IMG/VR virus record: IMGVR_UViG_3300005338_000010
Coordinates: 1-60,249 of that record
Source of the DNA: a virus
Direction: 5' to 3' (one strand)
Length of the DNA: 60,249 nt
Within the stretch, counting starts at the first letter, position 1, and each line of letters opens with the position of its first letter. Shown here piece by piece: positions 1-60,249 of this stretch. A program made the translations under genes and the position numbers. Below the pieces are notes generated by a model. It had not been told where the DNA came from and searched no databases. It worked only from the letters and a program-made list of their open reading frames with translations.

Positions 1-38
1 CCCCCGATAAACACAGGGGTGGGATAAAAAGAAAAAGT

Positions 39-293
39 ATGAAATATAACAACTATTCAGACAAATTAAGAGTGGTTTTGACAAGCATTGAAATAGAAGT
101 GGGTAGGGCAAAAGGAATGTTTCCAGATGACTTTGTAAACCAGCACGAAGCCTACGCCGTTATACTTGAAGAAGTGGACGAACTATGGGATGAAATAAAA
201 AAGAACCAGCGTAATTACGATTTGGATGCGCAGCGAAAAGAAGCAATACAGGCAGCGGCAATGATGTGCAGGCTATTAGTCGAATTACTTTAA
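39..293 (+). CDS. MazG-like nucleotide pyrophosphohydrolase, small
   Basis: An 84-residue, all-helical protein. Residues 37-53 read AYAVILEEVDELWDEI, which fits the EExxE metal-binding motif of all-alpha NTP pyrophosphatases (MazG/dUTPase-like). A second helix, RKEAIQAAAMMCRLL, fits the partner motif of small phage members. Known members hydrolyse (d)NTPs to the monophosphate and pyrophosphate; phage versions are thought to clean nucleotide pools or lower alarmone signalling. It is shorter than full MazG, as expected for single-domain phage forms. It is the first gene of the plus-strand accessory run, and TnpB begins 23 bp after its stop. The exact substrate cannot be read from the sequence. 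Confidence 0.6.
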   Translation: MKYNNYSDKLRVVLTSIEIEVGRAKGMFPDDFVNQHEAYAVILEEVDELWDEIKKNQRNYDLDAQRKEAIQAAAMMCRLLVELL

Positions 294-316
294 TCACCAT
301 CTAAACAACCCAACCG

Positions 317-1393
317 GTGCTAACTTTTAAACGAAAACTAATTTTGACTAAAGCTCAAGAACGAAGGATTAATTCCTGGGTAGGGGTTTGTCGTTTCGTT
401 TACAATTTGTGCAAGGAAATTCAACAGGAGGCTTGCAAAAACAAGGGTACTTATATCCATAAGTATGAGCTAATGAAGCAGTTAACCGAAATACGAAACG
501 TCGATTGGATAGGAGATGTGCCCCGCGACGGAATTGAGGACGCGATAAAACGTATGGATAATAGCTACAAAGCATTTTTCAAGGGCGGCGGATTTCCGAA
601 ATGGGCCAGCAAGAAGCGATTTAATTCTATCCGATTCAAACAGGTTATTTCAGTTGAAGATAGATTCGTACAAGTGCCGAAATTGGGCAAGTTAAAGATG
701 GTTAAGGATAGGCCGGTGGTAGGAAAAATTAAACAAATTACGATAAAAAGGCAGGTTGACGGGTACTATGCCTGTATAGCCACGGATGCAGTAAAATCAA
801 TTCAATGCCACGATGAGAACCAAGTTTTGGCGCTGGATATGGGCTTAAAGCACTTCGCGGTTGACAGCAACGGGAACTACATAACAAACCCGAGGCATTT
901 TAAGACGCATGAGCGGCGGCTAAGAATCGAGAACAGATCCTTAGCCAGAAAGAAGAAAGGTGGCAAGAATTGGCGAAAACAAGCTCACAGACTGGCGAGG
1001 CTGCATAATAAGATAGCCAATGTGCGCCGTGATTTTTTACATAAGGAATCCACAAGAATTGCCAAGGCTAACTACATTGTAATCCTGGAGGATTTAAACA
1101 TTTCCGGGATGGCTAAAAACGGGAACCTAAGCAAGCATATTTTAGATTGCGGATGGGGCATGTTCCGGGGGATGCTTAACTACAAAACCATAGTAATTGT
1201 AATTAACCCAAAATATACATCGCAAACATGCAATTCCTGTGGGGTAAGAGATGCTAAAAGTAGAATTTCCCAATCAGAATTTGTTTGCACAGCCTGCGGG
1301 AAAGCCGACAATGCCGACAAGAACGCGGCCAACAATATACTAAGCAAAGGATTTGCTTTTATCTGTCAACGTGAGGCAATAGCCTGTGCGTAG
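317..1393 (+). CDS. tnpB: Solitary IS200/IS605-type TnpB (RNA-guided nuclease family)
   Basis: A 358-residue TnpB. The RuvC residues are visible: D174 in LALDMGLKHF, E258 in VILEDLNISGM and D334 in NADKNAANNI. A four-cysteine zinc finger (CNSCG ... CTACG) lies between the last two. The N-terminal KLILTKAQERRINSW and FPKWASKKRFNS segments are typical. The family cuts DNA guided by an omega RNA from the element's right end. The start is GTG at 317. No tnpA transposase is adjacent, so the element cannot move by itself. Oddity: between the conserved YK (helix after GWGMF) and NPKYTSQTC there are only six residues, about five fewer than I expect, which suggests a small in-frame deletion. The fold call is firm; activity is uncertain. 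Confidence 0.92.
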   Translation: MLTFKRKLILTKAQERRINSWVGVCRFVYNLCKEIQQEACKNKGTYIHKYELMKQLTEIRNVDWIGDVPRDGIEDAIKRMDNSYKAFFKGGGFPKWASKKRFNSIRFKQVISVEDRFVQVPKLGKLKMVKDRPVVGKIKQITIKRQVDGYYACIATDAVKSIQCHDENQVLALDMGLKHFAVDSNGNYITNPRHFKTHERRLRIENRSLARKKKGGKNWRKQAHRLARLHNKIANVRRDFLHKESTRIAKANYIVILEDLNISGMAKNGNLSKHILDCGWGMFRGMLNYKTIVIVINPKYTSQTCNSCGVRDAKSRISQSEFVCTACGKADNADKNAANNILSKGFAFICQREAIACA

Positions 1394-1398
1394 GATAA

Positions 1399-1449
1399 GG
1401 AGCGCACTTTCAAGCGCAGTCCGGCAACCAATGAGCAAGATTTTTTCAA
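1399..1449 (+). ncRNA. Possible TnpB right end / omega-RNA 3' part
   Basis: Just after the tnpB stop there is a hairpin: GGAGCGC (1399-1405), an 8-nt loop, then GCGC and TCC (1414-1422) with a 2-nt bulge. A TCAA (1446-1449) follows; right ends of some IS200/IS605 elements end this way. TnpB guide RNAs usually come from this position, so this stretch could be the scaffold with the guide starting near 1450. No left end was recognised, so this is tentative. Confidence 0.28.
1430..1441 (+). repeat. 12-bp direct repeat, copy 1
   Basis: AATGAGCAAGAT occurs here and again at 1473-1484, where it is the start of the next gene (ATG at 1474). The copies are 43 bp apart and flank the putative right end of the TnpB unit. 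Copy 1 looks like a duplicated gene start, but it runs out of frame quickly. Confidence 0.6.
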
Positions 1450-1472
1450 CGAATACATTAAATCTAAAAACA

Positions 1473-1484
1473 AATGAGCAAGAT
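1473..1484 (+). repeat. 12-bp direct repeat, copy 2 (start of next gene)
   Basis: Second copy of AATGAGCAAGAT. It contains the ATG of the 162-aa gene. See copy 1 at 1430-1441. Confidence 0.6.
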
Positions 1485-1962
1485 GACAGCAGAAGAATTA
1501 CTCGAAACAAAAGAATCTGAAATAAAATTCCTAACTGGAACCGTATCGAGGCTACAAGCCCGTATTAAAGAACTCGAATACACCACCCCTTCAGCAAACG
1601 ATACACCGGAAGGGAAGCGGGAACAACTAAAGTTGTGGGAGAAAGCCGCTATTCACTTATTTGAAACACATAACCCGGACGTTGACCAAACAAGTTTGAT
1701 GGGTCAAAGGCTGCTAAACGGGTTCAGGGCCGACATGTGGACGCTATCAGTATATTATAACATTAAAAACAAAGAAAGAGACAGAGGGAATGGTTGTGAT
1801 GATTTGCACAATGAATATGCCGCTAATCCCCTGCTGGACGAAGTGGTAAGACTGCGAAGGGAAGTAGAGGAATTGAAGGCCGGTATTAAAAAAGTAGTTG
1901 ACGGCCCATTTACAATGAATCCGCAAGACAGAATCATTTTACGTGAACTACTTAACAAATAG
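1474..1962 (+). CDS. Hypothetical coiled-coil protein
   Basis: A 162-residue protein of no recognised family. Residues 5-36 form a heptad-rich helix (ESEIKFLTGTVSRLQARIKELE), and a second charged helix at about 122-140 ends in EVEELKAGIKKVV. The middle (WEKAAIHLFETHNPDVDQTS) looks like a small helical domain. The EL-KAGIK tail recurs in the 112-aa product at 2197-2535, so the two may share a C-terminal module. It lies in a tight plus-strand run with 3-bp spacing to the next gene. Function unknown. Confidence 0.6.
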   Translation: MSKMTAEELLETKESEIKFLTGTVSRLQARIKELEYTTPSANDTPEGKREQLKLWEKAAIHLFETHNPDVDQTSLMGQRLLNGFRADMWTLSVYYNIKNKERDRGNGCDDLHNEYAANPLLDEVVRLRREVEELKAGIKKVVDGPFTMNPQDRIILRELLNK

Positions 1963-1965
1963 AAT

Positions 1966-2193
1966 ATGGAGCAAGCAATAAAACCAGAAATTGTAAAATA
2001 CGGTGTGTGGCTTGGTGAAAATAATTTAGGAAGGAATTCTGATGGCCTATGGGGTAACAATATTTCATCTGAACCCCGTAAAACTGATGAAGAAGTAGCA
2101 GACATCTATCTAACAAATCCTGATTATTATCAAAATATAAAAAAGGAGCTAAGGCGAAGGATTGTAGAAAATTACAAACCATTAATACCATAA
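1966..2193 (+). CDS. Hypothetical protein, 75 aa
   Basis: A soluble charged protein of 75 residues with no recognised motif. The first half (VKYGVWLGENNLGRNSDGLW) looks like beta structure, and the second half (DEEVADIYLTNPDYYQNIKK) is helical. Spacing is 3 bp to both neighbours, so it is very likely cotranscribed with the genes around it. Confidence 0.5.
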   Translation: MEQAIKPEIVKYGVWLGENNLGRNSDGLWGNNISSEPRKTDEEVADIYLTNPDYYQNIKKELRRRIVENYKPLIP

Positions 2194-2196
2194 ACC

Positions 2197-2535
2197 ATGA
2201 TAAAAGGATGGATTGAAGTAACCACTCATGAATTAAAATACCCACTTTGTATTAAGGGTGTTCATAGTAGTTTTTATGGCCGGGAGGATGTTTTCTATGA
2301 AAGAGTTGACAGCGCCGAAAGAATGAAACAGTTATCCGAAAATTGGAGGTTGTTTTATCTCGACGAAACCCCCTCCATCATGGAAGAAGAAAATAAACGG
2401 CTAAGGGAGGCGCTGGAAGAAAACAGGAAACTGAAAGCCGGGATTAAAAATATTATAGCTGAATGCGCGGAAGATTGTTCTGTTATGACCAGCCTTGAAA
2501 AGATTTTGAACATTGTTAACCAACTACTCAAATAA
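2197..2535 (+). CDS. Hypothetical protein with coiled-coil tail
   Basis: 112 residues. An N-terminal beta-rich part (MIKGWIEVTTHELKYPLCIKG) is followed by a charged helix (about 60-85, EEENKRLREALEENRKLKAGIK). The KLKAGIK element matches the tail of the 162-aa protein upstream. No family recognised. It belongs to the same compact run, 3 bp after the previous stop. Confidence 0.55.
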   Translation: MIKGWIEVTTHELKYPLCIKGVHSSFYGREDVFYERVDSAERMKQLSENWRLFYLDETPSIMEEENKRLREALEENRKLKAGIKNIIAECAEDCSVMTSLEKILNIVNQLLK

Positions 2536-2546
2536 AACAATTACCA

Positions 2547-3101
2547 ATGGATATAGAAACAGGGAATAAAATAATAGCTGCGTTTATGTGCGGCGTTTAC
2601 GATGGCAGAAAATACATGGACGTTCCTGAGCATGGCAAATGCTTAGTAGGCCCAAATTATGACAACCAGCTTAAATACCATTCCTCTTGGGATTGGCAAG
2701 TACCAGCGTGGAGTAAAATATCACACCTTACAAAAGAGGTTGCTGCCAAATCACCAGACACTTATAACCGGCATATTGGATTTGCAGACCGGTATGAATC
2801 AGCAGTATTTAAAAATAATCCATTAGCTGGCTTTGAGGTTATTGTCGAAGCAATCCAATGGTATGACACCAACCCAAATAATATGAACATCAAACAACAA
2901 ATCAAGGAACGGGCGGAGAAGGAATGCGGTATGGGGTATCGGTACTCCCAAGCCTACACTTCCGGCGCTCTCTCCATGCTACCCATTATAGAGGATGTGG
3001 CGGTGGAGTTTCTTAATTGGTATAGCACTACGACTATTAATTGGAACAACGATTCAGGAGCATACCTATATTTCATCACAGAAGTTTACCAACCTAAATA
3101 A
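2547..3101 (+). CDS. Hypothetical phage protein (WDWQVPAW motif)
   Basis: A 184-residue soluble protein. It begins with a helix (TGNKIIAAFMCGV), then an aromatic stretch WDWQVPAWSKI (about 49-59) and FEVIVEAIQWYD (about 95-106). I recall this layout, with paired aromatic patches, from small uncharacterised Bacteroidota phage proteins, but I cannot name a family. The C-terminal third (IKERAEKECG ... FLNWY) seems a separate helical part. Function unknown. Confidence 0.55.
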   Translation: MDIETGNKIIAAFMCGVYDGRKYMDVPEHGKCLVGPNYDNQLKYHSSWDWQVPAWSKISHLTKEVAAKSPDTYNRHIGFADRYESAVFKNNPLAGFEVIVEAIQWYDTNPNNMNIKQQIKERAEKECGMGYRYSQAYTSGALSMLPIIEDVAVEFLNWYSTTTINWNNDSGAYLYFITEVYQPK

Positions 3102-3108
3102 AGCAGAT

Positions 3109-3408
3109 ATGACCACCCGCGAAAAGTTCCACCAGTTAATTTGCCTCTATGAGTTGGGGATTCTCTGCTACCGAGATTATGGGCAATGGCGCGATCTATT
3201 TGAAATGAATTTAGAAGATGGCCTTTGCATGGCCTCGTCGAAGTTAATCAAGAAGGGCAATCGTTTCTGGATAGTAGAATATAAACCGAATGGCGCAAAA
3301 ACATATTGGTGGAAACATCCATTTGAAGATGCCCCGAAGTCTTACAACCTCCGCGCTCTACAGGTACGCCTTGACTGGCTTTATGAACAATTAAATAAAT
3401 TAAAATAG
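3109..3408 (+). CDS. Hypothetical protein, 99 aa
   Basis: The frame is open from 2995, but the ATG at 3109 (MTTREKFHQL) sits 7 bp after the upstream stop and avoids a long overlap, so I choose it. The product is soluble and aromatic, with WIVEYKPNGAKTYWWKHPFE and an RALQVRLDWLYEQL helix at the end. No family recognised. The next ATG starts 3 bp after its stop. Confidence 0.5.
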   Translation: MTTREKFHQLICLYELGILCYRDYGQWRDLFEMNLEDGLCMASSKLIKKGNRFWIVEYKPNGAKTYWWKHPFEDAPKSYNLRALQVRLDWLYEQLNKLK

Positions 3409-3411
3409 TAT

Positions 3412-3792
3412 ATGGTAAAAGCGCAAGAAATCAGAATCGGCAATTACTTCAAAACTGAAATTGGACTTATCGGTAAGGTGCTATCATTTCACGAAAGTAA
3501 GGTTACAATGAAGATGCCGCATAGCACGTCAGTGATTCATACTAAGCCACAATTCAGGCCGGGGCTGGACATCGACCCCATTCCCTTAACACCTGAAATA
3601 TTGGAGAAGGCGGGGTGGGAAAAATTTGCTGGTGTATTTTCTAAAAACGAGTGGGCCCTTAGAGAAGATGCCCCCGGCTATGAATTTAACAGCCCTTATT
3701 GGCGAACAGGTGGCATATCTGTTCAATACGTCCACCAACTACAAAACCTCTACTTCGCCCTCACTGGGCAGGAGCTTGAAATAAAAATGTAA
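3412..3792 (+). CDS. Conserved Bacteroidota phage/prophage protein (EIRIGNY...VHQLQNLYFALTG)
   Basis: 126 residues. It has a very characteristic frame that I recognise from many Bacteroidota phages and prophages: EIRIGNYFKTEIG at the start, a PIPLTPEILEKAGW element in the middle and YVHQLQNLYFALTGQELEI at the end. The first 40 residues resemble a small beta-barrel, and the end is one helix. The role is unknown. Its presence supports the Bacteroidota host assignment. Confidence 0.75.
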   Translation: MVKAQEIRIGNYFKTEIGLIGKVLSFHESKVTMKMPHSTSVIHTKPQFRPGLDIDPIPLTPEILEKAGWEKFAGVFSKNEWALREDAPGYEFNSPYWRTGGISVQYVHQLQNLYFALTGQELEIKM

Positions 3793-3797
3793 AAAAT

Positions 3798-4019
3798 ATG
3801 AAACACTATATAGTCATTGGAATAAGTCTTTGCCGATGTTTTATTTACACCAATGAAGTTAAGCTAAGGCAGGTAGAAAACCCGTCTGACACAATCACAC
3901 TTCGATTTGATAAGTTCCCGGCAAAGAAACTTGATACACTTATCATTGGCCATATTTACGCTACCGGAGGAGTAGCTTATTACAAAGACACAACATTGAA
4001 TTATATATCAAATAGATAA
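3798..4019 (+). CDS. Hypothetical protein, 73 aa
   Basis: A 73-residue, beta-rich protein (MKHYIVIGISLCRCFIYTNE ... IIGHIYATGGVAYYKD) without recognisable motifs. The weakly hydrophobic N-terminus is not a convincing signal peptide. It sits 5 bp after the previous stop in the same run. Confidence 0.45.
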   Translation: MKHYIVIGISLCRCFIYTNEVKLRQVENPSDTITLRFDKFPAKKLDTLIIGHIYATGGVAYYKDTTLNYISNR

Positions 4020-4021
4020 TC

Positions 4022-4258
4022 ATGAAATGGAAATTACTTAAAGACTTTTGGGGTATTTCAAACAAATACCCAATGGCTGATTTAGCACCCATTGACGCAG
4101 GATGCACTATAACCGAAAATGGCGATGGGCGCTACAAGGTAACAAACTATTGGGGAGACTTAAAGGCTATAGTAAGTAAAGAGTCTTTTGACGCAATGGA
4201 AAAAGAACCCGACCCAGAAATGGATATTGATAAACCAACCAAACCCACCCAACCATGA
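4022..4258 (+). CDS. Hypothetical protein with proline-rich tail
   Basis: 78 residues. A small globular part (MKWKLLKDFWGISNKYPMAD ... SKESFDAM) is followed by an acidic, Pro/Thr-rich tail (EPDPEMDIDKPTKPTQP). Its stop overlaps the ATG of the lipoprotein gene at 4255 by 4 nt (ATGA), so translation is probably coupled. Confidence 0.5.
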   Translation: MKWKLLKDFWGISNKYPMADLAPIDAGCTITENGDGRYKVTNYWGDLKAIVSKESFDAMEKEPDPEMDIDKPTKPTQP

Positions 4259-4626
4259 AATCCCTCACCTTTTTCGGATTGATACTGCTGTTTACTGGAT
4301 GCGTGACACATAAGCCTGGATGGTGCAAAACGCATAGGCAATACGAATGCTTTCCAGATATAAATAAAATCGCTGCACCAGAAGTAAAATATTCAGTAGC
4401 TAAAAAACGAATTATCGATAGCCTGAATATTGAAAAAGCTGCTGCTCGAATAAGATTGAATACAGCCATTTTATACTACGAAAATGAGAAACGCTGCGGA
4501 GCAATAGCTGATGGATATAAAGCTCAATATTACAAAACTGGCGATAAGTCATTTGGCAGTCTTTATAATAAATATGTTGACAGCGTTTATTATTGGGCGG
4601 CCAAAGTCGTTGAGTTAAATAATTAA
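4255..4626 (+). CDS. Predicted lipoprotein, 123 aa
   Basis: The N-terminus MKSLTFFGLILLFTGC is a lipoprotein signal peptide with lipobox FTGC, so Cys16 would be lipidated. The mature part has further cysteines (CKTHRQYEC) and a helical C-terminal half (KKRIIDSLNIEKAAARIRLN). Phage lipoproteins are often outer spanins or superinfection-exclusion factors. No proline-rich spanin pattern is visible, so I cannot choose. It overlaps the preceding gene by 4 nt. Confidence 0.6.
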   Translation: MKSLTFFGLILLFTGCVTHKPGWCKTHRQYECFPDINKIAAPEVKYSVAKKRIIDSLNIEKAAARIRLNTAILYYENEKRCGAIADGYKAQYYKTGDKSFGSLYNKYVDSVYYWAAKVVELNN

Positions 4627-4665
4627 TTCACCCCGCTTCAAAACTGGAAATAAAAACTAAAATAT

Positions 4666-4824
4666 ATGACATCGAAACAAATTTCAAATCAGTCCCCCCG
4701 TAAGCCTTCACCTGCATTTGGCGGCAAGGTGGTGTTAAAACAAAACGTTATCGCTATGCCTGTTCGACCAGGATACTATCCAGCTAAACAAATTGAGCTA
4801 ACTATAAAACCCACACTTATATGA
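4666..4824 (+). CDS. Small basic protein, 52 aa
   Basis: A short frame beginning MTSKQISNQSPRKPSPAFGG and ending KQIELTIKPTLI. The ATG at 4666 lies 39 bp after the lipoprotein gene. Its TGA (4822-4824) overlaps the next ATG (4821) in an ATGA junction, which supports real translation. Rich in Lys, Pro and Ser; no family recognised. Confidence 0.5.
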   Translation: MTSKQISNQSPRKPSPAFGGKVVLKQNVIAMPVRPGYYPAKQIELTIKPTLI

Positions 4825-5003
4825 CAGACGAACAAAAATTAGCCGCCATCACTTCTTTAATAGTTGACGCAAACGCTGCAATGAGCGATCCGGCCCACTG
4901 GAAAAACAACACCACGCAGACAGAGGGAATTGAGACAAGTGAATCAAACAGCAGTTTACGTATGAAGATTAGTAAAATATTAGGGTTGGGTAGTTTGGCT
5001 TAA
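4821..5003 (+). CDS. Hypothetical protein, 60 aa
   Basis: Last gene of the left plus-strand run. A helix (DEQKLAAITSLIVDANAAM) is followed by a Thr/Ser/Glu-rich linker and a short amphipathic end (MKISKILGLGSLA). The start overlaps the previous stop as ATGA. It is followed at once by the convergent minus-strand operon. No family recognised. Confidence 0.45.
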   Translation: MTDEQKLAAITSLIVDANAAMSDPAHWKNNTTQTEGIETSESNSSLRMKISKILGLGSLA

Positions 5004-5033
5004 CTTTTATGGAATTCGTACTATTAGCCGAAC
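4993..5033. terminator. Possible bidirectional stem-loop between convergent operons
   Basis: GTTTGGCT (4993-5000) pairs with AGCCGAAC (5026-5033), with one G-T wobble, around a 25-nt loop. It lies exactly where the plus- and minus-strand runs meet. There is no clear T-run, so termination is a guess from position. Confidence 0.28.
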
Positions 5034-5034
5034 C

Positions 5035-5286
5035 TTAATCTTCCTCATCTGTACCCTCTACTATTTCAGGGGCTTCTACACTACATTCAAAATCATAGAT
5101 GTATATGGGTTCTGGATCAAGGAAGTGCTTTAGCTTGAATTGTATGGTGTGCTTTTTAGAATCCTCTGGCGCTGGTAAGACTACTATGCCTTCTAATGCG
5201 TATGGCATCTTATCTGGATCAGCCTTTATGAATATTGGTTGACCCCATACTAAGTCTTCAAGTTTAAGTCTTATGTGTATTGGCAT
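5035..5286 (-). CDS. Hypothetical acidic protein, 83 aa
   Basis: Soluble beta-rich protein (MPIHIRLKLEDLVWGQPIFI ... HTIQFKLKHFL) with an acidic end (EAPEIVEGTDEED). It is the last gene of the long minus-strand late region. No family recognised. Confidence 0.45.
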   Translation of the reverse strand: MPIHIRLKLEDLVWGQPIFIKADPDKMPYALEGIVVLPAPEDSKKHTIQFKLKHFLDPEPIYIYDFECSVEAPEIVEGTDEED

Positions 5287-5343
5287 TTTTTAATGTTTAT
5301 TATAATCAACGCACATCTCTACAAATGTTGGCTATAGTCGACA

Positions 5344-5541
5344 CTAATCAACCAAAGCCCCAAGCCCTTCATCTGGATCGTCATCTTTCATACTATCTAA
5401 ATCAGGTCGTATGGAATCTACCTTTGGAGTGAATTTTGTGTCGATTGCCAATTCCCGCGATCTTTTTATTAGCTTATCAAGACGCTTTTTACAAGCCGCT
5501 ATATCTTTAGCTATCTTCTCCCTTTCTTGTTCGTTGTTCAT
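5344..5541 (-). CDS. Small coiled-coil protein, 65 aa
   Basis: The N-terminal two thirds are one charged helix with heptad character (EREKIAKDIAACKKRLDKLI), and the end is acidic (SMKDDDPDEGLGALVD). Its start lies 35 nt inside the upstream 62-aa gene. Function unknown. Confidence 0.45.
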   Translation of the reverse strand: MNNEQEREKIAKDIAACKKRLDKLIKRSRELAIDTKFTPKVDSIRPDLDSMKDDDPDEGLGALVD

Positions 5542-5695
5542 TTTTTATAAAGTGTTCACATTTTTTCTTTTCAAAATTGTATGGCACAGTGGCAAAGAAG
5601 TCCTTTGTTCTGTCTACAGGTTCTTTAAATCTTTCACAAGATTGTTTTATAGGACAACCCATACCGTAGCATTGACAAACAAAGTCTGATTCCAT
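5507..5695 (-). CDS. Small cysteine-rich (likely zinc-binding) protein
   Basis: 62 residues with cysteines spaced as CQCYGMGCPIKQSCERF plus a later KKCEHF. This resembles small Cys-rich phage proteins of the CPIxxxCxRF type, probably binding zinc or iron. It starts directly after the metallophosphoesterase stop (5696) and overlaps the next gene by 35 nt. The role is not known. Confidence 0.55.
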   Translation of the reverse strand: MESDFVCQCYGMGCPIKQSCERFKEPVDRTKDFFATVPYNFEKKKCEHFIKNEQRTRKGEDS

Positions 5696-6688
5696 TTAAA
5701 GTATTTTGCCCTTCCAAATTCTCTTGTTCCTTACCTCAAAATCTTTATCACCGAACAGATCGACTATTGCGAATCCGTGATTCCATGAATTAATCGGCAT
5801 GTATTGGGGATGCAATTCAGACATGCAGCCGATACTCCATGTTGTAATCATCTTCCCGTTTATATCTTGCTCTGTATGCTCGGATGAGCGATGGTGATGG
5901 CCACAAATGGTATTCGCCTTAGCTCTTAAATACAGCCCTCTTGCTATGTTTACAGGAGACATTATCGAACTGGCAAACTCATGGCCGTGTACGATATTCA
6001 GGTCGTTAGCCTTTATTATTGTTTTGCCAGATATAACCACAGTGCCGGGGATACGTTTTTCAATTATTTCTTCTAGCTTAAACTCGTCGAGACCGATAAT
6101 CTCTTTTGCTTTCTGCCAAAGAAAATGCTGGTAGCGCTCACAATGGTTGCCAAGTTTATAATATAATGGCACGTCTAACACTTGCCTCATTCTATTGAAT
6201 AAGTCTGCTCCAATTTGTATTTCTTCGTGAAACTTCTTTTTACTTGGGTCTGTCATAAAATGGCTAATGCCGTGGAAATCCCACCCATCGCCATTGATTA
6301 ATAAGGCGTCTACCTTATCTTTTTTACAGTATGCGAGTGCGGCTGTGATAGCCTGTACGCTATGATATGGCGCATGTGGGTCGCAAAAAATAGCAATACG
6401 TTTGTGGTTTTTTAAAATAAATGGATCATATACAGTTTCATCGCTCTCTGGCAACTTATAAGGATTTCGTGGCCGTTCTTCCTTTTCAAAAAATTCGCTC
6501 TCGACCTTATTTGTTGCTTCTTTCGCCCCTCTCTTTCCTGCTATATATCGTAATTTATTTCTTGCGTCTTCCACATCCGTGAATGTTAGTTTGTGATCGT
6601 TGTACATTATTCTGGCAAGTTTCAAGGTGGGCATATCCATGCCGTGTTTTTTACGATACTTACGTGCTAAATCTACTTTCAGGCTCAT
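5696..6688 (-). CDS. Calcineurin-like metallophosphoesterase
   Basis: A 330-residue protein. About 95 N-terminal residues are charged and helical (possible DNA or protein binding); a complete calcineurin-type core follows. The metal motifs appear in order: IAIFCDPHAPYH (D-x-H), LINGDGWDF (GD), YYKLGNHCER (GNH), NIVHGHEFA and TICGHHHRSS (the last histidines). These enzymes hydrolyse phosphomono- or diesters with two metal ions; phage members act on nucleotides, RNA ends or DNA. The substrate is unknown. It overlaps the upstream lipoprotein gene by 4 nt and sits beside lysis genes, so it is probably expressed late. Confidence 0.88.
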   Translation of the reverse strand: MSLKVDLARKYRKKHGMDMPTLKLARIMYNDHKLTFTDVEDARNKLRYIAGKRGAKEATNKVESEFFEKEERPRNPYKLPESDETVYDPFILKNHKRIAIFCDPHAPYHSVQAITAALAYCKKDKVDALLINGDGWDFHGISHFMTDPSKKKFHEEIQIGADLFNRMRQVLDVPLYYKLGNHCERYQHFLWQKAKEIIGLDEFKLEEIIEKRIPGTVVISGKTIIKANDLNIVHGHEFASSIMSPVNIARGLYLRAKANTICGHHHRSSEHTEQDINGKMITTWSIGCMSELHPQYMPINSWNHGFAIVDLFGDKDFEVRNKRIWKGKIL

Positions 6689-6903
6689 GGTTTAGGGGTT
6701 TTGTGCCATTCTTTAAAATAATAAGTGTGTTTATATGAACAATTATCTTTTATACAAATGAATACTGATATACTGTCGTCCTCCTGCACGTTTATTAATT
6801 CGTGACGATTGTGGCCGTACTGTATCATATTAGGAGTACAACTACATACCAAAACAAACCATATCACTATGGCAAATAAAAATATTAAAGGGGCTACTCT
6901 CAT
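6685..6903 (-). CDS. Predicted small lipoprotein
   Basis: 72 residues. The hydrophobic segment APLIFLFAIVIWFVLVCSC ends in a possible lipobox (VCSC, Cys22). The short mature part holds two more cysteines (ICIKDNCSY). Position just after the endolysin gene makes an outer spanin (Rz1-type) partner possible, but no proline-rich feature supports that. Overlaps the metallophosphoesterase start by 4 nt. Confidence 0.5.
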   Translation of the reverse strand: MRVAPLIFLFAIVIWFVLVCSCTPNMIQYGHNRHELINVQEDDSISVFICIKDNCSYKHTYYFKEWHKTPKP

Positions 6904-6930
6904 TCAAGTTCACAAAGGCAAGTTTTGGTT

Positions 6931-7512
6931 TCATAATATTTCTAAACATCTTTTAAGAAAAGCATACCGAGCCGAATAGCCGTTAAGCCCTCCGTTTATA
7001 CGAACAACAATAAATTGGAATTTAGTGTATTGGTGTGGGCCGGGATGAATCCAGTTTGATGGGAGATCAGCAATTTCATTCAGATTCTTTACCTTAGCCC
7101 AAAACCAGCAGGCGCTTTCTGTTGCTGCGTCTGGCTGTTCCAACAGTTCTGGATGCACTAATAGATCAAGATTACCGTATAATGCAAGGCTGCAATCATG
7201 ATACACCTTACGGCCTGTAAGTTGCCCCAAACCCCTACCGGGGAATTTTACCCCATCGCCTTCTACTATATTACCCAAATCAGCCCTGCCTTCGTATTGC
7301 TCTCCTGGTTTATGTCCGGGATTGGCATTTTCTAAAGTGTCGTTAAATGATGAGCTTTCTTCTGCGCAATTTGCAAGGAATGGAGCAAGCCTTTGTTTTG
7401 TATCTATCTTGTATTTTGCAGTGTATTTGTTTAAGAGTGGGACGTATATATCAAGGTTTTGAGGCTTAATAAGAGGGGCTATGTACTTTAATTGGTCTGC
7501 CGAAAGGATCAT
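6931..7512 (-). CDS. GH19-family endolysin (peptidoglycan/chitin-type hydrolase)
   Basis: 193 residues covering a glycoside hydrolase family 19 domain. The first catalytic region is ANCAEESSSFNDT and the second YEGRADLGN, followed by the family signature KFPGRGLGQLTGRKVY and the late INGGLNG loop. GH19 phage enzymes cleave the glycan of peptidoglycan and serve as endolysins. There is no signal peptide or SAR domain, so a holin should be needed; several membrane proteins lie just upstream. It shares a 4-nt overlap (ATGA) with the preceding membrane protein gene, consistent with a lysis operon. Confidence 0.9.
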   Translation of the reverse strand: MILSADQLKYIAPLIKPQNLDIYVPLLNKYTAKYKIDTKQRLAPFLANCAEESSSFNDTLENANPGHKPGEQYEGRADLGNIVEGDGVKFPGRGLGQLTGRKVYHDCSLALYGNLDLLVHPELLEQPDAATESACWFWAKVKNLNEIADLPSNWIHPGPHQYTKFQFIVVRINGGLNGYSARYAFLKRCLEIL

Positions 7513-7919
7513 TGGATAAAATGATTAGCAACGATTGCCGCAACAAGTATTACTGCTGCTATTATTCTTCTTATTACAAATGGTATTTTTGTTAATCTAT
7601 CTTCATTTAATGAGTTACTGGAATTAGAAACATAATCAAGTTTCTCCCTCCGAAATATATTTAAAAACACATCGAACAATAAACCACGAATGCCTATACA
7701 GCCTACCGATACGAATACTATATGCCACCCTTCAGGCTTCGTTATTAAATAAACTACTCCAAATCCAATGGCAGCGGTAAGGTAGGTGAGCCAGTGATTA
7801 ATATTGCCAACCTTACCCCATACACGTTTTATACGCCACGCCTCTATTAAGGAAAGCAACACGGTTATGGGTACGTAGTAGATCACGCCCAATACCCCAG
7901 ATTGTACATCAACACCCAC
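7509..7919 (-). CDS. Multi-span membrane protein in lysis cluster
   Basis: 136 residues with about four predicted membrane segments: VLGVIYYVPITVLLSLIEAW, WLTYLTAAIGFGVVYLI, IVFVSVGCIGIRGLLFDVF and IIAAVILVAAIVANHF. It precedes the endolysin gene with a 4-nt overlap. A holin or antiholin role is plausible from position, but the family is not recognised. Confidence 0.55.
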   Translation of the reverse strand: MGVDVQSGVLGVIYYVPITVLLSLIEAWRIKRVWGKVGNINHWLTYLTAAIGFGVVYLITKPEGWHIVFVSVGCIGIRGLLFDVFLNIFRREKLDYVSNSSNSLNEDRLTKIPFVIRRIIAAVILVAAIVANHFIQ

Positions 7920-8071
7920 AAACTAATTCCCCATCCGATTAGGAATGCCAGAAATATAAACCCCCAAGCGAACTTTTCATTTGGTTCTTTCTTGGCGTGA
8001 TACCTAAGCGCAAGTACTAACAGTACAATTGGGGCCAAAAAAGCAATAATTGGAATAATAAAATTGCCCAT
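7883..8071 (-). CDS. Holin-like protein with two membrane segments
   Basis: 62 residues from the ATG at 8071 (MGNFIIPIIAFLAPIVLLV). The frame is open further upstream, but that would overlap the preceding gene by about 60 nt. There are two membrane spans (IIAFLAPIVLLVLAL and FIFLAFLIGWGISLWVLM) with a short KKEPNEK loop, as in class II holins. It overlaps the next membrane protein gene by 37 nt. Confidence 0.5.
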   Translation of the reverse strand: MGNFIIPIIAFLAPIVLLVLALRYHAKKEPNEKFAWGFIFLAFLIGWGISLWVLMYNLGYWA

Positions 8072-8082
8072 ATATTTAATTT

Positions 8083-8724
8083 TTACTTTGCTTCGTGAAC
8101 CAAGAACCCACCAAGTATAGCCGATATTCCCATCAGCAACCACTTGGCTCTTTTGTTTTTTGAAATTAGTTTTCTTAAATCTTCGTTTTCTTTTATCAGT
8201 TCGGCAATCTTGTCTACCATTGATTGCATTGCCTGACCATCCCCTACAATCTGCTGTCTTAATAAGTTAATCTCTGAACTGTCTATACCCCTTCTTCCGG
8301 TTGCGTTCTGCTGTAAACTGTCTATTACTTTTTTGTATCCTAATGCTTGCAGATAAACGCTGTCGAGTTCTTCAACTATTTGATTGCAGTCTATAAGTTG
8401 TTCTGCGGTATCTTTTGCTAAAGCAGCAGTACGGTATTTATTTACAGATAGGGTTAATTCTGCAATCTTATTGGACATTCTTTTTTCGATAAAGTCCTTT
8501 GTTTCTAACCATGCGTTTCTATCGCTGTCATCAGCGCGTCTTTCAGACTCGTAGTTGATTGAATCAGCAGCAATTTTCGATTCGCGTATTGCGATCTGCT
8601 TTTTAAGGCTGTCTTCTACATGGTAATCCCTTACGGTAACAGGGCTATTGCATAGTAACTTAAAAAAAAGTAAGCACGATAGGATGAGGCCAATGATTAA
8701 TCCGGTTAGGAAGGGGTTTTTCAT
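8083..8724 (-). CDS. Spanin-like membrane-anchored coiled-coil protein
   Basis: 213 residues. An N-terminal membrane anchor (LTGLIIGLILSCLLFFKLL) is followed by a long periplasmic-type coiled coil (about 35-185, rich in E, K, D and Q), then a second hydrophobic segment at the end (WLLMGISAILGGFLVHEA). Anchor plus coiled coil next to an endolysin is the layout of an inner spanin (Rz); the C-terminal hydrophobic segment is unusual for Rz and would instead fit a unimolecular spanin. It is joined to the upstream 34-aa gene by an ATGA overlap. Confidence 0.5.
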   Translation of the reverse strand: MKNPFLTGLIIGLILSCLLFFKLLCNSPVTVRDYHVEDSLKKQIAIRESKIAADSINYESERRADDSDRNAWLETKDFIEKRMSNKIAELTLSVNKYRTAALAKDTAEQLIDCNQIVEELDSVYLQALGYKKVIDSLQQNATGRRGIDSSEINLLRQQIVGDGQAMQSMVDKIAELIKENEDLRKLISKNKRAKWLLMGISAILGGFLVHEAK

Positions 8725-8825
8725 TTTATCGTTATTGAAGGATCTTTGTCGTTGTTTCTACGTACTGCGTACCCAACAATAAAGCCAATTGCACCGGCAA
8801 TAAGTGCGGTAATTACATAGCCCAT
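8721..8825 (-). CDS. Very small membrane protein, 34 aa
   Basis: Short frame MGYVITALIAGAIGFIVGYA followed by VRRNNDKDPSITIK. One glycine-zipper membrane helix has a positive stop-transfer and a polar tail. Its TGA overlaps the ATG of the spanin-like gene (8724) as ATGA, which strongly suggests real coupled translation. Single-span proteins of this kind can be holins or antiholins. Confidence 0.5.
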   Translation of the reverse strand: MGYVITALIAGAIGFIVGYAVRRNNDKDPSITIK

Positions 8826-8874
8826 TGGATTTCAATTTAAGGTTTATTAAATATACTGAATAAAAATGAATATT

Positions 8875-8964
8875 TTATCTCCCAAAACGGGAACGAATCT
8901 TTGCGTAAATACGGTACGTTTGCAAGCAAGTCTCAAATACCAACCATCGAATCGCCTTCCTCAT
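8875..8964 (-). CDS. Possible 29-aa basic peptide
   Basis: Frame MRKAIRWLVFETCLQTYRIY ending AKIRSRFGR, strongly basic and amphipathic, in the only gap of the lysis region (8826-9009). There is no overlap with neighbours and no other support, so this is tentative. A strong hairpin (8968-8993) ends 3 bp upstream of its start. Confidence 0.3.
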   Translation of the reverse strand: MRKAIRWLVFETCLQTYRIYAKIRSRFGR

Positions 8965-8967
8965 ATC

Positions 8968-8993
8968 GGACTTGAAAATAACATTTTAAGTCC
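8968..8993. promoter_or_regulatory. Strong hairpin between lysis genes
   Basis: GGACTT and AAAAT pair with ATTTT and AAGTCC around a 3-nt AAC loop, with a single bulged G at 8974: 11 base pairs. It is not followed by a T-run on either strand, so it looks more like an mRNA-processing or translation-control structure than a terminator. It lies between the 81-aa membrane gene and the possible 29-aa gene. Confidence 0.45.
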
Positions 8994-9009
8994 AGATTTT
9001 ATGTAGTAG

Positions 9010-9255
9010 TTAATACTTACCCTTACATCCCTTTTTTGCTTTCCAATTATTCCAGAATGGCTTCAAATTGCCATCTTTCCAGTCTTTCCGAGCCTTCACC
9101 AATGCGGCTATCGTAGTTGCAGTACTGGCGATAAGTGTCATAGCAAATAAAACATCAGATCTTGTAATTGACAACATTATAGATCCAAAGATCGAAAACA
9201 TGGAACCTAATATCAGCCCCATCAAACTTTTATCCTGATACATAGTCGTAGCCAT
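9010..9255 (-). CDS. Small membrane protein, two spans
   Basis: 81 residues from the ATG at 9255 (MATTMYQDKSLMG). A GTG 24 nt upstream would overlap the preceding gene, so I prefer the ATG. Two hydrophobic segments (LMGLILGSMFSIFGSIML and VLFAMTLIASTATTIAALV) precede a basic aromatic tail (KPFWNNWKAKKGCKGK). Topology and position fit a holin or lysis accessory protein. Confidence 0.5.
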   Translation of the reverse strand: MATTMYQDKSLMGLILGSMFSIFGSIMLSITRSDVLFAMTLIASTATTIAALVKARKDWKDGNLKPFWNNWKAKKGCKGKY

Positions 9256-9268
9256 TATCGTTTTAGTT

Positions 9269-9583
9269 TTAACCGACACTGGTTGTTACAGTTGGCTTTT
9301 CTTTTGTTAAATCCACTTGTATATTAGAAATATCGCCAGCTTTCTTTACTTGTATAAGAGTATTGTTTGGTTCTAACCAATTTTTTATTAAGTACCCTAA
9401 AAACGTAATGATTGCGATGTGCTTTTGAGCATTCCAGTCTATCTTAAAAGTCCCAGCATCAAGACTGGTATAGACACTGGTTAATATTGCGGTTACAACG
9501 GTGTACAATGCACCACGGAGAAAGTCTCTTGCATTAAGCAAGAACTGCCTATTGGCTATGACTTTGATGTTAGGTTCTGGCAT
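9269..9583 (-). CDS. Holin-like membrane protein
   Basis: 104 residues. After FLLNARDFLRGALYTVVTAI there is a first membrane segment, then IDWNAQKHIAIITFLGYLI as the second, then a polar tail ending in a Thr/Val-rich stretch. I have seen similar proteins (membrane pair with an intervening IDW element) annotated as putative holins in Bacteroidota phages. It lies directly after the fibre genes at the start of the lysis cluster. Confidence 0.55.
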   Translation of the reverse strand: MPEPNIKVIANRQFLLNARDFLRGALYTVVTAILTSVYTSLDAGTFKIDWNAQKHIAIITFLGYLIKNWLEPNNTLIQVKKAGDISNIQVDLTKEKPTVTTSVG

Positions 9584-9622
9584 CGGTTATTTTTAGGATT
9601 TTGGATGCTTAAAAATACGAAA

Positions 9623-11674
9623 TTATTGTCTAAATATGTTAACTGAATTATAGGTTACCGGGACTATGTTTGCTGTCGTAAATGAAGTCGCATTCCCAGT
9701 GCAGCCAGAGGCGCTTCCTCCTGTATTAAAAGGCACTACCATATAGCTGTAATGTGTATTCTGCGTCAATCCTACCGCTGTTTGCGATGTCGTAGCCGTG
9801 GTGTACGTAATACTACCCGGACTTCCCCCAAAGAGGTATATGTAAATATTGTAACCGGTAGGACTACCCGTAGCCGCATTCCACGATAAGTTTGCACTAT
9901 TAGCTGTTGTCAGGGTAGTCCCATCAACCGGCGTAATATTTGTGGTGCAGTTTGGTGGGTTTGGGAGTGTTGTAAAGGTGGTCGCGTTTGCGGAGCAGCC
10001 AGTAGCATTCCCAAAAGTATTATAAGGAACCACATACCAGCTTATGAGCGTATTGGCTGTTAACCCTGTCTCTGTATGTGGGCTGCTGGTAGCACTGTCT
10101 ATCAATACCCCGTTTATCCAAATTTGGTATCCTGTTGGCCCTCCTGCGGCTGCATTGAAATTTAAAACCGCCGATGTCTGTGTAACACTGGTGGCATTGA
10201 TATTAGTTGTACAATTCGGCGGCACGCCGGGAGTAACATAAGCGGCGGCTCCTTTGTTACTATCTATTGGTACGCCGTATCTATCTTGGGTGTAATTTGT
10301 GAAAGCGCCAATACCGCCAATCATAGGGCTTCCGGCAGAGGGCTTATAGAAAATAGAATCCACCACCTTCCCGGTTGAATACCTTGCGCTATAGTTTGTG
10401 CCAAGTGTAAAATGCGTTGTGGCGGCTCCTATTTCTGCATAAAAATATCCATTATGGGCTGCGCTATCGGTAGAATAAGGAGTTGTTGCAAAATCCATTT
10501 CCGGACGGAATATCACATTGCCGGTAATTGTTACACTATCCGCATCCACAAGGTCTACTATTTTACCATTATACCTGGAAGGGCCGTTATAAGATAATCC
10601 CGTTGTACTGTCTACCGTATTGTGAATAATTACTGATTTACGGAATGAAAACCCATTAGAAGTTCTGCTCCCGGCACCCTGCGTTGTTATTTCATGGGCA
10701 GAATAGGATAAAAAATGTTTGCTTAAAGTATTTTGTATTTGGGTGAAGGCATTCGATCCGGCATACCCCGGCAGCCCTGTCCATTGCATTGGCAATGTCC
10801 TTGTCATAGATGCATAGGAGTTGTAAATACCCCCGCCATCTACAAATATGTATCCATACCAAAAAATGGCTTGATTATGAGAGTTGTTTGAACTACCAAC
10901 CCCGTCTATACTATAGAAAGCGCAATTTATAAACTTAGCTCCCGGCCCTGTTCCTTGAATAGCTCCCACGCTACCGCCAGAGCCGTTTCTGGTATTATTC
11001 AGTATTGTGTCCCTCTCAAAGTAAGGAGTAACGGCAATACCTCTGTTTATTTCCGCTGTTGTACTCCACGGTGAACCAAATGTTATTATAGACCCTGCAT
11101 TTGCATACCCGTCTAATTTACACCCAATGATTGAATCATTATAAAATGTTTGTGAGATAGACCCGGTAAATTTCATATCAGCATTGTACGGCCAGTCAAA
11201 ATTAAACAGCGGTTGGTCGTGCCTGTTTGCAACGTTGTTAACCCCTTTTATATCCAGTATTTTGTTGTCATGGAAAAAGTGCATGAATATTTCTGCCCAA
11301 TAATTTGTAAACTGAAACCCTGCTATGGTTAAGTGATCTACATCGTGCCATTCCAATTGCTGAAAGGAAGTGTTGGTAACAGTTACACCATAGGCATCAA
11401 TCATATTGCCTACGCCCGTTATATTATGAATGGTGGCAAAATTAGTCCACGCCCCCGTACATGTGAGTGTATCATAGGTGCTAAATGTATATCCAGTCCC
11501 GCTTTGAGTAATATCAGGATTGCCACTATGAACAGGGAATGTAAATCTTGACCCAGAGTACCAAACAGTATACCCATATTTATCCATACCCGCTACACCT
11601 TTGCCGTGGTTGACGGGAGTGGCGATAGATATAGAGCAGCAACCAATTAGGAGTATGGATAAAATAAATCTCAT
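9623..11674 (-). CDS. Beta-helix tail fibre/tailspike with signal peptide and two Fn3-like domains
   Basis: 683 residues. Residues 1-18 (MRFILSILLIGCCSISIA) look like a Sec signal peptide. Residues about 40-480 are beta-strand rich with Asn/Gly turns and SVTITGNVIF-type rungs, as in right-handed beta-helix (pectate-lyase-like) spikes. Two repeats then follow, each beginning PNCTTNI and containing a GPTGYQIWINGV or SPTGYNIYIYLF strand: fibronectin III-like domains at about 490-575 and 580-668. Probably a host-surface binding or polysaccharide-trimming fibre. No catalytic residues could be assigned. The ATG shares one base with the stop of the 1688-aa fibre (TAATG). Confidence 0.7.
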   Translation of the reverse strand: MRFILSILLIGCCSISIATPVNHGKGVAGMDKYGYTVWYSGSRFTFPVHSGNPDITQSGTGYTFSTYDTLTCTGAWTNFATIHNITGVGNMIDAYGVTVTNTSFQQLEWHDVDHLTIAGFQFTNYWAEIFMHFFHDNKILDIKGVNNVANRHDQPLFNFDWPYNADMKFTGSISQTFYNDSIIGCKLDGYANAGSIITFGSPWSTTAEINRGIAVTPYFERDTILNNTRNGSGGSVGAIQGTGPGAKFINCAFYSIDGVGSSNNSHNQAIFWYGYIFVDGGGIYNSYASMTRTLPMQWTGLPGYAGSNAFTQIQNTLSKHFLSYSAHEITTQGAGSRTSNGFSFRKSVIIHNTVDSTTGLSYNGPSRYNGKIVDLVDADSVTITGNVIFRPEMDFATTPYSTDSAAHNGYFYAEIGAATTHFTLGTNYSARYSTGKVVDSIFYKPSAGSPMIGGIGAFTNYTQDRYGVPIDSNKGAAAYVTPGVPPNCTTNINATSVTQTSAVLNFNAAAGGPTGYQIWINGVLIDSATSSPHTETGLTANTLISWYVVPYNTFGNATGCSANATTFTTLPNPPNCTTNITPVDGTTLTTANSANLSWNAATGSPTGYNIYIYLFGGSPGSITYTTATTSQTAVGLTQNTHYSYMVVPFNTGGSASGCTGNATSFTTANIVPVTYNSVNIFRQ

Positions 11675-14600
11675 TAGTTTGTTTTGATCCAGTTAGTACC
11701 ATCATGTACAAAAATGTATACGGTATTATTGGTAAGGGATGTGATAGTACTCCCAGAAGCATCTTTCCAGCTACCGCCAGAACCTGTTTGCGTCCACGTA
11801 TTGCCACTGGTATTCCTGTTCATAATAATCATTACAGACCCGGATGCTGCTGGCGTTGTAGTTTGCACTGTTCTATTTGCTGTAATTACTGGAAGAATGA
11901 GTATAGAAGTTTCATTTGCGGAAGTGATTGCAATATTTGCATCCGTTGCCGTAACAACATCCCACAATCTTAAATTGCCGTGAACCCCTGTTTGGCCGCC
12001 AGCATTCCCTAACTGCAAACTTGAACTACCAGTAGTAGCACCCGCATCTAAAGAGATGCCCCCATCGGAGGTTAATGTAGTAACGCTACTTGCATGCACA
12101 TCAAAAGTTGTCAGTTTACTACCTGTTGTTCCGAATTGCAAAGATTTGCCATTACCTGAAACACTTCTGTTGCTTGATAACGTGCTGTCGGCGCTGTATA
12201 TGCTGTAAGGAATTGCGCCGCCACCGCCTGCGGCTACTTCAATCAGATTTCCAGAAGCATCAAAAGCAGCACCATACGCAGCAGTTCCGGTAAAGGTGCC
12301 GGAGCCATACAGCGCAGCCTTCAAAGAGCCGTTATTGTTAATCTTAAATTTCTCCGTTGTTGTTGCCCCTGTCATAAATACAAGTGGTACATCGTTTCTT
12401 ACTGTAAGATACCCGCCATTGCCACTCCACAGATCTCCGTAATTAGCCCCAAACTGCATGATAACGGCACCGTTGCCAGCTTCAAGGTTCCCAAAAGAAA
12501 AATTATAAGTGCCGCTTCCAGTCACCCCAGCAGTTGCATTTGTGTTTTTAAATTTCCATGCGGTGGTTGCTGCACTTGCGTCACTCCACTCACTATATAA
12601 CATTTGGCTGCCGGGGTTAGTAACACCAATGCCTATTTTTGGAGATTTGAAATTTGATGTAGTCGTTAAAAGGCTGCCGGATTCTGTTAAAGACCCGTCA
12701 GTAATAGATGAACTTGAATTGAATATGGGGTATGTGCCGGATGTGCCAGATCCAGTTATACCAGATCCACTTGTGGCCGTATGCCCAACCAGTCCATTAG
12801 CATCAATCGTAAGCGTGTGAACAGTTCCGCTTTGAGTTGGAGATGTCACACCAGAAGCAAGGAATGGTAATGTGTAGGTGAGGGAGGAAATACCAGATCT
12901 ATCAAGAGTCATCCAATCGGCTGCTGAAGTGGCAGCATCATTTACAATTCTGAAATGTTTTTTACCATCATCATTTACATATTCATCGTATATTTTCGCA
13001 TCGGATGCACCAAGAGAATCCCACATTGAAATATAAGGGAGGTGAGAAGTATAAGCCGTCCCTATTGTTACGGGTGCAAAAAACCCTTTATTATTACCCA
13101 TACGGGCATGGCCGTTAGTTATTGTATCTGTTGTTGAAAGTTTATTGCTTACCTCTGTTAATCCTGAATTACCAATTGTACTAGACCCGGTTGCTATTAA
13201 TATAGAATTATTAGTCAGGCCAGAAATCGCGCCGGGTACGGATGCCAAATATTCTGCTCCTGTTGAAGTAACCCCAATAATTCCCCCTGCACCTGCTAAC
13301 AATGGATGAGTTACGCTATCGGCAATTATAAACTTATTAGATAACGTTTGCAATGTCGGGCCACTACTTGTCTTGTCCGAAGTAGCAAAAATTAATTTAC
13401 CGGGTGTGCCTATCCCAGTTCCCTTCCCACCATTAAATATGAAGTTGGCCGCATTAAAATCCGTGCCAATAACCCCACTTACATTTAGAGTAATATTGTG
13501 AGGGAAAGATGCTGTTACCGGGCCAAAAAACCAATCGTTAACATTACCTGCACCGCCAGAATAGGCTGGCAAATCGTGTTGATACCAGCCCAGAAAACCC
13601 TGATGGTCGGCAGTGGCAATATCCAATGAATAGCTTGTGCTACCACCAGACAAACCAAGTGCGGTGATAAAATTATGCGCTGTTCCTGCGCCACCACCAA
13701 TTAGCCAGTTGTTGGTTCCAGTTGCCCACACTGCATCTCCTATTGCAATAATATTTCCAGTGCCACCAGATGATAAGGCGTGAGTCCCATCACCAATCGC
13801 TACGCAGGCCAAACAGTCTGCTTGTGCTTGTGGGCCGAGCGCAGTGGCTTCTTTATTTGTGGCCTTAGATAAATACCCATAAGCTGTCCCAGATCCTTGC
13901 GTACCGTATCCACCAAGTGTTGGGAATCCTCCAAACGCATCTCCTGCAACAAATGGATTAGTCGCATCTGTTTTAAAAAGTTTGCTATTCCCAAAACCGG
14001 TTTTTGTTTGTTCTATGTGAAGCCCAACCGTTGCGCTATCAAATTTCAATGTCACGGTTTTTGCCGTTGCGCTATCTCCTATAATACCATAAATAGTCGC
14101 CAAAGTCTTCACGGTATCCGTTCCCGGAACAGCTAACTTAAAATTTGTTGTTGGAGTTTTCAGAGATACCGAACCGCCTCCGGGGAGCGCAACGCTCGTC
14201 TTAGGCTGCCCATTCTTCCATGTAACCAAGCTACTCCCTGCTACAGAAACACTATCCATGTGAGTGCTATATGTGCCTGACGCAAATGCTGTTCCTTCTT
14301 TATTAACTGTGACAACAGCACCGCTAACGGCGGTAACAAAGTTGGACGTGGTGTCTATGGTAGAATTGACTACTTGGTTATTTTGAAAAGAAAAGGAGTG
14401 GCCGCCTACGGTTGAATCTATCGTGTAAAATAAAAACCCTCCACCAAGAGATCCAGATATTGTATTTCCGTTAAGCTGCAAATCCTGATGATAAGTAGGG
14501 CCGTGGGGTTTGTAAACCTCTGCCATAGCGCCCCCATTCAAACTAATGCCGGGGTTGTTATAGATGTGTAAAGACTTGGTTAAAGCGCCATCGTTATTCA

Positions 14601-16740
14601 ATCGCATGAACTCCCCGCCCACACCACCGATATAGGTATTGTTAAAGAAATTTACGTTCTGTACTGTATCAACCGGGCTAACGACAGTATGAAGTGCTGG
14701 GGCAAAGAATATCTGCGACCCAGAACCCGATGTTGGATAATTAGCAACAATTCCTGAACAATTAAAAACGTTCCCGAATATATTTACGTTGTTATTCCCA
14801 AAACCTAAACTCATTTGAGAGTTAGGGAATATGTTATTTGATATGGTTGAGTTTTGCAGGTAAGTAAACTCATTGTAATTAGTTCCTGCAAAATATTTTA
14901 GATGGCCACTAACACTATCCTGTGATGCAAGTGGCCGAAGAACTACGCTGTCTATTGTATTACCAGATAGTATCAACCCATTTAATGGATGTGTAGCATC
15001 AAGACCGCCTACAGAATACCCCCCATAAAAACTATTACCCCCATGCGCCTTATTATTGAGGTAGCTTGCGGGGCCGACATGTCTGCTTTCTATGGAAAAA
15101 CAAATAATCCTGTAATCGTTCCACCATTCGTTATTACTGAAATAAATATTATACCCACCTAAAGAAGCAGCATCTTGCCCGGCCCTTCTGTTGGGGGCGC
15201 CACCCGTTGCTAAATCCCATGAATCACGGCTACCGAAGTGGTGGAACTTATTGTTGGTAATGGTTAGATCGTGAGAAGCTGTATCGTAATCGCTGGCTAA
15301 GTTTGCACTACCAATGTAATCGAACTTGTTATTATTGATAACGCCATAAGCGGCTTTGGAATAATACAATCCAGCGTAACTACCGCCGTTCTGGAAGTAG
15401 CAGTTCTCTATGTCAAATGTTCTTACCAGTTCTAAGTGAACAAGTTCTGATAATGTATCAGTAACAGAGGAACCGCCTGAAATTATCGGATAAGCATATT
15501 GTGTGTTACCATCAATCGTAACATCTGTCATGGTGAAATTGAAAAGCGTATCTGTACCGCTTACTAGTAAGTGGTTTATAAGATACCTGTTTTGACTTGC
15601 GTATGCTTTTGATTTTAATATGGATGTCGGGCCAAAACCTTTTATAGTTAAATTGCTTACCGGTACAAAACCACCAACAACGGGGTTTATAATATAGGTA
15701 GAGTTTACATCCGGCCTTACGATGAAGTTACCAGCAGCTAAAACAGCAACCGCATTTAATTGAGAGGTGTTATCTGCGGATGGGAATACTCCCAATTGCT
15801 TTAGTCTCACCTCCCCGTTTGCTATGGACATTAAGTAACGGCCAGCACCACTACCAACGGTAGGTGTTAACACCGTCATGCCATTGTCTGTTGCGGTACT
15901 GGCGCTGTTGTATACATAATTAGCGCCTCCCAAATCCCCTGCTGCAAGATTACCAAGCGTTATGGCACCTGTTCCATTGGCAGGCCGAACAGCGAGCATA
16001 TCTGATATAGTATTGTAAACAGATGTTGACCCACTACCGCTACCAACCGATCCAACTAAAACCCAATTGCCATGTATTTTTGAATACAGATTACCACCAC
16101 CAATACTATCCTGTGAGACAAGGTAGCTTGTGAGATAATTAAACCGCAAGGTGTCTGACAGTGGCCCTGTAATAGATAATCCGCTATCTGATGGCACTTT
16201 TAAAATGAAAGGGTGGTGTACCCTTAAATAAGTTACCAGCCCTGCTGTGTCAATCTGGTAACGGATAAGATTTGGTGTTGAAGAATCTATCACTATAAAG
16301 GTGAGTAAATCAGCTACCACCGATTTAATGTTATTCGTTCCGTTGATGGCTATTTTTATACCACCACCTACTGATGTATTGGTAGAGCCACCTGCGTTCA
16401 TTAAAACAAGGTCTGCATCTGCAATGCCGTCTTTCCACCAGTAGGCAGAATTTGTGCCACCTGTAATAACGCCATTCAGCAATGTACCGCCGGTGTTAAC
16501 TATTACTGGGAACCAACCCAACCTTGCCGTTCCTAATATATAGGAATTTGCTTCTGCAACAGAAACGAATGCCCTATACTTAAAATTAACGCCGTCATAA
16601 AGCATTGTCCTCGCCCCATCGCTTTTACCTGTTAAGGCTATCGGGCGGTTAAGCGGTGTACCCCCGGGGCCGCTGGGGTTGTATTGGCCTGTAGCGAAGA
16701 AACAAAGTAGGACGAATATTGGAAGTAATAGGCTTTTCAT
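11674..16740 (-). CDS. Giant tail fibre/tailspike with signal peptide and beta-helix
   Basis: 1688 residues, the longest product here. Residues 1-19 (MKSLLLPIFVLLCFFATGQ) look like a Sec signal peptide. From about 305 (VRLKQLGVFPSADNTSQLNA) to about 815 the sequence has parallel beta-helix rungs of the pectate-lyase superfamily (ITNNKFHHFG, LILSGNTIDSV, VNIFGNVFN). Around 955-1010, AxAxGxxAxA-like repeats (ATALGPQAQADCLACVAIGD) resemble YadA-type adhesin heads. The last 250 residues are repetitive and Gly/Thr/Ser-rich, ending in a small beta domain (NNTVYIFVHDGTNWIKTN). Probably the main receptor-binding or depolymerase fibre. Enzyme activity is not demonstrable from sequence. Confidence 0.75.
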   Translation of the reverse strand: MKSLLLPIFVLLCFFATGQYNPSGPGGTPLNRPIALTGKSDGARTMLYDGVNFKYRAFVSVAEANSYILGTARLGWFPVIVNTGGTLLNGVITGGTNSAYWWKDGIADADLVLMNAGGSTNTSVGGGIKIAINGTNNIKSVVADLLTFIVIDSSTPNLIRYQIDTAGLVTYLRVHHPFILKVPSDSGLSITGPLSDTLRFNYLTSYLVSQDSIGGGNLYSKIHGNWVLVGSVGSGSGSTSVYNTISDMLAVRPANGTGAITLGNLAAGDLGGANYVYNSASTATDNGMTVLTPTVGSGAGRYLMSIANGEVRLKQLGVFPSADNTSQLNAVAVLAAGNFIVRPDVNSTYIINPVVGGFVPVSNLTIKGFGPTSILKSKAYASQNRYLINHLLVSGTDTLFNFTMTDVTIDGNTQYAYPIISGGSSVTDTLSELVHLELVRTFDIENCYFQNGGSYAGLYYSKAAYGVINNNKFDYIGSANLASDYDTASHDLTITNNKFHHFGSRDSWDLATGGAPNRRAGQDAASLGGYNIYFSNNEWWNDYRIICFSIESRHVGPASYLNNKAHGGNSFYGGYSVGGLDATHPLNGLILSGNTIDSVVLRPLASQDSVSGHLKYFAGTNYNEFTYLQNSTISNNIFPNSQMSLGFGNNNVNIFGNVFNCSGIVANYPTSGSGSQIFFAPALHTVVSPVDTVQNVNFFNNTYIGGVGGEFMRLNNDGALTKSLHIYNNPGISLNGGAMAEVYKPHGPTYHQDLQLNGNTISGSLGGGFLFYTIDSTVGGHSFSFQNNQVVNSTIDTTSNFVTAVSGAVVTVNKEGTAFASGTYSTHMDSVSVAGSSLVTWKNGQPKTSVALPGGGSVSLKTPTTNFKLAVPGTDTVKTLATIYGIIGDSATAKTVTLKFDSATVGLHIEQTKTGFGNSKLFKTDATNPFVAGDAFGGFPTLGGYGTQGSGTAYGYLSKATNKEATALGPQAQADCLACVAIGDGTHALSSGGTGNIIAIGDAVWATGTNNWLIGGGAGTAHNFITALGLSGGSTSYSLDIATADHQGFLGWYQHDLPAYSGGAGNVNDWFFGPVTASFPHNITLNVSGVIGTDFNAANFIFNGGKGTGIGTPGKLIFATSDKTSSGPTLQTLSNKFIIADSVTHPLLAGAGGIIGVTSTGAEYLASVPGAISGLTNNSILIATGSSTIGNSGLTEVSNKLSTTDTITNGHARMGNNKGFFAPVTIGTAYTSHLPYISMWDSLGASDAKIYDEYVNDDGKKHFRIVNDAATSAADWMTLDRSGISSLTYTLPFLASGVTSPTQSGTVHTLTIDANGLVGHTATSGSGITGSGTSGTYPIFNSSSSITDGSLTESGSLLTTTSNFKSPKIGIGVTNPGSQMLYSEWSDASAATTAWKFKNTNATAGVTGSGTYNFSFGNLEAGNGAVIMQFGANYGDLWSGNGGYLTVRNDVPLVFMTGATTTEKFKINNNGSLKAALYGSGTFTGTAAYGAAFDASGNLIEVAAGGGGAIPYSIYSADSTLSSNRSVSGNGKSLQFGTTGSKLTTFDVHASSVTTLTSDGGISLDAGATTGSSSLQLGNAGGQTGVHGNLRLWDVVTATDANIAITSANETSILILPVITANRTVQTTTPAASGSVMIIMNRNTSGNTWTQTGSGGSWKDASGSTITSLTNNTVYIFVHDGTNWIKTN

Positions 16741-16746
16741 TATTGG

Positions 16747-17607
16747 TTAGTGTGTTAAGGATAATGTTGAGGTTATATCTAACGCTATTGGATTTCTGCA
16801 ACATACGTATCTTGTTGCTCCTATTGTGAATATATCTCTGAATGTAAAGTCCGGTATTACACCTTGATTCAAAACCGTATTGAACCACCCGGTTGCAACT
16901 GGTTCTGTTGCCAAATAACTAAACATGACATATTTATTCGCAAAGTTTGTCAGATCACCACTGAATACGATGTTTGCTCCGGGTGAATACGATATGGTCT
17001 GCGAATTGGTTATAGTAAGCGGTGTGCTGTTATCCACGAAAGGATCTGTTGCACTCCAACCTATCACAAAACTTATCGGTGCTGCATTAACTGTTAATGT
17101 TGCGGCCAAAGAAGGTACGATGCCACATGGATTGCTAACTACACATCTGTAAGCCCCCGCGTCTGGTGCTGTGGCCCCGGTAATAGTGTATGAAGCAGAC
17201 GTAGCCCCTGTTATATTTGAGCCATTCTTCTGCCATTGATATGTGAACGGTGCAGTACCACCTGCCAATACTGAAAACGTAACATTGTTACCGCTGGTTA
17301 TGGTTTGGGAATTTGGATTGGCAGTAATATAAACTGGTGTACAAGTTGCTCCGCCAATAACAGCTAAAGCAGCATTCACATCAAGTAACGAATACAGATA
17401 CGTGCCGGTTGCATTCAGTGTTTCATCATTAGGATTTTGACCGAAAGCCCATTCCACTGAAAGCCTAACCATCCTTAATATCTGAACGTAATTTTTGGAT
17501 AGTGTTTTACCTCTGAATATTCTCTGCTTGGCAAACTTATTCGCGTCAAGGTATTGATTGATACGGGCGTAACTTACCCACAATGCTATAGGAACATTTA
17601 CCGGCAT
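16747..17607 (-). CDS. Virion protein with Ig-like domain
   Basis: 286 residues. The first 85 residues are a helical domain (NVPIALWVSYARINQYLDAN ... LLDVNAALAVIGG). Residues about 90-172 form a clear Ig-like domain: FTYQWQKNGSNITGATSASY, then TAPDAGAYRCVVSNPCG with the Asp-x-Gly-x-Tyr-x-Cys signature. A third beta-rich domain follows. Such Ig-like domains decorate phage heads, tails and fibres and bind carbohydrate weakly. It lies between a neck-type protein and the large fibre, so it is probably a fibre-attachment protein. Confidence 0.65.
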   Translation of the reverse strand: MPVNVPIALWVSYARINQYLDANKFAKQRIFRGKTLSKNYVQILRMVRLSVEWAFGQNPNDETLNATGTYLYSLLDVNAALAVIGGATCTPVYITANPNSQTITSGNNVTFSVLAGGTAPFTYQWQKNGSNITGATSASYTITGATAPDAGAYRCVVSNPCGIVPSLAATLTVNAAPISFVIGWSATDPFVDNSTPLTITNSQTISYSPGANIVFSGDLTNFANKYVMFSYLATEPVATGWFNTVLNQGVIPDFTFRDIFTIGATRYVCCRNPIALDITSTLSLTH

Positions 17608-18119
17608 CAGAAGTATAAGTTTTGGTGACTAAGAAGTTGATATGCGCGGTCTAAGGCTGCTTGACTTGAGTACTGATCAAAGTATACTTGGGCTTGATTA
17701 GCATTATCCAGTTCGGTGTAACATTTTTCAAGATTACTATAGAAATTCGTGTCGTTTAATATACTTGGAGTGGCAGATACTTTTTGAATAAGTTGGTATA
17801 ATGCTAAATTGGTATACCCTGTAAAAGTATTTACAGCAGCCTTTGTATCGGTAGTCCCAGAAATCCAGTTTACTACAATATTCAAAGAATAGTCTTTTTG
17901 AAGAACATTTACCGTTAAGGTGTCCCCAATACCTGATATAATAGGCCAGTCTATGTAAGTGGTAGTTGTTCCTGATGGAACCAGCGTAGAATTATCGATT
18001 TTATTGAGGTATATGCGCCTTGCGGTAACTGCTGGGAATGTGCCAGAACTTGTATCTGTGAACAACAATGTGTTCAAGGCGGACGTCTGGCTGACGGAGT
18101 AATTAGGAGTAAAAGGCAT
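17607..18119 (-). CDS. Probable tail/neck structural protein
   Basis: 170 residues. A beta-rich first half (PVTARRIYLNKIDNSTLV-like strands) and a helical second half (FYSNLEKCYTELDNANQAQVYFDQY) define the two parts. No family named. It overlaps the Ig-domain gene by one base (TGATG) and follows the ejection proteins, so a role in tail assembly or fibre docking is inferred from position. Confidence 0.55.
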   Translation of the reverse strand: MPFTPNYSVSQTSALNTLLFTDTSSGTFPAVTARRIYLNKIDNSTLVPSGTTTTYIDWPIISGIGDTLTVNVLQKDYSLNIVVNWISGTTDTKAAVNTFTGYTNLALYQLIQKVSATPSILNDTNFYSNLEKCYTELDNANQAQVYFDQYSSQAALDRAYQLLSHQNLYF

Positions 18120-18173
18120 ATTGGATATTGGGTTGAGTAAAAATAATTGATTTTATTGGTTTTGCTGTTAATT

Positions 18174-21100
18174 TTATCGTTTAATTTCTCTTGAATCTGC
18201 TGACTTCTTAGCCTTTTTAGCGTCCTTTTTAATTATCCCGGTTTCTCTCAAAATCTGCGGCTCAAATCTTCTTATAGCATCGTCCTTTAATTTGTCGGCT
18301 TCGTATTTATTGCTGGTTGCACCAACCAAGTGAGCGCCAGTTTCCAATATTGGGATTTGCTCTACCAATCCGCCAATAGAGCCTAAGCCTGCATGGTACA
18401 ATGCTTCCGGTGTGCTTTCCCCTTTCACAGAATGATCGTAAATGTGCCTTGCGGTAGCGGCAAATTGAATAATTTCTAATGGCAATGCATGTTGAACCGG
18501 TTTTGGAACCATTTTACCACCAATCATCATGGCATCACTGGTCATTTCTCCTTCCCTTCTTTTTTTGTCTGGGTTGAATTTACTGTACAGGCCGCCGAAA
18601 CTCTTAGCGCCATACCAGCCTATTAGCCAAAGGGCTGTACCTAATGTACCCTGTTTCAATTGCATCATTACATGGTCTGCTTGGTCTGGTGTCAGTTTTT
18701 CAATACCATTTCGGTATGCCTGTATAACCTCTTTGGAGCCGCGTATCAACCCCAATGGAGATGTGGTAACAACCCTACGCGCAATATTGGTAGGTACAGT
18801 ACTAACAGGGATTAAGAAGTCTACAAGAAATTTAGCGGTAGAGCCGGTATTACCCTGTTTTTCCAAAGAAGATTTCCACGAAGTAAATTTCTTCGATAGC
18901 CAGTTTTGTTCCTGGAATATTTCGTATTGCGCTCTTTTGTAAGACGCATTTTCTATAGAATTTATCACAAGCGGGTCAGTAATATCCAATCCATTCTTTT
19001 CAGCCCAGATCATCCCGTTTCTGAAAGACGCTTCAAACGTTGCTCTTTTAGGTGGGTCTTTGATAATCTGGTGCAAATCGGTTGGTAGGTATAACCCCGG
19101 AACGTGTTCATATTCTGCGCTACCCAAACGTTTGCTCAAATCTGATGAACCACTTTTAAGTATCTCCCATGCGTTATGAGCAAATTTCTTTGGATTGAAA
19201 AACTCTTTGTAGAATTTCAATTCTGACATAACATTTGCGCCACCTTCAATTGGCGCTTTTTCTGCAACCCCTTTGAATATGCCACCATAGATTGCGCCAA
19301 TCGCCTGCTCCGGTATCCTTTTCCCGGCAGCGCCAATGGTTGCAGCGGCGGTAAGTTTTGCCAGTACATTGTACCCGGAAAGCACAGACAGTCTTATGCC
19401 CCTACCCAACCATGCCAACCCTTTTTGATACATATTCTTTTTACTCTCAAATGCCTTTCTCTTTTCAATTTTTATTTTGTATTCTGCATTGGCTACACGC
19501 TGCTGCGCTTTCACCCATTCGGTACTTTTCCTGAATTCCTTGTGAACTCTTGTTGGCTTATTAAAATCTGTCGGTTCCGAATGACCGGCAACTTCACCGC
19601 GTTTTGTTTTTAGTATTGTTGGGGTAAGTTTGTCTTCCAATAGATCGGCTTTCTTATTGAGCCTTTTTGATTCTTGCACCTCTTGCAATGGTTCATATTC
19701 AGCAATAGCATTCCTGATTTCTTTTTTAGAAAGACCACTATCTGCTCCGATGTTAGCATGTAGTTTATCTACCAACGCTTCCAAACCATTTACACCTTGC
19801 TTAACATAGTTTATAGCCAGCTTGCCCAATACTTCCAATGTTTCTACTGGGATAGGGATGCCTGCGTTGGCATTGCCAATATCTCGTTTGAACGCCTTTC
19901 TTAAAGCATTGAGTAAATCTTCTTCTTCTTTTTTAAGGGCTTCTTTTGTTTCTGCATTTTTAGCTGAACGTTTGGCCTGTTTCTTAACTTCTTCAAATCC
20001 TTTGACGGCCATTTTCTGCCGGAGTTCTTCTTCTACCTTAGCTTTAGCAGCAAGCGCTTCGTCGCGTTGTTTTATAATAGCATCGAGTTTTACCTGAATA
20101 TCTTTTGGTATTTCACCACCATAAGCATCTTTAATAAATGCCTTTTCTCTTGATGGGTTAAATCCTTTGTCGGTTACTATCTGACGAATATTACCTACGT
20201 TACTCCATGCAGTACCGCTAATCATGTTAGCCGCTGTTGCGCGATCTACTTCGTCGCTTAACTGCTGTAGTTTGCCATGAACCTCTGCTTTACCTTCCGG
20301 TGTTTCGGCGGCATGCAATTGCTCTCTAAGATTTGATTCATGTGCATCAAGCTGATGCATGTAGTATTGCAACGCCTTTGCTTCTGCTGGCTGAACACCT
20401 TCTTTTTTATACAACACTCTTGCAACTACTTCACGCGGGTTGATTTCGCCACTATCCACTAAACGCTTACCTTCATTTACCACCTCTACATCATTGCCCA
20501 TTTTTGGCAAGTCAACTTTTGGCAAATTGAACTGGCCACGTATCTCATTGGACTTGGCATTTTTGATGCCTACAGTTTTTTCTTCACCGCCAACCCCTTG
20601 TGGGAGTTCTTTTTCATTACCACTAACTTGTTCTTGTGTTCCGGCAAGGATTTTCGATCCGGTGTCTCCGCTTCCCAACGTTTCGCCATTGCTGGCTTGT
20701 TCGCCCACATCCAGCGTTCTTGGGCTTTCGATTGCAGGGGCATTGTCTTTTAATTTTACGTTTACAATTTTATTACCAAGATGCGCGCCATCATTAAAAA
20801 ATTCCAGTGGATGTTTGCCTATCTCTGGCACACTTGTTACACTAAATTCGGTCACACGCTTCTTGCCATTTACTTCTGTCGTAATCCTAACTTTATTTCC
20901 CTCATACTCTATCTTTTTATTGCCGCCCTGTAGGTAAATCTCTTGCGCTTTACCTAAATCTTCTGGGCTTACATAAACCGTTTTGTCGCTTGCTGACTTT
21001 ACACCACTATCGCCTATTCCGTGTCCTGCATGTTCTGATTTGTCTCTTGTGGTTGAATTCCTATCTACCGAATACTTACTACCTGATTCTGTTTCAAATT

Positions 21101-23057
21101 CAGCAACCTTTGATTTTACGTTTAAAATATTAGGAGTAGATACAGTCACCTTTGGTTTCTCTGGTGGTGTTTCTATTTTTGCTTCTGGGGCTGAAGAAAT
21201 TTCTTTTATTTTTTCTTCAATCCTATCAATTTCTTTTTGTGCTGTTTCTTTATCAAAAGAAGATTCTACATTTTTCTTTTCTTCCTTCGCTGCCTCCAAT
21301 TTTTCTATCCACGGATGCAATTCCAATCTAACATTATCGTTTATTACGGATGAATGTATTTTCTTGTCTATCTCTTTTTGGGATTCAATATCACCAACTA
21401 CATCAGCCGCTGCCTGTGGGGTCATATTTCCGGCTTCTACCTGTTCTTTAGCAATAATCTTTGCATCTTCCAATGGGACTTTTGTAAACCCTTGCATTAT
21501 CTTTTTAGAAAGACCAACTGATTTTTTTACCCCATTACCCAAGAGTGCCATGCCTGCACTAAGAGAGTAGTGCAACGCCGCCATACTTCCGGCTGCACCA
21601 ATTACATTTTCATCAAGGTTTCTTTTATCCCCAAAAGCATTAGCGGAAATATTTTTTGCTATTTCACCACCGCCTGCTAATGCTGCGTTTTTAAAAGCTA
21701 ATGGGCTTTCTTTTTTAATAAAATCAAATCCATTCTTTATTACTCCATTATACCAGCCGCCTTCAACTGCTAATTTCGGAGCATCCTTTGCCACAACACT
21801 CAATCCTTTTGCTGCCGATCCACCTGTTGTTTTACCCATTACTGCCGCCGTGGTAGCATCTATTGTCATGGCGGTTAAAGCCTGCTTCTTTGCATTCTCT
21901 AATGCTTTGTCTTTACTTAATCCTGCTTGTATGTTTGCCGCATACGATCTTTGTAGTTCGGTTGCATAAGCCCTTCTACCCATTTCATGAGCGTATATGC
22001 CTGCCGACAATACTTCACCCGAACCAGGAGCCAAAAAATTCAATGCTTGCGCACCCGCTATCTCTGCTGATACCTTGCCTTGACCGCCTGCGAAAGCACC
22101 CACATGACCGCCAAATCCGGCTGGCACAGGGACAGCGGCATCCGGGTCTTGCTTATCAACAAGAGCGTCTAATTTATTTATGAGTTGTTCGTCTGTTCCA
22201 TTATCCGCAAGGTCGAACAGCGCCATATCTTCGTTACGTTTCTTAATAGAGGTGCTGAATGATTCTCCGAAATCTTCTGGCTTAGTTAATTGGCCGTTAC
22301 GTGGATTGTATTCTAATTCTCCTTTGGATATTTTATTTGCGTTCTCTGAAATCTGCGCCTGTTTAAAACCATTGACAGCCCGGTTGCTGGAATGTAATAC
22401 GTATAACGCCTTATCAATATCTTTGGCCTCTTTTGGATTTGTTTTTTTAGCATGTATCAGTGCTTCTTCTTGTAGTCCGGGGTCTTGTTTAATTGCCTGT
22501 GTGAATTGAGCGACTTCTTCTGGTTTAGGTACGCTGAAGTCTATTTCTGGAAAAGTCGGATGCGCTGATATATCACTACCCTCTCCCATATTTCTGCTAT
22601 CAGAAAGCATTTTATTTGCAGCATTCTTTTTATCTGCAAGCATAGACTGCGCTAAGGCAGCGAGTTTTTTATCATCACCTAATGTTTTATGGATAGTACT
22701 TGATGCTTCATCTACTACTTTTCTGTGTTGATCATTTGCAATAACATCTGCTTCGGAAGGCGTAAACTGCTGTACGCCGCCTGTCATATTCAAGTAGTCC
22801 GGCTCTTTTGGTCTTACTGGTGATATTAATGTATGTGAAGATTCTTGCGGAGCGGAAACAGGCTTTGCATATTTTGTTTTAAAATCATTCACTATCGCCT
22901 GAACCACTTCTTTTGGCGCTTTCTTTTTATATAAGTCCATGACAATGCTATCCAGCTTTTGCCTATGTTCTGGTGCTAATACAGGGGTTGGATCGCCAGT
23001 TTGTGGTGGCGTATCTTGCACTTGTGGTTCTTCTAATATTTCTGCTTCTTCTGCCAT
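18174..23057 (-). CDS. Very large internal virion / DNA-ejection protein
   Basis: 1627 residues with no signal peptide. The first 90 residues are acidic, Pro/Gln-rich and probably disordered. A Gly/Ala-rich hydrophobic region (about 315-480, containing IAGAQALNFLAPGSGEVLSA) could insert into membrane. Then come long charged helices (about 540-1180, many E/K/A heptads) and a C-terminal part (about 1230-1627) with further hydrophobic stretches (LSGYNVLAKLTAAATIGAAG; TALWLIGWYGAKSFGGLYSK). This layout fits giant internal core/ejection proteins of podoviruses, which leave the head and form a channel through the envelope. No lytic transglycosylase motif was recognised. The stop-side gene is the 170-aa neck protein. 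Confidence 0.65.
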   Translation of the reverse strand: MAEEAEILEEPQVQDTPPQTGDPTPVLAPEHRQKLDSIVMDLYKKKAPKEVVQAIVNDFKTKYAKPVSAPQESSHTLISPVRPKEPDYLNMTGGVQQFTPSEADVIANDQHRKVVDEASSTIHKTLGDDKKLAALAQSMLADKKNAANKMLSDSRNMGEGSDISAHPTFPEIDFSVPKPEEVAQFTQAIKQDPGLQEEALIHAKKTNPKEAKDIDKALYVLHSSNRAVNGFKQAQISENANKISKGELEYNPRNGQLTKPEDFGESFSTSIKKRNEDMALFDLADNGTDEQLINKLDALVDKQDPDAAVPVPAGFGGHVGAFAGGQGKVSAEIAGAQALNFLAPGSGEVLSAGIYAHEMGRRAYATELQRSYAANIQAGLSKDKALENAKKQALTAMTIDATTAAVMGKTTGGSAAKGLSVVAKDAPKLAVEGGWYNGVIKNGFDFIKKESPLAFKNAALAGGGEIAKNISANAFGDKRNLDENVIGAAGSMAALHYSLSAGMALLGNGVKKSVGLSKKIMQGFTKVPLEDAKIIAKEQVEAGNMTPQAAADVVGDIESQKEIDKKIHSSVINDNVRLELHPWIEKLEAAKEEKKNVESSFDKETAQKEIDRIEEKIKEISSAPEAKIETPPEKPKVTVSTPNILNVKSKVAEFETESGSKYSVDRNSTTRDKSEHAGHGIGDSGVKSASDKTVYVSPEDLGKAQEIYLQGGNKKIEYEGNKVRITTEVNGKKRVTEFSVTSVPEIGKHPLEFFNDGAHLGNKIVNVKLKDNAPAIESPRTLDVGEQASNGETLGSGDTGSKILAGTQEQVSGNEKELPQGVGGEEKTVGIKNAKSNEIRGQFNLPKVDLPKMGNDVEVVNEGKRLVDSGEINPREVVARVLYKKEGVQPAEAKALQYYMHQLDAHESNLREQLHAAETPEGKAEVHGKLQQLSDEVDRATAANMISGTAWSNVGNIRQIVTDKGFNPSREKAFIKDAYGGEIPKDIQVKLDAIIKQRDEALAAKAKVEEELRQKMAVKGFEEVKKQAKRSAKNAETKEALKKEEEDLLNALRKAFKRDIGNANAGIPIPVETLEVLGKLAINYVKQGVNGLEALVDKLHANIGADSGLSKKEIRNAIAEYEPLQEVQESKRLNKKADLLEDKLTPTILKTKRGEVAGHSEPTDFNKPTRVHKEFRKSTEWVKAQQRVANAEYKIKIEKRKAFESKKNMYQKGLAWLGRGIRLSVLSGYNVLAKLTAAATIGAAGKRIPEQAIGAIYGGIFKGVAEKAPIEGGANVMSELKFYKEFFNPKKFAHNAWEILKSGSSDLSKRLGSAEYEHVPGLYLPTDLHQIIKDPPKRATFEASFRNGMIWAEKNGLDITDPLVINSIENASYKRAQYEIFQEQNWLSKKFTSWKSSLEKQGNTGSTAKFLVDFLIPVSTVPTNIARRVVTTSPLGLIRGSKEVIQAYRNGIEKLTPDQADHVMMQLKQGTLGTALWLIGWYGAKSFGGLYSKFNPDKKRREGEMTSDAMMIGGKMVPKPVQHALPLEIIQFAATARHIYDHSVKGESTPEALYHAGLGSIGGLVEQIPILETGAHLVGATSNKYEADKLKDDAIRRFEPQILRETGIIKKDAKKAKKSADSREIKR

Positions 23058-24595
23058 TAGTAATCTATTCCGTATTGTTTTTTAGCATCGTCCACACTTA
23101 ATTCGCCTTTTGTCTTTTTGGGTTTACCACCTCCTATATTTTCCAACAATTTTTGATTTGACTTCTTTGTTAGGAATTGTTTACCCAGATTTATTTTTAC
23201 ATCGTCTCTTGAAACACGAACGGTTGGTATTTTAGGGTCTATAGCATAGTTTCCGTTCTCTTTTACGGACTCACCTGTTACTGGGTCTTTCTTATAAAAC
23301 ACGCCTAAGTAATCTCCGTTGTCAGCAATTTTAACGGCATCAGGATGGTACACTTTTACGCCTGCCCGTACTTCGAGCGCCTTCTTTAATTCTTCGGGAG
23401 CCTTTACCGTTTGGGTTGTGAACTGCTGACCATCTGCTGTTTTATATACGCCTGTACCGCCAGCCTTTGCTTCATCTTCCCATTTCTGTAAGATTGGTTC
23501 GATAGGGTCTTTATAATCTTCGTCATCTTTACCCTTGCCAGTTCCTATACCATTTTGTTTTTTAAATAAAGCTAACGATTTGCTATTGGCAAGTTGCTGA
23601 TTTAGTCTTGCATTCTGTAATCTAAGTTTAGATTCTTCATTCAATTTTCTCCTTACCTCTGTATTCACTTCTGGTTTACCCTCACGCGAATCAAATGTAT
23701 TAACAGCGTTTAGTGCGTATGCCTTTGCTTGTATAGAATGCAAAATCTCTGCTGGATTGTTAGGGTCTGTTGGTTCGAGACTTGGCTTGTCTTTCATTCC
23801 CCAGTTCTCAAACTTATCTTTGGAAAGCTGTGCGTAGTGTTCATTGATTTGTTGAATTTCTTCCGGCGTCATATTATCCAACACTTTCTTAGCCATCATA
23901 GAATGCTTCCTGTCTGCATTTTTCGCATTCAGGCTGCCCATAAAGGTTGCCGGATCGTTTGTACCCCACACATTCGTAACAGCCAACTGCTCTGCGTCCT
24001 TACCCATCGGCGTCTTTATGCTTCTTAAAAACCGTGGCTTGCCTTTAGCATCATTGAATGTTTTGGTAAAGTCTTCGTCCGGCCCCGCCCAATAATGATT
24101 ATCATATTCTGGATGCTGCCTTGCAAGTGTAGTGGGTGTATTTAATGAAAGGTTAAACCTGTCGGTAAAATTATCTTCCATTTTTTGTGGTGTCTTATAA
24201 TAAGACTGCAATTGTTCACCCAATGTTTTTTTACGCTGTGTGCTATCGCTAATCAACTGCATTACTGCTGCAAGTTTTTTGTTCGCCTCTACCTGTACTT
24301 GCGCGTATGCAATTGGGTCTTTCTGTAGTTTTTGATCGAACAATAATCTTTTCTTTAATGGCCTATAATCCTGCCATGAATTTACAATATCAGCTACATC
24401 TGGATTAAGCACATTTCCCAAATGAGAGGACAATTCCTTATCCATATCGCCAACTTCTTTTTCACGAATGAGTTGGTCGCGCCTTTCATCTGCTTCGTGG
24501 TTTTGAACAAACCTATCCACTCTTGATGTGGGCATGAAATACACATCACCATAAGGGGCAGACGTTCTTTGATTCTCCTGATTACTGTAAGGCAT
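23057..24595 (-). CDS. Internal virion protein, 512 aa
   Basis: Highly charged and largely helical (DERRDQLIREKEVGDMDKEL, VRRKLNEESKLRLQNARLNQ), Gln/Lys/Asp-rich, with no membrane segment. A C-terminal domain (about 395-500, VYHPDAVKIADNGDYLGVFY) is more beta-like. It sits between two other ejection-type genes and shares a TAATG junction with the 1627-aa gene. Three consecutive internal proteins upstream of the tail genes is the usual podovirus order. Family not named. Confidence 0.6.
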   Translation of the reverse strand: MPYSNQENQRTSAPYGDVYFMPTSRVDRFVQNHEADERRDQLIREKEVGDMDKELSSHLGNVLNPDVADIVNSWQDYRPLKKRLLFDQKLQKDPIAYAQVQVEANKKLAAVMQLISDSTQRKKTLGEQLQSYYKTPQKMEDNFTDRFNLSLNTPTTLARQHPEYDNHYWAGPDEDFTKTFNDAKGKPRFLRSIKTPMGKDAEQLAVTNVWGTNDPATFMGSLNAKNADRKHSMMAKKVLDNMTPEEIQQINEHYAQLSKDKFENWGMKDKPSLEPTDPNNPAEILHSIQAKAYALNAVNTFDSREGKPEVNTEVRRKLNEESKLRLQNARLNQQLANSKSLALFKKQNGIGTGKGKDDEDYKDPIEPILQKWEDEAKAGGTGVYKTADGQQFTTQTVKAPEELKKALEVRAGVKVYHPDAVKIADNGDYLGVFYKKDPVTGESVKENGNYAIDPKIPTVRVSRDDVKINLGKQFLTKKSNQKLLENIGGGKPKKTKGELSVDDAKKQYGIDY

Positions 24596-24615
24596 TTCGA
24601 TTTAAAGTTTATTAA

Positions 24616-25245
24616 TTATTCGCCACCATCTGCTGTTCCATAATAAGACCCGCTTGTGCTACCACCGTAACCATACAGACCATTATTCCTTCTTGACCGT
24701 TGATACCCTGCAACACCACTACCAACTGCCGCAATACCCTGATCGATACCGTTATTTATATTCTGGTTGCCTGCACCCTTCAATGACATAGCATAGTCGT
24801 AATCGGATTGATACTTCTTATTTTGTATGCCTCCTATCTGGCTATTTACATTCATTAATCTACCAGTGTTACTTACTCTCATGGCGGCATTTCTTGCATC
24901 TAAATTACCATACGCATCATTTGTATTCTGCTGTATTTTAGATATAAGACCGATGCCAGCCCTTCTTGAATTAGCCCTCATAATAGCAAGGTTGTTCTGC
25001 CTGTCTATATTTTTTTGAGCCATCGCATACTGCTCTGATGGAAGCCCCTGATTTGCCAACTGGCTTGCTATTTGCTTATTTTCCAGCAATGCCTGCGGCA
25101 CTTCTTGGCCCTCTAATCCTGCAAGCTGTTTCTTAGCTTCATTCTTTTGTTTGATACCTTTATAGATACCAACCCCGGCTGACACGACAAGACTACCTAC
25201 TCCAACCCATGAGTATTGACGCGCATTAATAAAATTTAATCTCAT
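24616..25245 (-). CDS. Small internal virion / ejection protein
   Basis: 209 residues. A hydrophobic N-terminal helix (WVGVGSLVVSAGVGIYKGI) is followed by a long Ala/Asn/Gln-rich helical region (KNEAKKQLAGLEGQEVPQAL) and a Gly/Tyr-rich tail (LYGYGGSTSGSYYGTADGGE). This recalls small ejection proteins (T7 gp14 or P22 gp7 type) that enter the outer membrane first. Overlaps the cupin gene by 20 nt. Confidence 0.6.
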   Translation of the reverse strand: MRLNFINARQYSWVGVGSLVVSAGVGIYKGIKQKNEAKKQLAGLEGQEVPQALLENKQIASQLANQGLPSEQYAMAQKNIDRQNNLAIMRANSRRAGIGLISKIQQNTNDAYGNLDARNAAMRVSNTGRLMNVNSQIGGIQNKKYQSDYDYAMSLKGAGNQNINNGIDQGIAAVGSGVAGYQRSRRNNGLYGYGGSTSGSYYGTADGGE

Positions 25246-25708
25246 CGTTATTTGCTTTAATTAATTTATTCTGTTTCATTGTCCCGCCTAACAATTTATT
25301 TACATGCGGTAAAATAATCCTTTCGCCTATCTTTTCAACTGCTGCCAAAACCTGTTCCTCTAACAATCCAGCAGGCTGCTCACTTTCGTCAATCTGGTGG
25401 AATGTGCTAAAAACCACGTCTGTTTCATTATAAAGCACCCTGCGCGTTGAAGGGAAGGTGACGCCGCTATAGGGGGCTTCTATTCTCTCCCATCCGCCTT
25501 CGTTTATTTTAACATACGTAATACCTTTTGATACATGATATGGATGCTCTGAATTGTGGATTTGTGAAGTGATTAAACTTCCCGCAGGCATTCTCACCGT
25601 CCTAATGTAAAACCCCGGAATAAAATTGTGTTCAACCGGACATTCGGCTGGTGGCAAACCCTGCATGGCAGCCTCCAATTCATCTATCCTATCGTTGATG
25701 CTACTCAT
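25226..25708 (-). CDS. Cupin-domain phage protein
   Basis: 160 residues. Residues about 27-110 form a cupin barrel: GFYIRTVRMPAGSLITSQIH, then SEHPYHVSKGITYVKI and RIEAPYSGVTFPSTRRVLYN, then VVFSTFH. The pattern (IPAG, H...EH, ISKG, FxxxPGTRR) matches a cupin protein found beside podovirus ejection genes. The metal-type histidines (IHNSEH, YHVS, TFH) are mostly present. A helical tail (LLEEQVLAAVEKIGERIILP) follows. The role is unknown. It starts on the TGA of the 1277-aa gene (TGATG). Confidence 0.7.
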   Translation of the reverse strand: MSSINDRIDELEAAMQGLPPAECPVEHNFIPGFYIRTVRMPAGSLITSQIHNSEHPYHVSKGITYVKINEGGWERIEAPYSGVTFPSTRRVLYNETDVVFSTFHQIDESEQPAGLLEEQVLAAVEKIGERIILPHVNKLLGGTMKQNKLIKANNDEIKFY

Positions 25709-28700
25709 CAGCTTATTTTATAACTTGGATTCCATCCTAAATGAACAAGAAATAAAAACCCATATTCGGCACTTAATAATCTCAATCTTACAATTATAAA
25801 ATCTCCTGTTAAATAATCCCCGTTATACAAGCCTTCCAGCGGATCGTTATTACTATTCGCATCCCTCAATAATGCGGCGAATGTTACCCCTTCGTCTACT
25901 TCATAATCGAAACTCCTTAGTTTGCTGGATTGAACCAACCCTGTTTGCGGGTTGGTGAGCGATGTTTGAATATCATTCAGTTGATCGGAAGTCCATATCT
26001 TATTGCTCCTGTATGACAATCTTTCAAACGTTTTTTTGATTTCTTTTGAATCGTTGAAAACAGGAACCACGATTGATTCGTATTGCACTCCGTAAAAATT
26101 ATTATATGTTGTGCTATCATGTCTCCAAAGAACCCCTTTCTGAAATGAAATAAGCAGATTATTTAAGCATACAATGTTCTCTGGAAGATACGATAAATAG
26201 CTCTCAAAACCTTCATCAACGCCCCTTGATTCTACAAAAGATAGGGTCTTTGCATCCTGATGTAATATCAATGCGCCAAGCTGAACAACTGTTACCGATA
26301 CAATGCTGTTTAAATGGTTGTGGATTTGCACCGTTGGATAGCCAGCCGCATTAAATGGTAATGGCGCTAATTCGGTAGTCGTTCCGGAAGTTGAAGAAAA
26401 CAATGCGCCCGGCGCTGTGTTTATCTCCGTTTGAAGGTTATCCCTGACAGATGTAAGCGTATCGCCTGCCACTGTTACATAGGATACGTTTAAAGCATTC
26501 CCGTTTGCTGCTGTGATTTGAAGTATAATGGTTACATCCGGGTATACAAGACCACCAAAAGCCAGTAAAATATCATTAGAGGCTGCTGCCTGACCGGTAA
26601 TTACTCCATTTGAATTGGCATACCTGTTTATTTCTTCTAATGCAACGATGTACTTATTTGTATAGGCGCTGAAGGCTCCATAGACCGTTGGGTTGCCGGT
26701 ATATGGTTGGCCCGGTGCCGCTACGCCATTGTCAAGCCCTTTACCATAAGCTGCAAGGTTTGCAACAAAGAAAGAATTACATTGATACAATATACTGATG
26801 GGAATAATCCCGTCTTGGGAAAGCCTGCATACGACACCTCTATTGCTATCCACAAAATACTTCGCCCCTTTACCAAACGCAAAACTCTCTGGCACATCGC
26901 CTATCCCGAATTTACCTTCGTATGGATACTGGATTGTATTAAGCAATGTATCGCTATCTGCATCCAGCGGGTTGCCAGAAGTATCTTTAATTATCTGGGT
27001 GAAAATAGGCATTACTCCTACATCAAACTGCTGGAAAAGATAAGCTCTTTTCTTGTCTATAAATACTTTCCTGATAGCACCCCTATCCCTTGTACCTTCT
27101 ATGAAGTTTTCAAAGGAGAATTTGTTTATTTCATTGATAGTCGTACCCGATTCAAATGAACCACCATGCCTAACCAATGCTGGATTGTATTGCCTCTTGG
27201 CATTCACTTCTACCACTTGCGCCCGGCCATTGTCGTTCACTCCGCTTTGGAAGTAATCAGAAAACCCATAGTCCAATACGCTAACGGTATCTGCATCGGA
27301 AGCCGGAAATGATAATAACTGGCGATACATAGTTCTTTTCCTGAAATACACATCCCCTTCCGGCCATGTGAAAGTAGCTGGCTGGCTGGCGGTCTGATCC
27401 TGATCCATTCCACGGTGATACTTTACCCCGGCTATCTCATATATGCCGTATGTTTCACCCCACTCATAAAATACACTATCGGTTTCTGTAATGGGGTTTG
27501 CCATTGGCGTGTATATCATTACGAGCATATTCTGCTGGTAAAAAGGAGATATGGTAGCCGCTGGTTTTTTAACTTTTATAAAAGGTTTATCATCTGTTGG
27601 TGAAGATCCGCCTGTCAGGGTTCTTGTTTCTACACCCAATATTTCATAGTCCTGATTCCATACTGACCCATTGTATGCGCTGGCAGTTACCCCGGCTATT
27701 ATTTTTATTCTGCTCTCTGAAGTAATGGGCGCGGTGCCGTATACAAACTGACTATTGGCCGCCTTGAAAGCATCTACGTTGGCAAGACAGAAAAATAAAT
27801 GATCGGGATTATCGGTGCCACCATCTTGGTAATCGCAGGTTTCGTAGAACAAAAATGTTCCGTAGTTCATTCTCCTGCGCACCCAATAATAACCTGCGGC
27901 ATTGGCCGGTGGTGTATGATTGATAGAGGCGGATATAACCGCTGTTTGAATATTATTACTACCGTCAAAGGTGAGCGCAGGTGTTGTCACCAGAAAATCA
28001 TTGGCGCTGTCTACTGGGTTTGAAAATGTCGTAACGCCTGGTATATCCCTGTTCTGTTCGTCAACATACACAAGCCCCATCACATAATTACACTGTGGCA
28101 ACCATGTCTTTTCGGTAGCAATAGTACTACCACCGGGAGAAGGAGTATTAATATCTATATGTGCGATAAACGATCCAGATGGCAGGTCTGCTAAAAAGTT
28201 AGGGCCGCTATGGCCGCCTGCTAATGTAGGTGTATGCGCAACAATATAGTTGTACATGGCTGTCGCAACGGTCGTTGGTGTATCTCCTAATATGGAAGTA
28301 TACTGTGCCATTGTAATTGTTGCAGGCGGGGTTGGAAACGCATAGTTTACATAAGCACCGACTGTATAAATTGTACCGACCGGAACTGTACCCGTAACAA
28401 CGAATGTATAAATCGTTCCTGCTATTGTGTAAGTAATGGCAGGCGGATTTGTGTCGGGCGGTATGTTGGTATGGTTCGCTGCTGTTATGGTTACATCAAG
28501 ATCTGTGATTGGGATATTGTCATAGCCTTCAGTAATAGAAGCGTAAATAGGATATGTGCCATCCGCCAAGCCTTGCCCATCCGCTAATTGCGGCACCCAA
28601 TCAAATAGTCTTATAGCATCTGTAATCGGAACGGGTGGATAGATGCCATCATTATAAAACAGGAATGAGTAAGTTGAATTGCTTGGTATGGATAATTGCT

Positions 28701-29541
28701 CTTTGTCTATGGATGCTATTTGTAAGAAATCACTCCATATATCGCCATTATTAAACCGCATGAATAGTTCAATCTTGGCAACATCTACATCTCCTGTCTC
28801 AACTACGATGGTTATGAAATTATTCTTGGTGGTTTCAACATCATTATCGCTACCGTAATAACCAACCGGTAACGGTATTTTACTGTACGTAGAAAAGGTA
28901 GCTTTCTGAAAGTCCTTGAAGACCGGCCTTGATGAAAATTGGAATAGCTTTCTCCTTAGCGCATTTGAATCCCTCGTAGCATCGGTGCCATAGGTGCATA
29001 AGGGAGAGGTTAAGAATGGTTTCTTTGCCGTCTCAATGAAAGCGGATTTTAAAACCCCGTACTCTGCATTCAGCAGTCTTGTTACATTCGCACACTTAGG
29101 GGTAGAGTTACCATCTGTCCATAGAACCAAATCCCCATCATCATCCCGGTAAATAATATCAACATGATTAATTCTTTTAGAGGGATTGAACAGCAGAACC
29201 CCCACTCCCCCCGTATCGGTCAAATCTTCAATAATCTTTACTATAATATTTCTACCTGCATCGAAATAAAGAAATGAATTTTTGCCATTACTATTCCAAA
29301 CAAAGTAGTAAACGGAATTTCTAACCACATCCGCAAAAGAGCCGATACACTTATTTGTACCTGCGGGTAGTGTATAAGACACGGAACTATTACCTCGGAT
29401 ATTGGAGACTACTTTATCCTGATTGTTAAATTCAGCGTCTCTTGTAATATTAAGCGCATAAGCAAAGTCCGATGCAGGCATTTCATAGTTGCTTACATCA
29501 AGATTCATCTTACCATTTAAAAGTCTGTTGCTTACTGGCAT
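25708..29541 (-). CDS. Large tail hub / nozzle protein candidate
   Basis: 1277 residues, beta-rich throughout, with no signal peptide. The N-terminus (MNLDVSNYEMPASDFAYALN) resembles the start of large podovirus/crAss-like tail proteins that form the nozzle or hub below the ring proteins. A Thr/Pro/Ile-rich central region (about 330-480) looks like inserted Ig-type beta domains. The C-terminal third (about 860-1250) has propeller-like strands (FESYLSYLPENIVCLNNLLI). Genes encoding ring/connector proteins lie directly upstream. T7 gp12-like function is inferred from order and size. Confidence 0.6.
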   Translation of the reverse strand: MPVSNRLLNGKMNLDVSNYEMPASDFAYALNITRDAEFNNQDKVVSNIRGNSSVSYTLPAGTNKCIGSFADVVRNSVYYFVWNSNGKNSFLYFDAGRNIIVKIIEDLTDTGGVGVLLFNPSKRINHVDIIYRDDDGDLVLWTDGNSTPKCANVTRLLNAEYGVLKSAFIETAKKPFLTSPLCTYGTDATRDSNALRRKLFQFSSRPVFKDFQKATFSTYSKIPLPVGYYGSDNDVETTKNNFITIVVETGDVDVAKIELFMRFNNGDIWSDFLQIASIDKEQLSIPSNSTYSFLFYNDGIYPPVPITDAIRLFDWVPQLADGQGLADGTYPIYASITEGYDNIPITDLDVTITAANHTNIPPDTNPPAITYTIAGTIYTFVVTGTVPVGTIYTVGAYVNYAFPTPPATITMAQYTSILGDTPTTVATAMYNYIVAHTPTLAGGHSGPNFLADLPSGSFIAHIDINTPSPGGSTIATEKTWLPQCNYVMGLVYVDEQNRDIPGVTTFSNPVDSANDFLVTTPALTFDGSNNIQTAVISASINHTPPANAAGYYWVRRRMNYGTFLFYETCDYQDGGTDNPDHLFFCLANVDAFKAANSQFVYGTAPITSESRIKIIAGVTASAYNGSVWNQDYEILGVETRTLTGGSSPTDDKPFIKVKKPAATISPFYQQNMLVMIYTPMANPITETDSVFYEWGETYGIYEIAGVKYHRGMDQDQTASQPATFTWPEGDVYFRKRTMYRQLLSFPASDADTVSVLDYGFSDYFQSGVNDNGRAQVVEVNAKRQYNPALVRHGGSFESGTTINEINKFSFENFIEGTRDRGAIRKVFIDKKRAYLFQQFDVGVMPIFTQIIKDTSGNPLDADSDTLLNTIQYPYEGKFGIGDVPESFAFGKGAKYFVDSNRGVVCRLSQDGIIPISILYQCNSFFVANLAAYGKGLDNGVAAPGQPYTGNPTVYGAFSAYTNKYIVALEEINRYANSNGVITGQAAASNDILLAFGGLVYPDVTIILQITAANGNALNVSYVTVAGDTLTSVRDNLQTEINTAPGALFSSTSGTTTELAPLPFNAAGYPTVQIHNHLNSIVSVTVVQLGALILHQDAKTLSFVESRGVDEGFESYLSYLPENIVCLNNLLISFQKGVLWRHDSTTYNNFYGVQYESIVVPVFNDSKEIKKTFERLSYRSNKIWTSDQLNDIQTSLTNPQTGLVQSSKLRSFDYEVDEGVTFAALLRDANSNNDPLEGLYNGDYLTGDFIIVRLRLLSAEYGFLFLVHLGWNPSYKIS

Positions 29542-29542
29542 C

Positions 29543-30280
29543 TTACGCTTTTATAAACATTCCGTTGTCTTGACGAATCGCCTGTGCTATCTCTTGTAGG
29601 GTTACTTTTTTCTTAGGTAGTGACCTTCTTCCATCAATCTTTGCAGCGTAAAACGCATCCCTTGATCCAAGTTTATATTTCCATGCTAAGAAAGCTATCA
29701 CCGCTTCCTGCAATACTGTTTGAATTTCGTAATCTCCATTTTCTTGTGGACTGCTGACATATTCAAGCAATACACTGTCGTACTTAAACTCCGGTTCCAA
29801 CACAATGATGTTATTGGTTTCGTCTACCACACATTCCCCGAATTGAACAAGACCGTCACCAGCACCGTATAGCGTCTGGTAAGAACCGTTATACCCATAG
29901 TTGTAATAAAACGGAACTACGGAAAGGCTTTTCAGTACATTGTTAATATCCGGTGTCAAGTGAGATAATCTGTTAGGATTGTTATCTTTAAAAGTTGTGA
30001 TAGCGGTATTTACTTTCAGGGTAGAAAGTTGACCATTGCTATCCATTACACCTATCTTAGACCAACTTAAATAATCAGAAGGAAGCACTACGGTTTTATT
30101 CCCTTCTACCGGAAGCCTTGTTGTTATTGGCTCTGCCGCTATGGATTGGTTAAGTTCCACCAATGCCCGAAAAGCTATCACCCATGACTTATCGAGTTCA
30201 TCCCAAGAAAGTGAATTTTCGTCAATAAAATAACTTATTACCTGTTTGAGCGGCACATATTTTTGAATATCACTTGACAT
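29543..30280 (-). CDS. Tail tubular A / ring (adaptor) protein
   Basis: 245 residues. ALVELNQSIAAEPITTRLPV followed by NKTVVLPSDYLSWSKIGVMD is a pattern I know from ring or tail tubular A-like proteins of crAss-like and related Bacteroidota podoviruses: helix pair, then a strand ending LPSDY. The C-terminus (LQEAVIAFLAWKYKLGSRDA) is helical. Its role is to join connector to nozzle. It lies 2 bp upstream of the hub gene. Confidence 0.7.
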   Translation of the reverse strand: MSSDIQKYVPLKQVISYFIDENSLSWDELDKSWVIAFRALVELNQSIAAEPITTRLPVEGNKTVVLPSDYLSWSKIGVMDSNGQLSTLKVNTAITTFKDNNPNRLSHLTPDINNVLKSLSVVPFYYNYGYNGSYQTLYGAGDGLVQFGECVVDETNNIIVLEPEFKYDSVLLEYVSSPQENGDYEIQTVLQEAVIAFLAWKYKLGSRDAFYAAKIDGRRSLPKKKVTLQEIAQAIRQDNGMFIKA

Positions 30281-30282
30281 GC

Positions 30283-30945
30283 TTATACTTTACTTACGTT
30301 AGAAGAACCCTGACCCACATCATCCTTGATCAAATCTTTTGGCATATTCATTCTATCCTTGCACATGGTAACTACCTTCTGAAAAACAACATCCAGAATA
30401 TCATCTGGCATTGCGATTGTTTCGTTTACATCTGTTGTTCTGGTGGTTACCATATCCACATAAACAGGAAGGTTTAAAAGCGGTGAATTATCTTTTGCTT
30501 TCAGATAAAAAACGTCTTTCACTACCCGGCCACTTACCACATTGGGTTTTGGCATATAATCACGATACGCAACTCTTTTATTTTTTATCAGCCATATTGG
30601 TTGGCTAACCCCATCAGCAGCATCTCCGAAATAAGCATTGGTAATACTAAACCCTAATGATAAAGACATGGGTGTTTGTGGAAGCGTAGCATACCATTCG
30701 CCTGTCACATCATTCTTTACCAAAGAAGAAAGCTGCGCAGTTACTACGTATGCTTCTGGCGTTGCCATTGAACCGGTAATCTTACCACCACCCATTACAG
30801 AACCCACGAATGTAGAAGCAATCGCTGAATCTATATATAGCAACACCTCGTTGGATGAGATCGGGAATTCTGCACTTGGAAAGTCGTTAGCAATATGCCG
30901 CTGAACTCTCTCTATTAATAATTTTTTCGTATAGGTTATTGCCAT
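30283..30945 (-). CDS. Head-tail connector / ring protein
   Basis: 220 residues. Mixed alpha/beta with an N-terminal helix pair (KKLLIERVQRHIANDFPSAE) and late IAMPDDILDVVFQKVVTMCK, the LPDD/MPDD-plus-helix element common to head-completion and ring proteins. Position between the 224-aa and 245-aa connector-type genes supports a neck role. Shares one base with the upstream stop (TAATG). Confidence 0.6.
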   Translation of the reverse strand: MAITYTKKLLIERVQRHIANDFPSAEFPISSNEVLLYIDSAIASTFVGSVMGGGKITGSMATPEAYVVTAQLSSLVKNDVTGEWYATLPQTPMSLSLGFSITNAYFGDAADGVSQPIWLIKNKRVAYRDYMPKPNVVSGRVVKDVFYLKAKDNSPLLNLPVYVDMVTTRTTDVNETIAMPDDILDVVFQKVVTMCKDRMNMPKDLIKDDVGQGSSNVSKV

Positions 30946-31619
30946 TAATTACCGGTGTTAATAACGCTGTTGGCGTATTGTTCAAAATCTTTCGCCCCTA
31001 ATGAAACGCCGACTTTCTTCAGCATTCTTTCTGTTATCTCCCAGCAAGTAGCGTCATCCCAAACTGGATCAACACTGCCGGATGGATTGTATACCTGCCT
31101 GCCAGAACCGTCGAAACTATAATTCCATAACACCGGAACAGGAGCAGATACGTAATCCAAATCTGCGCTGGTAACTGTGTTTGGAAGGAAGGCGTAGTAA
31201 TGTTGGTACTCCACGCAGTAATAAGAATTGTTCGATACTGAAGGCGGGTCAATAACGCTATTGTTGACGTTTGATATTTGATTGTGATTGATATGGATTA
31301 CCATTTCTCCGCCAATGCGGAGCGCCAATTCATATTGAAAGTCGGCTGGCTTTGGCCCGTTGCCCGTAGATACTGCGATGGTGCCATTTTTTATGAAGGG
31401 AGATAACTTGGTAATGATAGTTTGGTTTTCTATCAGACCGGTATTGGCTCCTTCTTTACCGTTATTCGATCTCTGAAATCTACCCAATAAATCAGACATA
31501 TATGCCGTCTGTTCGATACTCCAAAAATCATTGAACTCTAAAGATGAAAGACTTCCAGATTGGTTCTTCCTTATGATCCTTAGACACAGTTTATAAATTT
31601 GATCTACCGTTACGGCCAT
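30945..31619 (-). CDS. Head-tail connector-type protein
   Basis: 224 residues. N-terminal helices (DQIYKLCLRIIRKNQSGSLS), then beta structure (ELALRIGGEMVIHINHNQIS; YCVEYQHYYAFLPN) and a closing helix (CWEITERMLKKVGVSLGAKD). It is the first gene of a unit that starts just below a terminator at 31635-31661. Neck function is inferred from order: capsid, connectors, rings, hub. Confidence 0.55.
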   Translation of the reverse strand: MAVTVDQIYKLCLRIIRKNQSGSLSSLEFNDFWSIEQTAYMSDLLGRFQRSNNGKEGANTGLIENQTIITKLSPFIKNGTIAVSTGNGPKPADFQYELALRIGGEMVIHINHNQISNVNNSVIDPPSVSNNSYYCVEYQHYYAFLPNTVTSADLDYVSAPVPVLWNYSFDGSGRQVYNPSGSVDPVWDDATCWEITERMLKKVGVSLGAKDFEQYANSVINTGN

Positions 31620-31634
31620 TATGTTTAATTAAAA

Positions 31635-31661
31635 AATAGCTGACCATCACAGCCAGCTATT
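31635..31661 (-). terminator. Rho-independent terminator after the 319-aa gene
   Basis: On the minus strand, AATAGCTG pairs perfectly with CAGCTATT around an 11-nt loop and runs straight into a T-tract (31625-31634). It lies 28 bp downstream of the stop at 31689 and just before the connector gene start. Clear intrinsic terminator. Confidence 0.8.
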
Positions 31662-31688
31662 CCATTGTTCGTTTAAGTAAAAAAGAAC

Positions 31689-32648
31689 TTACTTGCTATA
31701 CAAGTTTCTTATTTGGGTGGCAAATTCGGCTCCTGCGTCAAGTTGGCTGAACTCTAACAGTTTTTCCGCAATTGCTTCATACGATTTCAATCCTGAAATA
31801 TTACAAATCTCTGTATTCGCAGTTCCCCATGTTGCTTTGTTTGGATTGTATTTGGTGTTAATTGTACCATCCAGCAAAGCCTTGTTAATATAAAATTTAA
31901 TCTCAATCGCTTTGTTACCGTAGCTATCCATGAATCCGAATGGGTCTTTGGCCGCTTCTTCTCTGTACAATGTTCTGATTTCTTCCGGTGTCAAAGGATT
32001 GTTTGAATCCCAATCAAATTCTGGTATGCCTAAGTAATTAGCATGGACAAGCATTTTGCTAACGCTGGCTTCCTTTGAAGCCTTTAATGCTTCCATCATT
32101 TTGTCAATCTTGTTGGCTGTTTTATTAGCCATTTTAGATTTATCAACCGGTACGAAAATTGAATCTGCTGTACGTGTGCGAAATTCGCTTTCCCCATTCC
32201 AACTACATATATACATATACAGCAATAGCATTCTTTCGTCCCCAGACAAAACTATTTTACCATCCAGAAACGCTCTTTGCCTTGTTTGTTTTATCAACTG
32301 GTCAACTACTTCCTTATCTTTTGGTTGTTGATCCTGAAAAATAGAAGTACAACCATCATAATACCGAATATTCCTTCTTTGGCCTTTCCAAACAATTTGA
32401 GAGCTAAGAACTATATTCTGCCACGGCTTAAACTTCTTATGTGGCTCTGCTCTGTTAGTACGCTTATCTATTACCGGTAGCTCACGCACTAAATTTTCAG
32501 TAGCCAGTTGAAAAACGTAATTCTTGTTAGTGTCAAATTCTTGTGATAATGCAATGTGTTCCGGTGAACCTTCTTTTACAATTTCGCCATCTACATTAAC
32601 ATCAAGAACGTCTTTTTTTGTTAATGGGGCGGTGGTCGCGTTTGCCAT
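31689..32648 (-). CDS. Hypothetical protein of the head gene block, 319 aa
   Basis: Soluble, charged (KNYVFQLATENLVRELPVID; ERMLLLYMYICSWNGESEFR), with a helical centre (KIDMMEALKASKEASVSKM-like) and a DNA/protein-binding look. It is isolated by a terminator on each side (after the capsid gene and after itself), so it may have its own promoter or be expressed by read-through. No family recognised; a minor head protein is possible. Confidence 0.55.
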   Translation of the reverse strand: MANATTAPLTKKDVLDVNVDGEIVKEGSPEHIALSQEFDTNKNYVFQLATENLVRELPVIDKRTNRAEPHKKFKPWQNIVLSSQIVWKGQRRNIRYYDGCTSIFQDQQPKDKEVVDQLIKQTRQRAFLDGKIVLSGDERMLLLYMYICSWNGESEFRTRTADSIFVPVDKSKMANKTANKIDKMMEALKASKEASVSKMLVHANYLGIPEFDWDSNNPLTPEEIRTLYREEAAKDPFGFMDSYGNKAIEIKFYINKALLDGTINTKYNPNKATWGTANTEICNISGLKSYEAIAEKLLEFSQLDAGAEFATQIRNLYSK

Positions 32649-32669
32649 TATTTGTTATTTTAAAAGTAA

Positions 32670-32692
32670 GGGTGCGGCGATATACCGCACCC
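32670..32692 (-). terminator. Terminator directly after the capsid gene
   Basis: GGGTGCGG (32670-32677) and CCGCACCC (32685-32692) form a perfect 8-bp GC-rich stem with a 7-nt loop. On the minus strand TTACTTTT follows. It sits 13 bp downstream of the capsid stop. It probably separates a highly expressed scaffold/capsid message from lower expression of the genes below. Confidence 0.75.
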
Positions 32693-32705
32693 CATTATTT
32701 GTTAA

Positions 32706-34112
32706 TTAAGATACCAACCCTTTCATGATTGCGAACTGTTCTGCTGCAATTACACGACTACCAACGTATGCGATCTGTTCATATTTATTAGACGCTTCGG
32801 TTGTTTTGGTTTGCTTAGTGTAACCCAGATCCCAGCTATAAATCCTTGTCCCGGCTGGAATATCAGGGTTTGTCTGGTAAACCCATTGCATGTAGGGCCG
32901 TGTATCATTTGTTCCGGCATCCTGTGTCATACCCTGTGGCACGAAAAGGCCGAAGTTTGCACGATAGTCACCTACTGTTGGTGTGTAACCAAATACAGCC
33001 TGTGCGGTGAATCCTTTGTAACGATGGAAGTGGAAATCAAATGTATCGGTAGAGAATGATTTGAAGCCATAAGAAACGGCGGCTTCTGCGCTTTCGCCTA
33101 CTGAACCATAAGAAATTGCACCATTACGGTAGATACCAAACAATGTGTTGTTGAAATCCTGGCGCTGCTTCAAATCCTGCAAACCATGATATTCGCGAGG
33201 GCCGCCATTAGAATCAAACACATTTGTCAAATTCTGGAAATCACCTACGCTCACTGAACCGGAAACATAGTCAACTTCAGAACCGCGCGAAGTAACATCA
33301 GGCAAAACACCTACTGTACCTGTGGTAGAAGCGATGTTAGAGTAGGGAACCCCCTCCATAACTGCGTCCTCGATGTTCATCATCATGTTCTGGTTCATGG
33401 TCTGAACCGCCAGTGCTGGCTCATAATGATCGCCGCCACCGAAATCAATCTGCGTTTTGTTCATGTGTGCCAAATCGCTTGATTTAACAGAAGCACGAAG
33501 AACGGTAGCAGTGTTGTCGTAACGATACATCTTCTGCTGTTGTGTGCCTTGTGAATCAGAAGATTCGCCTGCAAGCTGGTTACCGAATGTTTCCAGACCT
33601 TCACCAGCAAGGATGCTTGTACCTGTACCAGAATGTACGGTGTACGCACCAAGCGGGGTTAATTCAACTACAAACGCACCTGCGGTACGGGTAATTGCGG
33701 TTATTTTGTATTTAAGCCCGTTAGAGCGAAGTTTTACGGTCTGGTTAAGCAAGAAAGGAGACTGTGTGCCAGTAGCGCCGTCATTGTAAGATTGAGGGCT
33801 TTTCAGTGTAATGCTGATAGCGGCACCAGATGCGCCCTGTGCAACAGTGTTCAAAACGATACCAGAACCGAATGGACGACCTTTCTCAAAATGGGAAAAA
33901 GTGTTGGTGCTGGTAGTAGACTGTTCAACTGTGGTACGGCCTAAGATTTCCATAGCCAGCATATAAGAACTGTTGCCATATTTAGCAACGATGCCGGGAA
34001 TATAATCGGGGATTACAAAATTAAGTTCATTGAAAATGCCGGTGGTTATACCGGAAGGATATGCGGCTGCGCCGGGCTGACCCGTTGCGCCACGAACGAT
34101 TGCTGATGGCAT
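32706..34112 (-). CDS. Major capsid protein
   Basis: 468 residues, called from size, composition and order (portal, terminase, scaffold, then this). The N-terminus is flexible (MPSAIVRGATGQPGAAAYPS). Then FVIPDYIPGIVAKYGNSSYM and FSHFEKGRPF suggest the HK97-type N-arm and E-loop region, and an A-domain-like end (FAIMKGLVS) closes it. Near 100-180 a small beta insertion (GLKYKITAITRTAGAFVVEL) may be a surface decoration. A strong terminator follows and the scaffold gene precedes, as expected for an abundant head protein. The call would change only if structural search showed a different fold. Confidence 0.8.
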   Translation of the reverse strand: MPSAIVRGATGQPGAAAYPSGITTGIFNELNFVIPDYIPGIVAKYGNSSYMLAMEILGRTTVEQSTTSTNTFSHFEKGRPFGSGIVLNTVAQGASGAAISITLKSPQSYNDGATGTQSPFLLNQTVKLRSNGLKYKITAITRTAGAFVVELTPLGAYTVHSGTGTSILAGEGLETFGNQLAGESSDSQGTQQQKMYRYDNTATVLRASVKSSDLAHMNKTQIDFGGGDHYEPALAVQTMNQNMMMNIEDAVMEGVPYSNIASTTGTVGVLPDVTSRGSEVDYVSGSVSVGDFQNLTNVFDSNGGPREYHGLQDLKQRQDFNNTLFGIYRNGAISYGSVGESAEAAVSYGFKSFSTDTFDFHFHRYKGFTAQAVFGYTPTVGDYRANFGLFVPQGMTQDAGTNDTRPYMQWVYQTNPDIPAGTRIYSWDLGYTKQTKTTEASNKYEQIAYVGSRVIAAEQFAIMKGLVS

Positions 34113-34146
34113 TGAATATTGGTTTTAAAAAATGATTAACGAATGT

Positions 34147-35346
34147 TTATACAACACTCTTAATCCCACGAAGCCTCATTTGTTTCTGCAACTCTGTTTC
34201 TTCAGTCGGTAGAACCACTTGTCTTTGGGTTTGATTCGGCTGATTATCCGGTAATTGACTTTTGATGTAAGCATTAATACCCTGTGATATGGCGGCTGAA
34301 ATGATTTTGTCTTTGTTGACCATGAAGTCAACGGCTGCAATGAATCCTTTCCTGTCGGGGCTTCCATCCTGATTACGAAAGGTTGCATAAAACTTGTCAA
34401 TGTCAGTCACTAATTCCTGCGAAGTTTTAAAAGCCTTTTCATCCGGTACATACTGAAACTCAAATGCTACTTTCTTGGCTTCATCACTAAAGGCAATTTT
34501 TGTTTCGATGTCCGATGCTTTAAATTGTTTGTAGGCTTCGTACACTTCTGCGTTGACCGTCTTGATCTCATCCTGTTCTTTTTTCCAGTCCAGGTACTCT
34601 TGATCTACGGTTTGGGGTATTTCGGGAATTACGAGTTTTGATTTTGCTATTTCTAATTCTGGTTTAATAAGGTTGGCTTCTATCTGCCTTTCCATTTTAA
34701 TTTCTGCTACCTGCTCCTGCCACTGCGCTTTTCTTCTCTCAAAATCTTCCAGTTCTTCATCTGCCTTCATTAAAGGCTCTTTGGGTAGTCCGAATTGCTT
34801 ATTAAACCTATGGTTGATCATATCCGGGGTTAAGCCTTTGTATTTAAACTGCATCCCGGTTTTGATAATTTCCTCGGCTGTACTCTCATTTACCTCTTTG
34901 GAAGTGATGTTTTCCAGCCTGTCTTGTTCTGCCAAATAAGCTAAAACTTCTTTTTGTTTTCCTGCGGTGAAGGCTTTAAATAGCTTTTCACTCTGTTCAT
35001 TTTCAAATTTTAGCTCTGGTGTAGGGGTTGAGGGCGTTGCTGCTTTCGCTCTTAGGGTTTTAATTTCAGCTACAATGTCCTCTGGTTTTTCATATCCAAA
35101 CTCTGCTTTGAATGTGTCGAACTTAAATTCTGGAACTATAACCGCCTGTTCTTGGTTCGACTGCTGCTCCTGTTGCAACGTTTCACGTGCCACATTGGGT
35201 TGTAAAACCGGCTGTCTTCCCGGAGGGAGGCCAATGCCTAAGTTTCTTGCCATTAACTGGTCAAGCTCCGCTTTCGCGGCAGCCTGTTGCTGCTGTTCAG
35301 GGCTTTCCTGAACTTGCTCTTGTGCTATAAGTGTATCGTCTGCCAT
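34147..35346 (-). CDS. Capsid scaffolding protein
   Basis: 399 residues, rich in Glu, Gln and Lys and mostly helical, with a Gln-rich start (QEQVQESPEQQQQAAAKAEL), coiled-coil stretches (EDFERRKAQWQEQVAEIKME) and a short basic end (LQKQMRLRGIKSVV) that could touch the capsid protein. There are no cysteines. It lies directly upstream of the capsid gene, the normal scaffold position. No protease motif was seen. Confidence 0.75.
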   Translation of the reverse strand: MADDTLIAQEQVQESPEQQQQAAAKAELDQLMARNLGIGLPPGRQPVLQPNVARETLQQEQQSNQEQAVIVPEFKFDTFKAEFGYEKPEDIVAEIKTLRAKAATPSTPTPELKFENEQSEKLFKAFTAGKQKEVLAYLAEQDRLENITSKEVNESTAEEIIKTGMQFKYKGLTPDMINHRFNKQFGLPKEPLMKADEELEDFERRKAQWQEQVAEIKMERQIEANLIKPELEIAKSKLVIPEIPQTVDQEYLDWKKEQDEIKTVNAEVYEAYKQFKASDIETKIAFSDEAKKVAFEFQYVPDEKAFKTSQELVTDIDKFYATFRNQDGSPDRKGFIAAVDFMVNKDKIISAAISQGINAYIKSQLPDNQPNQTQRQVVLPTEETELQKQMRLRGIKSVV

Positions 35347-35389
35347 TTGTTATGGGGATATTTGTCACCAAATTTAACTGGTATATTTC

Positions 35390-35420
35390 TTGTATTGAAC
35401 CGTTATTTTTTGTAACTTTC
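35390..35420 (+). promoter_or_regulatory. Bacteroidota-type promoter for the 54-aa gene
   Basis: TTG (35390-35392), a 20-nt spacer and TAACTTTC (35413-35420) fit the TTTG-N20-TAnnTTTG pattern with one mismatch in the -7 box. The ATG at 35442 is 22 bp downstream. It reads plus while all neighbours read minus. Confidence 0.5.
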
Positions 35421-35441
35421 CGAAACTTCCCCAATATTAAT

Positions 35442-35606
35442 ATGAAGCCAAAAACAACCACTAACGTTGCTATCAATACCGACGTACACACAGCACTCGT
35501 AATTCATATTCAAAGTATCGATGGTAAAATTGGCAAATGGACGGAAAAGGCCATAAAAGAAAAATTGGACAGGGATGCTAAACAGGCATTGAAATCTTGT
35601 GAGTAG
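35442..35606 (+). CDS. Small ribbon-helix-helix-like protein on the opposite strand
   Basis: 54 residues from the ATG at 35442 (MKPKTTTNVAINTDVHTALV). A short strand (TTNVAINTDVHTAL), then a helix, turn and helix (WTEKAIKEKLDRDAKQALK) resemble an RHH (CopG/Arc-like) DNA-binding unit. It is the only plus-strand gene inside the 35-kb late region, lies between the terminase and scaffold genes, has a matching promoter 22 bp upstream, and overlaps the terminase 3' end by 29 nt tail to tail. A late-operon regulator is possible. Confidence 0.5.
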   Translation: MKPKTTTNVAINTDVHTALVIHIQSIDGKIGKWTEKAIKEKLDRDAKQALKSCE

Positions 35607-37683
35607 CTAACACCTTTCTTTGTGCAGGAGGAATTACAGGGGCTTGCTGTTCTCCAAACAGCGGCAGAAGTGCCATAAACAAGGCAATACACTGGTCAAA
35701 TGGCGTTCTATTATTGTGATCGTACTTTAATAACTGCTTTAGAAGTGTTATGAATTTTATCTTGTGTACATGCCCATTGTACACCTCATCGTCAGTGCCA
35801 TCAACGTACATTTTTGCCACTTGTAATTGAGTGCTTAATTGGAATGGATCGCCAGACCTTGTACCTGGCTCTATTTTGTTGTTACGTTTGACAGGGTTAC
35901 GTGCAATTGAAGGCGTCCATGTAAGAAACATACCGCAATTCATTTTATTGAAATACCTATAATAATCGCCTCGCGCATCAATTTCATAATTTATTTTACA
36001 CCCGTATAGCTTACAAAGAAGGAGGGCTACTTCATCAAAATGTATATCCAATCGCGTGTCGGCTATCCACATGGCAACTGGGTAAAGCCCAGTTTCTTGC
36101 CCGTCTATTATACAGGACTTCTTCATAACCAACAATACGGGCTTAGATCCGTTTATGGTTATCATGTCTTTAGTTGTATCTGCGCCTATTTGATAAAGTG
36201 CTTCGTTTAGCGGTTCGCAATAGCCGCCCCTATCTCTAAAATGATTTAGCTTGTTTGGTAGTTCGTAAATAAACAGACCGCCGTTCGCATCGTCCATCAC
36301 TTTCGCGATGGTTCTTTCTTCGTCTTTTTTGTGTGGGAATATTGATTTTTTAATTTCTTTTTCTGGGAAAATTCTCATCTGGCGAAGGAATGGCTTATCA
36401 TCTTCCAATTCCTTAATTTGTCTCTGTATGTTAGTGGCGTTAAACTCACAATTAAAGCCAGCATACATAAACATTTCATCCTCATCAAATGGATTCTGTC
36501 TGATTTCTTCTTCAAGCTGAATGCCGCTTAACCCTTCCCGTCTTTTAAGAAGATAAGCCTTAGCCCCCATCTTTATATCTTCTTCTGTAAGACCGGATTT
36601 CCCAACCCACTTATCTACTAAGTATTGATATTGCTCATGCGTAGGCTCACCGGTAACACTCATCCCGTGGTTGTCAATAAATCCTTCAAATCCATCATAG
36701 GCCGGAGAGAAATATCTTACAAAGAAGTTTGGCGTGGGTTTGCCTTTTGATTTAAATTGATTGGCATTATCCCAGCATATTTTAAATTCCGCACCCCCAG
36801 CTTTGGTAAGCTCATTTACAGTTGATGGCGCTTCACAAAATCCAACTCTTTTGGCACCCTTCACCATCGTTTTACTAACGATGGATATAAATTGAGAGAA
36901 TGGTGTTTCCTTCGGCCACTTACCTCCCTCATCGGCAAGCAGTCTTGAAATACGGCCCCTATCGTATGCATTGATAACCGGAGCGCGAAAATTTAATTTA
37001 GACCTATGCCCCGTATCTGAATTTATAGTAGCCGCTGTTCCTTCTTTTATTGTCGTGGCTTTGTTTGCAAATACTAATTCAGATACAGTATCTTCCTTGT
37101 TTAATTGTTTTGGTTTTAAGAAAATTGGCAACTGTCGGTAACCAAAGGATGCCATATCGGTAAATGTATCCTTGCTGTCATCTCTCGTCTTACTTATTAA
37201 ACCGCAGTTTGAGTTTTTGTAAAATATACACTCGTAAATTAAATTTGCGGTAGCCTGCGAACTTGCACCTTCGCGTCTTTTCTTGCCCCTGAAAATTCCT
37301 AAGCACCATAGAATATTCTCCCAATGATTAAGAAACAAAAAATATCTGCGATCTGAATCACGATAGTCTGCGTAAATATCATCTTCTAATTTCCACCATT
37401 GCAGATAGAAATAGTTCTTCCCGGTTATATAGGTGACAACCCCGTTATTTAAAAACCTAAATCCTTCTTTACATCGTCTAACTTCTTCCTTTGCGTACTT
37501 CTCTTGCTCTGGTGTTAGCCAAACGTTACCATCCTTATCGACTTCTACCGTGTCAAAAAAATCGGGTAGTTCCCTCCTGTGCCATTTTTGTTCAGAATGA
37601 ACTGGAGTTCCCCAATCCTCTATAAGAGAAATATCCATTTCTGGAATTTGAACCAGCGAGCCGTATATGTCTATTCCTAACAT
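35578..37683 (-). CDS. terL: Terminase large subunit
   Basis: 701 residues, larger than usual because of insertions. ATPase domain: a deviant Walker A (FRGKKRREGASS, about 131-142) and Walker B (SRLLADE, about 246-252). RNase H-like nuclease domain: QIGADTTKD (D502), NYEIDARGDYY (about 565-573) and TPFDQCIAL (about 666-674) supply the acidic residues. It cuts and pumps DNA into the prohead through the portal. It shares its ATG with the stop of the 104-aa gene (TAATG) and lies between portal and scaffold genes. Confidence 0.92.
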   Translation of the reverse strand: MLGIDIYGSLVQIPEMDISLIEDWGTPVHSEQKWHRRELPDFFDTVEVDKDGNVWLTPEQEKYAKEEVRRCKEGFRFLNNGVVTYITGKNYFYLQWWKLEDDIYADYRDSDRRYFLFLNHWENILWCLGIFRGKKRREGASSQATANLIYECIFYKNSNCGLISKTRDDSKDTFTDMASFGYRQLPIFLKPKQLNKEDTVSELVFANKATTIKEGTAATINSDTGHRSKLNFRAPVINAYDRGRISRLLADEGGKWPKETPFSQFISIVSKTMVKGAKRVGFCEAPSTVNELTKAGGAEFKICWDNANQFKSKGKPTPNFFVRYFSPAYDGFEGFIDNHGMSVTGEPTHEQYQYLVDKWVGKSGLTEEDIKMGAKAYLLKRREGLSGIQLEEEIRQNPFDEDEMFMYAGFNCEFNATNIQRQIKELEDDKPFLRQMRIFPEKEIKKSIFPHKKDEERTIAKVMDDANGGLFIYELPNKLNHFRDRGGYCEPLNEALYQIGADTTKDMITINGSKPVLLVMKKSCIIDGQETGLYPVAMWIADTRLDIHFDEVALLLCKLYGCKINYEIDARGDYYRYFNKMNCGMFLTWTPSIARNPVKRNNKIEPGTRSGDPFQLSTQLQVAKMYVDGTDDEVYNGHVHKIKFITLLKQLLKYDHNNRTPFDQCIALFMALLPLFGEQQAPVIPPAQRKVLATHKISMPV

Positions 37684-37997
37684 TAATTTCTTTTATCGGC
37701 TATACTATCAACAAATGGTTTTCTTGCTACGTCCTTACCTTCGTCACCAGTTACGCCAGCGGCTTGTCCAAGCTCCTTAACGGCGGTGGCTATACTTGCT
37801 GCATCATTCCAAACTACCTTCAGCCTGTCAAATGACTTATCTTTTGCGTCACTTAAATCAAGCGTTGCCAGATTTGTTTTGTTTAGCATATCAGCCATTT
37901 CGTTTGACTTTCTTAGTAGCGCGTAATAGAGTTTGGCAACTCCGTTTTCTTCATATTTTTTTAGCGCCTTTTCTAATTCTTCTATGGTCTTAGCCAT
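37683..37997 (-). CDS. Small helical protein between portal and terminase genes
   Basis: 104 residues, nearly all helical (IEELEKALKKYEENGVAKLY; VVWNDAASIATAVKELGQAA). By position and size it could be a small terminase subunit, but no HTH can be made out, so this is only a suggestion. Translationally coupled to terL by TAATG. Confidence 0.5.
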   Translation of the reverse strand: MAKTIEELEKALKKYEENGVAKLYYALLRKSNEMADMLNKTNLATLDLSDAKDKSFDRLKVVWNDAASIATAVKELGQAAGVTGDEGKDVARKPFVDSIADKRN

Positions 37998-38000
37998 AAC

Positions 38001-38126
38001 TTAATTTAAGTAAACAATAAATATGTAATCTTCGTTTTCAAGTGTAACTATCCGATAAAAATCTACAGCGTATTTAAGTTCGCCTATGGTTGGTATTATT
38101 TCGGTTATGTCATACTTTTTCTTCAC
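38001..38126 (-). CDS. Small protein, 41 aa, coupled to the portal gene
   Basis: A frame starting at GTG 38126 (KKKYDITEIIPTIGELKYAV) and ending IVTLENEDYIFIVYLN. The GTG overlaps the portal TGA by 4 nt (GTGA), filling the otherwise empty gap before the 104-aa gene. Beta-rich; no family recognised. Confidence 0.45.
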   Translation of the reverse strand: MKKKYDITEIIPTIGELKYAVDFYRIVTLENEDYIFIVYLN

Positions 38127-40588
38127 ATGCCCGGTTGCTCTCCTTGCTGCTCTTGACCGCCTTCTTGTTCTTGTGGGTTCTGTTCTTCCTGCTGTGCCGC
38201 CTGCTCCTGCATTGCCTGCTGTTGGATGCCTTGCATAGCCTGCTTGTTTTCTGCTGCCAATGGTATTGCAATGTTTGGGACTAAGAGTTGTATTAATCCA
38301 TTAAACTCTGGTGGCAATGCTGCGCCGGGTGTTTGCGAGATCGCAAGTACACCGTTGAGCAGCGCCAATTCTTTTTGCTGTGAACTTTTGAATTGCTCCA
38401 ACTTTTGCGTGGCCTCCATTTGGGCCTGCTGTATCTGGGCTTGCTGGGCGGCTGCTTGTTGAGCCGATTGAGCCTGAACCTGCGCGTTCTGCTCCTGCAA
38501 TCGTTGGCTATCCTGAATAGCCTTCTTGCGGTTCTCTTTCACAACACTATCTAAATACAAAATCGCGGTCTTGTAGTTGGTAATGTTGCGGATCATTATC
38601 GCATCCTTCGGTGTCAATAATGGATTACCGTTGGCATCCGGCATTTGGCTGAACCGCTGTATATCTTGTTCGATTAATTGTTTTTCATATTCACTCGCCT
38701 TCATTTTTACAGCAACCTTAAACCTTGTATTAATCAGGTCTTCTTTTGATTCTGGTTCTGATTTTACAATGTCATTCCAATGAAGCAGGCATACTTTATA
38801 GAAGGTGTCTTCCCATAATTGATTGTTGGCATTTAAAACAAAATCGCTGACGTTATACGATGCTGAATTTTGCTGTTCTTGCAATACGCCGGAAGTCCTA
38901 TCTCCAACATCTGAACCATCCCTGTAAGGTGGCACACCGATTAATTCACGTATCTCTGCACGTATACCTTCTAATACACCTGTTAGTTCGATTATCTTTC
39001 TTACGCTATCGTCGGCTGCTGTGTTTGATATGGCTGGCGCTTCTGGTTTTAATGGGTCAACACCCTTACTGCTCCAAACTTCTGTACCGGTCTGATTGAA
39101 TATTCTTAAAACTTCCGTCCACTCAATTGTATTACCACTTCCCAAATCAATATTACGAGCGCTTTCAACGTCAATACGAATACCCGCTGGCCTTACCTGT
39201 GATATTAATTGCTTTCTTTTTAATTTGGTTAACTGGTACTCTCTTAATGGCTCCATTATTCTTTCAAATAAAGAAGGGACATATTCGCCATCATTGTTAG
39301 GTATGCTGATTGTGTAAGATGAAAGGGGGTTGTAAATATCTGTGTAGTTGGATATGATAATTTCAGGAGAACCCCAATACAGCATCTTGTCACCATAGGG
39401 AGCATACACACCACGCATCCAACTGTTTTTCTTTTTCTTTATAATCTCTACGCCTTCTGGTTTTGGCTGCTCTACATAAGAACCGTCTTTTGTTTTTTGC
39501 GGTTGGTATGGGATGCCTTTTTTGGGCTGGATAGTTGTCTTGCCAAAAGCATCTTTTTTGGAAACAAAGTAAGCATCCTCACCGCAATCTATTTCACAAT
39601 CCAGAACCAGTATAGAACAATCGTCATAAGGACGATTCATATTAAACGGGTTCAGCGCATAGTTCTGATCCCACTGGTAATTGAATACGCCGATGTTTTT
39701 CATGGTCGAACCCTTCGCCAGTTCAAATATTTCTTTTTCTGATAAGCCATCCGGGTTTTCTGGGGACTTGCCAAATTTCTTTCTTAGGTCACGAACTTTT
39801 AAGGAATAAAACTCTCCTATAGTTGTAATTTCACAATCACCTGTATCATTAAGGAAGAAATTATAAAGCATGTTGGTCGGCACACATTTCCTAACGGTGT
39901 ACTTACCGGGAGCGCCTCTTTCTATTTTGGTTGCGGCTACGTTTAAAACCACCAATTCATAAAGTGTTTTCCGGTTAAGGATGCGATCAAACTTGATGTC
40001 ATCTTTTAGCGAAGCCAGCATTTTTTCAAATCGAATCTCTTTGGGCAGGCGATCTTCCAACTCAAAATAAACCCTTGCGGCTTGTTCGTCATCTGGTACA
40101 AAGGCTATTGGTGGCTCTAATTTTATCCCTGCTTGTTGTTGCACGGCTGCAATGGTTTCTACATCGTGCATCCGGAATAGTGCTTCAAACAACCTGTTTT
40201 CTTTTTCTGTCAACGACCCGTCATCAATAGCATCCACACAGGCATACATATTGTTTTTACCCATACTTTCTACTAATGTTCCTACGAACTGTGCTGCTAT
40301 ACGGGATTGGGTCATATCCATATTAAAATATGCGTTGTTCGCATCTGATACAGACATGTACCCTAAAAACTCATTGATATTTTGACTTCCCTTAGCCCAT
40401 AGAAGAAGCATTATTTGTCGGGCGTTTCTGCCAGCGAAGAAGTTAAGACTGGTAGCGGAAGATATTTGTTGGGTGTAAAAGGCTTTGACGATAGCTTTGC
40501 CTTTGTCTTTATCCTGCCGTTCACTGGCAGACAAGAAGAATCTATTAATCAATGGATCGGAAGAAGGAACCGTTGGTTTTTCTGACAT
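38123..40588 (-). CDS. Portal protein
   Basis: 821 residues. The order portal-terminase-scaffold-capsid and the motifs support it: NFFAGRNARQIMLLLWAKGS near the start, then a long mixed core with LISQVRPAGIRIDVESARNI and REYQLTKLKRKQ. After VGDRTSGVLQEQQ a long helix leads to a Gln/Ala-rich coiled tail (about 680-821, AQVQAQSAQQAAAQQAQIQQ). It forms the dodecameric ring at one vertex through which DNA passes. This size is typical for crAss-like/Bacteroidota podovirus portals. Confidence 0.85.
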   Translation of the reverse strand: MSEKPTVPSSDPLINRFFLSASERQDKDKGKAIVKAFYTQQISSATSLNFFAGRNARQIMLLLWAKGSQNINEFLGYMSVSDANNAYFNMDMTQSRIAAQFVGTLVESMGKNNMYACVDAIDDGSLTEKENRLFEALFRMHDVETIAAVQQQAGIKLEPPIAFVPDDEQAARVYFELEDRLPKEIRFEKMLASLKDDIKFDRILNRKTLYELVVLNVAATKIERGAPGKYTVRKCVPTNMLYNFFLNDTGDCEITTIGEFYSLKVRDLRKKFGKSPENPDGLSEKEIFELAKGSTMKNIGVFNYQWDQNYALNPFNMNRPYDDCSILVLDCEIDCGEDAYFVSKKDAFGKTTIQPKKGIPYQPQKTKDGSYVEQPKPEGVEIIKKKKNSWMRGVYAPYGDKMLYWGSPEIIISNYTDIYNPLSSYTISIPNNDGEYVPSLFERIMEPLREYQLTKLKRKQLISQVRPAGIRIDVESARNIDLGSGNTIEWTEVLRIFNQTGTEVWSSKGVDPLKPEAPAISNTAADDSVRKIIELTGVLEGIRAEIRELIGVPPYRDGSDVGDRTSGVLQEQQNSASYNVSDFVLNANNQLWEDTFYKVCLLHWNDIVKSEPESKEDLINTRFKVAVKMKASEYEKQLIEQDIQRFSQMPDANGNPLLTPKDAIMIRNITNYKTAILYLDSVVKENRKKAIQDSQRLQEQNAQVQAQSAQQAAAQQAQIQQAQMEATQKLEQFKSSQQKELALLNGVLAISQTPGAALPPEFNGLIQLLVPNIAIPLAAENKQAMQGIQQQAMQEQAAQQEEQNPQEQEGGQEQQGEQPGM

Positions 40589-40676
40589 TTAAGGATATTT
40601 CCATAAAAGTAGTGTTTTTAAATGAAAAAACCTTTGCGGGTATCGCCACGGGCGTTCGGAACCATCCCCGGAAGAA

Positions 40677-40722
40677 GGCCGTCCGCGACAAATTGAGTTA
40701 ATTTTATTTTATGATGAAATTT
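40677..40722 (+). repeat. Inverted repeat, left copy (46 bp)
   Basis: Identical to the reverse complement of 41701-41745 except for one extra A (in TTGAGTTAA here against TTGGTTAA there). It starts GGCCGTCCGCGACAAATTG and ends with the ATGATGAAATTT start of a gene. The distance between arms is about 980 bp. Confidence 0.9.
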
Positions 40723-40818
40723 AAAACTCACCACGACATTACATAGCGGAATAAAAAATCATTTTGCTTATAACTGTAGTTTTATGTTAAGCAGCCGCTA
40801 CGCAGGAATGCTGGCTAA
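40711..40818 (+). pseudogene. Decayed inverted copy of the 67-aa gene
   Basis: Begins ATGATGAAATTT like the intact gene at 41509-41712, then loses about 40 nt and stops after MMKFKTHHDIT. Further downstream ACTCACCACGAC, a CATTTTGCTTAT stretch, TTATGTTAAGCAGC and GCAGG..TGCTGGCTAAT still align with the intact gene. It is therefore a degenerate duplicate in opposite orientation. Confidence 0.7.
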
Positions 40819-40893
40819 TAAAAAACAAGCCCACCCTGCGCTAAACTGAATGCAAGAACCTGTATATTCAGTCTACGCAAAAACACCGAATAT

Positions 40894-41340
40894 ATGACAC
40901 CCCCATTTCATACTGAACAACAGCGATTGATGGCGCAGAATGGTATTCAAAGGGTTTTTAAACATGACGATAAAAAAGATGTAGTTAATTATATTAAAAC
41001 CGAAATAAAGCGATCTGCATCAGTAAATATAACCGACGCCTGCGATGCTGTATTTAAAGGGAAGCCTTTCAGTGGAGAAATATCAGAAATAGAATTTTAC
41101 GAATCTGTTTCTGCCATGCTTGTTAATTCAGGAGAATATTTGAGAGAAAAATCCGATAGTGGATTTAATATTCTTTTAAATCCTGCGTATTATCACAATA
41201 GAAGTGTAAAACGTATTAGTTGGACAGCAGTAATAATATCGACTATATCTTTACTCATCGCTATACTTACATACTATACAAACGTAACGTGGCACACACA
41301 GCAAAAACAGCAGACACTACAACAAACAACAACAAAATAG
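40894..41340 (+). CDS. Membrane-anchored protein inside the inverted repeat
   Basis: 148 residues. The N-terminal 100 residues look like a small winged-helix-type alpha/beta domain (DVVNYIKTEIKRSASVNITD; FYESVSAMLVNSGEYLREKS). A membrane span follows (WTAVIISTISLLIAILTYYT), then a short polar Gln/Thr tail. I have seen this arrangement in Bacteroidota genomes without known function. It is the only intact plus-strand gene between the two arms of the inverted repeat and stands against the surrounding minus-strand genes. Confidence 0.6.
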   Translation: MTPPFHTEQQRLMAQNGIQRVFKHDDKKDVVNYIKTEIKRSASVNITDACDAVFKGKPFSGEISEIEFYESVSAMLVNSGEYLREKSDSGFNILLNPAYYHNRSVKRISWTAVIISTISLLIAILTYYTNVTWHTQQKQQTLQQTTTK

Positions 41341-41508
41341 CAATAATTGCCCCCCACCACCTATCTTCAATAATGTCGAAATTAAAACCAAAATACCATT
41401 CAAAGAATTTCATAGTCTGTTTTTAGAAATAACTATGAATCAATTTCTGGCTTAAATTTCGGCTCCAACGTCGCCTACCGGCTCCGTTTGCCCTGTTTTT
41501 GTTTTTAA

Positions 41509-41712
41509 TTAGCCAGCACTCAGCCTGCCATCTGAAGTCAAATCTTCTTTTTGGAATTTAAGATTTGACTTCCACAAAGCCAATAGCTGCTCAACATAAT
41601 ATAAGTTGATAAGCGAAAATGCTTTTTTGAATGTTTTGATGGTCGTGGTGAGTATGGCGAAAAATATAGAAGGAACAGAAATAAATAATATTTTTCGCCA
41701 AAATTTCATCAT
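41509..41712 (-). CDS. Small membrane-type protein, intact copy of the inverted duplicate
   Basis: 67 residues: MMKFWRKILFISVPSIFFAI is a membrane or signal-like N-terminus, and the rest is polar (VEQLLALWKSNLKFQKEDLT). The first 12 nt lie in the 45-bp inverted repeat. A 13-bp palindrome (41534-41572) falls within the C-terminal coding part and is missing from the decayed copy at 40711-40818. Function unknown. Confidence 0.5.
   Translation of the reverse strand: MMKFWRKILFISVPSIFFAILTTTIKTFKKAFSLINLYYVEQLLALWKSNLKFQKEDLTSDGRLSAG
41534..41572. repeat. Perfect 13-bp palindrome (hairpin)
   Basis: GAAGTCAAATCTT (41534-41546) and its exact complement AAGATTTGACTTC (41560-41572) enclose a 13-nt spacer. 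It lies in the 3' part of the 67-aa gene and is absent from the duplicate copy, as if inserted after duplication. Confidence 0.85.
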
Positions 41713-41745
41713 AAAATAAAATTAACCAATTTGTCGCGGACGGCC
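41701..41745 (-). repeat. Inverted repeat, right copy (45 bp)
   Basis: Partner of 40677-40722. It ends 11 bp before the stop-side end of the 193-aa GroES-like gene (41757) and contains the start of the intact 67-aa gene. Confidence 0.9.
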
Positions 41746-41756
41746 AAAAGAATCTG

Positions 41757-42338
41757 TCAGCCCTCCCTTAGATTTTTATTCCCTACCCGCTCCGGTTTTA
41801 GCACTCCACAGACCATTTCTGAATCCACTTTTGTTACCGACTTCTCTACTCCGTTTATATTATAAATAATTTTGTACCCAGAATACGGTCTTGTGAAAAC
41901 AATATCTCCAACCTTGTAATCTTTTAGCCAGCCTGGATTGGTTACTTTATACCTATTCTTATGAAACTCTCTTTGGTCTGGTGGCACAGGGAATATTGTT
42001 TCAACCTCTATTTCTTCACAAAGCATGTTGCCACATATAGGGTCTAATTCACCGTCAGCCTTTAGTTTGGCAAAAAGCACTTTTGAAAAAGGGATGGAAA
42101 ATAGATCGTCTTGCAAATGAAAGGGGCTTGGCAGGTAAAGCAAATTGTGGTGAACCAAGAGTATGTCACCGTAAGAAACGAAGCGATTGCCTTCTACAAC
42201 TTCGCAAACGGTGGGACTTCTGTACCTGTAGTTTACCTCCCATTTAATAGCAGTAGAAACAAGTATGTCACCAATCTTTCTTTCATTTTTTTGATTAATA
42301 TCACAGCGAACTATTATCTTCTTGTTTGTCGGATTCAT
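41757..42338 (-). CDS. GroES-like (co-chaperonin-fold) protein, possibly two barrels
   Basis: 193 residues. It looks like two GroES-type halves. The first has DILVSTAIKWEVNYRYRSPT, then VCEVVEGNRFVSYGDILLVH, matching the GroES strand order (start, mobile loop, V..VGxG, GD.v). The second has YKVGDIVFTRPYSGYKIIYN, then VTKVDSEMVCGVLKPE, matching the GroES end (y.v....ilavl). It lies at the end of the RHH-groEL-groES run. A second, phage-specific lid for the chaperonin is an inference. Confidence 0.5.
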   Translation of the reverse strand: MNPTNKKIIVRCDINQKNERKIGDILVSTAIKWEVNYRYRSPTVCEVVEGNRFVSYGDILLVHHNLLYLPSPFHLQDDLFSIPFSKVLFAKLKADGELDPICGNMLCEEIEVETIFPVPPDQREFHKNRYKVTNPGWLKDYKVGDIVFTRPYSGYKIIYNINGVEKSVTKVDSEMVCGVLKPERVGNKNLREG

Positions 42339-42546
42339 TCCATTTACCTATTGATAAGTATGCTATTCCTCTTTTTAATTTTTGTATATCCAAGTCAGAC
42401 GGCAAGAACTGTTCTTCAATATAAGCGGCATATTTAATTTCGGAAGCCTGCGTTGGAAATGGAACCCACTTTAATGCAAAAATGTATTCCAGCAGTTTGT
42501 CGTCTGGGACGGACATTATTTCCTTCGTAATGCGCTTAAACCTCAT
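42301..42546 (-). CDS. Small protein between two GroES-type genes
   Basis: 81 residues (MRFKRITKEIMSVPDDKLLE ... LDIQKLKRGIAYLSIGKWNE), helical and charged, no family recognised. It overlaps the groES stop by 4 nt (ATGA) and its end overlaps the 193-aa gene by 38 nt, so it belongs to the chaperonin operon. Confidence 0.55.
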   Translation of the reverse strand: MRFKRITKEIMSVPDDKLLEYIFALKWVPFPTQASEIKYAAYIEEQFLPSDLDIQKLKRGIAYLSIGKWNESDKQEDNSSL

Positions 42547-42809
42547 GGCATTGCAATTATCTGCTCGCCTTCAAGAACTAAGTATGTGGTATCTTCAAAC
42601 GGTAATTCAAATCCAACGGTAGCATGGAACAAACACTTCTTACCCTTCCCGGCCTTTACGTCTGGGTCTTTTACAAGTTTGCCTACAGATAGGATTGTCC
42701 CGCTGGCTGGCTTCACTTGGCCGATGCCGGGTATTGACAATCCTGCGCGCTCCCGCTCTACCTCATCCCTTATAACCAGCACGAAATTATTAGTCGCCTT
42801 TATTGACAT
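42543..42809 (-). CDS. groES: GroES co-chaperonin (phage-encoded)
   Basis: 88 residues from the ATG at 42809 (MSIKATNNFVLVIRDEVERE). An upstream in-frame ATG would overlap groEL, so the inner one, 4 bp after the groEL stop, is chosen. The GroES signature follows: DEVERERAGLSIPG as the mobile loop, then GTILSVGKLV and a final YLVLEGEQIIAMP (EEYLVLxExDILA in the family). It caps GroEL as a heptameric lid. The mobile loop differs from the usual KTAGGIVLPG and may be tuned to the phage GroEL. Confidence 0.88.
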   Translation of the reverse strand: MSIKATNNFVLVIRDEVERERAGLSIPGIGQVKPASGTILSVGKLVKDPDVKAGKGKKCLFHATVGFELPFEDTTYLVLEGEQIIAMP

Positions 42810-42813
42810 ATAT

Positions 42814-44394
42814 TTAGTTAAGATAGTCCACAATTAAAACTTCACTTGTAAGAATCATTCCGGCGCTGCTGGCTGCATTTTGTAATGCGCAGCGCAAAAC
42901 TTTTACAGGGTCTATAATTCCACTTTCTACCAAATCCTCAATCTTATCCGTTTTTGCATTATATCCTATATTACCGGATGCCGAAAAAACCCTGCTTACC
43001 GTCCCCAATGGATCTACGCCAGCATTTTGACATATCTGCAATAGCGGGGAGTGTATTGCGTCAAACAAGACTAATTCGTTCTTTGTCGCTGAATCTGGGG
43101 CTGTAATTCTTAAAAATGCAGTACCGGCACCTGCTACAAAACCTTCTGAAATTGCTGCTTTTACAGCCCGAACGCTATCATCAAACCTGTCCAGCTTTTC
43201 TTTCATTTCCGTTTCCGTAGCAGCGCCAACCTGAATCACGGCAACGCCACCGGTAATTTTTGCTATTCGTTTTTCTATGGGTGCGCGTTCATCCTCATTC
43301 TTTGCCTGCGCAAGATTCATGCGAAGTTCATTCAATAGGTCAGCCACCTCTCCTTCGCCAGATACGCCACCTATTATTACGGTTTCATCTTTTGTTACAA
43401 TTACTTTTTTGGCCTGTCCGAATTGTGGGTTGTCAGCCTTTTTTATATCCACGCCTTTGGTATCACTTATGTAAGTGGCCCCTGTAAGTATTGCAATATC
43501 CTCCATTTCTACCCTACGGTCATTACCGAATGCGGGAGATTTTACGACGCAGCAGCGGATTTTATTTTGAACGGTATTCATAGCCAAGAAAGCTAATCCT
43601 TCATCTCTTGCATCCTCGCATATAATAAGTAGCGGCCTGTTCTGCCTACCTGCTGCTATCAATGCGCTTTCAATCTGACTATGGTGGGTAACCGCCTTTT
43701 CGTAAAGAAGAATAAGTGGGTCGTCAAATTCGCAGATTTGCTTTTCTGGTTTATTGATAAAATAAGGGCTTATCCACCCATTGTTCCACTTATAACCATC
43801 CGATATTTTTATTTCAGTAGAAACTCCTGTGCTTGCCTCTAAGTCAACAATCCCATCGTCGCCTATTTTTTCAAATGCTTTTGCAATCCAGTCGCCAATT
43901 TCTGGATCATTATTGGCTGACACTGTAGCTATTTGCCTGATGCGATCTATGTTCCCTTTTATTGGTACAGCCATTTTCTTAAGCTCCCCCACTACATATT
44001 CAACCGCTTTATCAATTCCACGCTTTAATTCCATAGGGTTAGCACCTTCGTCAATCAATTCAATTCCTTTTGAAACAATAGCACGTAATAAGAAAACTGT
44101 TGTTGAAGTACCATCGCCAGCTTGGTTTACAGTCTTTTGCGCAGCTTCTTTTACCATTGTAGATCCAACTGATTGAAAAGGGTCTTGCAATTGGAATGCC
44201 TGCGTAGTACGATACCCGTCCTTTGTGACATTGATAGGCAAGTTCCTGGTACTATAATCAACCACGACAGATTCTGAAATTAAAACATTCCTTCCTGAAG
44301 GCCCAAGAGTTTGAACAACCGCATCTGCTATTTTATTAACGCCAGCCAAAACCGCTGCCCTTGCTTCTTTTCCGTAAAGTACTTTTTTATTCAT
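42814..44394 (-). CDS. groEL: GroEL chaperonin (phage-encoded)
   Basis: 526 residues, full length. ATP-site elements are present: TLGPSGRNVLI, VTKDGYRTTQAF, NQAGDGTSTTVF (the metal-binding Asp) and RFDDSVRAVKAAISEGFVAG (the Asp that drives hydrolysis). The intermediate KITGGVAVIQVGAATETEMK is intact. The C-terminal Gly-Gly-Met tail of bacterial GroEL is missing (ends LIVDYLN). It is divergent from bacterial GroEL and so is a long-standing phage gene. It starts 1 bp after the 44-aa RHH gene. It probably folds capsid or fibre proteins too large for, or not recognised by, the host chaperonin. Confidence 0.95.
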   Translation of the reverse strand: MNKKVLYGKEARAAVLAGVNKIADAVVQTLGPSGRNVLISESVVVDYSTRNLPINVTKDGYRTTQAFQLQDPFQSVGSTMVKEAAQKTVNQAGDGTSTTVFLLRAIVSKGIELIDEGANPMELKRGIDKAVEYVVGELKKMAVPIKGNIDRIRQIATVSANNDPEIGDWIAKAFEKIGDDGIVDLEASTGVSTEIKISDGYKWNNGWISPYFINKPEKQICEFDDPLILLYEKAVTHHSQIESALIAAGRQNRPLLIICEDARDEGLAFLAMNTVQNKIRCCVVKSPAFGNDRRVEMEDIAILTGATYISDTKGVDIKKADNPQFGQAKKVIVTKDETVIIGGVSGEGEVADLLNELRMNLAQAKNEDERAPIEKRIAKITGGVAVIQVGAATETEMKEKLDRFDDSVRAVKAAISEGFVAGAGTAFLRITAPDSATKNELVLFDAIHSPLLQICQNAGVDPLGTVSRVFSASGNIGYNAKTDKIEDLVESGIIDPVKVLRCALQNAASSAGMILTSEVLIVDYLN

Positions 44395-44395
44395 A

Positions 44396-44530
44396 TTAAT
44401 ATCCTGATTCGTTTAAAAATTTGACGATAATAAACCTAACTGCGCCGACAATAGTGAAGCCGTTATTTTTGGCATAATGCCTCAATCTGTCGTAGTGACC
44501 TATAGTAAGGGAAACTAAAAATCTGAACAT
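44396..44530 (-). CDS. Small ribbon-helix-helix-like regulator upstream of groEL
   Basis: 44 residues (MFRFLVSLTIGHYDRLRHYA, then KNNGFTIVGAVRFIIVKFLN). The pattern strand, helix, Gly-x-Thr turn, helix ending in ..FI..FL is that of RHH (CopG/Arc) DNA-binding proteins. Its stop is separated from the groEL ATG by one base (TAATATG), so it heads the chaperonin operon. Autoregulation through palindromes upstream is plausible. Confidence 0.6.
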   Translation of the reverse strand: MFRFLVSLTIGHYDRLRHYAKNNGFTIVGAVRFIIVKFLNESGY

Positions 44531-44570
44531 TATATATGGGGCATATACTTTTATGGGGATTTCTATATAT

Positions 44571-44602
44571 CAAATATACAGTATTTGACTTTTGTATTGA
44601 AA
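44571..44602 (-). promoter_or_regulatory. Promoter of the chaperonin operon
   Basis: On the minus strand TTTC (44599-44602), a 20-nt spacer and TATATTTG (44571-44578) match the Bacteroidota TTTG-N20-TAnnTTTG pattern; the -7 box is perfect. It lies 41 bp before the ATG of the RHH gene. Confidence 0.6.
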
Positions 44603-44620
44603 AATATTATTTCTTTACCA

Positions 44621-44632
44621 TGAAATATTTCA
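44621..44632. promoter_or_regulatory. 12-bp palindrome, possible operator
   Basis: TGAAATATTTCA is a perfect palindrome between the divergent chaperonin promoter and the plus-strand 87-aa gene. Its place suits a repressor site, possibly for the RHH protein encoded next door. No second copy was found in the window by eye. Confidence 0.3.
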
Positions 44633-44656
44633 ATATCATATTAAAAATCAATTTTA

Positions 44657-44920
44657 ATGGCAAGTAATGTAACAGCGAGTATTAATGTCTACCAGATTAA
44701 CAACAGGGTAATGGACAGAGATTCTCCCCAGAAATTCGCATTCCCAACAACCGGATGTATCCTACAGGATGTATCTACTTCACCACAGCGTAGCCTTTCT
44801 TCTGGCTACAATGTTTATGGACTTATTATAGTTCCATCAAGTGCAGCAGCTAATTCACAAGGAACATCTTATTATGTTGCAGAAACAATTGCACAGTTAG
44901 CCACCATTTTCAACGCCTAA
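44657..44920 (+). CDS. Isolated small protein, probably highly expressed
   Basis: 87 residues: MASNVTASINVYQINNRVMD, then SGYNVYGLIIVPSSAAANSQ and a helical end. Short, Ser/Asn/Thr-rich, no cysteine-rich or membrane features. It is a single plus-strand gene between two minus-strand operons with a strong terminator 20 bp after its stop. Size and composition would suit a head decoration protein, but no family is recognised. Confidence 0.6.
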   Translation: MASNVTASINVYQINNRVMDRDSPQKFAFPTTGCILQDVSTSPQRSLSSGYNVYGLIIVPSSAAANSQGTSYYVAETIAQLATIFNA

Positions 44921-44940
44921 TTGTTTTATCATTTTCAGAG

Positions 44941-44965
44941 GCCGTCCAAATATGGGCGGCTTTTT
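44941..44965 (+). terminator. Intrinsic terminator of the 87-aa gene
   Basis: GCCGTCC (44941-44947) pairs with GGGCGGC (44954-44960), one G-T wobble, 6-nt loop, followed by TTTTT. It overlaps the stop of the convergent glycosyltransferase gene by two bases. Confidence 0.85.
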
Positions 44966-45788
44966 ATTTGTATTTATCGTAAAGGATTTTAAAATAATAT
45001 TCAAGTCCAGCCTGCGCTAAGAAATCATACCTATCTTCTCCTATTGGAATACAGTTTGGAGCGAATGTACACACCTCTAAGATTGATGGATGGAATATGC
45101 CTTGTGAAATCTGGTTGGCGGCTGTTTGGTTTGTAACATGAAATCTGCTTTGCTTTATCGCCTGTGCCAAATCAAGGAATGTAGTTATATGCAATTTTTT
45201 TATATTAAGATTGAATTGCATTGAAAATTGATTCCATTCCCGTTGTGTGCCAGAGAAAACAAGTTCATCTTCGTATGGTTTCAAGAATGAATAGTCGGCA
45301 TTGTTATGGTAACGCTCTGTCCTGGTTATTATTATTTTGCCTTTTGCCCAATCTTTTTCAGCATCAGGGACAGTCAGCCACGGTTTACTTAAATCGCAAG
45401 CAAGGTCTGGATACACATAGAAATACCAACGGTTAATACTAAGCGCAGGCATCCCAACATTTGTTTCTCTTATCTGCGCAAAATCGCAGCCTATTGCTTC
45501 GTAGGGAACCTCTGTATCGTCCCATACTTTTATATCTTCAAAAAACTCCTGCGCTTTTAATAGAGGCATCAGCATTTCGCACATTTGGTCATTTAGCATT
45601 ACATTTTGGCCGGTTTCCTTATCTTTAACTGGATGTACAGCGCCTTCATAATAAAAAGCGGGGACGGATTTTTGCAGATAAAGTGTTGGCTTAATCCCCG
45701 TCTTTCGATAAAACTCTCTCATTGCTGGCAACGCAGCAATCAAATCGCCTGAATTTCCTGAATGTAGAAGCGTTGGCTTGATTTTCAT
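44964..45788 (-). CDS. GT9-like glycosyltransferase (heptosyltransferase-type fold)
   Basis: 274 residues. The start HSGNSGDLIAALPAMREF is the GD.....P....... motif of ADP-heptose:LPS heptosyltransferase-like (GT9, GT-B fold) enzymes. Later GKIIITRTERYHNNADYSFL and VFSGTQREWNQF, and the acceptor-site-like SRFHVTNQTAANQISQG, match the second Rossmann half. It is shorter than bacterial GT9 enzymes, and the substrate cannot be told. It is the last gene of the sugar-transfer block. Confidence 0.7.
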   Translation of the reverse strand: MKIKPTLLHSGNSGDLIAALPAMREFYRKTGIKPTLYLQKSVPAFYYEGAVHPVKDKETGQNVMLNDQMCEMLMPLLKAQEFFEDIKVWDDTEVPYEAIGCDFAQIRETNVGMPALSINRWYFYVYPDLACDLSKPWLTVPDAEKDWAKGKIIITRTERYHNNADYSFLKPYEDELVFSGTQREWNQFSMQFNLNIKKLHITTFLDLAQAIKQSRFHVTNQTAANQISQGIFHPSILEVCTFAPNCIPIGEDRYDFLAQAGLEYYFKILYDKYK

Positions 45789-45804
45789 GTTTATTCTTTT
45801 ATTT

Positions 45805-46800
45805 TTAGCACCCTGCTATTGTTGATTCTATTTGACTTTTCTTAAACTCATATATATCATTAGCATCTGTTCCTTTCATTGAAAGATAAGAGGTGCCACA
45901 CCAGATGTGCTTAAACCCATTCTCCATCAGCGTGTATTCTTGCTGTCTATTTTCTCTGCCTTCAATCCACTTGACCTCCGTGGGAACATGATATAGTTTC
46001 TTACCAACCGCAATTTGCCAGTATGAAAAATTTTGGCCCGGCTCATAGCCAACGCGGTAGATCAGTTTTGCCCTGTTATCAAGTATGATAGCAGGCACTT
46101 CTGTTTCAAGATTTCTCAACCCATAAGTAGTAACAGATTCTTGATTCATACCCATCCCATTGTGGAATGGCTGAACAACGGAGGAGTAGTGCCTTTTCTT
46201 TTCCTCTGCCAATTCTTTACTAAAAGGCTTATATCCGGGAGCTAATTCTACAAAATCTTCCGGTTCGGAATAAAACTCATCCAATATATCGCGCCGAACC
46301 ATTAAATGGCTCTGGAAGCCGTGTTTCATCGCCATATTTGGAAAATAATCGTATTGGCAAGACTTGCATACATGGTAGTTTTCATGCCAGCTATTAAAAT
46401 TAAACAGCATTCCGCAGGGATGCATATAGCGCCCACCCGACAAATCCAGCACACTTCCTGCGCCATCATACCCTTGTTCAATCAAATCAACAAAATAATT
46501 GAGCCATCCGGCTTTTGTGGGGAAACTATCTGATTCTGCGGCAATAACCCATTCGCTATCGACATACATCATTGCGTGGTCAATAGCAATCCCATGTGAT
46601 GATAGTACATCTTTTGGAGGCTCCAATACCCTTATTTGATCCTTAAACGGATCAAGACTTTTAATGCTGTCATGTGGGAAAGAATTGTCAACAACAATTA
46701 TGTCAACCTCGTGACCGTCCTTGTATTTCAAAAACTGGCCTACGGAATAGGCCGTCATATCGTAGGTCAAATAATGAGGTATTATAACACTGAATTTCAT
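45805..46800 (-). CDS. GT2-type glycosyltransferase
   Basis: 331 residues with a GT-A fold. KFSVIIPHYLTYDMTAYSVG starts a nucleotide-binding fold; VDIIVVDNSF and WVIAAESDSFP supply the acidic metal site (the D-x-D region). It continues with GAGSVLDLSGG and a long, unrecognised C-terminal part. It probably transfers a sugar from a nucleotide donor. It lies between a second glycosyltransferase and the GT9-like gene. Confidence 0.72.
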   Translation of the reverse strand: MKFSVIIPHYLTYDMTAYSVGQFLKYKDGHEVDIIVVDNSFPHDSIKSLDPFKDQIRVLEPPKDVLSSHGIAIDHAMMYVDSEWVIAAESDSFPTKAGWLNYFVDLIEQGYDGAGSVLDLSGGRYMHPCGMLFNFNSWHENYHVCKSCQYDYFPNMAMKHGFQSHLMVRRDILDEFYSEPEDFVELAPGYKPFSKELAEEKKRHYSSVVQPFHNGMGMNQESVTTYGLRNLETEVPAIILDNRAKLIYRVGYEPGQNFSYWQIAVGKKLYHVPTEVKWIEGRENRQQEYTLMENGFKHIWCGTSYLSMKGTDANDIYEFKKSQIESTIAGC

Positions 46801-46804
46801 TTGT

Positions 46805-47617
46805 TTATTTTTTTCCTAAGAATTTCGGATCGCCCTGGAACTCAATTTGTATTGAGCTTTCAAACCTTTCGTTTTCAAATTCGGGATTAGTCAGGCAGTC
46901 ATTCATATACATTCGAAAGTCTCCACCCTTAATAGCCTTATACCTATCCCCTTTTGCATTCAATCTTTTTTTAAAGGAATCGTAGTTTTCACTGGCAAAC
47001 CGAATCCACCCCTCATTCGTATTCCCCAATCTTTCTGGGAAGTCTATAATATTCATGTATTGTTGAAAGTAAACCAGTTCTTTTAAGTCATTCATCACCT
47101 TTGCTTTGAATGGAGAATCCATGTCTTTTTCGTGATCCATCATACGATAAATCATTTTATGATAAGGGCGGTAATCCTCCTCTTTGCCTAACTCCTCATG
47201 TATCATGCCTCCCCAAGACAGTTCTTTTCTATTATAGCATCTCGCCCATCGGTGCTTATCTTCGGCGTGGTCAAAATAAAATACATTACATTCCGGGTTA
47301 CTACTGACGATTTCAACAATTCCATTATCTTTCTCAATAGCTTCCCCTGTATTGGAATATAGTACAATATCGTTCGATGCGACGCTTGCTAATGCGTTAA
47401 GTAGACTACTAAATCCATTTTCAAACAAATAGTTCCATGTAAACGGGATTGACTTTATATTATATCTTTCACGTAGTTTATAAAATGCTGCTATGTCATC
47501 ATCAAATATCAACATCTCCCCATATACTATCTCATCGACTACATGATTAAAGCTTTCCAACGTCTTCTGCAAAGCACCTATATTCCCAGCACCCATTGTC
47601 AACAAAGAGATTGCCAT
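46805..47617 (-). CDS. GT2-like glycosyltransferase, second copy
   Basis: 270 residues. It begins AISLLTMGAGNIGALQKTLE, a short GT-A-like beta-alpha start, then VDEIVYGEMLIFDD, SLLNALASVASNDIVLYSNT and NVFYFDHAEDKHRW. The usual D-x-D is replaced by SNTGE and FDHAED. It has the outline of GT2 enzymes used for O-antigen or protein glycosylation. It shares a TAATG junction with the methyltransferase gene, so the two are translationally coupled. Confidence 0.6.
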   Translation of the reverse strand: MAISLLTMGAGNIGALQKTLESFNHVVDEIVYGEMLIFDDDIAAFYKLRERYNIKSIPFTWNYLFENGFSSLLNALASVASNDIVLYSNTGEAIEKDNGIVEIVSSNPECNVFYFDHAEDKHRWARCYNRKELSWGGMIHEELGKEEDYRPYHKMIYRMMDHEKDMDSPFKAKVMNDLKELVYFQQYMNIIDFPERLGNTNEGWIRFASENYDSFKKRLNAKGDRYKAIKGGDFRMYMNDCLTNPEFENERFESSIQIEFQGDPKFLGKK

Positions 47618-48270
47618 TATTTTTTCACTATTTTTTGGTACAGCTTAACATATTTATCAAAAGATCGTTTCACATAGAAGCCACGATAACACATCAAAAG
47701 ATCAAGACCATGCCTACTATATATTGTTGAGTGACCCGCTTTTGGATCAATATAAAACCAATCCTGCATGGCATGGCCGTCTTCTTCTGCCGCCTCTTGT
47801 ATTCCCGTCTCTACACAACACACCCCGTAATTAACAAGGCATCTGTTTATCATATTTACCTCTATATACGGAGGAGAGAAGTGTTCAAATGTCTCCACAG
47901 ATATTACAATGTGGTAAGCGTTTGGCTCCGGTAGCTTTTGATACTCTGGATTATAGGCATCATACCCGTCAACGTGCGGATACCCGGCAGCTAACAAATC
48001 TTTTATTAATAATCCGTTACCGCATCCTACATCCAGTATACGCACTTCTTCTTTGGGAATACCTTCAGCCATTTTATCAACCCGTTCGATTCGTATTGCG
48101 TTGTGCTTTTCATTCCTTTCTTTTTCGTAACTGCCACCTACCAAATTTTCCTGACTTAAATCATCTGTAAATATTGTGTTGCAGTTAACACAGCGATTGT
48201 ATTGAACGCTTGACTTGACCGCAAACAAGTAAGCTGTATTATCACAGATCGGGCAAGTTTTTGATGGCAC
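47617..48270 (-). CDS. Class I SAM methyltransferase with N-terminal zinc ribbon
   Basis: 217 residues. A zinc-ribbon start (CPICDNTAYLF ... NRCVNCNTIF) is followed by motif I EVRILDVGCGNGLLIKDLL (about 75-93), then YDAYNP as motif II and HIVISVETFEHFSPPY as post-II. This layout (zinc ribbon plus methyltransferase) occurs in sugar-modifying enzymes of polysaccharide clusters. It precedes three glycosyltransferases, so it may methylate a sugar or a carrier. Confidence 0.85.
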   Translation of the reverse strand: MPSKTCPICDNTAYLFAVKSSVQYNRCVNCNTIFTDDLSQENLVGGSYEKERNEKHNAIRIERVDKMAEGIPKEEVRILDVGCGNGLLIKDLLAAGYPHVDGYDAYNPEYQKLPEPNAYHIVISVETFEHFSPPYIEVNMINRCLVNYGVCCVETGIQEAAEEDGHAMQDWFYIDPKAGHSTIYSRHGLDLLMCYRGFYVKRSFDKYVKLYQKIVKK

Positions 48271-48275
48271 AGGGT

Positions 48276-48503
48276 TTATTTCTTTTTATGTGTTGTATCT
48301 ATTGTTTGCTGTGCCTGGAACTGTGTGGCTATCTTTTGGAGTAAAGGTTTTCTAATTTGCCCCGGCTGCGTGGAATTATCTATTGCATCATAGACAATAT
48401 TTAACTCCTGCTCTGTTAGTTTTAAAGTATACTCTTTTTGTTGTACTGGCAGTTGAAAAGAAACCAATGCAATAATAGATAGATAGGTTAATGCTTTTTT
48501 CAT
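48276..48503 (-). CDS. Small secreted protein, 75 aa
   Basis: The N-terminus MKKALTYLSIIALVSFQLPV is a Sec-type signal peptide. The rest is helical and Gln-rich (EYTLKLTEQELNIVYDAIDN). No family recognised. It is coupled to the 53-aa gene by an ATGA overlap. Confidence 0.55.
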   Translation of the reverse strand: MKKALTYLSIIALVSFQLPVQQKEYTLKLTEQELNIVYDAIDNSTQPGQIRKPLLQKIATQFQAQQTIDTTHKKK

Positions 48504-48661
48504 TTTATTGGTGGGTTGTGTTTTATTTGAATTACTTTACCTACTTTTGGATGATCGTTTGGAACAGATTTCCCACTACCAAACTTGTCTAATTTGGTAA
48601 CAAATAATGGAATTCTAACGGATTGAATTATTCTACCTTTTGTTCTTTTCCTGTTATTCAT
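48500..48661 (-). CDS. Small basic protein, 53 aa
   Basis: Frame MNNRKRTKGRIIQSVRIPLF then VTKLDKFGSGKSVPNDHPKV, ending with a few polar residues. It fills a gap otherwise without a gene; its TGA overlaps the next ATG (48503) as ATGA. Strongly basic; a nucleic-acid contact is possible. Confidence 0.5.
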   Translation of the reverse strand: MNNRKRTKGRIIQSVRIPLFVTKLDKFGSGKSVPNDHPKVGKVIQIKHNPPIK

Positions 48662-48664
48662 TTT

Positions 48665-48862
48665 TTATAAACGTATGTGATTGTTAGAAATGAGTGTAAC
48701 GACTAAGTGAGTAGTGTTCTTGCATTGATACCGGGCTTTTAATCTTCTTAAAATACCTTCAGTAGTTCTATTGGTTAACTTCAATCGATCAGCAACTTCC
48801 TTTTTAGAAAGCCCATCACAAATAGAGGCGACGACAGAAAACTCACGGGTGGTTAATGACAT
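48665..48862 (-). CDS. Single-domain LuxR-type HTH protein
   Basis: 65 residues from the ATG at 48862 (MSLTTREFSVVASICDGLSK). A TTG 39 nt upstream would extend it but is less likely. The whole protein is a GerE/LuxR helix-turn-helix: TTREFSVVASICDGLSKKEV, then LKLTNRTTEGILRRLKARY as turn and recognition helix. It lacks a sensor domain, as small phage regulators do. It lies between the HNH genes and the sugar block and could control either. Confidence 0.75.
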   Translation of the reverse strand: MSLTTREFSVVASICDGLSKKEVADRLKLTNRTTEGILRRLKARYQCKNTTHLVVTLISNNHIRL

Positions 48863-48903
48863 TGATGGCAGCTTATTTGTTTTTATATACCAAAGATTCA
48901 AGT

Positions 48904-49566
48904 TTAGAATAGACTCTTTTTTCTTCTTTTGAACTTATTGCTAGAATAGTATTCGCAAATCCACGCAAAAGATTTTCCTTTATCAAGAAAATAATTAATA
49001 TAATCAGGCTTCACATCAAAAAAATCTGCCCATCCTTGTAATATCATTTTTTTACCCTTATACTCATACCACACATTGCTTCCCTTATTGCCTTGCTGCT
49101 CTTTTTCTGTAGCCCATCTACAATTCCCCGGCCCATAATCTCCATCTTTATCTGGGAAGCGATCTAGGCTATGGGCTGGCGATGGCTTTAGCCCCATATC
49201 AGCCAAAAAATTCTCGAAACTATTAAGCCACCTATCGCACACCTTTATTCCCCTTCCGCCCCATCTATGAAAGTTTGCGCTATTCTCATTATAACATCGG
49301 CTTTTCATACATCCCCATGACCTATATTCGGGTAAACCAGACATGCCATGAGTTCTATAATTTGCAATCAGCCTTTCGGTTCTAATACAACCGCATGACT
49401 TTGTCAACCCCCTTCTTAAACAATTACTATCTACCGTTTTTATCGTCCCGCAATCACAAACACATACCCACTGACTTTGTCCAAATCTATTGGGGACACC
49501 TTTTTCGATTACGGTCAGCCGACCAAACACGGAACCGGTCAAATCCGGCAATTTTCTACCTCCCAT
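48904..49566 (-). CDS. HNH-type homing endonuclease-like phage protein
   Basis: 220 residues. It has the architecture of a common phage family: a zinc-ribbon-like start (LTGSVFGRLTVIEKG; CDCGTIKTVDSNCLRRGLTK; SCGC), then the nuclease region THGMSGLPEYRSWGCMKSRC with RWGGRGIKVCDRWLNSFENF and DRFPDKDGDYGPGNCRWATE. Members nick or cut DNA and are often free-standing mobile genes. It ends 42 bp upstream of the LuxR-type gene and overlaps the 172-aa gene by 11 nt. Confidence 0.75.
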   Translation of the reverse strand: MGGRKLPDLTGSVFGRLTVIEKGVPNRFGQSQWVCVCDCGTIKTVDSNCLRRGLTKSCGCIRTERLIANYRTHGMSGLPEYRSWGCMKSRCYNENSANFHRWGGRGIKVCDRWLNSFENFLADMGLKPSPAHSLDRFPDKDGDYGPGNCRWATEKEQQGNKGSNVWYEYKGKKMILQGWADFFDVKPDYINYFLDKGKSFAWICEYYSSNKFKRRKKSLF

Positions 49567-50074
49567 ACACCAAACTTTCTAATTTACTATAAAATTTAGT
49601 CGATCTTTCTTCTGGCGTCAACAAAGGAGCAAGCGTATGGAACTTCTCTATAATATCTTCCCAGTCTGCCATGTTAGGCCAACGATCTATGCTTGTATCA
49701 TCCATTACGCTATGACAACCACCCCAAAATGCCCTCTCTACATAATTTAGAGGATGATACATAACACTTAGAAAAGTTGCCTTCGGGAAAATGTGAGCAA
49801 TAGAATGACGGAAATACATATCGTCTTTCTTCTGACTTGGAGCGCCACAACCGCATTGACAGGTTCCCACTAACTCTTTTCGACGAGCTTTAAACCAATT
49901 TTCTTTTAGTGTATCATTCTCGCCTCTTTCATCTCTTGCTGCGGCTTCTTCTGCTATCTTCTTCTGGCTTTTATTGGCAATAGGCTTTTTAGCTTTAGCA
50001 ACAGCCTCTTTAGGTAGCAAGCCCAATTTAATTAGTTTCATTCGTTCAAAATAGGAAAGCGTTGGCTCGCTCAT
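49556..50074 (-). CDS. HNH-like phage protein (recombination-endonuclease type)
   Basis: 172 residues. Lys/Ala-rich helical start, then CQCGCGAPSQKKDDMYFRHS followed by IAHIFPKATFLSVMYHPLNY and GGCHSVMDD. The CxC, H...H and GC patterns fit an HNH/beta-beta-alpha metal nuclease. I have seen this type in many Bacteroidota phages without a proven function. It shares an ATGA junction with the upstream 49-aa gene. Confidence 0.6.
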   Translation of the reverse strand: MSEPTLSYFERMKLIKLGLLPKEAVAKAKKPIANKSQKKIAEEAAARDERGENDTLKENWFKARRKELVGTCQCGCGAPSQKKDDMYFRHSIAHIFPKATFLSVMYHPLNYVERAFWGGCHSVMDDTSIDRWPNMADWEDIIEKFHTLAPLLTPEERSTKFYSKLESLVYGR

Positions 50075-50220
50075 ACCTTATGCTTTTTGTTTTCTTTCTT
50101 TACTGCCTCTGTTATGTATTCGACAAGGGATTTTTGTTTTGTAGCGGCTATTATCTTTGCCTCTACTAATACTGGCTTATCTACGGCAGCCATACCAACC
50201 TCCCTTTTTTTGTCTTTCAT
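50071..50220 (-). CDS. Small ribbon-helix-helix-like regulator
   Basis: 49 residues (MKDKKREVGMAAVDKPVLVE ... AKIIAATKQKSLVEYITEAV then KKENKKHKV). The strand, helix, turn (TKQKS), helix (LVEYITEAVKKE) plan is that of RHH proteins. It is the first gene of the minus-strand operon, 5 bp behind a near-perfect promoter, so it would be made early and could control the divergent pair of promoters. Confidence 0.55.
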   Translation of the reverse strand: MKDKKREVGMAAVDKPVLVEAKIIAATKQKSLVEYITEAVKKENKKHKV

Positions 50221-50224
50221 AAAT

Positions 50225-50256
50225 CAAAGATATGCGTTGCTGCTTTCATAAACAAA
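50225..50256 (-). promoter_or_regulatory. Canonical Bacteroidota promoter (minus strand)
   Basis: TTTG (50253-50256), a 20-nt spacer and TATCTTTG (50225-50232) match the TTTG-N20-TAnnTTTG consensus exactly. The ATG at 50220 begins 4 bp after the -7 box, so transcription would start at or next to the start codon (leaderless or nearly so). Confidence 0.85.
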
Positions 50257-50276
50257 TAAATCTTTCAAAAAATAAA

Positions 50277-50308
50277 TTTTTTTATCCGAATTATTGTTTG
50301 TAGGTTTA
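50277..50308 (+). promoter_or_regulatory. Bacteroidota-type promoter of the replication operon (plus strand)
   Basis: TTTT (50277-50280), 20-nt spacer, TAGGTTTA (50301-50308): one mismatch in each box. The ATG at 50314 follows after 5 bp, again implying a leaderless or nearly leaderless message. Divergent from the promoter at 50225-50256. Confidence 0.6.
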
Positions 50309-50313
50309 CATTC

Positions 50314-50814
50314 ATGAAGAATCGAAATCTCGACCATAAAGACGATTGGGCCACAGATCCCAATTATCTAAAAACGGTTACTGCGCGAATTGGGGAATAT
50401 TTCGATCCTTGTCCGTGGCACCACGATTTGCAATTGTGGGATGGGTTGGAAATTGAATGGCAAGATGTTAATTTCATAAACCCTCCGTATTCGGAGCCAT
50501 TGAAAACGCAGTTTGTGAAGAAAGCTATTGCCGAAAGCAAGAAAGGTAAGCTATGTTTTATGCTTCTTCCGGTATCAACCAGCACACGTCTTTATCATAA
50601 CATTATTAAGCCAAGCATGAAGCAGCAGGAGTTTGTTTTTAAGCGAATACCATTTATTGGAATAAATAAATATGGGCAGAAGGTTAACTATCACCTAATA
50701 CAAGATGTTGATGCTAACGAATTTATTAGGCATCCCGACCCAGAACGATTTGATGTTATCCCAAAATATATAAAGGCTAACGGACAGCATGATTCAATGG
50801 AAATTACTTTTTAA
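50314..50814 (+). CDS. Phage Dam-like DNA N6-adenine methyltransferase
   Basis: 166 residues. DDWATDPNYLKTVTARIGEY and FDPCPWHHDLQLWDG at the start, catalytic NFINPPYSEPLKTQFVKKAI (NPPY motif, about 53-57), then CFMLLPVSTSTRLYHNII. This matches the small phage DNA_MTase/Dam family, which methylates adenine, often to protect phage DNA from host restriction. First gene of the replication run behind its own promoter. Confidence 0.75.
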   Translation: MKNRNLDHKDDWATDPNYLKTVTARIGEYFDPCPWHHDLQLWDGLEIEWQDVNFINPPYSEPLKTQFVKKAIAESKKGKLCFMLLPVSTSTRLYHNIIKPSMKQQEFVFKRIPFIGINKYGQKVNYHLIQDVDANEFIRHPDPERFDVIPKYIKANGQHDSMEITF

Positions 50815-50882
50815 AAAATAAACCACGATGGTAACACTAAAACACATTCTTACGGAGATAGCCGTATGTATAAATACTACGG

Positions 50883-51179
50883 ATGATGCCAAAGAAAGAC
50901 GAAAAGCAAAAAAAAAGACTTCAGTTCTTGTACTTAGTTAGAAATTATATTGAAACCAGCCCATCAAAAGAATTTGTTGCGTCCGAAATAAAAAGGTCTA
51001 AAGCTCTTATTGTAGCATTACAAAACAGGATACCATCTATGCCAGAGAGTATGTCACTGACAGAATATAACAAGTTCAAGAAATCGCAAGAAAAGGAACT
51101 TGGCATTACAAAGCTAAAACAACAGCTAAAAACATTATATTTTATCAGAAATTCAAAACCTGAACAATACTATGAGTAA
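50883..51179 (+). CDS. Small charged helical protein
   Basis: 98 residues, Lys/Glu-rich and helical (EKQKKRLQFLYLVRNYIETS; FKKSQEKELGITKLKQQLKT). No family recognised. Its stop overlaps the winged-helix gene start by 8 nt. Confidence 0.5.
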   Translation: MMPKKDEKQKKRLQFLYLVRNYIETSPSKEFVASEIKRSKALIVALQNRIPSMPESMSLTEYNKFKKSQEKELGITKLKQQLKTLYFIRNSKPEQYYE

Positions 51180-51486
51180 GCGAACGCTCCCGAAAACCTC
51201 CTTACTTGCTTATGACGCATCTAAGGAGTTAAGAACCCAGCATCACAAAGCCATCATAGACGTTCTAAATAAATACCCAGATGGTCTTATATACGAAGAA
51301 ATAAGCGTAAAGGCAGGATTAGATAAGCATCAGGTAGGACGTCGCTTGAACGAACTTGAACGATTGCAGATCATCCACAAACCAGGAACAACGAAGCCGA
51401 CATCAACTGGAAGATCAGCCTTCATATACAAGACAACTACTATTGTAGAATACAGTAAGGTGTTAGTACAGAATAAATTATTTTAA
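51172..51486 (+). CDS. Winged-helix DNA-binding protein
   Basis: 104 residues. HHKAIIDVLNKYPDGLIYEE, then ISVKAGLDKHQVGRRLNELE, then RLQIIHKPGTTKPTSTGRSA: three helices followed by a beta wing, as in MarR/DprA-type winged-helix proteins. Probably regulates or assists replication genes downstream. It shows no dimerisation helix, so it may bind DNA as part of a complex. Confidence 0.65.
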   Translation: MSKRTLPKTSLLAYDASKELRTQHHKAIIDVLNKYPDGLIYEEISVKAGLDKHQVGRRLNELERLQIIHKPGTTKPTSTGRSAFIYKTTTIVEYSKVLVQNKLF

Positions 51487-51490
51487 AAAT

Positions 51491-51706
51491 ATGATACATG
51501 CAATAAACGGGATTGACTATGTAATACTTGAATTTGTGTTAATTCGTAATTCCAAAAATCCGAAGGATAAACTTTTAAAAATCCGAGAGTTGGGATGTGT
51601 TTTTCATTCTCTCTTGATGACAAGAGAAACGTTTTTTACTAAAGCCATCCTCCATTTCAGATACCTTGTACCGACTAATAAGATGCTTGAATTTGATAGG
51701 ATTTAA
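51491..51706 (+). CDS. Hypothetical protein, 71 aa
   Basis: MIHAINGIDYVILEFVLIRN ... TKAILHFRYLVPTNKMLEF. Weakly beta, no family recognised. 4 bp after the winged-helix gene. A minus-strand frame also exists over this stretch, but its position is less natural. It is followed by about 230 bp without an obvious gene. Confidence 0.35.
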   Translation: MIHAINGIDYVILEFVLIRNSKNPKDKLLKIRELGCVFHSLLMTRETFFTKAILHFRYLVPTNKMLEFDRI

Positions 51707-51939
51707 CTTGATCCATGACAGTCTTTTTAATTTATTTTTAATATTTCTGTGGTATTTTTTGGTCATTTTGTAGAAAGTTTTGTACATTACAAGCCTTATG
51801 ATTCTACAATCTCATAACATACTCGAAGACAGGCGATGTGATATGAGGTTTTCAGGTTAATCCCTAAAATCTATAATGAGCTTTGAACTTAGGCTGCTGT
51901 CTCGGCCTTCGTTTGAGGCTTTTTTATTGTCTAATATCC
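51707..51939. other. Gene-free gap before the HNH gene
   Basis: No convincing coding frame. It contains a CTCATA...TATGAG inverted element around 51820-51860 (6 bp plus a 3-bp inner stem) and a short GCCT...AGGC stem followed by six T (51905-51925) 15 bp before the next ATG. It may hold an attenuator or small RNA; I cannot decide. Confidence 0.35.
51905..51925 (+). terminator. Possible attenuator/terminator ahead of the HNH gene
   Basis: GCCT (51905-51908) pairs with AGGC (51916-51919), 7-nt loop, followed by TTTTTT. Only four base pairs (five with a wobble), so weak. It stands just before a start codon and could attenuate the downstream gene. Confidence 0.3.
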
Positions 51940-52299
51940 ATGACTTACCAGGAACAACTAAAGGATACCCGGTGGAATACCAAGCGGACAGAGATTTTGA
52001 TGAGAGATGGTTTCCATTGTACAAAATGTATGTGCAATGCAGATCATAGGCTTGAAGTTCATCATGTTGACTATATTTCAGGGCTATTTGCTTGGGAGTA
52101 CCCAAATGATATGTTACTTACTCTGTGTCATCAATGCCATTCAAAAGAACAAAATAGAAATAATCCAGAAACAATGTTGCTTAATACGTTAAAAATGAAC
52201 GGTTTTCTGGTTTCTGACCTTGTTAATTTTTGCTGCAAAATGGACACAGATCATTCCTTTACTCAACGACTGCTTAAATATTTAAGAAATGCCCAGTAA
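51940..52299 (+). CDS. HNH endonuclease
   Basis: 119 residues from the ATG at 51940 (MTYQEQLKDTRWNTKRTEIL); an upstream in-frame ATG at 51883 would overlap the possible terminator. It carries the classic HNH pattern: RDGFHCTKCMCNADHRLEVH then HVDYISGLFAWEYPNDMLLT and LCHQCHSKEQ (two CxxC pairs, HH, N and H). It may be a homing or recombination nuclease, or assist packaging. It overlaps the next gene by 11 nt. Confidence 0.85.
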   Translation: MTYQEQLKDTRWNTKRTEILMRDGFHCTKCMCNADHRLEVHHVDYISGLFAWEYPNDMLLTLCHQCHSKEQNRNNPETMLLNTLKMNGFLVSDLVNFCCKMDTDHSFTQRLLKYLRNAQ

Positions 52300-53056
52300 A
52301 GACCCAGCTTTTCTATTTTATCCAAGTGATTTTTTAACCGGGGTTGCTGGACTGACTATGGAGGAGCGAGGGCAATATATAACATTGCTGTGCTTACAGC
52401 ACCAAAGTGGCGGTTTGACAGAAAAAACCATTAGGTTAACCGTAGGATCTGTCTCGGTTGATGTGCTAAGTAAGTTTCATCTGTGCGAAAATGGTCTTTA
52501 CACAAATAAAAGACTAGAGGTTGAAGTTCAAAAAAGAATACAATTCGTTGAAAGCCGTAGAGTTAACGGCAAAAAAGGTGGTAGACCGTCAAAATCACTA
52601 GGTTATCCGGTAGGTTATCCTAATGGTAAACCTAGTGAAAACCTAGTTAGAGATATAAATATAGATAGTATTATTAAGGAGATAGAAGAACTGAATAGTA
52701 TTGTTGTAAAAGCTGAAGAAAAACAATTTTATATGTTCCTGATTGTAGAAATGTCAAAAGTATTTAAAGAAAAAAATCCAGAGTACCCATTTAGCCAAAC
52801 AGAGGACTTCCATGCTTGTTTAGACATAGCCTATAATATTGCTGAATTAAAAAATTGGACAAAGCACGAAGTGGTTAATGGGAAGATGAATGAATGCCTA
52901 GAAAGCTGGCGGGTCATAGTTGATTTTATAAAAGAAGATGGCTGGCTCAACACTAGATCCTTATCAGACATAAGCAGCGTTAAAGAATGGCAGAGGTTGG
53001 TCATGAAAATGAATGCGGTTAAAAAAGAGAAAAAGAAAAAATCAATCATAGTATGA
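52289..53056 (+). CDS. DUF1376-like phage replication-initiation protein
   Basis: 255 residues. DPAFLFYPSDFLTGVAGLTM then EERGQYITLLCLQHQSGGLT is the start of the widespread phage family with a winged-helix, DnaB/DnaC-loading-type role. A low-complexity linker follows (KGGRPSKSLGYPVGYPNGKP), then an acidic and aromatic middle and a very basic end (VKKEKKKKSIIV). Its TGA overlaps the primase-helicase ATG by 4 nt (ATGA). It probably recognises the origin and loads the helicase. Confidence 0.75.
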   Translation: MPSKDPAFLFYPSDFLTGVAGLTMEERGQYITLLCLQHQSGGLTEKTIRLTVGSVSVDVLSKFHLCENGLYTNKRLEVEVQKRIQFVESRRVNGKKGGRPSKSLGYPVGYPNGKPSENLVRDINIDSIIKEIEELNSIVVKAEEKQFYMFLIVEMSKVFKEKNPEYPFSQTEDFHACLDIAYNIAELKNWTKHEVVNGKMNECLESWRVIVDFIKEDGWLNTRSLSDISSVKEWQRLVMKMNAVKKEKKKKSIIV

Positions 53057-54816
53057 TAGCGCAAGAGACGATATTTGAAGTAAAATCAACAGCCGTTATT
53101 CAGGATGTTATAGGAGATTTTATTAAGTTAAAAAAGGAAGGCGCTGACTATAAGGCATTGTGTCCTTTTCATGATGAAAGGACACCGTCTTTTTCAGTGT
53201 CCCCTGCAAAGAATATTTACAAGTGTTTCGGTTGCGGTAAAAATGGCGATGCGACCACATTTGTAATGGAGCATGAAAAGATTAGCTACATAGACGCAAT
53301 AAAATGGTTGGCTAGGAAATACAGGATTGAGATAGCCGATGAAAAAGCAGGTAGGAAAAACTTTGAAAAACCATTACCCAGACTCCAAAAAGTTAATGAT
53401 GCAACAGTTGAATATTTTGAAAAAGTTAGAGGCATAAGCAATAATACATTACTTCGATTCAAGATCACAGATTCAGTAGAATGGATGCCAAAGGCTAAAG
53501 CCGAAATACCTGTAATATGTTTTAATTACTACAGAAAAAATGAATTAGTTAATATAAAATTTAGAGGTAAGAACAAGGATTTCATGATGACAAAAGGGGC
53601 GGAATTAATTTTTTACAACTTGGACGCAATTGAACAAGAAACAGAAGCCTATATAGTGGAAGGGGAGGTTGATTGTATGTCATTACATGAAGCTGGTATT
53701 TACAACGTTGTTTCAGTACCAAATGGTGCGGGTGCTGGGCAGATGAAGTTGGAGTATCTTGACAACTGCTGGGAATATTTTGAGAATAAAAAGAAGGTTG
53801 TTATTATGACGGATAATGACGAACCGGGTCTTAAGCTAAGAGAAGAACTTGCAAGAAGAATTGGATATGATAAATGCTATCAGGTTGAGTACACTAATGG
53901 ATGTAAGGATTCTAATGAAGTGTTGGTTAAGCATGGCAAAAATGCGCTATTGGAGGTTGTTGATTCTGCTAAGCAGTGGCCGATTGAAGGGCTTGTGGAA
54001 ATGGATGACATGTATACTACACTAGAGGATTTTTACGAAAACGGTTACCCAAAGGGGTTTTCGGCGGGTATTGGAGAGTTTGATGAGCATCTTACATTTT
54101 ACCCCGGCCATTTAACAATGGTAACAGGGATTCCTGGAAGTGGTAAATCTGAATTTGTTGATTGGTTAATGACTTCGTTATCAAAAAAATGTGGTTGGAA
54201 TTGGGGTATTTGCAGCTTCGAGTGCCCTCCTGAATTTCATGCTACTAAACTAGCGGAGAAATTTACCAACAAGTCGTTTGCCCATCGCAGAAATCCGGAA
54301 GATAGAATGAACCGAAAGGAATTTGAGTACGCAATAAGTATGATTGATAAGCATTTCAACTTCATAAATCTAAGCCTTGTTAACGTTACGATGGATGGAT
54401 TGATTGCTAAAGCAGAGGAATTGGTAAAACGCAGGGGGATTAATGGTCTTTTATTCGACCCATGGAATTGCATAGAAGCGAAGTATGGTGACAATGAAAC
54501 CGAAACGAAGTATGTATTGTCATGCCTGAATAAACTTATTGTTTTCTTAGAAAGATATAAAGTGCATTGTTTTCTGGTGGCCCACCCTACTAAACTTACT
54601 AAGGATAAGCAAACCGGTAAATATGAAGTCCCTACTTTATACCACATTTCCGGGTCGGCACACTTCTTCAATAGAACCCATAACGGCATAAGCGTTTGGA
54701 GGGATTTTGAAAACAATAATGTTGATGTTTATATACAAAAGGTAAAATGGGCTTGGCTTGGGAAACTTGGGTTTGTTAGTTATAATTTCAATCCAATGAC
54801 CAGAGCTTACAGTTAG
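53053..54816 (+). CDS. DNA primase-helicase (DnaG-type zinc finger, TOPRIM, DnaB-type ATPase)
   Basis: 587 residues. Zinc-binding CHC2 domain: LCPFHDERTPSFSVS and IYKCFGCGKNGDA (C37, H40, C58, C61). TOPRIM domain: EAYIVEGEVDCMSL (about 198-211) with VVIMTDNDEPG (about 249-259). Helicase: VTGIPGSGKSEF (Walker A, about 357-368), then LLFDPWNCIEA (Walker B region). This is the T7 gp4/Twinkle plan: it unwinds DNA and makes RNA primers at the fork. No DNA polymerase gene is seen nearby, so the host enzyme must extend the primers. Confidence 0.93.
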   Translation: MIAQETIFEVKSTAVIQDVIGDFIKLKKEGADYKALCPFHDERTPSFSVSPAKNIYKCFGCGKNGDATTFVMEHEKISYIDAIKWLARKYRIEIADEKAGRKNFEKPLPRLQKVNDATVEYFEKVRGISNNTLLRFKITDSVEWMPKAKAEIPVICFNYYRKNELVNIKFRGKNKDFMMTKGAELIFYNLDAIEQETEAYIVEGEVDCMSLHEAGIYNVVSVPNGAGAGQMKLEYLDNCWEYFENKKKVVIMTDNDEPGLKLREELARRIGYDKCYQVEYTNGCKDSNEVLVKHGKNALLEVVDSAKQWPIEGLVEMDDMYTTLEDFYENGYPKGFSAGIGEFDEHLTFYPGHLTMVTGIPGSGKSEFVDWLMTSLSKKCGWNWGICSFECPPEFHATKLAEKFTNKSFAHRRNPEDRMNRKEFEYAISMIDKHFNFINLSLVNVTMDGLIAKAEELVKRRGINGLLFDPWNCIEAKYGDNETETKYVLSCLNKLIVFLERYKVHCFLVAHPTKLTKDKQTGKYEVPTLYHISGSAHFFNRTHNGISVWRDFENNNVDVYIQKVKWAWLGKLGFVSYNFNPMTRAYS

Positions 54817-54862
54817 AAAATAAGTCACCAAGCCAGTAGAGGTGGATAATCTGAACTGGTAT

Positions 54863-54926
54863 AACTGGTGGGTAGAGTTTTTTTACTTTAGCACTCTTAA
54901 AATTGTTTGAACCCACCAGTTTTTTA
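54863..54926 (+). terminator. Long-stem terminator after the primase-helicase
   Basis: AACTGGTGGGT (54863-54873) pairs perfectly (11 bp) with ACCCACCAGTT (54911-54921), followed by TTTT. The 37-nt loop contains a run of seven T. It ends 19 bp before the next ATG (54945), so it may be a regulated terminator or attenuator. Confidence 0.6.
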
Positions 54927-54944
54927 TTAAAGTTAAAATCGTTT

Positions 54945-55388
54945 ATGACAAAGAATAGGTATCAGCAAATGGTGTGGGTTTACAAAAAAAGAAGATCCAA
55001 ATTGCGTGAGAGATACGGCAAGAGAAGCGCAGAGTATGGCAGGAGGGCTAAGCCTTTAACTAGCAAGATTAGTATTTGGAACAGGCAGATTAAAAGAATA
55101 GAAGATAGGAATGCGAAAATAAAATATATAGATAAAAGAATTTGCGAATTTTTCTGTGTAACCACAATGCTTAATAGTCGCCGAACAAAAAATAGTGTAG
55201 GGTTGGCGAGGCGTGTGTTCGTTAAATATTGCTTAGAAAACGGTGTTCGCAGTGTTGACTTAGATAAATATCTTGGGCTTAAAAATGCTTGCGCCAAGCA
55301 AAGGGTAAGGTTTACAAAAAGTTTTAATAAACACCCAGAATCAAAAAAATCATACCATAAATTCGTACAGTATGCAAAAAATAGATGA
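54945..55388 (+). CDS. HTH-type protein with coiled-coil start
   Basis: 147 residues from ATG 54945 (MTKNRYQQMVWVYKKRRSKL). A very basic helical first half, then a helical second half (NSVGLARRVFVKYCLENGVR, SVDLDKYLGLKNACAKQRVR). The second half resembles a DnaA domain IV-like or other HTH: ...ARRVFVKYC...S..L..YLG.......R. It is 18 bp after a terminator hairpin. Replication-related role inferred from neighbours. Confidence 0.5.
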   Translation: MTKNRYQQMVWVYKKRRSKLRERYGKRSAEYGRRAKPLTSKISIWNRQIKRIEDRNAKIKYIDKRICEFFCVTTMLNSRRTKNSVGLARRVFVKYCLENGVRSVDLDKYLGLKNACAKQRVRFTKSFNKHPESKKSYHKFVQYAKNR

Positions 55389-55671
55389 GCATTGGGCAAA
55401 AAGAGTAAGTGAATTAATCCCCGGAGATGTGTACAGGGCCACTATTTTTGATCCGTGGAAGACGGTTAAAGATGTAGTAGGAGATAAGATTATTTTTGTT
55501 GGGCAATACAGTGGTAAGCTCGGTACTCAAACAGCTAAGTCTATGCAGTTAGTTCATGTGAAGAAACCAGAAATAAAAAACATATATGTGGCTGTTGCAC
55601 TTCTTGCAGAAAGTCCGTTAAAGAAAAATGTTATCGTTTTCGACCCAAAGAACCATGCCTACCGTAATTAA
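55372..55671 (+). CDS. Hypothetical protein, 99 aa
   Basis: Mixed alpha/beta (MQKIDEHWAKRVSELIPGDV ... KDVVGDKIIFVGQYSGK). A short SH3-like or small-barrel domain is possible. It overlaps the HTH gene by 17 nt and the next gene by 17 nt, so translation is coupled. No family recognised. Confidence 0.5.
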   Translation: MQKIDEHWAKRVSELIPGDVYRATIFDPWKTVKDVVGDKIIFVGQYSGKLGTQTAKSMQLVHVKKPEIKNIYVAVALLAESPLKKNVIVFDPKNHAYRN

Positions 55672-55840
55672 AATAACCATACCCAACAAGTACTGTAAAG
55701 AAGGGGATGAGGTAGAGATTGTTTCGATTTTTCATTTACCGGTTCTACTTGTTAAAAACTCAAAAGAAATATTTTCAATCCATGAAAGAGATACCGATTA
55801 TTCAACTAAGTCCAGCGCAAGCAGCCCAGAGATTAAATGA
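55655..55840 (+). CDS. Hypothetical protein, 61 aa
   Basis: Taken from the ATG at 55655 (MPTVIKITIPNKYCKEGDEV), which shortens the overlap with the upstream gene. A compact beta protein (VEIVSIFHLPVLLVKNSK). It overlaps the next gene by 59 nt in another frame. No family recognised. Confidence 0.4.
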   Translation: MPTVIKITIPNKYCKEGDEVEIVSIFHLPVLLVKNSKEIFSIHERDTDYSTKSSASSPEIK

Positions 55841-55979
55841 ATTAAGACATACTATACTTGGTCAGTTATATCCTCAAAGCAAAATAGTTTTTTCAGATAT
55901 GGACATGGAAAGGCTTATTAGAGTTGAGGACGATGAGCCAGATGATTTGGATGATGAAATTGAAATAGACGAGCCATGA
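55782..55979 (+). CDS. Small acidic helical protein
   Basis: 65 residues from ATG 55782 (MKEIPIIQLSPAQAAQRLNE) with a strongly acidic tail (EDDEPDDLDDEIEIDEP). The acidic end could mimic DNA or hold a partner. Its TGA overlaps the next ATG (55976) as ATGA. Confidence 0.5.
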   Translation: MKEIPIIQLSPAQAAQRLNELRHTILGQLYPQSKIVFSDMDMERLIRVEDDEPDDLDDEIEIDEP

Positions 55980-56104
55980 TTGCAGATGTAAAAATGTATA
56001 ACCCTATTCTCTGTGCTTGTTATGAACTATGCTATGGCTTTCCAGAAGCAGAAGAATGGATATATGGGACTAAGGAGTTTATTTTTCTTTTTAATATAAA
56101 TTAA
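55976..56104 (+). CDS. Small protein, 42 aa
   Basis: Frame MIADVKMYNPILCACYELCY then GFPEAEEWIYGTKEFIFLFN. Three cysteines near the start. Short, but it overlaps the upstream stop as ATGA and leaves only 8 bp before the next ATG, so it is credible. Confidence 0.45.
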   Translation: MIADVKMYNPILCACYELCYGFPEAEEWIYGTKEFIFLFNIN

Positions 56105-56112
56105 ACGACAAA

Positions 56113-56775
56113 ATGGAAAATTTCAAATGGGATGACGCTACAGTAAAGGAGTTCTTTCATTTCACGACCACCCGCCAACCAAAAAGCGAACATTGGCTAT
56201 CTGATGACATTGCGGCCTTCAAGGAAAGCAAGGTTCCTAAATGGGAGATAGTGGACAATACATCGTGGATGGAGAAAAGGAAAATAATCCATTCAGTTCG
56301 TCGCAAATCAAATGGTGAATTATTTAAAGTTGGCGACAAGTGCGCTGTATCGTTTGATGGCGGCAAAGGTTTTGAAGATATTATACACCATTTCTGTTCT
56401 GAAAATTCGGGAGACAGTCCCGGCATCATCGATGTTTATTTTAACAATCACATGGCCGCATACGATATTCAGTCGTTAAATATCATGAAAACAGGACGCT
56501 GGCCTCTGTTTCTTACAGAGGATTGCAAGGATATTTACGAAGGTGATTCTTGCTGGTATGTAGACAAAGATTTTTCGATTACATATTGGATAGATTGTAG
56601 AAAACCACCCAGGGATGGCTTAAGGTGTTTTAGTACGGAAGATGCAGCTAAAGAGTATGCGTTAACGAACAAGCCCTGCCTCTCAATAAAAGAGGTTTCC
56701 GAAAACGTGTATTCGATTAGTGGCGTTTCGATGGATAATTTAAAAACACTCGCCAAAAAGAAGATTAACCCATAA
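56113..56775 (+). CDS. Conserved hypothetical phage protein, 220 aa
   Basis: Soluble alpha/beta with two similar halves: RKIIHSVRRKSNGELFKVGD as one repeat-like unit (x-x-I-H-S-V-x-R-x-S-x-G-E-x-F-x-V-G-D) and DGLRCFSTEDAAKEYALTNK later. I associate this type with Bacteroides phages, without a known function. It has no membrane segment. It ends 46 bp before the last plus-strand gene. Confidence 0.55.
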   Translation: MENFKWDDATVKEFFHFTTTRQPKSEHWLSDDIAAFKESKVPKWEIVDNTSWMEKRKIIHSVRRKSNGELFKVGDKCAVSFDGGKGFEDIIHHFCSENSGDSPGIIDVYFNNHMAAYDIQSLNIMKTGRWPLFLTEDCKDIYEGDSCWYVDKDFSITYWIDCRKPPRDGLRCFSTEDAAKEYALTNKPCLSIKEVSENVYSISGVSMDNLKTLAKKKINP

Positions 56776-56821
56776 TTAATCACAAGTAGCACAATTTTTG
56801 CTTACATTCACCCAATCAATA

Positions 56822-57256
56822 ATGATACCACTCGCTTTCATCTCAATCATAGCAATTATGGGAATAATAATAAAAAAATACAGTGGTATATCAAAAAACC
56901 AGTTCAAGGAGATAATGAATGAACTGGGTATAATCAGGGAACAGTTAACTATTCATAATTTAAAACTTAACACAATCATGTCAACATTTGAAGAACTATC
57001 GGCCAAGCTGGATGCGCAGACAGCGGTAATAACCGATGTTAAAACCAGTTTAGATGCCGTGGATTTGGACATTGCAGGGCTTAAAACCCAGATTTCAAAC
57101 CTACCTCCTGCCGGATCGGTAATTACCCAAGAACAGCTTGATTCCCTTTCTGCCAAAGCAGATGCGGTTAGTCAGGGGCTTGCAGACCTTAGATCAAAGG
57201 CCGCTGCAATTGACGCAGAAACCCCAGAAACAACCCCGCCAGCTACCGGAGGTTAA
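56822..57256 (+). CDS. Membrane-anchored coiled-coil protein
   Basis: 144 residues from the ATG at 56822 (MIPLAFISIIAIMGIIIKKY), taken instead of a TTG eight codons upstream. One membrane helix, then a long coiled coil (MSTFEELSAKLDAQTAVITD; TQEQLDSLSAKADAVSQGLA) and a Pro/Thr-rich end. The internal ATG at 56981 (MSTFEELSAKL) could also be the start of a shorter soluble product, since this half occurs alone in other phages as I recall. Last gene of the replication run. Confidence 0.55.
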   Translation: MIPLAFISIIAIMGIIIKKYSGISKNQFKEIMNELGIIREQLTIHNLKLNTIMSTFEELSAKLDAQTAVITDVKTSLDAVDLDIAGLKTQISNLPPAGSVITQEQLDSLSAKADAVSQGLADLRSKAAAIDAETPETTPPATGG

Positions 57257-57280
57257 GATTTTTCACGTTTTTTACATTTT

Positions 57281-57311
57281 TTAGCCCCTGCTGTAACAAG
57301 TCAGGGGCTAA
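57281..57311. terminator. Stem-loop between convergent operons
   Basis: TTAGCCCCTG (57281-57290) and CAGGGGCTAA (57302-57311) form a perfect 10-bp stem with an 11-nt loop. A T-run precedes the stem on the plus strand, but no strong one follows. It lies 24 bp after the last plus gene and about 100 bp before the end of the facing minus gene. Likely terminator for the plus strand. Confidence 0.6.
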
Positions 57312-57413
57312 TTCGTTGTTAGAAGCCATTAGGAGCGAAATGCGGGCTTCAAATCCAAAAAACGTACCGTGGCCTCAAAATGCACCAGATGGTCTCAAAT
57401 CGTCTCTAATGCG
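57312..57413. other. Short gap between convergent genes
   Basis: About 100 bp with no coding frame, no tRNA-like fold and no repeat seen. Confidence 0.5.
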
Positions 57414-57599
57414 TTAATCTTGTTCAGGAGGGGTTAATCGGTTCTCGTTGATGGTTTCAAAAAAGTCGTCTGATGCTGCTATAAATCCAGAACCCATCAA
57501 ATGCCACTGGTCGTTGATCCATAGATATACCATCCAGCTTGCATTGTCGTATTTACCTTTACACCAATAGAATCCTTGTTCTCTATTTAAACTACTCAT
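57414..57599 (-). CDS. Small GFYW-motif protein, paralogue A
   Basis: 61 residues: REQGFYWCKGKYDNASWMVY then LWINDQWHLMGSG and ETINENRLTPPEQD. It is a paralogue of the next gene (shared RE..GFYW.K.......W.V..W and INE..L..P). Its ATG lies just inside the upstream stop (4-nt overlap). No function known. Confidence 0.6.
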   Translation of the reverse strand: MSSLNREQGFYWCKGKYDNASWMVYLWINDQWHLMGSGFIAASDDFFETINENRLTPPEQD

Positions 57600-57778
57600 T
57601 GTGGAGCCTTTAATAGTGTTTCATTGATTTTGAAAATCTCTAATTCTTTGAAGTCCACATTTGTTCCCGTTACCATCCGATACCCACCGTGGCTTTGTGT
57701 CCATTCTGCCACACACCAATCTTCATGTTCTGTTACTTTGACCCAGTAGAAGCCTTCTTCTCTAGTTTCTTTATTCAT
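57596..57778 (-). CDS. Small GFYW-motif protein, paralogue B
   Basis: 60 residues: REEGFYWVKVTEHEDWCVAE then WTQSHGGYRMVTG and KINETLLKAPQ. Tandem duplicate of the gene at 57414-57599, with the same start, aromatic centre and INE..L..P end. A small beta-barrel-like fold seems likely. Confidence 0.6.
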   Translation of the reverse strand: MNKETREEGFYWVKVTEHEDWCVAEWTQSHGGYRMVTGTNVDFKELEIFKINETLLKAPQ

Positions 57779-57802
57779 TTTAGGTTGGTTGTTTAATGGT
57801 TA

Positions 57803-58099
57803 TTATTTGTCCTGAATATAAAGCCAGCAATCAATAAATTTCTGATGCAGCCTTTTGTTCCGTGCAACATCTTCTTTAGTCCACCCATGTTTTTCCATTA
57901 ATTCTGGATAGCCCTCGTCATCCCAACCTGCTACAATCCCATATCTCCAAGCATCCAGCCTATCTTGCGCCATGTCTTTGGACGTTTGAACTGTATTTAT
58001 ATACAATGATTCTAAAGGGTTTTCAGGAAAGTGACCGCCATCTGTGGCGAGAGTAAATTTTACCGTGCTGTCTAGTTCTCTGATCGGTTTTTTTTTCAT
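57803..58099 (-). CDS. Hypothetical protein, 98 aa
   Basis: Helical and charged (MAQDRLDAWRYGIVAGWDDE; WTKEDVARNKRLHQKFIDCW). No family recognised. Its start overlaps the upstream Cys-rich gene stop by 4 nt. Confidence 0.5.
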   Translation of the reverse strand: MKKKPIRELDSTVKFTLATDGGHFPENPLESLYINTVQTSKDMAQDRLDAWRYGIVAGWDDEGYPELMEKHGWTKEDVARNKRLHQKFIDCWLYIQDK

Positions 58100-58284
58100 T
58101 GGTTAAGTTTAATAGTAATGGGTTCTATTTTCAAAGGACACCAATCGGGTAAGATGGTAGAATTTTCGTCATCTAACTCTAATGAGTTTTCTTCATCTGC
58201 TGACGGGTGGGAACAGTATTCGTCATGGTATTTGGTTTCTGCCCAAAACGGGCATTGGGTGCAAAAGGCTATTTCATGTATCAT
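58096..58284 (-). CDS. Small zinc-binding-type protein
   Basis: 62 residues from ATG 58284 (MIHEIAFCTQCPFWAETKYH). Cysteines are arranged CTQC ... YCSHP ... DWCPL, a pattern of small phage zinc-binding proteins (WCPL end). The frame continues upstream to 58344 but would overlap the secreted protein gene by about 50 nt. Confidence 0.55.
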   Translation of the reverse strand: MIHEIAFCTQCPFWAETKYHDEYCSHPSADEENSLELDDENSTILPDWCPLKIEPITIKLNQ

Positions 58285-58295
58285 TAGTAGGGGGT

Positions 58296-58931
58296 TTATT
58301 TTTTTGAATGAACCTTTAAAAGGTATATCCTTAATTTTCTCCATTCGTCATCGTCTATATTTACAGACGTGTAATTCCATCCTTCGCCAATTCCCAATTT
58401 GTATCCATTTGGTTGTTTGATGATCGCGTATCCTGTGCCATCTACTATTTGCGGTACAATTTCCCTATCGAGATAAATCATTTTACCGTAAAATTCATCC
58501 ATTAGCTTTCCTGCCAACTCTAATTTAGAATATTTTTTATTTATTGACATACAGATCGCAACCGTATCATGATATTGGTAGTACCACCACGGCTTACCCC
58601 AATTCCCCAGTCCACTATCCCTTTCATCCCTTAATTGATGCCATTCTGCGCTTCCTACTGGTGCTAAGTATAATGTATCCCCGTGAATCATTAAATTATT
58701 ATTGCTTAAACCATGGGCTGCGAGTGTGTCAAATACAAAATCGTATTCGGGGCGTACAATAAACCCAAGCATAGCCGCACTATCTGTCCCAACTATGCCA
58801 TGCCAACGTGAGACTACTACTGGTTTCTTTTTCTTTAATGGTATATGCGAATGCTCTTTAACAGACTGTGCATCTGCCAATAAGACTACGCAGAACAAGA
58901 CTAAAGCGGAAGCTAAGTGTTTTATTATCAT
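58296..58931 (-). CDS. Predicted secreted protein, 211 aa
   Basis: Signal peptide MIIKHLASALVLFCVVLLAD (cleavage probably after ADA). The mature part is alpha/beta with aromatic and Gly-rich stretches (WHGIVGTDSAAMLGFIV; YRVGIGEGWNY-like). No enzyme motif recognised. In the accessory run ahead of the HTH gene. Confidence 0.5.
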   Translation of the reverse strand: MIIKHLASALVLFCVVLLADAQSVKEHSHIPLKKKKPVVVSRWHGIVGTDSAAMLGFIVRPEYDFVFDTLAAHGLSNNNLMIHGDTLYLAPVGSAEWHQLRDERDSGLGNWGKPWWYYQYHDTVAICMSINKKYSKLELAGKLMDEFYGKMIYLDREIVPQIVDGTGYAIIKQPNGYKLGIGEGWNYTSVNIDDDEWRKLRIYLLKVHSKK

Positions 58932-58973
58932 TGATTTATTTTTATAGTAGGGGGTTTTATTTAAGTTTATATT

Positions 58974-59177
58974 TTACCATTTAGCGGGTTTATCCCAATC
59001 GACTGTCAATAGGAATGTTCCTAACCATAAAAACCACATGACGGGTGGAACAATCGACACAAGAATCACTAAAAATCTATCTCTGTTTGTCCATTTACCC
59101 TTTTTCCACAACAGTCTTGATATAAAATATGTCGCTACCCAAGCAAAACCATATATTATTACTTGATTTACAGGCAT
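58974..59177 (-). CDS. Small membrane protein, 67 aa
   Basis: Two spans (VIIYGFAWVATYFISRLLW; RFLVILVSIVPPVMWFLWL) separated by a basic loop (KKGKWTNRD). No family recognised. Its start overlaps the stop of the HTH gene by 10 nt. Confidence 0.5.
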   Translation of the reverse strand: MPVNQVIIYGFAWVATYFISRLLWKKGKWTNRDRFLVILVSIVPPVMWFLWLGTFLLTVDWDKPAKW

Positions 59178-60010
59178 TTAAGTTTATTTTTTAGTTCTTC
59201 AATCCTTTTAGCCTGCTCTTTCGCCCAAACCTTTCTACCCAATAATGTATCACGGTCTTTGGGTATCTTTTCCGCTTCTACAGCCTTTATTTGGGCTTCT
59301 ATTGGTTCAACCCATTCTGGCTCCTGCCATTGACCCAGCTCATCCAATTCGTCTTTATTAATCCCGCTTCCGTCCCTACCTCTTGCTGCATTAATAAGGG
59401 CATTATTCCGTTCTGTGTCAACAGTATAATTACCATCTGCCACTTTTTTGTTTAAATCAACCACCTTTACTTTTCCTTTAGGTTTGTCAAGTAATGGCTT
59501 TACCGGAGTGATACCTTCTTGCGAAACGCCAATTTGCACTGACTTCGATTCGTCAACTATGTACTTCCCATCTAAATTATCCTGAACCTGCTTAATCTGC
59601 TCTTCATTAAAACCAGCGCCTTCCATTATAGCCCGTTCTTTTTGGCGAATCATATCCATATCCACTGGTTCATTCACAGCTTGGTATATACCATACTTCC
59701 GTTCCATTTGCTGCAATTTAAGCTGTGCTAACTGCATTTCTTGGACTATTGGGAATATTACTTCCAACATTGATGTTTCTACAAACACTCCTTTTTCAAA
59801 CCTATACAATCCTCCTTCTTTATAGGAATAGGGAGGCTTATTAAGCGCATTAGAAATTCTTTTGCAGGATTTATCGGTAATCAATCTTTTGCCGCTTAAA
59901 ATAGACGACAATGTGTTTGATGGTATCCCCAAGTCTCTTTCCAGTTTACTTTTGCTAACTCCCGAATCGACTAAAGAGTTTAGCTTCTCTAAAATTTCAA
60001 TAACTGTCAT
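59168..60010 (-). CDS. HTH-containing phage protein (XRE-like N-terminus)
   Basis: 280 residues. Residues about 17-42 (VSKSKLERDLGIPSNTLSSI, LSGKR) form a typical HTH recognition unit of XRE type. The following helices are Gln/Glu-rich (MLEVIFPIVQEMQLAQLKLQ), and the C-terminal part is charged with a NNALINAARGRDGSGINKDE element. No cI-like peptidase motif. First gene of the right-hand minus-strand operon, so it may set early expression or act on a template-bound partner. It has its own promoter at 60029-60059. Confidence 0.6.
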   Translation of the reverse strand: MTVIEILEKLNSLVDSGVSKSKLERDLGIPSNTLSSILSGKRLITDKSCKRISNALNKPPYSYKEGGLYRFEKGVFVETSMLEVIFPIVQEMQLAQLKLQQMERKYGIYQAVNEPVDMDMIRQKERAIMEGAGFNEEQIKQVQDNLDGKYIVDESKSVQIGVSQEGITPVKPLLDKPKGKVKVVDLNKKVADGNYTVDTERNNALINAARGRDGSGINKDELDELGQWQEPEWVEPIEAQIKAVEAEKIPKDRDTLLGRKVWAKEQAKRIEELKNKLKCL

Positions 60011-60028
60011 TTTACTAAGATGTTTCGA

Positions 60029-60059
60029 TAAAGCTAAGAAGTTTAGGCGACACCACCAA
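60029..60059 (-). promoter_or_regulatory. Promoter of the right-hand minus operon
   Basis: On the minus strand TTG (60057-60059), 20-nt spacer, TAGCTTTA (60029-60036): seven of eight -7 positions match TAnnTTTG. The HTH gene ATG (60010) follows after 18 bp. Confidence 0.5.
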
Positions 60060-60060
60060 C

Positions 60061-60249
60061 TCTCCCCCTAACTATTGTTAGACGTATTCCCTCAATCCCC
60101 CCAACCCTGCAAGTAATCATCTACAAAGTGCAATATCCCTCCATAACTCACCTACACCCCCCTCCCCCAACCATTCCCAACACATTAAACCAACAACCTC
60201 TCACAACCACCTCAAACTCAATACAAACCAAATTAGCCCAAAGACCAAA
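60061..60249. other. C-rich, almost G-free window end
   Basis: The plus strand has C-runs of three to six in close series (at about 60063, 60091, 60098, 60106, 60136, 60157, 60165, 60175) and no G at all for about 100 bp (around 60135-60233). The minus strand is therefore G/T-rich with G-tracts that could fold as quadruplexes. No gene. It may be a replication, packaging or terminus element. Confidence 0.55.

Follow-up and report, generated by a model that had tools for sequence, protein, structure and literature searches.

Site-specific inversion between inverted arms is known from segments of the Gin/Cin type and from promoter inversions of the Bacteroidota. Inverted repeats also enclose mobile insertion cassettes (MIC/MICE), among which the qnrS2 cassette has repeats of 22 bp (PMC5444012). 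In phages, the mycobacteriophage mobile elements (MPME) are small inverted-repeat elements that are recognised by empty sites in close relatives, and one of them, MPME1, has a size of 439 bp and recurs in several phages (PMC3029335). The same publication provides the definition of phage morons that is followed here (PMC3029335). The locus described in the following, a gene enclosed by two inverted units next to the portal gene of a Bacteroidota-type phage, looks like an ordinary moron or transposon-like insertion and not like an invertible switch.

The window, i.e., the whole stretch of DNA that was analysed, consists of 60,249 bases of virus DNA (IMGVR_UViG_3300005338_000010). It encodes a portal protein matching phrog_6547, and also a large terminase, GroEL, and a GroES-like gene. 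Since the nearest cultured relatives of the portal protein (approximately 22% identity) belong to phages of Flavobacterium, Cellulophaga, Tenacibaculum, and Maribacter, the window probably represents a phage of Bacteroidota. A search with the portal protein alignment retrieved 11 relatives (L003 and L011–L020) whose portal proteins are 47–65% identical. The order of the GroES-like gene (42543–42833) and the GroEL gene (42814–44394), both on the minus strand, is kept in all 11 relatives; a complete chaperonin pair is uncommon among phages of this size. Near the start of the window lies an IS605-type TnpB gene (317–1393, plus strand; OrfB_IS605, Cas12f1-like zinc ribbon), and the ORF that follows it (1474–1962) has no TnpA match. 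A tie between the TnpB gene and the cassette was considered and discarded, as the two have no repeats in common.

In each of the 11 relatives, a homologue of the gene at 41757–42338 (minus strand, 193 aa) precedes the portal gene. The gap between these two genes measures 1,168 bp in the window (40589–41756), compared with 27–63 bp in eight relatives, 175 bp in L015, 704 bp in L014, and 748 bp in L013. The gaps of L013 (3702–4334) and L014 (5372–5977) hold a gene matching HNH endonuclease families. Since the gap is short in eight of the relatives and occupied by an HNH gene in two, the block at 40.6–41.8 kb (about 1.1 kb) is, as judged from this comparison, an insertion, and its site appears to take up foreign DNA repeatedly. 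The window has an HNH homologue of its own, which sits elsewhere (48904–49566, minus strand). The 175-bp gap of L015 (5796–5970) contains a terminator-like hairpin and is possibly a relic of another insertion there.

The left outer arm (40677–40722, plus strand, 46 nt, 5′ end GGCCGTCCGCGAC) and the right outer arm (41701–41745, minus strand, 45 nt) match in 45 of 46 columns, the left arm having one extra A, and are spaced 978 bp apart. With E = 8e-14 in a self-comparison of the window, they constitute the sole inverted repeat there at E ≤ 1e-4, and about 630 kb from the records of ten relatives contained one far weaker inverted pair (36 bp, 89%, 11 kb apart). The near-perfect 45-bp inverted repeat reported in the first-pass annotation is thus borne out, whereas its limitation to these 45 bp is not. 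Inward of the arms, 58 of 77 columns match (75%) with many single-base indels, and the homology is closed by an end block, TGCTGGCTAATWAAAAACAA, in which 19 of 21 columns match. Outward of the arms, beyond the sequence GGCC, the similarity is not significant (p = 0.2), and the outer boundary is sharp. Because the homology extends inward to the end block and stops outward, the repeat is a discrete unit with two conserved ends, 152 bp long on the left and 247 bp on the right. Conservation amounts to 98% at the outer end, 90% at the inner end, and 75% in the middle, and the difference in identity between the arm and the middle next to it is significant (Fisher p = 7e-4).

The left unit (40677–40828, plus strand) comprises the arm, the 75%-identical middle, and the end block ATGCTGGCTAATAAAAAACAA, and lacks hairpins. 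The right unit (41499–41745, minus strand) comprises the arm, hairpin 1, the middle, hairpin 2, and the end block GTGCTGGCTAATTAAAAACAA, and the difference in length is mostly due to the two hairpins. Hairpin 1 (41655–41700) begins where the arm identity ends and has perfect 13-bp arms (TGGCGAAAAATAT) around a 20-nt loop; hairpin 2 (41534–41572) also has perfect 13-bp arms (GAAGTCAAATCTT), with a 13-nt loop. These are the two longest perfect hairpins in the window and the only ones of at least 12 bp (loop up to 40); in ten relatives (656 kb) six such hairpins were found, overlaps counted, i.e., about one per 110 kb. The decay that the first-pass annotation had ascribed to the left copy was confirmed by a TAG stop after 11 codons (ATGATGAAATTTAAA...TAG) and by the loss of approximately 46 nt at the position of hairpin 1 and of a further stretch at that of hairpin 2, with the end block retained. 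An amplification chimera or assembly artefact was rejected as the source of the repeat, because the copies differ by many inner indels and substitutions and the neighbouring genes are intact.

At the margins of the insertion, a stretch of about 30 bp ahead of the portal gene has remained similar, by eye, to the upstream sequence of the relatives. Approximately 40–50 bp outside each arm are, likewise by eye, unlike the relatives, and since these flanks look non-native, the arms may not reach quite as far as the true insertion edges. At its 3′ end, the gene at 41757–42338 closes with ~11 codons that are missing from L003, which gives the impression that the insertion replaced the original end of the gene. 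The motif AAGAA is found at each outer edge, displaced by 2 nt on the right side. As 1.2% of random pairs do equally well (p = 0.012), this is suggestive of a target duplication, though a short and offset one. The composition of the cassette is only mildly unusual, with 8% of windows being as extreme in G + C content and 13% in trinucleotide content.

Between the units, the plus strand carries an ORF of 148 aa (40894–41340), which is probably a real gene as its codon usage resembles that of the phage's own genes (p = 0.018 versus non-coding frames). With a C-terminal membrane helix (residues 108–126; KD19 2.15), its product is likely a membrane-anchored protein; with a pLDDT of 57, a model built from the single sequence was not good enough to search for similar folds. 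An ORF of 48 aa (41267–41413, minus strand) follows the right unit and overlaps the 3′ end of the oppositely oriented 148-aa ORF. It is a possible gene with a strong membrane helix (KD19 3.18) and a codon score of p = 0.07, and it matches no NCBIfam or Pfam family. A third ORF (67 aa; 41509–41712, minus strand) lies inside the right unit and contains both hairpins. With p = 0.10 and a rank at the third percentile of real genes, its codon score falls between coding and non-coding, so that of the earlier description of the right copy as a small gene the reading frame stands, while its coding status is doubtful. The 148-aa gene had also been regarded as the only plus-strand gene in this part, which is incorrect since a conserved gene at 44657–44920 (plus strand) lies nearby. 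This gene encodes 87 aa without a family match, is situated among minus-strand genes, and has kept its strand in 8 of the 11 relatives at 44–85% identity.

Searches against Pfam, PHROGs, NCBIfam, and PADLOC gave no match of note for the cassette proteins. The 148-aa and 67-aa proteins and the arm DNA had no relatives among viral contigs, bacterial and archaeal genomes, phages, and plasmids, and the 45-bp arm, for which a search of other phages had been suggested earlier, found no match in these collections; for the proteins the absence of matches is weak evidence, as single-protein searches reach close relatives only. Given that nothing in the viral, genome, phage, and plasmid collections matched the cassette, it is considered to lie outside the shared gene set of this phage group.

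Like phage morons, the cassette is a block with its own gene between genes that are adjacent in relatives, and its cargo is oriented opposite to the operon (PMC3029335). The same junction is empty in 8 of 11 relatives, and by its position and its absence from relatives the block is, on comparative grounds, a moron in the main sense of the definition (PMC3029335). Unlike morons, it is bounded by two inverted units. A moron is also expected to have its own promoter and terminator, and consensus matches in the region are near chance (see below for the promoters covered). The anatomy, with a coding sequence between terminal inverted repeats and without a transposase, resembles that of mobile insertion cassettes (PMC5444012), and MITEs are similar in this respect. 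The cassette differs from both in having arms of 45 bp and further inner homology, of which usual terminal inverted repeats show less, and in that no clean target duplication was found. Membership in the class is not claimed, because the target duplication is doubtful and the general collections searched contained no known insertion sequence that matches the arms and could be the parent. Compared by description, the MPME are likewise small inverted-repeat elements in phage genomes with empty sites in relatives, but the cassette is present in one copy and has a different anatomy. In L013 and L014, two members of this phage group, HNH homing-type endonuclease genes occupy the intergenic site in which the cassette lies; the cassette, in contrast, has inverted flanks and does not code for an HNH protein.

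With moderate confidence, the block is interpreted as a transposon-like moron cassette that is non-autonomous and has the two inverted units as its ends. According to this interpretation, about 1.07 kb of foreign DNA (40677–41745, perhaps with ~40–50 bp more on each side) would have entered between the portal gene and its 193-aa neighbour, a position that HNH-endonuclease genes occupy in other members of the group. The units would be the ends acted on in transfer, and the cassette may have been moved by a transposase in trans or by recombination. Drift would have affected the middle, whereas the outer arms would have remained near-identical, either as functional ends or through homogenisation by template switching or gene conversion. 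The insertion itself is evident from the comparison with the relatives, whereas we infer its movement by the two units; the cassette contains no transposase, and none of the collections searched yielded another copy of the unit. Of the two readings offered in the first-pass annotation, the one in which a cassette brought its own flanks along is supported by the site being empty in 8 of 11 relatives, while an invertible segment found no support. In the latter case, a recombinase acting on the arms would switch the orientation of the 148-aa gene with respect to the late operon. This appears very improbable, despite the near-perfect 45-bp inverted arms that enclose one oppositely oriented gene as in Gin/Cin type and Bacteroidota invertible segments, because, unlike in those systems, the record carries neither a tyrosine (PF00589) nor a serine (PF00239) recombinase, although a host enzyme might act on the arms. 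The profiles detected both families in at least 13 of 14 control genomes. Furthermore, the units are asymmetric (152 versus 247 bp), the cassette is absent from relatives, and no copy in the flipped orientation turned up among the assembled records searched, from which near-identical ones may be missing.

The main rival to the inserted cassette with functional ends is a plain inverted duplication, arisen locally inside the incoming segment, of a leader or small gene (promoter and leader, or the 67-aa gene) beside the 148-aa gene, with subsequent decay of the left copy. We regard this as possible but rather unlikely. The arms would then be alike as promoter and start signals of the convergent 148-aa (plus) and 48-aa (minus) genes, each of which is preceded on its own strand by a unit at a distance of 65–85 bp, and the frame-breaking indels of the left copy fit this explanation as well. 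However, a scan of the region for promoter consensus sequences, which left out Bacteroidota promoters, gave 8 matches versus 4.9 expected. Alternatively, the arms could have been homogenised by template switching during replication, a documented source of both arm homogenisation and perfect hairpins (PMC8794818, PMC8604942), two of which are found in the right unit. Selection would not be needed if template switching had produced the arms and hairpins, but the process is most efficient over short spacers and the arms are almost 1 kb apart; moreover, the site is empty in relatives and the outer boundary is sharp, which indicates that the whole block came in and is not a mere copy. A further alternative, which we consider improbable, is that the right unit acts as a structured non-coding RNA or a DNA structure (a regulatory or replication element) of which the left copy is a decayed relic. 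The fold of the right unit is markedly more stable than that of shuffled sequences (z = −4.5) and includes the two perfect 13-bp stems, hairpins of this strength are as rare in the relatives as stated above, and the coding signal of the 67-aa ORF is weak. On the other hand, the left copy has not kept the fold (z = −1.2), and searches with Rfam and for tRNAs yielded no match.

If the block is indeed a cassette moved by its ends, it is conceivable, albeit unlikely, that the units are the ends of an undescribed family of transposase-less elements of Bacteroidota phages, characterised by 45-bp arms and nested perfect hairpins, which would carry small membrane-protein genes into late-operon junctions. 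In this phage group, the site adjoining the portal gene appears to receive selfish or accessory genes that are unrelated to each other. The combination of empty sites in relatives and sharp ends makes the cassette a clean case for asking how phage morons are delivered, and if a second cassette with the same ends turned up, the movement of morons would become testable here.
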